Source: a virus
Virus record (IMG/VR): IMGVR_UViG_3300046366_000026
Location: 1-29,184 of that record
Length of the DNA stretch: 29,184 bases
Strand: one strand, 5' to 3'
The stretch's first letter is position 1. Each line of letters begins with the position of its first letter. The position numbers and the translations under genes are program-made. The notes beneath the pieces were generated by a model. It did no database searches. It was not told where the DNA came from and was given only the letters and a program-made list of their open reading frames with translations. Shown here piece by piece: positions 1-29,184 of this stretch.

Positions 1-344
1 TGATATAACTCCTATGTGATTGAACGAAATTGTTCATATAGTTACGGAGTAACTTGTATGGGGGTCTATTCTCCTTTTATATTAGAGATATGGGGGGGTC
101 ATATTACTAATGCTGCTATAGGTGTAAGCAGGTGTACTACACTTATATATACATGAAATAAAAAGTCTATAAAAATCCGCAAGATATTTCTTGTACTGCC
201 TGTGTATGTACATAAAGGTAAATCCCTACTGTGCACTGGAAAATGATGGGGGGGGTCATATCTAAGTTCCCCTTCATCCCTAAATAATCTATAGATACCC
301 TATATCCTAAGGTACACTGTAATCTTTGTACAGGAGATACGGCG
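1..344. other. Non-coding region upstream of the terminase genes
   Basis: I see no convincing gene here. It holds three similar G-tract motifs (near 58-68, 90-103 and 246-261), each a T or AT followed by 5-8 G and then TC(A/T)TA, plus several small dyads: TGAAC/GTTCA at 21-36, a 3-nt-loop hairpin at 130-144, palindromes TATGTACATA at 205-214 and ATCTATAGAT at 287-296, and CTGTA/TACAG at 317-333. It lies directly before terS, so it could hold late promoters or a packaging-initiation site. I find no convincing sigma70 promoter. Whether the dyads are functional is inference. Confidence 0.6.
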
Positions 345-1019
345 ATGTTTACTTTAGACCAACTAGTGATGGCACTACCTGATAACCTTAAGAACCAAGC
401 ATCAGGGGAGATAGTGTCCTTAATCAATAATGTATCAGGTGATCCTGTAAGAGCCAAGGAAGTCAGGGATAACTTCATTAGTTACAGTAAGGTGTTACTA
501 GATGGGAGGTACAAGGTAAAGGACTACCTGCATGCAGTTACCTTCGTATCACACCTTATAGGGGGATCTACTAACGCCGATGCTTACTTTAGGACATTCC
601 CTGACAGATATCAGAGCATGTTGGATAAGGGGGTGTCAGACAAGGATAAGAGTAGCTATGTAAGCAGCTACCGCAGTAATAAGCTGGTTAATAAGATACT
701 AGAAGAGAGTTATATACCTGCCTACCTCCTTAACAGGGACATCTACCAGCAGGCTATTAACATATCAGCTGAGATCATGACAGATGAGGAGGTCAGTCCT
801 AAGGTAAGGGTGGAGGCTGCTAATAACCTAATGACACATCTCAGTAAACCTAAGGAGGCAGCAGCTCTAATTAACTTAGATATGCGAGATAGCTCAGGTA
901 TGGCAGACCTTAAGAAGCTCTTGGTTCAGATGGCAGAGAAGCAGGTAGATTCATTAAGTAGTGGGTCAATCCGAGATATAACAAGCCAAGTAATAATGAG
1001 CGAGGGTAACCATGATTAA
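345..1019 (+). CDS. terS: Terminase small subunit (probable)
   Basis: A 224-residue, mostly helical protein, read as the DNA-recognition subunit of the packaging motor. Position is the main argument: it is the first gene of the late operon and overlaps terL by 8 nt. The segment around residues 130-180 (YQQAINISAEIMTDEEVSP, then KVRVEAANNLMTHL) resembles phage proteins annotated as small terminase, where a repeated helical unit lies before the oligomerisation region. The start is supported by AGGAG at 332-336, 8 nt before the ATG. The SD partly overlaps a small CTGTA/TACAG hairpin (317-333). No clear helix-turn-helix could be picked out by eye, so the call rests on synteny and family resemblance. 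Confidence 0.72.
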   Translation: MFTLDQLVMALPDNLKNQASGEIVSLINNVSGDPVRAKEVRDNFISYSKVLLDGRYKVKDYLHAVTFVSHLIGGSTNADAYFRTFPDRYQSMLDKGVSDKDKSSYVSSYRSNKLVNKILEESYIPAYLLNRDIYQQAINISAEIMTDEEVSPKVRVEAANNLMTHLSKPKEAAALINLDMRDSSGMADLKKLLVQMAEKQVDSLSSGSIRDITSQVIMSEGNHD

Positions 1020-2595
1020 GCAAGACTTAGATACTTGGCTAGACACAGTGAGTTATGATGACCTAGGTAACTATGTACCTAGCACCTTTGCACTTACCTT
1101 CATGAACTTTATTAAGTTAGTTAATGGTAAGGACGGGGAATCTCATGTAACTCCTGTAGTTCACCTTAAGATGCTAGATAAACTGGTTACTAAGAACCAG
1201 TATGTAGCTAATCTCTGCTTCCGAGGTATGGGTAAGACTGCTTTAATGATGGAGTACTTAACACTGTACTTAGCTGTATTTGGTGAACTCCCTAACTTTG
1301 GTGATGTAACGGGGGTAATCTATGTCAGTGATTCCATGGAGAATGGTGTTAAGGGTGCTAGGAAGTCTATTGAGTTTCGTTATGAGACCAGTGAGTTCTT
1401 GCAGCATTGGATACCTGAAGCCAAGTTCACAGATAACTACCTAGAGTTTAAGAATAGGGATGGTCATAGGTTAGGTGTGAAGATGTTTGGTGCTGCCACT
1501 GGTTTAAAGGGTACTAAGATCTTTGCTAAGAGACCTACCATAGCTTTACTAGATGATCTAGTTAAGGGGGACAGTGAAGCCAGGTCTGCTACCATCATGG
1601 ACAGTATCAAGGACACTGTATATAAGGGTGTTAATCATGCCTTAGATCCTACTAGGAGAAAGGTTATATTTAGTGGTACACCTTACAACTCCAGTGATAT
1701 CCTGATTGAAGCTGTAGAAAGTGGTGCTTGGGACGTTAATGTATATCCAGTATGTGAGAAGTTCCCTTGTAGTGAGGCAGAGTTTAAAGGTGCTTGGATT
1801 GAGAGGTTCTCTTATGAGTTCGTAGCACAGCAATATGACATGGCACTAAAGACAGGTAAGCTTAATGGATTCTATCAAGAGCTAATGCTTAGGATCACCA
1901 GTGATGAGGACAGATTAGTGCAGGACAGTGATATTAGGTGGTATGAACGAGAGAACCTAATGAAGAATAAGGGTAACTTTAACTTCTACATAACCACGGA
2001 CTTTGCTGTAAGTGAGAAGCAGACAGCAGATTACTCTGTGATCAGTGTATGGGCTTACAGTGGTAATGGTGATTGGTTTTGGGTTGATGGAATATGTGTG
2101 AGACAAACCATTGATAAAACTATAGATGATCTCTTTAGATTGGCTCAAAGGTATAAACCACAGCAGGTAGGTATTGAGACCTCAGGTCAACAAGGTGCAT
2201 TCATTAAATGGATACAGAATGAGATGATCTCTAGAAATGTATGGTTTAACTTTGCTTCAGGAGATAAGAGTGGAGTTCCTGGGATAAGACCTACTGCTGA
2301 TAAGTTGGCTCGGTTTAATGTGGTAGTCCCACTGTTTAAGATGGGTAAGATGTATTTCCCACAGGAATTAAAAGAAGAGGGGATAATGCTTAAGTTTATG
2401 GGACAGTTAAGGTTGGCTACCTTCAGTGGGCTTAAAGGTAAGGACGACTGTATTGATACCATTAGTATGTTGGGTTATTTAAACCCATGGAAACCTAGTA
2501 ATGTGGTTGCTCCTATTTACAAGGGTAAGTCTATATGGGACACTAGCCTTAACGATAGTTCTTCAGTGGGTAGAATAAACTCTTACATTGTCTAA
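1012..2595 (+). CDS. terL: Terminase large subunit (packaging ATPase-nuclease)
   Basis: A 527-residue two-domain DNA-packaging motor. The N-terminal ATPase has a Walker A-like RGMGKT at residues 71-76, a Walker B ending in LLDD at 179-182, and a coupling-type motif SGTP near 219-222. The C-terminal half looks like the RNase H-fold nuclease: D330 in TTDFAVSEKQTADYSV, E389 in GIETSG, and the acidic cluster KDDCID at 477-482. The length (about 530 residues) suits terminases of podovirus-like phages. The start overlaps the end of terS by 8 nt, implying translational coupling, and the stop is followed by the AAGGAG that serves the next gene. It would dock on the portal encoded at 4962-7085 and cut and translocate genome concatemers. 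Confidence 0.95.
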   Translation: MIKQDLDTWLDTVSYDDLGNYVPSTFALTFMNFIKLVNGKDGESHVTPVVHLKMLDKLVTKNQYVANLCFRGMGKTALMMEYLTLYLAVFGELPNFGDVTGVIYVSDSMENGVKGARKSIEFRYETSEFLQHWIPEAKFTDNYLEFKNRDGHRLGVKMFGAATGLKGTKIFAKRPTIALLDDLVKGDSEARSATIMDSIKDTVYKGVNHALDPTRRKVIFSGTPYNSSDILIEAVESGAWDVNVYPVCEKFPCSEAEFKGAWIERFSYEFVAQQYDMALKTGKLNGFYQELMLRITSDEDRLVQDSDIRWYERENLMKNKGNFNFYITTDFAVSEKQTADYSVISVWAYSGNGDWFWVDGICVRQTIDKTIDDLFRLAQRYKPQQVGIETSGQQGAFIKWIQNEMISRNVWFNFASGDKSGVPGIRPTADKLARFNVVVPLFKMGKMYFPQELKEEGIMLKFMGQLRLATFSGLKGKDDCIDTISMLGYLNPWKPSNVVAPIYKGKSIWDTSLNDSSSVGRINSYIV

Positions 2596-2606
2596 AGGAG
2601 AATCCA

Positions 2607-3311
2607 ATGAATATTACAGAGTTGTTTACTAGTATTGCCTTAGGGGATATAGGTAACTTATCCTTGGTGGATAAGGTAAATTCCACCATTAAGGTGGTGG
2701 ATAAGCCTAAGGTATTGATGTACATCAATGAAGGGCTAATGAGGTTATACAGCACCTTAAACCTTAAGGAAAAGGACTTTCTTATTGAGATGGTAGAGCA
2801 TATTACCTTCTATCACTTACTGACTAGATTCAGTGAATCAGGTCATATTGATGGCAGTGATGATGTACCTTACATTAAGGACTTAGAGAGAGAGCCATTT
2901 AAGGAAGATATCATTAAGATTCTTAAGGTCTACAGTGAAGGAGGTTATGAGCTTCCCTTCAATAACTTGGATTACTCTGACTCAGTGTTCTCACCTGAGA
3001 AGACCATTCTACAGATACCGAGACCAAGTGCTGGGAAGGTGGTATGTGTAGTGTATCAAGCCTCTCACCCTAAGTTCACCTTAGATAACCTAGAGCTTAA
3101 GTTAGAGTTACCTGAGGTATTACATGAAGCGCTATATAGCTATGTAGCTTTCAAGTGTTTCAGTTACATTGGATCATCTGATAGCCTGTCTAGAAGTGTC
3201 TTGGCATACAACCGATATGAGTACCTAATAAACCAAGTAAAGAGCCTAGGTATTGTTACCTCTAATCTAAGTGCTAGTAAGGTTAAATTTATAACAAGGG
3301 GGTTTGTATGA
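2607..3311 (+). CDS. Head-tail connector/adaptor-like virion protein
   Basis: A 234-residue protein of mixed helix and strand. The segment ELPEVLHEALYSYVAFKCF (about residues 168-186) is of a kind found in podophage proteins encoded next to terminase and portal and usually annotated as adaptor or tail-assembly proteins. A preceding strand-rich part (QIPRPSAGKVVCVVYQASHP, about 136-155) fits the same type. AAAGGAG at 2595-2601 lies just before the ATG, and the end overlaps the next gene by 4 nt. The family resemblance is from memory; the exact role (connector ring or tail protein) is inferred from position. Confidence 0.55.
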   Translation: MNITELFTSIALGDIGNLSLVDKVNSTIKVVDKPKVLMYINEGLMRLYSTLNLKEKDFLIEMVEHITFYHLLTRFSESGHIDGSDDVPYIKDLEREPFKEDIIKILKVYSEGGYELPFNNLDYSDSVFSPEKTILQIPRPSAGKVVCVVYQASHPKFTLDNLELKLELPEVLHEALYSYVAFKCFSYIGSSDSLSRSVLAYNRYEYLINQVKSLGIVTSNLSASKVKFITRGFV

Positions 3312-3730
3312 GAGCTTCAACAGATGGTACAGGTCTATTATTAAGGACTATAGAGAGCCCTATGGTAGATAAGCTGGTAGGTAATGCATATCCAGTGGTG
3401 AAGAGTGTCGCTGATAAGTTAGAGACCATTAAGTATGTAGCAGAGAACATGGAGCTGCTACAGAATGTAGCTAGTAACTTGGTAGGATCTCTAGTGATCA
3501 CTGGTATAGCAGGTTCTCTTGGATCAACTGTGTCAGTTAATATCCCACAAGTGATAGCTCCCTCAGACTTATTGAGTGTATCTACCATATTGAGAGGTGG
3601 GGATAATATCTCACACTGTAATAGGAGCGAGTTCTCTCAGGTGTACATTGAAGGAGATCACCTATTCTTTAAGATATTAGAACCTACCTTAGTGAATGCA
3701 AGCTTCACATGCCTTATAACCTACAGGTGA
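3308..3730 (+). CDS. Short tail-fibre-anchor-like virion protein
   Basis: A 140-residue protein. Residues about 35-60 (KSVADKLETIKYVAENMELL followed by QNVASN) match the repeating V-A-x-N-M-x-x-(V/L)-x-x-V-A linker often seen after the virion-anchoring part of phage tail fibres and spikes. A hydrophobic glycine/serine stretch follows, then a short strand-rich C terminus. It has no long receptor-binding domain, so it may be an anchor onto which another fibre is loaded, or a small structural protein using the same linker. It overlaps the previous gene by 4 nt and lies 4 nt before the next one, inside the virion operon. Confidence 0.42.
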   Translation: MRASTDGTGLLLRTIESPMVDKLVGNAYPVVKSVADKLETIKYVAENMELLQNVASNLVGSLVITGIAGSLGSTVSVNIPQVIAPSDLLSVSTILRGGDNISHCNRSEFSQVYIEGDHLFFKILEPTLVNASFTCLITYR

Positions 3731-3734
3731 TCCA

Positions 3735-4400
3735 ATGAACCCTTTCGTACCCTTAGAGGAGTACCTAGTAACAGATCATGTGAAGCAGTACTCTAGTAGG
3801 CAGCTATATGACCCTATAACAATTATCCCTGATATATTCCAAGCAGGGCACTATGGAGCTTTAGAGGATTTCCCTGTACAGATAGACCCTGCATATGCTG
3901 GAGTAATCCCACCTGATATCATTGGTGGAATAGCTATAGAGGATATGAGTGAGTACAGGAACTACCAACCTTGGTTTGTTAACTACTCGGGAGGTAATAT
4001 AGTGGTTACAGCCACTAATACAGGGAGCACACCTCAATACACCTTACCAGTGGTGGGAGCTACCTATGAAGGGTTAGCCTTTGATACTACTATGAGGGTA
4101 GCACTCTGTTGGGTAGCAGGCGATAATGCTTATGTGTACTACTGGGATATGGTAGAAGGTGAGTACACCACCTTAGAGGTCTTGGGAGCTAATAGCTGTA
4201 AGATAGCTTCAGATACCAGTGCTAGGTATTACGATGATGACACTCCTGACATAGTATTCACCTATACTAGAGCAGGTAATCTATACTTTAGACATCAAGT
4301 CCATGGATACTTGATTGAATACTTGGTAGGAGCTACCATACATAAGTTAGATCGCTTTGGTATGACATTGGGTCAAGACCTTCAATTTGAGTGTAGGTAA
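3735..4400 (+). CDS. Beta-rich virion (tail-associated) protein
   Basis: A 221-residue protein that looks almost wholly beta-structured, with many Y, V, T and G residues and no signal peptide. The C-terminal part (DTPDIVFTYTRAGNLYFRHQ, about residues 169-188, then a run ending in LQFECR) resembles the C-terminal part of phage structural proteins that follow tail-fibre-anchor genes. Residues 68-90 and 96-150 have alternating strand-like segments. It lies between a fibre-anchor-like gene and two small membrane proteins. Role in tail or host contact is inference; no enzymatic motif is visible. Confidence 0.45.
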   Translation: MNPFVPLEEYLVTDHVKQYSSRQLYDPITIIPDIFQAGHYGALEDFPVQIDPAYAGVIPPDIIGGIAIEDMSEYRNYQPWFVNYSGGNIVVTATNTGSTPQYTLPVVGATYEGLAFDTTMRVALCWVAGDNAYVYYWDMVEGEYTTLEVLGANSCKIASDTSARYYDDDTPDIVFTYTRAGNLYFRHQVHGYLIEYLVGATIHKLDRFGMTLGQDLQFECR

Positions 4401-4403
4401 CCT

Positions 4404-4724
4404 ATGAGTGAAAATAACACTATCCTTAATCATGCTGTAAGCATCAGCCCTATAGTAGCAGGAGCTACTATAGCCAGTGTATTACAGGCAAGAGAGCCAT
4501 CTACTAAGACATGGCAGATAAGAACCTTAGACTTTATAGTAGACTCTGTTATAGGTACGTCTACTGCTTACTTCCTAGCAGGGTGGGCTACAGAGTACTT
4601 CCATCAAACTACTCCTAATGCTGTAATGGCTATTGGATTCCTATTTGGTGCTATAGGGGTTCAGTTAATCCGTTGGACTATCAAGGAAGGTTTCCCTTGG
4701 TTAGCTAAGAGATTAGGAGTATAG
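4404..4724 (+). CDS. Small membrane protein, holin candidate
   Basis: A 106-residue protein with hydrophobic segments at about residues 13-27 (ISPIVAGATIASVLQ), 42-63 and 73-90 (AVMAIGFLFGAIGVQLI), and a short C-terminal tail ending in AKRLGV. The size, two or three probable membrane spans and charged C terminus fit phage holins in general, but there is no specific family signature that I recognise. It begins 4 nt after the previous stop and is followed 3 nt later by another small membrane protein, as in holin or holin/antiholin pairs. No separate endolysin gene is adjacent. Confidence 0.42.
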   Translation: MSENNTILNHAVSISPIVAGATIASVLQAREPSTKTWQIRTLDFIVDSVIGTSTAYFLAGWATEYFHQTTPNAVMAIGFLFGAIGVQLIRWTIKEGFPWLAKRLGV

Positions 4725-4726
4725 TC

Positions 4727-4969
4727 ATGACGTACATACTTGCATTTATTTATTGGTATATGGCGGCTATACACCTAGCTGCACTACTTCACCCTAAAGT
4801 ACCCACCCATGGATTCCTTAGAACATTGGCTATTGGCTCTCTTGGTTTTATACATATTATGGTAGCCTCTACTATCCCTGTAAACATGCATGTAAGTGCA
4901 CTCCTTGGTATATTGTTGGCAGCTTTGTACACAGTACACAAAACAACAGGGGAGAACCTAAATGACTAA
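4727..4969 (+). CDS. Small membrane protein next to the holin candidate
   Basis: An 80-residue, very hydrophobic protein with about three membrane segments (roughly residues 2-21, 31-51 and 55-72) and a short polar C terminus (TGENLND). The end overlaps the portal start by 8 nt, so it is translated with the late operon. Pairing with the preceding membrane gene suggests a lysis partner (second holin or antiholin) or a membrane factor used in assembly. I recognise no family; function is open. Confidence 0.4.
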   Translation: MTYILAFIYWYMAAIHLAALLHPKVPTHGFLRTLAIGSLGFIHIMVASTIPVNMHVSALLGILLAALYTVHKTTGENLND

Positions 4970-7085
4970 GAACTTAACAGATTGGAAGGAAGAGCCTACC
5001 TTACCTCAACTTAAGAATGACTTTGAGATGTCTAGACCCAGTCATGACACTCAGATGACTAAGATTAAACGTTGGAACTCTTTAATGACGGGTTGCTTAA
5101 CACCAGTTAAAGCTACTGCTGGTAGGTCAGCTGTACAACCTAAGTTAATTAGGAAGCAAGCAGAGTGGCGATATGCTGCATTAAGTGAACCTTTGTTAGG
5201 CAGTAATAAGCTCTTCAGTATTACACCTGTAACCTTTGAAGATGCTAAGGCAGCGAAGCAGAATGAGCTGGTGATTAACTACCAGATACGAACCAAGCTT
5301 AATAGAGTTAAGTTAATAGATGAGTTAGTACACTCAGTGGTGGACGATGGTACTGCTATTGTTAGGGTAGGTTGGAAGCGTAATGTAACTAAGGTCATGG
5401 AAGAAGTACCTGTGTACTCACATAGCCCTGTAACCAGTGAACAGGAGCTAGAGATATTTAAACAAGCCCTAGAGTTATCAACCAGCAATCCAAGGGAGTT
5501 TGAAGAACATGCAACTCCTGAGCTTAAAGCCTGTGTTGAATACTACCAAGAATCTGGGGAAGCTACTTTAGCTACACAGACCAGTACCTCTAAGGTAGAA
5601 GTAGAGAAGGTACTAGAGAATAGACCTACTATTGAAATACTAAACCCAGCCAATGTATATTTAGATCCTACTTGTAATGGAGACATGGATAAAGCCCTCT
5701 TTGTAATAGTGAGCTTTGAAACTAACAAGGCAGAGTTACTTAAAGAACCTGAGCGGTATAAGAATGTTACAGATATCAACTGGGATTCATTAAGTAGTGG
5801 GTACTCTCCTAACTATGAATCCAGTCATAACTATGATGCACAGTTCAAAGACACTACGAGACGTAAGGCAATAGCCTATGAGTACTGGGGCTTCTATGAC
5901 ATTGATGGTTCAGGTAAGCTAACCCCTATTGTGGCTACTTGGGTAGATTCACACATAATCCGGATGGAACTTAATCCATATCCTGATGGTAAGTTACCTT
6001 TCATTGTTATCCCATATTTACCTGTTAAACGTAGCTTGTATGGAGAACCTGATGCAGAGCTATTAGAGGATCATCAGAAGATATCAGGAGCTATTACTAG
6101 GGGAATGATAGACCTTATGGGGTTATCTGCCAATAGTCAACGAGGTGTAGCCAATGGATTCTTAGATCCAGTGAACCATGGTAAGTTCTTCCGAGGGGAG
6201 GACTATGAATTTAATCCTAATATTCCTTCTAATAGCAGCTATATAGAACATAAGTACCCTGAGATACCTCAGAGTGCTATGTTAATGTTATCACTACAGA
6301 ACCAAGAAGCAGAGTCTTTAACTGGGGTTAAAGCCTTCAGTGGTGGTATCAGTGGTAGTTCCTATGGAGACTTAGCAGCAGGTGTTAGAGGGGCACTAGA
6401 TGCTTCTAGTAAGCGTGAGATGGCAATACTCCGACGGATAGCTCAAGGTATATCTGAGATGGGAAGTAAGATAGTAGCCATGAATAGTATGTTCCTTAGT
6501 GATAAGGAAGTTATCCGAGTAACCAATGAGGAGTTCGTTGATATTAACCGAGAGGAGCTCTATGGTAACTTTGACTTGGACGTAGATATTAGTACTGCTG
6601 AGGTAGATGCAGCTAAGAGCCAAGACTTAGCCTATATGCTACAAACCTTAGGTAATAACATGGACTTTAGTGTTACCAAGATGATTCTTGCTAATATTGC
6701 TAGGTTAAAACGTATGCCTGAGTTAGCAGATAAGTTAGATAAGTTTGAGCCACAGGTAAGTGAAGAACAGCAACAGTTACAGGCATTAGAGTTACAGAAA
6801 GCTCAGTTAGAAGTAACTAAGCTTGAGAGTGAGATTGCTTATAACAATGCACGTGCTGCACATGCTGTAGCTATGCAGGAGCAGCTCCAAGTTAACACAC
6901 AGGAGCAAGTATCAGGTGTATCTCATCAACGCGCTGTAGACACGATTACAGCCCAATCTAGAGGTAATCAGAATGCTTCTATTACTAAGGCATTGACAAC
7001 TCCTACTAAGATAGACGAGAATCAGCCTAATATTGATGCAGCAATAGGGTTTAATAGCTTAATCGCTAATGGGGGAACATTATGA
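4962..7085 (+). CDS. Portal protein (head-to-tail connector)
   Basis: A 707-residue protein that would form the dodecameric ring through which DNA is packaged and ejected. The N-terminal region (RKQAEWRYAALSEPLL, about residues 65-80, then VTFEDAKAAKQNELVINYQI at about 89-108) is typical of a large class of podophage portals, as is the later VHSVVDDGTAIVRVGWKRN. The C-terminal approximately 110 residues are Q/E/A-rich and helical (about 604-660), fitting a barrel or tunnel-facing helix. Length is in the usual range for N4-like portals. The gene overlaps the neighbours on both sides (8 nt and 4 nt). TerL docks on this ring; the scaffold and capsid genes lie just downstream. Confidence 0.88.
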   Translation: MTKNLTDWKEEPTLPQLKNDFEMSRPSHDTQMTKIKRWNSLMTGCLTPVKATAGRSAVQPKLIRKQAEWRYAALSEPLLGSNKLFSITPVTFEDAKAAKQNELVINYQIRTKLNRVKLIDELVHSVVDDGTAIVRVGWKRNVTKVMEEVPVYSHSPVTSEQELEIFKQALELSTSNPREFEEHATPELKACVEYYQESGEATLATQTSTSKVEVEKVLENRPTIEILNPANVYLDPTCNGDMDKALFVIVSFETNKAELLKEPERYKNVTDINWDSLSSGYSPNYESSHNYDAQFKDTTRRKAIAYEYWGFYDIDGSGKLTPIVATWVDSHIIRMELNPYPDGKLPFIVIPYLPVKRSLYGEPDAELLEDHQKISGAITRGMIDLMGLSANSQRGVANGFLDPVNHGKFFRGEDYEFNPNIPSNSSYIEHKYPEIPQSAMLMLSLQNQEAESLTGVKAFSGGISGSSYGDLAAGVRGALDASSKREMAILRRIAQGISEMGSKIVAMNSMFLSDKEVIRVTNEEFVDINREELYGNFDLDVDISTAEVDAAKSQDLAYMLQTLGNNMDFSVTKMILANIARLKRMPELADKLDKFEPQVSEEQQQLQALELQKAQLEVTKLESEIAYNNARAAHAVAMQEQLQVNTQEQVSGVSHQRAVDTITAQSRGNQNASITKALTTPTKIDENQPNIDAAIGFNSLIANGGTL

Positions 7086-7381
7086 AAGAGTTAGAGATTT
7101 ATATAGAACTTTGTTATAAAGCTAAGGATAAGTTAGTTATATTTGACCGACTAATGAATAATGCAGACTTTAAATCATTAGTGCTTACAGACTACTTAAC
7201 CACCTATGCATTGACATGTTTAGAGAGGGCTGTTGTAGATCCAAGGTTCATGGAATCTTGTAAAGCTACAGGGTTCACTAAAGCATGGTTAACTGAGGAA
7301 CGAGCTAAGTTAGTTAATCTAATTAGTGCTATCCCTGCTGCTGAACATGACCTATTAATACTTAACCAATCAAAACTATGA
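7082..7381 (+). CDS. Small conserved-type protein between portal and scaffold
   Basis: A 99-residue helical protein without a known catalytic motif. The start FDRLMNNADFKSLVLTDYLT (about residues 21-40) and a C-terminal helix recall small phage proteins encoded between portal and scaffold genes, in which residues like 'F-x-x-L-x-x-x-x-x-F-x-x-x-V-L' are followed by an alpha-helical hairpin. It overlaps portal by 4 nt and scaffold by 4 nt, so its product is coupled to both. A role in head assembly is inferred only from its position. Confidence 0.5.
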   Translation: MKELEIYIELCYKAKDKLVIFDRLMNNADFKSLVLTDYLTTYALTCLERAVVDPRFMESCKATGFTKAWLTEERAKLVNLISAIPAAEHDLLILNQSKL

Positions 7382-8376
7382 CTGATATCTTTTCACTGAG
7401 CGAAGCTGAGTTTCTAGCACTCACACCACCCACACCCGTTAATTTGAGAGATCTTGAGAACCAAGAGGTACAAGTAGTTTCTCCTGAGCCTACTGAGGTC
7501 ATTGAGCCAGAGGAGTCCATACCTGAGGTGGAAGTGGTAGATGAAGAGCCTAAGGACTATAAAGCTCTCTATGAGGCTGTATCTCAACCCTTCCAAGCTA
7601 ATGGTACTACTATCACCTTAAATAACCCTGAGGACATGGTTAAGTTGATGCAGAAGGGTGCTGGGTACACTAAGACCATGCAGGACTTAGCCCCTAAGCG
7701 CAAGATGTTAATGATGTTGGAAGAAGACAAGATAAGTGAGCAAGACTTAACTTACTTGTTGGATTTGAATAGAAAGAACCCTGAGGCTATTAAGAAGCTC
7801 TTAGTGGATAGTAAGCTAGACATCTATGATATAGATGTAGATACCCCAGCTACTTATGTAGCACCCCCAAGTAAATATACCGACGGGTATGTAACACTAT
7901 CAACTAACCTCACTGAGTTAGGTCAGACAGCAGCAGGTGTTGCTACCTTACAGGCTATTGCCAGTGATTGGGACGATGCTAGCAAAGCACATTTAAGTAC
8001 AGCACCTCATCTAGTACATTTAATCCATGAACATAAACAATCGGGGGTATATGATCAAGTACTGGAACAGATTAATCACCATACAGCTTTAGGTAATATC
8101 CGTGCAGGTATCCCATTCATTAACTCCTATGAATATATTGCAGACTATTTAGCTAAGTCAGGTGAGTTAAAGACTAGTGTCCCTGTAGCACCACCTAAGG
8201 TAGTGCAGCGAGTAGCTGCACCCAAACCAGTTATATCAAACACAGCAGCAGCTAAGGCAGCAATGTCTTCCAAGGCAACTAGCAAAGTAGCTACTGGATA
8301 TACAGACATCATGAAGATGTCTGAAGCAGAGTTTAGAAAACTCACACCACCCAAACCAATGAGCCTAAGAGGATAA
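7378..8376 (+). CDS. Scaffold (capsid assembly) protein with duplicated terminal motif
   Basis: A 332-residue acidic protein directly before the major capsid gene. It has a Glu/Pro/Val-rich segment (residues 25-60), a helical middle, and an Ala/Lys-rich basic stretch near 270-305, as is common in scaffolds that bind coat protein through a basic C terminus. Residues 2-25 and 309-332 are copies of each other: both read TDI..xSEAEFxxLTPPxPxxLR, with 15 of 24 positions identical, at 7381-7452 and 8302-8373. The repeat may be a capsid-binding peptide displayed at both ends. The start overlaps the previous gene by 4 nt; the capsid ATG follows 5 nt after its stop. Role by synteny and composition. 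Confidence 0.7.
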   Translation: MTDIFSLSEAEFLALTPPTPVNLRDLENQEVQVVSPEPTEVIEPEESIPEVEVVDEEPKDYKALYEAVSQPFQANGTTITLNNPEDMVKLMQKGAGYTKTMQDLAPKRKMLMMLEEDKISEQDLTYLLDLNRKNPEAIKKLLVDSKLDIYDIDVDTPATYVAPPSKYTDGYVTLSTNLTELGQTAAGVATLQAIASDWDDASKAHLSTAPHLVHLIHEHKQSGVYDQVLEQINHHTALGNIRAGIPFINSYEYIADYLAKSGELKTSVPVAPPKVVQRVAAPKPVISNTAAAKAAMSSKATSKVATGYTDIMKMSEAEFRKLTPPKPMSLRG

Positions 8377-8381
8377 ACATC

Positions 8382-9620
8382 ATGACTTTCGCATATAACG
8401 CCCCTGTTGATGGGGTATCTTCAAGTATTGAGGCAGTAGAGGGTACTGCACAATTTAACTTTCAATACTGGATTAAAGATTCAGTAATTACTGCGGCTAA
8501 ACACCGCCCATTCTCAATGTTAGGTCGCCCTATTACAGTGCCCTTACATATGGGTAAACAAGTGGCTATCTATGAGTACTTACCATTCTTAGATGATCGT
8601 AATATTAATAGCCAAGGTATTGATGCTAACGGTATTACTATCGTCAATGGTAATCTTTATGGTAGCTCCCGAGACGTAGGTAATATCCTAGGTAAACTAC
8701 CTTTCCTAGGTGAGGCAGGTGGTGTAGTAAACGGTGTAGGTTTCACACGTATCACACATAAAAGTTCTTTACGTAAATTAGGTAAGCACTTCAGCTATAC
8801 CCAAGATGCTTTGAACTTTGATACAGATGAGATGTGGTTCAAGCATGTCTTACGTGAAGGTACTAACGGTGCTAATCAAGTCTCTGAGGCACTGTTACAG
8901 ATTGACCTGTTGAATGGTGCAGGTACTGTGTTGTATGCAGGTATCGCTACAAGTAAGGCTACTGTTACCGGTCAAGTAACACCAGCTGCTGGTGGTGTAC
9001 CTGAGTTACCTGCCTCCATTGTTAACTATGATAACTTCATTCGTTTAGAGCAGATCCTTACTAATGCTCAATGTCCTATTGATACCACAATTGTTAAAGG
9101 TACTGATACAGTAGATACCGTTACTCTAGATGCTGCTCGTATTATGTATGTAGGTAATGAGTTAGTACCTTTACTGCGTCGTATGAGTGATTCTCGTGGA
9201 GATGCTGTATTCATGCCAGTTAATAAGTATGCAGCTAATACTAAGGTCTTACGTGGTGAAGTAGGTCAAATTGGGCAATTTAAGATTATCCAAGTACCTG
9301 AGATGCTTCACTATGCAGGTCAAGGTGCTACTGCTTCAGCTAACGTAGGATACCGTGCTACTACTGTAGCTGGTGTCTCTAAGTATGACGTGTACCCTAT
9401 GTTAGTGGTAGGTGAAGATTCATTTGCTTCCTTAAGCTTCGTTGGCTTAGGTGGTGCAGCCAACATGAACATCATCACTAAAATGCCAGGTAAAGATACA
9501 GCAACTCTTGAAAACGATCCATATGGTCAAAAAGGATTTACATCATTCCAATGGTTTCAAGGTACATTGATCTTCCGTCCTGAACGTATTGCACTGATCT
9601 ACACAGTAGCCCCTTTATAA
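8382..9620 (+). CDS. Major capsid protein, N4-gp56 type
   Basis: A 412-residue coat protein. The N-terminal part (FQYWIKDSVITAAKHRPFSM, then PLHMGKQVAIYEYLPFLDDR) matches the pattern of the N4-gp56 major capsid family, where a helix is followed by a strand with K-x-V-x-x-x-x-Y. It has an HK97-like coat protein size. Codon use differs from the genes around it: its arginines are almost all CGT/CGC, with no AGA or AGG seen, whereas terL mostly uses AGA/AGG; this fits very high expression. It is followed at 9631-9650 by a terminator hairpin. It sits between the scaffold and a head-associated protein. Confidence 0.9.
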   Translation: MTFAYNAPVDGVSSSIEAVEGTAQFNFQYWIKDSVITAAKHRPFSMLGRPITVPLHMGKQVAIYEYLPFLDDRNINSQGIDANGITIVNGNLYGSSRDVGNILGKLPFLGEAGGVVNGVGFTRITHKSSLRKLGKHFSYTQDALNFDTDEMWFKHVLREGTNGANQVSEALLQIDLLNGAGTVLYAGIATSKATVTGQVTPAAGGVPELPASIVNYDNFIRLEQILTNAQCPIDTTIVKGTDTVDTVTLDAARIMYVGNELVPLLRRMSDSRGDAVFMPVNKYAANTKVLRGEVGQIGQFKIIQVPEMLHYAGQGATASANVGYRATTVAGVSKYDVYPMLVVGEDSFASLSFVGLGGAANMNIITKMPGKDTATLENDPYGQKGFTSFQWFQGTLIFRPERIALIYTVAPL

Positions 9621-9630
9621 TCAACGACAC

Positions 9631-9652
9631 AGGGGCTTAATCAGCCCCTTTA
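9631..9652 (+). terminator. Stem-loop terminator after the major capsid gene
   Basis: AGGGGCT (9631-9637), a 5-nt loop TAATC, and AGCCCCT (9643-9649) form a 7-bp GC-rich stem followed by a short T run. It lies between the capsid stop and the next ATG. The T tract is short, so it may only reduce read-through, favouring capsid mRNA over downstream genes. Confidence 0.7.
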
Positions 9653-9669
9653 ACCTTTAAGGATATAAC

Positions 9670-10224
9670 ATGACAGTTTCAACAGCCCCTGAAGAACTAA
9701 CAGTATTAAAAGACCGAGCTAAATTGTTAGGTATTACATACTCCCCTAATATTGGGACAGAAGCCTTACGTGAGAAGATTAACGCTAAGTTAGCTGAAGA
9801 TGCAGCCAGTGCAGGTGGCACAAGTTATGAAGCTTTATATAAGTATGTCTACGCTGAAGCTATGAAGTTAATTCGTGTACGTATAAGTTGTGTTGATCCG
9901 CAGAAGCTAGAGCATCGTTCAGTGTTTGTAGGTGTCTCTAATAATTTCTTAGGTAATATAAACTACCAAGTACCTTTAGAAGACAAGCATCAGGTTAATG
10001 GAACACATATACCATTCTGTGTATATGAGCGTTTGAAAAGTATTACCTATTTACACGTTTATGAAGGAACTAATAGTCAAGGTAAACCTATCATGATTAA
10101 GAAAGAGGTTAAAGCCTATCAGATTGAGGTACTTCCTCAGATAACCACTGAAGAACATGCGGCATTAAAGGCAGATCAGAAGGCACGTAACATGTTCACT
10201 GAAGAGCTTACGGAGCAAATATGA
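9670..10224 (+). CDS. Head-associated protein with N-terminal HeH/LEM-like domain
   Basis: A 184-residue protein. The N terminus (about residues 10-41: LKDRAKLLGITYSPNIGTEA, then LREKINAKL) has the form of a HeH/LEM/SAP-like helix-loop-helix, with LGI and a T-x-x-L-x-x-K-I-x pattern. The rest is beta-rich (strand RVRISCVDP, later AYQIEVLPQIT) and resembles a recurrent phage gene found just after the capsid gene, which often encodes a minor head or decoration protein. It follows the capsid terminator hairpin with an AAGGA before the ATG, and overlaps the next gene by 4 nt. Structural role is inferred from position and this resemblance. Confidence 0.55.
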   Translation: MTVSTAPEELTVLKDRAKLLGITYSPNIGTEALREKINAKLAEDAASAGGTSYEALYKYVYAEAMKLIRVRISCVDPQKLEHRSVFVGVSNNFLGNINYQVPLEDKHQVNGTHIPFCVYERLKSITYLHVYEGTNSQGKPIMIKKEVKAYQIEVLPQITTEEHAALKADQKARNMFTEELTEQI

Positions 10225-11075
10225 CCTGTGATGCAGACCTCCTAGCTAATACCTTATTAGTTTCCTTAACTACTGGGATAGACTTTAATATCCCGACAGA
10301 TGACATTAGTGGGGCAGACTACCAATTACCTGTTACACCAGTAGGAGGTACTGTTACACCTATAGACTTGGCTCAATTAACTACAGCGGTGGTAGGGGGT
10401 ACTGGTTCAGTAGATGTCCTTATGAGTTCAATGAAGGCTCACCTACTGGAAGAGTATGAAGCAGGTAGGATTACAGGCAGTGAATATAGTAAGGTATACC
10501 TTGGCTTAACCCAACAAGTACTACAGAATGCCACACAGTTCACCTTAGGCAAGGATCAAGCCTATTGGTCAGCTATAGTAGCCCAACAGCAGGCTATAGC
10601 AGCTCAAGTGTCTGTAGTGACTGCCAGGGTGCAGTTAAATGTAGCCAAGGCTCAGTTAGCTCAGATACGAGCAGAAGCTAATACAGCGAAGGCTAACTAC
10701 GCTTTAACTAAAATGAAGTTATCCACTGAGAGTGCTCAGTTCTGTGCAGCTAACTTTACAGCAGAGGAGATGTTACCTAAGCAGTTAGAGTTATTGAATA
10801 CACAGGTAGAAGAGCATCATGCACAAACCAGTAATACTAAGACCGATGGGGTTACCCCTGTGAATGGAACTATAGGTGCTCAACGTAACCTATATGACCA
10901 ACAGGTTATTAGTTATGCACGTAAGTCTCAGATAGACGCAGCACAGTTACAGCTTGGTGGGTTTGCTGTAGCACTTACCTCAAATGATTCTTTAGCGATA
11001 CCTACACAATACAGTGCAGGTAATATTGATGAAGTTATCACTATTGTTAGAGCAACGAATGACTTAGGAGCATAG
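10221..11075 (+). CDS. Coiled-coil virion protein
   Basis: A 284-residue protein, long helical in its middle part (about residues 90-190), rich in Gln, Ala and Lys with heptad-like hydrophobic spacing, for example VQLNVAKAQLAQIRAEANTA. The C-terminal part includes YARKSQIDAAQLQLGGFAVA, a pattern seen in phage virion proteins of similar size encoded near the capsid gene. No enzymatic motif is visible. It overlaps the upstream gene by 4 nt and ends 5 nt before the next one. A tail or head-completion structural role is inferred from composition and gene order. Confidence 0.55.
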   Translation: MTCDADLLANTLLVSLTTGIDFNIPTDDISGADYQLPVTPVGGTVTPIDLAQLTTAVVGGTGSVDVLMSSMKAHLLEEYEAGRITGSEYSKVYLGLTQQVLQNATQFTLGKDQAYWSAIVAQQQAIAAQVSVVTARVQLNVAKAQLAQIRAEANTAKANYALTKMKLSTESAQFCAANFTAEEMLPKQLELLNTQVEEHHAQTSNTKTDGVTPVNGTIGAQRNLYDQQVISYARKSQIDAAQLQLGGFAVALTSNDSLAIPTQYSAGNIDEVITIVRATNDLGA

Positions 11076-11080
11076 ATGTC

Positions 11081-13570
11081 ATGGGAAGTACTACCGTCAG
11101 TGTGGCTTCCTCTGTCTACAACGTAGCAGGGGATATAGATAAACGACCTAACTTCCTTAAGCTCTTGGTATATGACGGTATCACCAATAAGGAAGGTAGG
11201 TCTCTAGCAGACACGCTTACCAATGGATACCTCTTTGGCTCAGGTATTAGATTAAGAAACTTTAATAACTGGGCTGAAGGATCTAGTGGATTCACAGACC
11301 TCATAGGATTGACTACAGGTACTCTAGCAGCTGCTGTACATGTGGATACTACCGTAGTAGCAGATTCCGTAGACATACCAGTAGGTGAGGTTATACAGGT
11401 GTCTGAGGCAGTCATTCTAAGGAATGATGTAACTAGGTTAGCTAGAGAGTACATCAGAGTAAATTATCCAAGTGAAGAAGTAACTGGGTGGACAGCAGAG
11501 TACCTAAATCCAAGTATTGAGATTACCTTTGCTGATACCGCTACAGTGAGTTATACACCTATAGGTTATAACCCTTTGGTGAATTACCTATATGTAACCT
11601 ACCAAACCAGTCCTACACCTTATGATACACCCCTAGTAACTGGTGATACTGTCATAGTACCTACAGGTGATGACTTCCCTGTAATGACAGGGTGGACACT
11701 CACAGACTCAATTACTGTTGAGATTACCTTGGATTTAGTAACTACAACCACCACTAATACAGCTGGTGTGATTACAGTCAGTTCTACAAGTACACCTACT
11801 TCATATGATCGCACCACTATTACCTATAAGAAGAACACTGTTCTATCTACAGGGGAACTCTCTATTGAGAGGTTGACTGAGTACCACATAACAGGGAAGA
11901 AGGTTATAGTAACTACAACCACTAGTACCTCAGGAACTACCACAACTACAGTAGACACAGAATCTTTAGAAGATGAGCGTAAGTACTACAGGGAAGCCTA
12001 TACATCTACTATATACGAGTGGGGTGCTGTACAGACCTTTGTATATGAGAAGGGTACAGGTAAGCTTGACCTAGATGCACTATTCCCCTTGGAGGATACA
12101 TCAGAAGGGTTCTACCCATTTATACCATTACGTTTAAACAATGTCCCTGTTAGCGGTGAAATATATAACCTATCTAAGAGAGCCTTTCGTAAAGCAGTAG
12201 GTACTAATACCTTTGATAAGGTATTAGCTAAGATAGAGGACAACCCTGATGTTGGGGACATAGATTACTGCTACACAGTGTTCGGAGTGTCATTAAACAC
12301 TAAGGAACAAGCAGGTAAGGAGTACATCTATAGATTCCTTAAAGCTGCTATTAACACAGGGAGTAACTCCTTGGTATATGCTCAGTGGGAGACTGAGTTT
12401 GAAGCAGCAGTACAGACTAACTTAGACTGGGAAGCTTGGAAAGCTGGGCTAGGAGAACTAGGTGTAGGTGATCCAATAACACCTGAACCACCTACAGCAA
12501 CAATACCTCCACTACCTAATGGATACCTTTGGATTAAGAGTAACTCTTCAACAGTTATGAGATACGACATGATGATTAGATGGTCTTCATTAGATGAAGA
12601 TGTTGGGGTAGGTCTAAAGAAGCCTGATGCTAAGAGGGGTGAGTTATGGTGGGGTACACCCACTAATCAGATCTTTGCTTACTGGGAGATGAGAGACGGG
12701 GATAGATACCAGTATCACCTAATACCTATAGAGACTATCACCTTAAACTGGCAAGTAACCTTAGACACTTGGAAGTCTATTACAGTTAGGAACTTGGATC
12801 ATATAAATAATGTCTATAACGGTAAAGTGGTAGGTATAGTTGCAGGGTCTGCTTTAGCAGACGTAGAAGAATCAGGATTCCTTATTCCCTTACATTCAGG
12901 GATATACAGGGAACTAGGTGTAGTTAAAGGTACTCAGTTAGCCACTAGCTGCTGTTACCTTGTATTCAATAGCTATGCCATAGTTAAACGTAAGTGGTAT
13001 CAAACCTCTTGGTTTAAGTTCCTTATAGTTATCTTGATAATAGTGATCGCTGCTAATACAGGTGGGGCAGACTTAAATACATTAATCCTTGGATTATCTA
13101 CAGGAGCTGTAGGTACAACTGCCTTGATAATAGGGGCAACAGCTGAGGCTTTAGCTGGATTGGTATTATCTGCTCTAATTGCTAAACTAGAACCAAGCTT
13201 CCTAAGGAATGATAAGTTAAAGTTGATCCTAGCACTAGCCTTTATATTGAGAGGGGATTTAACCAGTGTAGGTAAGCTTATGAGTGCTACACAAGCAGCC
13301 TTAGGAAGTTACAGTAATTACCTACTAGGTAATGCCAGTAAATTGAATATAGCTACAGCAGATCTACTTACAAAGACTGCAATAGAACTTGCTAGAATAG
13401 CTAAGGCAAGAGGGGAGTTAGACACAGGAGACTTTGACTTACTTAAAGCGTTAAATGTAATACCGTATGAACTCCCTGAGACATTCTTAGAACGTACCTT
13501 ACTTACAGGTACAGAGATAGCTGAACTAACGTTAACACTAGAAACTTCACCAACACTAGAGGAGATATAA
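11081..13570 (+). CDS. Large virion protein with C-terminal membrane segments
   Basis: An 829-residue protein. The first 300 residues are beta-rich and contain two Thr-rich stretches (near residues 220-235 and 277-290) that are partly repeated in DNA (GTAACTACAACCAC at 11738 and 11909). The C-terminal part has a strongly hydrophobic helix WFKFLIVILIIVIAANTGG (about 642-660) followed by a second hydrophobic, Gly/Ala-rich region (about 665-705). A basic WYQ-type segment precedes the first helix. This layout is seen in phage internal or tail proteins that insert into the host envelope during DNA ejection. It is followed 1 nt later by the 163-aa internal protein. Function is inferred from context. 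Confidence 0.55.
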   Translation: MGSTTVSVASSVYNVAGDIDKRPNFLKLLVYDGITNKEGRSLADTLTNGYLFGSGIRLRNFNNWAEGSSGFTDLIGLTTGTLAAAVHVDTTVVADSVDIPVGEVIQVSEAVILRNDVTRLAREYIRVNYPSEEVTGWTAEYLNPSIEITFADTATVSYTPIGYNPLVNYLYVTYQTSPTPYDTPLVTGDTVIVPTGDDFPVMTGWTLTDSITVEITLDLVTTTTTNTAGVITVSSTSTPTSYDRTTITYKKNTVLSTGELSIERLTEYHITGKKVIVTTTTSTSGTTTTTVDTESLEDERKYYREAYTSTIYEWGAVQTFVYEKGTGKLDLDALFPLEDTSEGFYPFIPLRLNNVPVSGEIYNLSKRAFRKAVGTNTFDKVLAKIEDNPDVGDIDYCYTVFGVSLNTKEQAGKEYIYRFLKAAINTGSNSLVYAQWETEFEAAVQTNLDWEAWKAGLGELGVGDPITPEPPTATIPPLPNGYLWIKSNSSTVMRYDMMIRWSSLDEDVGVGLKKPDAKRGELWWGTPTNQIFAYWEMRDGDRYQYHLIPIETITLNWQVTLDTWKSITVRNLDHINNVYNGKVVGIVAGSALADVEESGFLIPLHSGIYRELGVVKGTQLATSCCYLVFNSYAIVKRKWYQTSWFKFLIVILIIVIAANTGGADLNTLILGLSTGAVGTTALIIGATAEALAGLVLSALIAKLEPSFLRNDKLKLILALAFILRGDLTSVGKLMSATQAALGSYSNYLLGNASKLNIATADLLTKTAIELARIAKARGELDTGDFDLLKALNVIPYELPETFLERTLLTGTEIAELTLTLETSPTLEEI

Positions 13571-13571
13571 C

Positions 13572-14063
13572 ATGGCAGCCCAACAACCATATCAACCAGT
13601 AGATTACTCCCAAATTTGGAATGACAGTATTAGACCTATGCGCCAAGGTCTTGCTAATTTATCCTCTAATACGGCAGGCACAATAGGGGGATACGACACA
13701 AGTAAACCTCTGTTTGCTGCTATTCAGAATTACACACCATCAAATGATTACTCTGATTACAGCGTACCTGCTACTACACAGGGTGTAGTTAAAGATGCTC
13801 CCATGGATCTATCTAAGCTTAATAGTGCCATCAGTGGTATCAATACCTTAGGTCAACTCTATGGAGCATATCAAGCACAGAAGTTAGGTAATAAACAGTT
13901 TGCATTTCAAAAGGCATTAACAGAACGTAACCTAGCCAACAGCTCGTTAGACTACAACACTAGGCTTGAGAACAAGATGGCACAGAAAGCTGCTCTTGAT
14001 GGTGTAACACCTGAAGCTCAAGAAGCATATCTTAACTCTCACCGTGTTAGAGGAACTGTCTAA
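13572..14063 (+). CDS. Small internal virion protein
   Basis: A 163-residue protein with a disordered N terminus rich in Pro, Gln and Ser, and a helical part about residues 80-140 (SGINTLGQLYGAYQAQKLGN then KQFAFQKALTERNLA). The G-x-Y-x-A-x-Q-x-x-K-L and F-Q-K-x-x-x-x-R-N-L pattern is common in small ejection proteins encoded just before the large internal proteins of podophages (T7 gp14-like position). It starts 1 nt after the previous stop and overlaps the next ATG by 1 nt (TAATG). A DNA-ejection role is inferred. Confidence 0.55.
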   Translation: MAAQQPYQPVDYSQIWNDSIRPMRQGLANLSSNTAGTIGGYDTSKPLFAAIQNYTPSNDYSDYSVPATTQGVVKDAPMDLSKLNSAISGINTLGQLYGAYQAQKLGNKQFAFQKALTERNLANSSLDYNTRLENKMAQKAALDGVTPEAQEAYLNSHRVRGTV

Positions 14064-16747
14064 TGGCTACCTCTGAAAACTATAACGCTACCGCAGTACC
14101 CACCTTTAATCATGGAACTGATGGTATTAAGACAGCAGCTCTTTTATTAGATAATGCAGCTAAGGCTGCTTCAGGAGGGATTGCTGATTACAAGGCTAAC
14201 AGGACAGCTGTAGCAGATAACCTAATGCAACAGGTTCTATCTACGTACACCGATCCTAAGGTACTACAGGAGGACTTGAATACAGGTAACTTATTTAATA
14301 AAGCTCAGGTAGATCCTAATCACCTATCCAGTACACTGTTTGATGAGTTAAGTTCTAGAGTAACCGCACTTAATACTCAAAAGACTAATTCTCTTGCTAT
14401 TAGATCTACTGAAGCGACTCAGGATAGTGGCATTGCTTCTACTATTGCCGCTAATGTACTCAACACAGCAACAAGTAAAGCTTCGACAGACGCAGCTGAG
14501 AGAAATGCAGCAGAACTCCTAGTTAAGCAAGCATTATCAAGAGGTGAAGGGGATAGTCCTCAAGCACCACAACCTTTTACCCCACCAGCAATATTTCCAG
14601 TAACAGGAGAAGAACCTGCTGTAGTACCTTACGAACCTAGGAAGCAGCCAACACCAACACCGCAGATACCTAAAGTACTAGATAAACCAGTTAATACCCT
14701 TTTGAGTACTCTCCCCACTACTGCTGACGGTGCGCCTATATTTAATACGAGAGAACTTCTTAATAACCCTGTATTTATGGGGAAGGTTGATGATATTGTT
14801 CAAAGTACAGGTGCTGCACGTGATATCGTAATAAGGGCATTAGCTGACGACTTACAAAGTCAGGATACAACTAATGTAGCTAATATTACGCAACAGTTAA
14901 AAGCTAGAGTAGATACCATTAATGGCACATTTCCTACAGCTAATGAGAGAAGTAAAAGTCAACAGGACTTACGTAATAATCTATCTCCAAGAGAGAGATC
15001 TATTTTTGATAAGTTATACCCTGACTTAAATAAAACTATTGACATACCTTTTACAGCCCAACCCTCACCTAAGTCTCCTGATGGTTCAAAGATAGTTCAA
15101 GACCCCAGTGGGAAATATAGTGTAGGTACTCCAACACCTTCCTCGGATAACAAAACCTCTTCACTAAATCAATATAACAAAGGTACGGTGAAAGGGGGGT
15201 ATGTGCCTTCTAATATACCGCCTCTGGAAGAGCTTACACTGGGCAAGGTACAGGATATACAGAATCAAATACTACAGAACTACAAAGCTGCGGGAATACC
15301 TATAGAAGGTAGGTCATCAGCAGCAGGAAAATACCAAGTACTCTATGGCACACTTAAAGCTGCAATAGCTGAGGTGTATAAAGGGCAGGACATTAGTAAG
15401 ATCAAGTTTGATGCTGATGCTCAGGATAAGATCGGTGAGTATTTATACAACCAAGCTAAAGGCTCTGCTAAAACTATGGGGGCTATGTGGCAAGGGGTTA
15501 GTCCTACCAGCCCACACGCAGCTGCGTTCAGAGCAGCGTACCCTAAAGGTGTTGATTGGCAGAACACCTCATGGAAAGATGCTAGACGAATTATCTCTAG
15601 GTTTGAGAGCTCAGATGATGAAGATACTGGTACGGCTAATAATAATGTAGACCATGCAAAGCAGATAACAGTAGGTGCTAACACTGAGGTAATTAAATTA
15701 ACTAACCAAGTTGCTAGTACCCCCACCAGTACTACGATGAGTGCGTTTAACGCCGCAGCTAGTGTTACAACACCTGTAGCTCAGGTTGTTACAGATACTG
15801 TAACTAACTTGGGTGGGAGTGCTACAGATAACCCTAAAGTCTCAGCACAGATTAATAGAGCCATTGCACACGGTGCTAAGTTAGGGGTTACTATCACTCC
15901 GAAACAGGCAGGGTTATTGGTAACTGAAGCTTTTAAACCATTGAGTTATTTAGCAACTTTAGGTAAATCATATAATCCTGAAAGCACTATAGGCACTTCA
16001 GGGATAAATGATGAAACCTTAAAAACAGTGGTAGGTACATACATCTCTAATAAGGGGCTTGATCAAGCGATTATTGAGAGGAATAGTATTGATGTCGCTA
16101 CTTTACGTACACGTATAGACGCTATAACAGGACTACAGAAGGCAATAGGTGAGGCAAGGGCTCTTGGTAAAACAGAGCTAGTTAACTCGTTAACTGCACA
16201 GTTGGGGAACATGTTGCAGGTATCCCAAACACCCACAGCAAAGAAAAACCCTGACGCTACTGAAGCAATCAGCAAGATATTAACTCCTGTAGTAAAGCCT
16301 ACAAATCCAACTAATAATGAACAGATTACTACTGCCAAGCAATCTATAGCTGACATTACTCGGGAAATTGGTGGTTTACAGGACTTGGTTAAGCAGACTA
16401 ATAGTGAAAACCTTAGTGCTGAAGATAAGGTAATAGCTTTTGAAAATATTACAAGTAAAGCCAAACAGTTGGGGCAAGAGCTTCTTGCTGCACAGAGGGT
16501 AGTAAAGAACACTGTGCCTACACAACCTCCACCACCTAAACCTAAGTTAGAGGTTGCAGTAGAAGAGGCTACCCGTAAGTTTGATGAAGCTACATCTTGG
16601 TTTTCTAAGGTGAGTAGGACTCCTAATGCTACAGAAGAGGTAAAGAAATCCGCAAGATCTGCTAGAAGAGCTGCTGAGGAGGATTTACGAATAGCTAAAA
16701 CCAATGCTTCTCACGCCTCCATAAAGAATATTCTAGGCTTAAATTAA
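14063..16747 (+). CDS. Internal virion protein with lysozyme-like domain
   Basis: An 894-residue protein. The N-terminal 390 residues are Ala/Thr/Pro-rich, with proline-rich linkers (about 170-215 and near 350). Residues about 391-520 look like a lysozyme/muramidase-type domain: SSAAGKYQVLYGTLKAA (418-434), DADAQDKIGEYLYNQAKG (about 450-467) and a later W-containing segment match the A-(V/A)-G-(K/R)-Y-Q ... TL ... QD layout of phage virion-associated muramidases. The expected catalytic Glu is not clear: at residues 391-396 I read LTLGKV, where related proteins commonly have GE. The C-terminal about 350 residues are helical and basic. It probably cuts peptidoglycan during DNA entry. It lies 21 nt before the giant gene. 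Confidence 0.6.
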   Translation: MATSENYNATAVPTFNHGTDGIKTAALLLDNAAKAASGGIADYKANRTAVADNLMQQVLSTYTDPKVLQEDLNTGNLFNKAQVDPNHLSSTLFDELSSRVTALNTQKTNSLAIRSTEATQDSGIASTIAANVLNTATSKASTDAAERNAAELLVKQALSRGEGDSPQAPQPFTPPAIFPVTGEEPAVVPYEPRKQPTPTPQIPKVLDKPVNTLLSTLPTTADGAPIFNTRELLNNPVFMGKVDDIVQSTGAARDIVIRALADDLQSQDTTNVANITQQLKARVDTINGTFPTANERSKSQQDLRNNLSPRERSIFDKLYPDLNKTIDIPFTAQPSPKSPDGSKIVQDPSGKYSVGTPTPSSDNKTSSLNQYNKGTVKGGYVPSNIPPLEELTLGKVQDIQNQILQNYKAAGIPIEGRSSAAGKYQVLYGTLKAAIAEVYKGQDISKIKFDADAQDKIGEYLYNQAKGSAKTMGAMWQGVSPTSPHAAAFRAAYPKGVDWQNTSWKDARRIISRFESSDDEDTGTANNNVDHAKQITVGANTEVIKLTNQVASTPTSTTMSAFNAAASVTTPVAQVVTDTVTNLGGSATDNPKVSAQINRAIAHGAKLGVTITPKQAGLLVTEAFKPLSYLATLGKSYNPESTIGTSGINDETLKTVVGTYISNKGLDQAIIERNSIDVATLRTRIDAITGLQKAIGEARALGKTELVNSLTAQLGNMLQVSQTPTAKKNPDATEAISKILTPVVKPTNPTNNEQITTAKQSIADITREIGGLQDLVKQTNSENLSAEDKVIAFENITSKAKQLGQELLAAQRVVKNTVPTQPPPPKPKLEVAVEEATRKFDEATSWFSKVSRTPNATEEVKKSARSARRAAEEDLRIAKTNASHASIKNILGLN

Positions 16748-16768
16748 AAAGAAAAAGGTACATATACC

Positions 16769-19700
16769 ATGCAATCTAATGAAGAATTCCTAGCCTCACT
16801 AAACCAAGGACAACAACCCGTTGACTCAATGGCAGCTGCTAATGCTCTGAGAGATATTCTTGCAGCATCAGGTGGTAATGTTGGAGGGCAACAAGCAGTA
16901 ACCAATCAACCTACATTAACTGTAGATGATGCCTATAAGATAGCAGCAGCTAGAGATGCTGGTGTAGATCCAAGGACACTAACTCCTATACAGAGAGAGT
17001 TTGCTGGAGGAGACCAACAAGCACTGGTAGCTAAATATGGACTAGATGCTGTAGCTAAATCTGCTCAGGTGTACTCACAAGGAGCTGCTATATATGAGAA
17101 TGATAAAAGTAGTAGTACTGGTTTCCTTAGAGGTGGTGCAGATTTAGCAGTAGATGCAACTAAAGCTTTTGTAGGTGGGGGTACTGGATTAGTGGCATTA
17201 GGTGCAGGCTTACTGAACGATGCAGGTGGACAAGAAGCAGCAGGTTGGCATAACAATATCCAAGAAGGTTTAACTGGTTTACAGTCAGACATTGCTATAG
17301 GACAAAAACGAGCATACGATGCTAGAACAGCTGCCACAGAATTACAGAGCAAAGCTGTAGAAGATGCTCAGATAGCAGCAGGGGAAGATCCTACAGGAGC
17401 TCAAAGGTTTGTTACAGATATGGGGCAAGCAATAAAGCAAGCCGATGGCTCTAACATAGGTTCTTTGATTGCAGGTGGTGTGGGTTCATTCGCTAGTGGT
17501 GGTACTCTAAGTAAAGGTTTAAGAGCCTTAAGTAGTAGAGCTATACCCTTTGTAGCTAACAAAGTTGGAGCTAACTCAACCTTAGTTGCTGGGTTAGAGA
17601 AGCTTGGATCAGTGATAGTAAGTCAACCTGTTACTTCAGCCTTAACTGAGGCAGGTTCAGCCTTTGCAGGTACAGTTAGTGCAGGAGATAAGATCTCCAC
17701 TGAAACTATGATGGCAAACTCTCAAGAGTTTAGAGATCAAGTAGCTTCAGGGGTATCACCTGAAGATGCTAAGTTAGACTTAGTAAATAAAGCTGGGTTA
17801 GCTAGTGCAGCAGGACAAGGTTTAGTTTCTGCTGCCACAGGTGTAGCGACTAAAGGCTTTGAGAAGGGTATGTTTAAAGGTGGTAACTTAACAACTAACA
17901 TAGGTAAGGTATTAGGAGAGACTGTGGAAGAACCTACTCAAGGAGCTTCAGAACAACTACTACAGAACATTACATTACAAGACTTGAGTGGTAACAAGGA
18001 TACCTTAGAAGGTGTGGGTACAGCAGCAGGACAAGGTGCTCTAGCAGGCTTTGGTTTATCAGCTGCTACACAAGCACCATCAATAATCAAGAATGCTATT
18101 ACAGCCCCTGTAAACATTGTTAGAGGTGTATATGACTATACACACTCACCTAGTATAAGTGATACAGCTGCTGAGAGCAGAAGCTTTGTACACCAAACCA
18201 CTGACTACACACAGCCAAGGGTATCTCCTCAAGCTACTACCGCTGATGCTGGTGTAGTACCTACTACACCAATTAATGTAGCTTCAGTGGTCAGAGGTGA
18301 TATCCCTGAGGTTCAGCAGGTATTTACCACTGCATCTGATCCATTGAAGAAAGCTATGAAGGTTAAGGAAGGTAGTCCAGTACCCACAACCTTGAACACC
18401 ATACAGAAGTTAGTTAATGTTATTAATGGCTCTAATAAAGATACCGCTGATAGAGCAGTGATTAAAGAGGCTGTAACCCACCTAACTTCAATCCTTGATA
18501 CAGTCAATGACTTTGATAGCTCTAAAGATACTGATGCACATAAGGAAGTGTATAAACAGTTTAAAGACTCTAATGCAATGAAAGGTGCTACCTTCGCACT
18601 TAATAAGTTTATTAGTACTGAGACTAAATTAGCTAAAGAGGCTAAAGCTGTAAAGGCAGCTGCAAAAGGTAAGGCTAATCCAACGGCTAGTCCTATTGAG
18701 CAGAAGACAAGGGCAGCCTCTAAAGCAGCTAGATCCTTTGTACAGAAACAAGAGGAGGAAACAGAGAATGTTGTTGATGGTAAGGCTACTGTAGAGGATT
18801 CTCCAGAAACTAAAGCAGCAATAGAAGAGTCTAAAGGGGAGTACCGCCCAATTTTTATAGATGCAACTGGTCAACTTAAGGCAGCACATACCAATAAGAC
18901 AGATTTAGACTACAAAGCGATATATGCAAGCCTTCAAGAGTCTGGTGATAGACGTGTCTATGGGGATATGCCTGAGTTTAAAGAATTCCTTAAAGCATTA
19001 AATACGTTAGCTAGCAATAGTAAAGATCCTCTTATATATGCTCACAAGGTGTCACTAGACCTTGATAATGCTGATGAGGCTAGTGTAAATAAAGCACTGA
19101 AAGATATCCATGGTACTGAAGACTATCCTGGATTAAAGGCACAATTACACCTTATTAAAGGTGCTATCTTAAACCAAGCTAATAGTGGTGAGAAGACTAG
19201 TGCAGAACAATTAGCAGTGTTTAAAGATGTTGTTAGTAACAGTAAGTCAAGGGACGGTACTCCAGGGAAGTCTGTCAGAAAGCATGTACAAGGCATTGTT
19301 GAAGCAATAGCTTCAGATAAGAAAACACGGGCTAGTACAGCTAAAGGTAAGATAGCAGGACTAATGTCCTTTTACAACAAGCACAATGCTAAAGTTGTAC
19401 GGTTAAATAAGGCAGCTGTTACATGGCATACTTCAGATAAAAAAGCTACGGTATACACAGATGGCGAGGATAAGAATGAGTTCTATGATGGAAGATCAGA
19501 TACCCATGTAAGACAAGTACACAGGGAAGCCTCTATTCTAAATGGTGTCCTTGAGTCATTGAAGGAATATAACCCTGAGCAGTTTAAAGGTATAGCTATC
19601 AAGGGTATAACCCCTCTTGCTGCTGTTATAGGTAAGACTACTACACGTAAGAGTGATGCAACTAGAGAAAGTAAGAGAGAAGCTGATACAAATAAGGCTG

Positions 19701-22700
19701 GTGAACCAAGAGCTGTTGATCTACGTGATAGTGAGGACACTGTACTTGATGGATTAGAGGATCTATTTAAAGCACCTAAGTATAGTGAAGACTACTTGGC
19801 TAATACCTTAGCTAACCTACCTAGCAAGGCATTAACAAGTCAGGTTACATCACTTGTTAATACCCTACGAAATTCATTAACAGATGCTGTAGAAGCTACC
19901 CTTAATAAACGAGATCCAATAAAGGATAAATACAATGAAAGCTTCGCAGAACTTAGATTAATGTCGCTAGTGTATAAGGACGGTGAGGAATATAAGTTTC
20001 ATGGGGGTATCTTAGACAGAGCACTATTAGCTGCTGTTAGTTACCTAGCTACAGCTAACTCACGTACTGGGGGACTTACCTATAAGAATGTACATGAAAC
20101 TCTTGGATTAGCCAGAGATGTAGAGGTATCTCCAGATATACTACATAAGTTAAACCAAGGAGTATTGGCTCGTATTGCTATATCAGAGCTAGCTAAGGTC
20201 ATTAAGGATAATCTTGGTTTAGAGCACACTAAAGACGCTCCTATGGCTGCTGTGGATAGTATATATACAGCCTTGGCTTCTCAGATATTAACCTCATTCA
20301 CCACTAGTGAGGTAACTGCTGGTGGTGATTTTGATGGTCAAGGTACAGGTTTTATGTATGCCGCTATATCTAAAGTTGGGGGCTTAAAAAATAGAGGGGG
20401 TACAGATGTAACACCTGTAATATTTACCTTTGCTAAGGTAAAACCTAAAAGTACCTTTGAGACGTATCACGCAGAACTTAAAGAGGTATTAACACCCAAC
20501 AGTAACAAGCTGCCTGAGTTCAATAAAGAACCTGCACCTACTACCATAGGTAAGAATGTTAGTAAGGCAGATATTGCAATAGAAGCCGCTGATAAGGTAT
20601 CAGACATACCCTTCAGATTAAACCACAGATTTCTAAGTCTACTTGAACGGTTCAATACCGTGGATAACTATACACAGCTATTCAGTGGGTGGACAGCTGG
20701 CGCAATGAATGAGAGGCATGCTTCCACTGTAGAGGCTGTATCTACAGATATCCGTAAAGGCGTTGAGTTCTTATTAACACTAGCTAAAGACGCTCCTAAA
20801 GGAGGTTGGGTTAAGTTCCCTAGCTATGTGAGTGATGTACTAAGGTTACAGCTTAGTGGTTCAATAACACCACAAAGTAATAAGACAGTACGGGCAGGCT
20901 TAACGCCTCATGAGACAACGGTTACTGACACTAATAGAGCTATGTATTTGAGAGCTGTATTACAAGGGCTTGATATTGATGTTGAAACCCTTACAGATGC
21001 TGAGGTTAAGGAACAACTGGAAGATAAGGCTAGAGAATATGCAGCTGTTATAAAGGTACTTAAGGGGAATGGTAAGTTCACTGAGGCTGACTTAAAGACA
21101 TTACATGAAGCCAAGCTAGGTAAGGTAAGAACATTACAGGCACTATCTGACTATGCCGCTTACCTAACTAAAAGTGAAGGTCATACTACTCACTTAGCAA
21201 TTGAGATTGATGGTGTAGCTAATGGTATAGCTAACATCTTGATGCTCTTTGGTACAGAACCACTTACTGATGAACGTAAGGATAACTTACAACGTGTAGG
21301 TATAACTATAGGTACGGACAATCCTAAGGTTACTGATGGGTTATATGATCACATAGGGTCATTGGCTACAGTGGCTGTAGAAGCTATACATGGTGTGATA
21401 TCCCCAGTCATGGGCGGTATAGAGTTCTCTGATGGGGTAGATGTTAAGGTTACATTCACTAAGTCCTTGGTTAAAAAGATCGTTATCCCTGCACAGTACA
21501 GTGGTGGTGTAGCAACAATAACAAACACACTAACAAAAGAGTTCTTAGATAAATTCTATGCTTGGGTATCCAGTAAACCTGACTGGGCAGAGACAGATAA
21601 TGAGTACTTCTTAACGAACCTGAATACAACGCTAAATACTTCATATAGCGGTATCCAGTTAACTAAACCAGACTTTGAATTTACACCTGATCAAGTAGGG
21701 CTGTTAAAAGCTGCAATTGAGACTCATATAGTTAAACCTATCCATGATCGCACCATTACCGAGATGGGAGATGCCTATGTGAACCTTCTAGCAATTAATT
21801 CATTAGTAGGGGTAACTGCTGCATTAAAGAAAGCTAGATTGACTGAATTAATTACAGCAGCACATGGAACAGGGGAGAATAAAACCAACCTGAGAGCTGG
21901 GTTATCTTTAGAGGCTTGGAAAGGTATCTTCACAGAGTTAGCTAAGGAATATCCGCCTATTGAGTTAGGCGTGGCTTCTATGAATGCAGTACCTACTAAG
22001 ATTAGACCTACTGAAGAAGCCCAATCTAAGAGCTTAGATAATAAACTGGCTGCGTATGTACAACAACCTACCGTTATAGATCTAGCTAGTAGTTTAGTAG
22101 CTAGACTGAACCTAGCAGCTGGTGATGCCACGACCATGGCAATCTTCATTAATGGTTTAGATGATAGCACCAAGAACTCCTTACTGGTAGCCTTTGATGG
22201 TGTAAGTGTTGGTGTAGATCATGCCGTAGCAGCTCAATTAGGTATGAACCAAGGTGCTATTGAAGCCTGGAAAGTAAATCCTAATGAACGTGTACTTGCT
22301 GCTATAGGTAGCTTAGATACCTTAAATAAGAAAATTACTGACTTAACTAAAAAGGATAAAAAACTACGTAAGGAGATAGATGTACTAGCACCCTCAGGTG
22401 TAGATACCTTATATACCGCTGTGCGTGAAAATATCAGTAAAGTGTCTGAGACACATACTGCCGCAGCTACGACTAAGGTAAACCAATACCAAGGTGCTAG
22501 TACTAGTGAAACTACAGAGGTTAAGCCTAAGGTTGATACAAAGGTTAAGAGAAGTCCTACTACACCTAAACCAAGTAAACCTAAGTCAGGTAATGTATCT
22601 ACTTACACAGGTAAGGTGTTTGATCAAGCCACTAAAGGGCTAGATACAGAACAGAAGGAGCTAGCTAGAGAAGCACTGGACGTAGTACCTAGTGATTGGA

Positions 22701-25700
22701 CTTTAGTTGAACAAGCGCCAGTAGACGATGGTAAGACCAAAACCAATGGAACAACGGATTTTGGGGCTAAGGCAGTTACGTACGTACCTGGTGAGACTTT
22801 CTTACATGAGGTAGTACATGTAGCTTTAGAGCCTAGTATCAGTGACCACTTACGTAAAGGTGGTAAAGTTAACCCACTAATCACTAAAGCACAGGATTTA
22901 CTAGATAGCTTTATAAGTAGGTACGAGTCTAGCAAAGCTGCGGGTAAGAAACTAAGTGATGCCCATACAGATTTATATACTCAACTCAAAGCAGCTAAAG
23001 CTAGTGGTGATATATCTAGGGAGATACATGAATTCTTTGCTTGGGGATTATCTGATAAAGATATCAGCGCTGATCTGAAAAGTACTAGAAGTAAGGTGGT
23101 GGGGATTATCAGAGCGTTACTTAATAGTATCCGTAAAATTACTAGAGGTAATGATACCGCCCCTAAGGACACTGATTACAGTGTTTTGTTAGATATAAGC
23201 AAAGAGTTAATAAGCCAACAGGTAACTAAGGTATCAGTAGTTCAAGAAGCTACTCCTATACAAGATAACTTATTCCATCAAGTATCCTCTAATACAGCCA
23301 AGGTATCGGAGAAGATAGCTCCTATCTTCCAATCCTTAAGATTTGCAGGAAGTGCTAAGGTAGAAGCATTAACACAGCAGGTAAAGGAAACAGCTAAGTT
23401 CTTAGGGGATGCTGGCTTTAACCTAAACCCAGCTGAATCTATATTATTCCAACAAGTCGTTGGGTTAATGAATACATTGAAAGACCTTAATCCATTAGCT
23501 ATGGTTAAGGCTCAAGAAGTATTCTCACAGGCTTCTAAGCAATTAAGCTTTAGAGACTTCATGGTTAATCCTGACTCAGAAGATCCTAAGGATATTGCTA
23601 AAGGCACTCTTAAGTATGAGGCACTCTTTGCTAGTAAGACAGGCAGCAGAGCCTTTAAAACCTCACAGATTCTACCGAACTTCTTAGCTATGTCCTTGGT
23701 AGACGAAAGCTTAAGACAGGCTTTAACTAAGGTTAAATTAGATTCTATAGATAAACCTAATAATGAAAGCTTAGATAACAAAGCTAGGAGAGTTGCCAAC
23801 GAAATGTTAGAAAGTGTCGCAGACACTTTAGCAGGAACAGCTGACAAGCAAGGCTTGGCAGCAATAGATAAACTTGTCTATTTACTGTTTGAGACAGATA
23901 AGCAAAAGACAATCTTTGATACTGCTAGTGAAAGTATTACAGGAGGTGAATATACAATAAATGAGTACCTTAAAGAAGCCATGGCTATAGTGGCAGACAA
24001 GGTTGCAGAATCTAACTTACCTGCTACAGTGAAAGTGATCACAGGTTCGGTGTTTAGTGAGAATAAAGCTAAGTTGTATGCTGAAGCGACAATGAACTTA
24101 ATGATGAATTACACTGAAGGTAGGGGTGCAGTCTTTGACCTAGTGAATAACTTCATAGGTAGGCGTGAATCTACAGGTGAAACTGTAGACTTTGCGCGTA
24201 AGATTAAAACCAAGGTAGAACAACATAGACAACAGTACAACGAAGTATTGCCTAAGGTGCTAGCTGAGAGCTTTAACGAGACACTGACACCAGCACAATG
24301 GAGTTCTTTACACACCTCACTAGGTAAGACTGAACTAGGTATCATGCTTAACTCAATGAGTAAAGAAGAGCTCCTAGAGACTGTAGGTAGCCAAGAAAGT
24401 ATTAACAAAGCTATTAAACAGTATGAAGGAAGCTTTCCTGATATATCAAAGGTACAGCGTGAAACCTTGATACTTAAGTCTAAGCAGTTAGCTAACTTCA
24501 TGATTAATGGGGTAGCAGGTATTAACCTACACCGTAATGTAGGTGTGATAGTAAGTATGTTTGGTACAACAGTAGCACCTATAGACTTTGATGAGAAATC
24601 TATGGGAGATCTAGATACCTTGGTTAGTCTGTATGCCTTGGATCTGATAAGTAAAGGTGATAAGAAGACCTTGTTTAATTTAGTAAAGACTGAGGCTAAA
24701 GGGTTAACCTATACCTTGTCGTATTTACAAGGATTAGTGTCCACTGATATCACTAAATCCAAGGACTCTGAAGGTGGTATGAATGGGTATAAGGGATATA
24801 TCCCAGCAGTGAATAGAGTAGGTTCTTCCTTGGTGATAGCTCTAGATACTGAGAGTAAGAGATTACGTGATACAGGGTATGTACGAGTAGGAGACTATGT
24901 AAAATCCTCTGCTGATCCTGAGACAGGTTCTCTAGGTTACTACTACAGTGATAGCTCTAGTAAGCCAGCGTTTCAACAAGGAGCTATTCAAAATATTCAC
25001 GGTACATTTGGTGGGGTTAACGCAAGTAGTGGACTAACTACACATAACGTATCTAACTACGTATTTATGGGTAAGAAGGAGCTTGCTAAGATACGTAGGG
25101 CTTTAACAGCTAACCAAGAAACAGGTACTAATCTATTACCTGTCTATGATTATGGTGGTAAGGTTAAAGCCTATGAGAGGGGTGTAGATCCAGCTATGTT
25201 AGCTAGACTAGAGAAGGACACACACTTAGCTATTATGATGGCTAAGTGGAGAGGTAGACAGATTGAAGAGGTAGAGTCTCAGGTACTTAATAACCAATTG
25301 GTTAAGTTACTGGCTGATAAGTTTAAAGCTGCTCCTAAATCTGAACATAAGCAATATATAAACTTAAATGAAAGTACTCTAAGTAGTACAGACCCTGTAC
25401 TGTATAAAGCGTATAAGTTGTTATCTGACACCACTAAAGATGCTGTAAGAGAACACTTTGGTTCTGATGCTTTAATGGTTAGAAAAGACCTAGTAAATGA
25501 TATTCTTGGATACCATACACCCAGTGTTACTGACTTATGGTCAGGAAATACTAGGTGGTCTCCTAAGACTGTTAGTGCTGTTAAGAGTGTACTTAAACAT
25601 TTCTTTGGGGATAACACATACAAGTACTTGTATGCCTCAGAGAAGTTTATACAAGATGTAGTGCATAGAGCCAAGGAAACCATTATTGTTAAGAGTGCCG

Positions 25701-26524
25701 TTGTTCCAGCAGCTAACATGGTCAGTAATATATTGCAGCTGTCTACGAGAGGTGTACCTATGAACACTATAGTTAGCTCAATGAAGTCTAAGACTCTGGA
25801 GTTGATTAAGTACATTAAGCTGAGAGACTCTATCATTCAATTGGAGGCAGAGGCTAGAGCTAACCCTGGGAGAGCTAAGGCTATTGCAGCTAGAATCCAA
25901 GCTATTGAAGATACCTTCACACACCTATCTATATATCCAATGATTGAAGCAGGGGAGTTCTCTTCTATTAGTGATGGTGCAGTTTCTCGTGATGACATAC
26001 ATGTCATTGATGGTAAGTTTGATCAGATGGTAAATAAAGCTATTGGGGTGTTACCGAGTAACTTACAGAACATAGCTAATCAGATATTGGTAGGTAAAGA
26101 TACAGCCTTGTATCAATTACTTAAGAAGTCTGTAGACTTCGGAGACTTCTTAGCTAAGAGTGTGTACTACGATTACTTACTTACTCAGAAGACTGATCCT
26201 AAGGTAGCAGCAGGATTAGCTAGTGAAGAGTTTGTAGATACTTCTAGACTATCAGGTAGAGATCAACATTATCTAGAATCCATTGGATTAGTGTGGTTTC
26301 CTACTTTTAAGATTAGGAGTACTAAGATTGCTTTATCTATGATACGTAACAACCCAGCAGGTGTACTACTTAAGATGGTGTTACCAGTCCCTGATGCATT
26401 AGGATCACCTGTAACAGATAACTTTATAAGTAAGTTATTATCAGGACATCTAGGCTATAGCTTAGGATGGGGACAAGCAATAAGAGCTATTAACTTAAAC
26501 CCTCTTGTGAATGTATTGACGTAA
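16769..26524 (+). CDS. Giant ejected virion RNA polymerase with zincin domain
   Basis: A 3,251-residue protein. Residues 1-450 are Gly/Ala-rich with hydrophobic stretches (near 135-155, 230-250, 340-365), as in ejection proteins that insert into membranes. Residues about 1050-1840 resemble the N4 virion RNA polymerase branch of the T7-like polymerases. R1359 is followed, with T7-like spacing, by ITPQSNK (T7 has FNPQGND). Motif A is D1481 in EIDGVANG; motif B is K1565-x3-K1569-x7-Y1577; motif C is D1810 in VAFDGVSVG, followed by a DHA and an N...EAW segment. A zincin site HEVVH (2013-2017) with E-x-x-E-F-F-A-W (2085-2092) follows. The rest is long and helical. N4 vRNAP is about 3,500 residues. 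The ATG has AAGG 10 nt upstream; the gene ends at a terminator. Confidence 0.85.
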   Translation: MQSNEEFLASLNQGQQPVDSMAAANALRDILAASGGNVGGQQAVTNQPTLTVDDAYKIAAARDAGVDPRTLTPIQREFAGGDQQALVAKYGLDAVAKSAQVYSQGAAIYENDKSSSTGFLRGGADLAVDATKAFVGGGTGLVALGAGLLNDAGGQEAAGWHNNIQEGLTGLQSDIAIGQKRAYDARTAATELQSKAVEDAQIAAGEDPTGAQRFVTDMGQAIKQADGSNIGSLIAGGVGSFASGGTLSKGLRALSSRAIPFVANKVGANSTLVAGLEKLGSVIVSQPVTSALTEAGSAFAGTVSAGDKISTETMMANSQEFRDQVASGVSPEDAKLDLVNKAGLASAAGQGLVSAATGVATKGFEKGMFKGGNLTTNIGKVLGETVEEPTQGASEQLLQNITLQDLSGNKDTLEGVGTAAGQGALAGFGLSAATQAPSIIKNAITAPVNIVRGVYDYTHSPSISDTAAESRSFVHQTTDYTQPRVSPQATTADAGVVPTTPINVASVVRGDIPEVQQVFTTASDPLKKAMKVKEGSPVPTTLNTIQKLVNVINGSNKDTADRAVIKEAVTHLTSILDTVNDFDSSKDTDAHKEVYKQFKDSNAMKGATFALNKFISTETKLAKEAKAVKAAAKGKANPTASPIEQKTRAASKAARSFVQKQEEETENVVDGKATVEDSPETKAAIEESKGEYRPIFIDATGQLKAAHTNKTDLDYKAIYASLQESGDRRVYGDMPEFKEFLKALNTLASNSKDPLIYAHKVSLDLDNADEASVNKALKDIHGTEDYPGLKAQLHLIKGAILNQANSGEKTSAEQLAVFKDVVSNSKSRDGTPGKSVRKHVQGIVEAIASDKKTRASTAKGKIAGLMSFYNKHNAKVVRLNKAAVTWHTSDKKATVYTDGEDKNEFYDGRSDTHVRQVHREASILNGVLESLKEYNPEQFKGIAIKGITPLAAVIGKTTTRKSDATRESKREADTNKAGEPRAVDLRDSEDTVLDGLEDLFKAPKYSEDYLANTLANLPSKALTSQVTSLVNTLRNSLTDAVEATLNKRDPIKDKYNESFAELRLMSLVYKDGEEYKFHGGILDRALLAAVSYLATANSRTGGLTYKNVHETLGLARDVEVSPDILHKLNQGVLARIAISELAKVIKDNLGLEHTKDAPMAAVDSIYTALASQILTSFTTSEVTAGGDFDGQGTGFMYAAISKVGGLKNRGGTDVTPVIFTFAKVKPKSTFETYHAELKEVLTPNSNKLPEFNKEPAPTTIGKNVSKADIAIEAADKVSDIPFRLNHRFLSLLERFNTVDNYTQLFSGWTAGAMNERHASTVEAVSTDIRKGVEFLLTLAKDAPKGGWVKFPSYVSDVLRLQLSGSITPQSNKTVRAGLTPHETTVTDTNRAMYLRAVLQGLDIDVETLTDAEVKEQLEDKAREYAAVIKVLKGNGKFTEADLKTLHEAKLGKVRTLQALSDYAAYLTKSEGHTTHLAIEIDGVANGIANILMLFGTEPLTDERKDNLQRVGITIGTDNPKVTDGLYDHIGSLATVAVEAIHGVISPVMGGIEFSDGVDVKVTFTKSLVKKIVIPAQYSGGVATITNTLTKEFLDKFYAWVSSKPDWAETDNEYFLTNLNTTLNTSYSGIQLTKPDFEFTPDQVGLLKAAIETHIVKPIHDRTITEMGDAYVNLLAINSLVGVTAALKKARLTELITAAHGTGENKTNLRAGLSLEAWKGIFTELAKEYPPIELGVASMNAVPTKIRPTEEAQSKSLDNKLAAYVQQPTVIDLASSLVARLNLAAGDATTMAIFINGLDDSTKNSLLVAFDGVSVGVDHAVAAQLGMNQGAIEAWKVNPNERVLAAIGSLDTLNKKITDLTKKDKKLRKEIDVLAPSGVDTLYTAVRENISKVSETHTAAATTKVNQYQGASTSETTEVKPKVDTKVKRSPTTPKPSKPKSGNVSTYTGKVFDQATKGLDTEQKELAREALDVVPSDWTLVEQAPVDDGKTKTNGTTDFGAKAVTYVPGETFLHEVVHVALEPSISDHLRKGGKVNPLITKAQDLLDSFISRYESSKAAGKKLSDAHTDLYTQLKAAKASGDISREIHEFFAWGLSDKDISADLKSTRSKVVGIIRALLNSIRKITRGNDTAPKDTDYSVLLDISKELISQQVTKVSVVQEATPIQDNLFHQVSSNTAKVSEKIAPIFQSLRFAGSAKVEALTQQVKETAKFLGDAGFNLNPAESILFQQVVGLMNTLKDLNPLAMVKAQEVFSQASKQLSFRDFMVNPDSEDPKDIAKGTLKYEALFASKTGSRAFKTSQILPNFLAMSLVDESLRQALTKVKLDSIDKPNNESLDNKARRVANEMLESVADTLAGTADKQGLAAIDKLVYLLFETDKQKTIFDTASESITGGEYTINEYLKEAMAIVADKVAESNLPATVKVITGSVFSENKAKLYAEATMNLMMNYTEGRGAVFDLVNNFIGRRESTGETVDFARKIKTKVEQHRQQYNEVLPKVLAESFNETLTPAQWSSLHTSLGKTELGIMLNSMSKEELLETVGSQESINKAIKQYEGSFPDISKVQRETLILKSKQLANFMINGVAGINLHRNVGVIVSMFGTTVAPIDFDEKSMGDLDTLVSLYALDLISKGDKKTLFNLVKTEAKGLTYTLSYLQGLVSTDITKSKDSEGGMNGYKGYIPAVNRVGSSLVIALDTESKRLRDTGYVRVGDYVKSSADPETGSLGYYYSDSSSKPAFQQGAIQNIHGTFGGVNASSGLTTHNVSNYVFMGKKELAKIRRALTANQETGTNLLPVYDYGGKVKAYERGVDPAMLARLEKDTHLAIMMAKWRGRQIEEVESQVLNNQLVKLLADKFKAAPKSEHKQYINLNESTLSSTDPVLYKAYKLLSDTTKDAVREHFGSDALMVRKDLVNDILGYHTPSVTDLWSGNTRWSPKTVSAVKSVLKHFFGDNTYKYLYASEKFIQDVVHRAKETIIVKSAVVPAANMVSNILQLSTRGVPMNTIVSSMKSKTLELIKYIKLRDSIIQLEAEARANPGRAKAIAARIQAIEDTFTHLSIYPMIEAGEFSSISDGAVSRDDIHVIDGKFDQMVNKAIGVLPSNLQNIANQILVGKDTALYQLLKKSVDFGDFLAKSVYYDYLLTQKTDPKVAAGLASEEFVDTSRLSGRDQHYLESIGLVWFPTFKIRSTKIALSMIRNNPAGVLLKMVLPVPDALGSPVTDNFISKLLSGHLGYSLGWGQAIRAINLNPLVNVLT

Positions 26525-26525
26525 T

Positions 26526-26555
26526 AAATAAAGCCCCTGAGAAGGGGCTTTATTT
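26526..26555. terminator. Bidirectional intrinsic terminator between convergent operons
   Basis: A 13-bp stem (26526-26538 with 26543-26555) with a GAGA tetraloop: the core is AAAGCCCCT / AGGGGCTTT, and A/T runs flank both sides. It starts 2 nt after the giant gene's stop, and its right arm ends directly at the dUTPase stop (minus strand, 26556-26558). It provides T tracts for transcripts in both directions. Its AGGGGCT/AGCCCCT core is the same as in the capsid hairpin at 9631-9649. Confidence 0.92.
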
Positions 26556-27005
26556 TTATGTAGATCCTGTTGATCCAAAACCTTTATCACCACGCTCAGT
26601 AGTTACTGAGAACTCCTCTACAAACTCAAGGGTAGGTCTTGTAATAGGTACGAAGACTAACTGAGCCAATCTCTCGTATGCTTTGATAAGATATGTTTCT
26701 GTGCCCCTATTGAGGATAGATAAGATAAGCTCACCTTGGTAATCGCTGTCAATTAATCCAATGGTATTACCTAGGACAATGCCTTTGCTACCTAGACCTG
26801 ACCTAGGTAAGATCAAAGCACAGTAACCAGTATCAGCTATATGTATAGCGATACCTGTAGGTATCTTAACTGTCTCATTAGGGGCTATTGAGATATCCCA
26901 TTCAATGGAAGCACGTAAGTCTAGAGCAGCACTACCTAAGGTAGCATACTCTATAGGAAATACGTCCATTATTCTATTAAGTCTTTTGATTTCTACTTTA
27001 TTCAT
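26556..27005 (-). CDS. dut: Trimeric dUTPase
   Basis: A 149-residue deoxyuridine triphosphatase that converts dUTP to dUMP and pyrophosphate, keeping uracil out of DNA and feeding dTMP synthesis. All five trimeric dUTPase motifs are present: AALDLRA (26-32), PRSGLGSKG (67-75), GLIDSDYQGEL (83-93), YERLAQLV (110-117) and RGDKGFGSTG (138-147). D86 and Y89 in motif 3 and the C-terminal Gly-rich loop are intact, and length is usual for the family. The start overlaps the end of the RusA-like gene by 4 nt, so it is the last gene of the leftward operon. It ends at the shared terminator. Confidence 0.97.
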   Translation of the reverse strand: MNKVEIKRLNRIMDVFPIEYATLGSAALDLRASIEWDISIAPNETVKIPTGIAIHIADTGYCALILPRSGLGSKGIVLGNTIGLIDSDYQGELILSILNRGTETYLIKAYERLAQLVFVPITRPTLEFVEEFSVTTERGDKGFGSTGST

Positions 27006-27409
27006 TGGTTACCTAAGTCAGTTATTATGGCTTCACATCTAGGATTGTCTTTATCCTTAGAGCCATATAGATTAGTGGTGCTAACGACAATCGTGTGATT
27101 GTCATCAACTATCACACCACCCGCTACTAGTGTATCCAAGAAGAACTTATCTACTATGCTACATATGTTATTAGTGTCGCTAGCAGCATTAGTACGAGGA
27201 TATATAACATAGGTTACAGACATCTTGGCTAGTTTAGGGAGATGTGCTATCAAGGGTAACACTTCCTCTGTAAACTTAATCTTCACCTTGTTACGAGTGA
27301 ATCTATGGGTTGTAGTATACACATTAAGATTAAGATAATGCTTCTTATCTTCCTGCTTCTTATTCTTCATCATAATGTGTAGAGGTAGAGATATTACCCA
27401 GCTGGTCAT
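27002..27409 (-). CDS. RusA-like Holliday-junction resolvase family protein
   Basis: A 135-residue protein resembling the RusA fold. The segment about residues 75-105 (ASDTNNICSIVDKFFLDTLV then AGGVIVDDN) has the pattern of RusA-type nucleases: an Asp-rich strand, D-x-x-N, K-x-x-x-D-x-L, then GV-x-x-DD. The acidic residues (D77, D86, D91, D101-102) could be metal ligands. The N terminus (HYLNLNVYTTTHRFTRNKVK, about 24-43) matches the substrate-contacting start of phage relatives. In phages the protein is thought to resolve branched DNA in recombination or before packaging. It overlaps both neighbours by 4 nt in the leftward operon. Activity is inferred; this is not the full E. coli RusA sequence pattern. 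Confidence 0.68.
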   Translation of the reverse strand: MTSWVISLPLHIMMKNKKQEDKKHYLNLNVYTTTHRFTRNKVKIKFTEEVLPLIAHLPKLAKMSVTYVIYPRTNAASDTNNICSIVDKFFLDTLVAGGVIVDDNHTIVVSTTNLYGSKDKDNPRCEAIITDLGNQ

Positions 27410-28128
27410 TTCTTAAAGAACAGGGGTTTTACAAAAATAGGACTAGAACTTGCTGTAGGCACAGAAGATTTAGCTACCTCTTTAGATTTGTCCTTAGTAA
27501 TGCCTTGATTCAGTGTTAACCATTTAGGTGCATAGACAGGCACTCTGTCTTTAGCCTCTAACTCATTAGCTGTGAAGCTATCCTCATTAAGGAACTTAAC
27601 AATTGCATTAGTTTCTTTTGTTTCAGCAATATCTACATACTCACCAGCTGAATTCTTCTCTTGCTTGTTTACAAGGGCTTTGATTAAGGCTACCTTAACT
27701 TTCTTACCGTGTAGGTTTACTAAGCAGTCTGTAGACCTTGGAACTTCTTTACGTGCCTCAAAGTCGTAGATGTTAATGAGCTTCTCTTCTAAGTCTTGTG
27801 AAGTTAAAGGTAGACCTGTAGCCACAATACAAAGATCATTAATGAGGGTGAAGCCAATCATTGGATATGTCTTACCATCTCGTTCAGTGTAAGATTTACC
27901 ACCTTTTGCTGTGTTACTTGAAACATAGATAGTCTCACGATACTGTTTATCTTTACCCATATTAAGGATTAGGTTAACAGCCTTAGCACCGCTTTTAGAT
28001 ACACTTGTATAGGCTACAGAGACTGTAGCTTCATAGATGTCACTATCAAATAGGCTACGACCACCTAAGCTGTCAGTAGTTGTTACGATGTCTTTAGGTT
28101 GTTCTAATGATGCGAAGAAGTTATTCAT
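27406..28128 (-). CDS. ssDNA-binding-like protein encoded with Sak4
   Basis: A 240-residue acidic-to-basic protein with a beta-rich part (about residues 25-110, beginning GGRSLFDSDIYEATVSVAYT, then VNLILNMGKDKQYRETIYV) and a later GKKVKVALIKALVNKQ stretch. The sequence resembles phage single-stranded DNA-binding proteins commonly encoded next to Sak4 ATPases. Its C terminus is basic with Pro/Ser and ends FVKPLFFKK, not the acidic tail of E. coli SSB, so its interactions may differ. The ATG at 28128 has no clear Shine-Dalgarno; only an A/T-rich leader lies upstream. It lies 7 nt after the Sak4 stop and overlaps the resolvase start by 4 nt. Confidence 0.58.
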   Translation of the reverse strand: MNNFFASLEQPKDIVTTTDSLGGRSLFDSDIYEATVSVAYTSVSKSGAKAVNLILNMGKDKQYRETIYVSSNTAKGGKSYTERDGKTYPMIGFTLINDLCIVATGLPLTSQDLEEKLINIYDFEARKEVPRSTDCLVNLHGKKVKVALIKALVNKQEKNSAGEYVDIAETKETNAIVKFLNEDSFTANELEAKDRVPVYAPKWLTLNQGITKDKSKEVAKSSVPTASSSPIFVKPLFFKK

Positions 28129-28135
28129 AATTTAT

Positions 28136-28798
28136 TTACTTATTTTTATTTTGTTTGTGGAAGTTGTCTAACATGTCAATTAATAGCTGTGTATCGTTGT
28201 CCATGTATGTATAGGGTCTAGTGAATAATGTATCGGGTGTTCTCATTTTCTCTTTGAATGTGTCCTTGGTAGGTCTTGTTTGAAACACATACTTATAGGT
28301 GTCCTCTCTTTCTTCATCAGTTATATTTAAAATACAGTTCCCTAAATCCATTTGCTTCTGCATATAAGGCTCAAGGATTGATACTTTAACCCTTTTAGCT
28401 GCTACTACAGTAGAAAAGAAACTCTCAACGCCTACGTTCTTTAATGCACCTTTAATAGGTACACGTACAGTAAACTCTTCAGTAGCTGCATTAAGTATAG
28501 GCAGTACATGGGCTGTAAAGATTACAGGTGCATCAATAGCTGGGACTAACCGTTGCAACATGGTTTTAAAGAACTGTCCATAGTTAGACCATGCAGCCAT
28601 ACCATCGGAGCTCTTCTTATCTATGAATGCGATATGTGTACTTTCATAGAGATCCATGAGGAATGTAAGGGAGTCTATGATTATGCCTTTAAACTCTCCT
28701 TTATTCTCAGGTAAGGTAGCCCATGTAAGAGCTGCGGTAACCATGTCAGGGTCAGTTATATTACGAGAGGTAAAGGCGTTACTGAAGGGGAGTCTTTT
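28136..28798 (-). CDS. Sak4-like RecA-type ATPase, second exon
   Basis: The 3' exon, 220 codons plus stop, of a gene split by the group I intron at 28799-29123. The first residues are KRLPFSNAF; a Met at 28744 could look like a start but is internal. A Walker B-like strand GIIIDSLTFLMDL is present about 37 residues after the junction, and a sensor-like VIFTAHVL segment follows. These fit Sak4-type ATPases, which act as single-strand annealing/recombination factors with an SSB encoded nearby. The Walker A lies upstream of the window's end, so it cannot be checked. Spliced, this exon follows 20 codons at 29124-29183 in frame, GGT|AAA. It ends in KNK, TAA at 28136-28138, just before the ssDNA-binding gene. 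Confidence 0.82.
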   Translation of the reverse strand, partial: KRLPFSNAFTSRNITDPDMVTAALTWATLPENKGEFKGIIIDSLTFLMDLYESTHIAFIDKKSSDGMAAWSNYGQFFKTMLQRLVPAIDAPVIFTAHVLPILNAATEEFTVRVPIKGALKNVGVESFFSTVVAAKRVKVSILEPYMQKQMDLGNCILNITDEEREDTYKYVFQTRPTKDTFKEKMRTPDTLFTRPYTYMDNDTQLLIDMLDNFHKQNKNK

Positions 28799-29123
28799 CG
28801 TTATTGTTCAAAAGCATTCGTTAGATGCTTCCCGCTTTATACAAGCTGCTATATATTTCTATACAGACCAGACTATATCTTTACCTCTAATGAGGTACTT
28901 ACCATTTCCATCTACTTAGATGTACTTCCCGAAGGAATAGTCGTTGAAGCTTACTCAATATAGTTATATTGAGTCTTGCCTGCTGATTGCCCAATCTTAT
29001 AGGTTTTTAAGCATTCACGATTACTGTTACCAGTTGCGTTGTAGCCCTACAAGCTCTAAGGGTGTTCCAGCAATTAAATAAGTTATCTGCTACATATTGC
29101 TATGTAGAGGGGCTATCTTACAA
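28799..29123 (-). ncRNA. Group I intron, self-splicing, ORF-less
   Basis: A 325-nt intron on the minus strand. The 5' exon ends in GGGT (29127-29124) and can pair with GCCC (29113-29110), giving a P1 with the conserved U.G at the splice site. P element AATTGCTGGAA lies at 29075-29065, Q AATCAGCAGG at 28988-28979, R with CAACGACTA ending at 28938, and S AAGATATAGTC at 28881-28871. P7 is GACTA (28942-28938) with TAGTC (28875-28871). P2 is CTACATA-GCAA-TATGTAG (29107-29090), P6a is a 9-bp stem (28974-28953), and TTCC-TTCG-GGAA at 28937-28926 is P7.1-like. The last base is G (28799). P7.1 suggests subgroup IA, tentatively. No homing endonuclease ORF is visible. Confidence 0.93.
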
Positions 29124-29184
29124 ACCCGCTTCAACATTCAGGTATATCCAGTCATGCTGATCCCGTATGTTATATAGAGATCTT
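29124..29184 (-). CDS. Sak4-like RecA-type ATPase, first exon (partial)
   Basis: The 5' exon, cut by the end of the window; the start codon and Walker A lie beyond 29184. The visible 20 codons read RSLYNIRDQHDWIYLNVEAG, ending GGT at 29126-29124. Unspliced reading stops at TAA two codons into the intron. Joined to the downstream exon it gives LNVEAG then KRLPF, a continuous run resembling the region in Sak4-type ATPases after the Walker A, where a strand with a conserved Glu precedes K-x-L-P-F. The intron thus lies at a conserved site, as is usual for group I introns. Exon assignment rests on the frame and this resemblance. Confidence 0.75.

Follow-up and report, generated by a model that had tools for sequence, protein, structure and literature searches.

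The window (the whole 29,184-nucleotide stretch of viral DNA analysed here) encodes a large terminase and a virion RNA polymerase of 3,251 residues, and was therefore taken to be a piece of an N4-like phage. Its head genes follow the order portal, gp58-like, scaffold-like gene and major capsid protein (MCP), with the following features at and around the scaffold-like gene:

4962–7085, + strand: portal protein (N4 gp59 family; phrog_1216)
7082–7381, + strand: gp58-like protein (phrog_2346)
7378–8376, + strand: scaffold-like protein, 332 amino acids, homologue of N4 gp57 (phrog_2120; from the open reading frame, PHROG profile and tblastn)
7381–7452, + strand: N-terminal motif copy, residues 2–25, with the family core IFSLSEAEFLAL at residues 4–15
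7453–7554, + strand: N-terminal linker, residues 26–59, acid- and Pro-rich, low model confidence
7555–8172, + strand: conserved helical core, residues 60–265 (from pLDDT and tblastn match starts)
8173–8301, + strand: C-terminal linker, residues 266–308, Ala/Pro/Lys-rich, low model confidence
8302–8373, + strand: C-terminal motif copy, residues 309–332, with the family core IMKMSEAEFRKL at residues 311–322
8382–9620, + strand: MCP (N4 gp56 family; phrog_1357), the proposed docking partner

The initial annotation had placed the scaffold gene at 7381–8373, which identifies the gene correctly and leaves out its start and stop codons, the open reading frame being 7378–8376. The stop codon of the gp58-like gene overlaps the start of this gene (ATGA), and five bases lie between its stop and the MCP start, making it a separate gene directly 5′ of the MCP gene. 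The 332-residue protein, found as an identical copy on two contigs, matches phrog_2120 over residues 44–326 (272.4 bits, E 1.3e-80), and a tblastn search with it matched 469 phage records, N4 gp57 among them, with the relatives' alignments starting at residues 59–72 among the matches listed. In 21 of 22 named phages, picked for diversity among the tblastn matches listed, a large gene (mostly named portal or gp59-like) is followed by one small gene, gp57 and an MCP-sized gene, the exception being AD45-P2, with three small genes before gp57. The MCP has solved relatives (9e99, 9d7z, 9d82 and 9bgn); as its alignment with the solved coat 9e99 starts at MCP residue 4, which pairs with residue 3 of 9e99, the MCP carries no visible extra N-terminal domain. 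Two small genes 5′ of the portal gene (window 4404–4969), the first matching holins and the second without a match, may represent a lysis cassette inside the head gene cluster. Before the polymerase, an 894-residue protein (14063–16747) matches a virion protein family at residues 13–115 only. In the Enterobacter phage SonariX, whose record of 248,734 bases is over three times as large as most others among the matches listed, the N4-like head block comprises gp57, MCP and an unnamed large gene at the portal's place.

Residues 2–25 and 309–332 of the scaffold-like protein are identical at 15 of 24 positions, in agreement with the initial annotation that both protein ends carry the same motif, and the copies also share DNA as it had stated, with the 13-mer CTCACACCACCCA at 7420–7432 and 8341–8353. 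The ungapped BLOSUM62 score of copy against copy was 77, whereas neither copy scored above 20 against any other segment of the 21 window proteins. The best 14-residue match between the 35-residue ends scored 52 against 12.5 ± 4.3 in shuffled ends (z 9.3), with 0 of 200 shuffled ends reaching 52, and by z the pair's likeness ranks second of 23 family proteins, RPP1 being first.

This set of 23 proteins comprises the window protein and those of the 22 named phages, covers at least 8 subfamilies and includes both the large-genome record SonariX and AD45-P2, a phage not placed in Schitoviridae. C-terminal motifs were marked by eye, and for each protein the C motifs of the remaining 22 were combined into a leave-one-out profile, which was used to search the sequence outside the last 45 residues. 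The best match fell within the first 35 residues in all 23 proteins (2.4 expected by position alone), so that the motif, which the initial annotation had suggested seeking in related scaffolds, is present at both ends throughout this set rather than absent from the homologues. This N-terminal match exceeded shuffled N-terminal sequence at p <0.01 in 20 of the 23, with the remaining three at 0.020 (ZC08), 0.043 (AD45-P2) and 0.076 (Vib1.188.A). The two ends of one protein were alike at p 0.05 in 20 members, and were not alike at this level in Fifi287, Pollock and ZC08.

A larger set was derived from 108 proteins, reduced to 90 (2 were cut, and 16 lacked the core pattern in a single frame) and then to 54 with a core identity <70% between members (36 dropped by dereplication at 70%), its contig set consisting of the best 80 of 508 relatives. 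The N copy exceeded 11 bits in 53 of these 54 proteins and the C copy likewise in 53, as scored with a profile that included the 23 proteins' own motifs, and with the C counts of the contig set biased because the set was partly fetched with the C-motif pattern itself. The two misses were Vib1.188.A (N copy, 10.7 bits) and L100 (C copy, 2.9 bits). The motif of 24 residues initially described thus holds for the window protein and shrinks in the family to a common core of about 12 residues, the tail LTPPxPxxLR occurring at both ends in this phage's protein only among the 54. The commonest family core is [IP]-L-x-M-S-D-E-[DE]-F-[LM]-[KN]-L, with nearly the same core residues at both ends, and its Ser together with the acid three residues later look like a helix N-cap. 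By eye, the N tip in the 54-protein set is often followed by one or two Pro, and the C tip often ends with Arg and a hydrophobic residue.

The N4 genome was scanned in two overlapping pieces with a profile from which N4 and Moo19 had been removed. Of all matches in its 1,003 open frames, the two ends of gp57 scored highest (33.1 and 31.7 bits), followed by one of 13.9 bits within a 34-residue frame. Among 37 stretches >12 kb, of which several are near-copies, every one had the two ends of the scaffold-like protein as its top two matches, and in the window these ends scored 24.3 and 21.6 bits, with a third match at 11.1 bits. Strict exclusivity to the scaffold-like protein does not hold for the motif, since the virion RNA polymerase of some relatives contains a weaker look-alike at one homologous place, 246–351 residues into the open frame. 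Within its frame, this site ranked first in 10 of 16 stretches, and it exceeded 11 bits in 4 of 16, a count whose underlying pattern missed two of the six polymerase loci >11 bits found in an earlier scan; scores ranged from −10.4 to 21.6 bits (the latter in L080), with 10.0 in N4 and −4.5 in the window. The stretch concerned resembles EAGGAYQQTA..IM.MS.EEL...SP.Y (L009 25129–35631, L080, L090, L036, L044 and others), and because these stretches are homologous they represent few independent events. The look-alike may have arisen by chance in one conserved helix, or the packaged polymerase of some relatives may have borrowed the same docking peptide. The N-terminus of the window polymerase, MQSNEEFLASL, is similar by eye and was set aside as a candidate, falling below the 11-bit listing threshold; the N4 polymerase N-terminus is unlike it.

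The likeness of the two ends appears at the level of the protein. Over 54 lineages, the same codon was used at 130 of 303 shared residues against 131.4 expected from codon usage, which rules out recent gene conversion as the cause across the family, and the duplication is not a recent one, contrary to what the shared DNA could be taken to imply. In the window alone, the same codon occurs at 9 of 15 shared residues against 5.9 expected (P 0.084); conversion may have contributed slightly in this phage, where the pair is unusually alike and these 9 codons agree. Across the 23 proteins, the N and C copies of one protein were more similar to each other than mismatched pairs (25.2 vs 19.2, permutation p 1e-4), and their co-variation extended beyond core divergence (partial Mantel r 0.32, p 0.009). 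The same was observed given core divergence in the 54 proteins (partial r 0.36, p 5e-4), in the 33 members taken from contigs alone (r 0.31, p 5e-4) and in 19 lineages with <50% identity (r 0.28, p 0.028), in tests that lessen the effect of relatedness and leave some of it in place. These sequence comparisons are most simply read as selection on the protein, rather than gene conversion, maintaining the likeness of the two tips; co-variation and protein-level likeness together fit both tips binding the same partner.

An AlphaFold2 model of the window protein, based on an alignment of 51 sequences (the window protein and 50 of the 52 relatives prepared), predicts a mainly helical protein with flexible parts and a compact core, in which the longest helix has 33 residues. 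In blocks of ten residues, pLDDT was 87–97 over the core (residues 61–260) and fell to 47–65 over residues 31–60 and 50–63 over residues 271–310, the linkers. Two short helical stretches with the same spacing were predicted at both tips, HHH--HHHHH at the N tip (pLDDT 72 and 80 in the first two blocks) and HHH--HHHHHH at the C tip (84 and 77 over residues 311–330), with the helix beginning just past the core Ser in each. The same tip pattern was predicted at both ends of another family member, in a read-through model of a fused scaffold and MCP (alignment of 69 of 75 prepared rows); the tip-holding blocks were at 67–80, and the output comprised confidence and secondary structure, with contacts not readable. 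No solved structure in the PDB matched the window model at E 0.001, a second-look fold comparison gave 6 of 187 chains at Z ≥2 (best 3.4), none of the six being a scaffold, and no PDB chain matched the scaffold-like protein by sequence at E up to 1. Pfam searches with four proteins gave nothing above the cut-offs. Among predicted viral proteins, 7 fold matches were found at E 0.001 or better, by name apparently of the same family.

Published virion data from relatives favour a scaffold. In N4, gp57 was not identified among the virion proteins and the LIT1 homologue was represented by 1 peptide with 3% coverage, compared with 82.7% for the coat (PMC3715699); the virion table of Moo19 does not include gp74, the gp57 homologue (PMC11654681). 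This trace or absence in virions, together with the position before the coat gene and the predicted shape, fits an internal scaffold, and the term scaffold in the initial annotation is thereby supported. The methods of the DEV paper describe a scaffolding protein being sought in the maps (PMC10925440), and the literature listings and open-licence papers examined yielded no statement of gp57 as a scaffold or of its twin ends.

Known scaffolds share several of these features. The P22 scaffold gp8 is likewise an internal scaffold encoded by a separate gene just before the coat gene, and two short helices at its C-terminal end contact the MCP N-arm within the shell (PMC9965877); unlike those of the gp57 family, its own ends are not alike (z −0.1). 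The P22 contact sets basic scaffold residues on acidic N-arm residues (PMC9965877), whereas in the gp57 family, averaged over 52 lineages, the two tips carry an acidic charge (−3.6 and −2.6) and the N-arm is mildly basic (+1.3). SPP1 gp11 is described as bivalent, with two hooks linking two independent coat subunits (PMC6813328), although its bivalence comes, by that description, from a probable dimer, whereas the gp57 chain itself has two like tips. The HK97/D3 delta domain also works from inside the shell (PMC12749128), and D3 and N4 both form T=9 shells (PMC12749128, PMC11654681); the delta domain is part of the MCP and is proteolytically removed, in contrast to the separate gene encoding gp57. 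Scaffolds of the short-tailed phages T7 (gp9) and phi29 (gp7) are also encoded beside the coat gene, but their ends show no likeness (z −1.4 and −0.9). In idea only, gp57 may be likened, by description, to CsoS2 of alpha-carboxysomes, a disordered repeat-motif scaffold that helps build an icosahedral shell, although CsoS2 is highly repetitive rather than two-tipped and serves a different shell. In T4, a short terminal peptide, the capsid targeting sequence, takes proteins into the prohead and is common to several packaged proteins, whereas the gp57 motif is strong in the scaffold-like protein and has a weak look-alike in some RNA polymerases. To our knowledge, no phage scaffold has two like docking tips on one chain.

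We consider it moderately likely that the gp57 family comprises internal scaffolds of N4-like phages rather than tape measures, and that these are bivalent, with both tips docking on one kind of coat site. In such a scaffold, two flexible arms would extend from a folded helical core, and a short helix common to both (family core MSDEDFL) would form the tip of each arm. On the inner face of the MCP, perhaps on its N-arm by analogy with P22 and SPP1, the two tips would occupy pockets of one kind. One scaffold chain, or its dimer, could then tie two or more coat subunits together during shell growth, and would be released once the shell expands and DNA enters. A more specific form of this proposal, to which we give somewhat less than an even chance, has the two tips of a single chain occupying equivalent pockets on adjacent coat subunits, so that core and arms act as a strut whose reach would contribute to curvature and thereby to the T=9 shell. 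The capsid-binding peptide and bivalent scaffold put forward in the initial annotation thus remain the best-supported reading, in that the ends are conserved, co-vary and are alike at the protein level; the binding to the coat is what we infer from these properties. Simple charge complementarity between the tips and the MCP N-arm was not supported: in the 52 of 54 lineages compared (two had no MCP in reach), N-arm charge did not correlate with N-tip charge (rho 0.07), and its correlation with C-tip charge (rho 0.52, p 7e-5, uncorrected for relatedness) was positive rather than negative.

The partners of the two tips could differ in part, as three of the 23 pairs are not alike and the N and C flanks differ. 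It is rather unlikely that the tips divide labour, with the C tip binding the coat and the N tip, of the same origin, binding the portal or packaged proteins, of which the giant virion RNA polymerase would be an example, and recruiting them to the prohead. The somewhat different flanks seen by eye, the near neighbourhood of portal and scaffold genes, and the dependence of P22 portal incorporation on its scaffold (PMC9320234) would all suit such an arrangement, but a single shared partner is indicated by the co-variation of N and C copies within a phage, which exceeds what core divergence explains, and the commonest core residues are nearly equal at both ends.

Binding of the tips to each other or to the scaffold core, which would give a lattice or a closed form and leave the coat to bind elsewhere, would also produce co-variation if the tips paired with each other or with one core site. 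The tips reached moderate pLDDT (72–84) in a partner-free model, as such binding might predict, but for a short, conserved helix such a pLDDT says little, and contacts resolved in other phages, as reported, put the scaffold end on the coat (PMC9965877, PMC12749128). We regard self-association as unlikely.

The preferred docking on the coat has also to be set against recognition of the tips by a host or phage protease that would remove the scaffold, a role that terminal, conserved peptides could serve and that the initial annotation had listed as a possible signal. We judge this very unlikely. The annotation's suggestion gained no support, as no protease appears among the PHROG match descriptions of the 21 window proteins (several of them of unknown function, and one protein without a match) or among N4 gene names; the argument is weak because many window and N4 genes are of unknown function.

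Tape measure proteins are long, mostly continuous helical rulers, and what is predicted here is a protein of 332 residues with a compact core. The description of phrog_2120 is nonetheless 'tail length tape measure protein', a label repeated in many database records, and 17 proteins listed as conserved in the family include gp57 under this name (PMC7650795). That the protein is a tail tape measure as these records state, with the motifs as end anchors of the ruler, is highly improbable given that N4-like phages are short-tailed, that the longest helix in the predicted compact core is so short, that virion analyses detected one peptide of it in LIT1 and did not identify it in N4 or Moo19, and that its gene sits between portal and MCP beside the small gp58-like gene. 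The label on phrog_2120 and on many records is probably a misannotation of a head scaffold that has spread.

How scaffolds set shell size is an open question in virus assembly, and a core gene of the N4-like family appears to encode a scaffold with two like docking tips per chain. With a core of about 12 residues per end, the motif offers short, exact targets for experiments that delete or swap the tips or test peptide binding, and the tip segments are what should be sought in prohead maps. The identity of the protein as a scaffold, if true, would correct the annotation on many records, and a bivalent scaffold on a single chain, if true, would be a new phage scaffold architecture common to the whole family now labelled as tape measure proteins.
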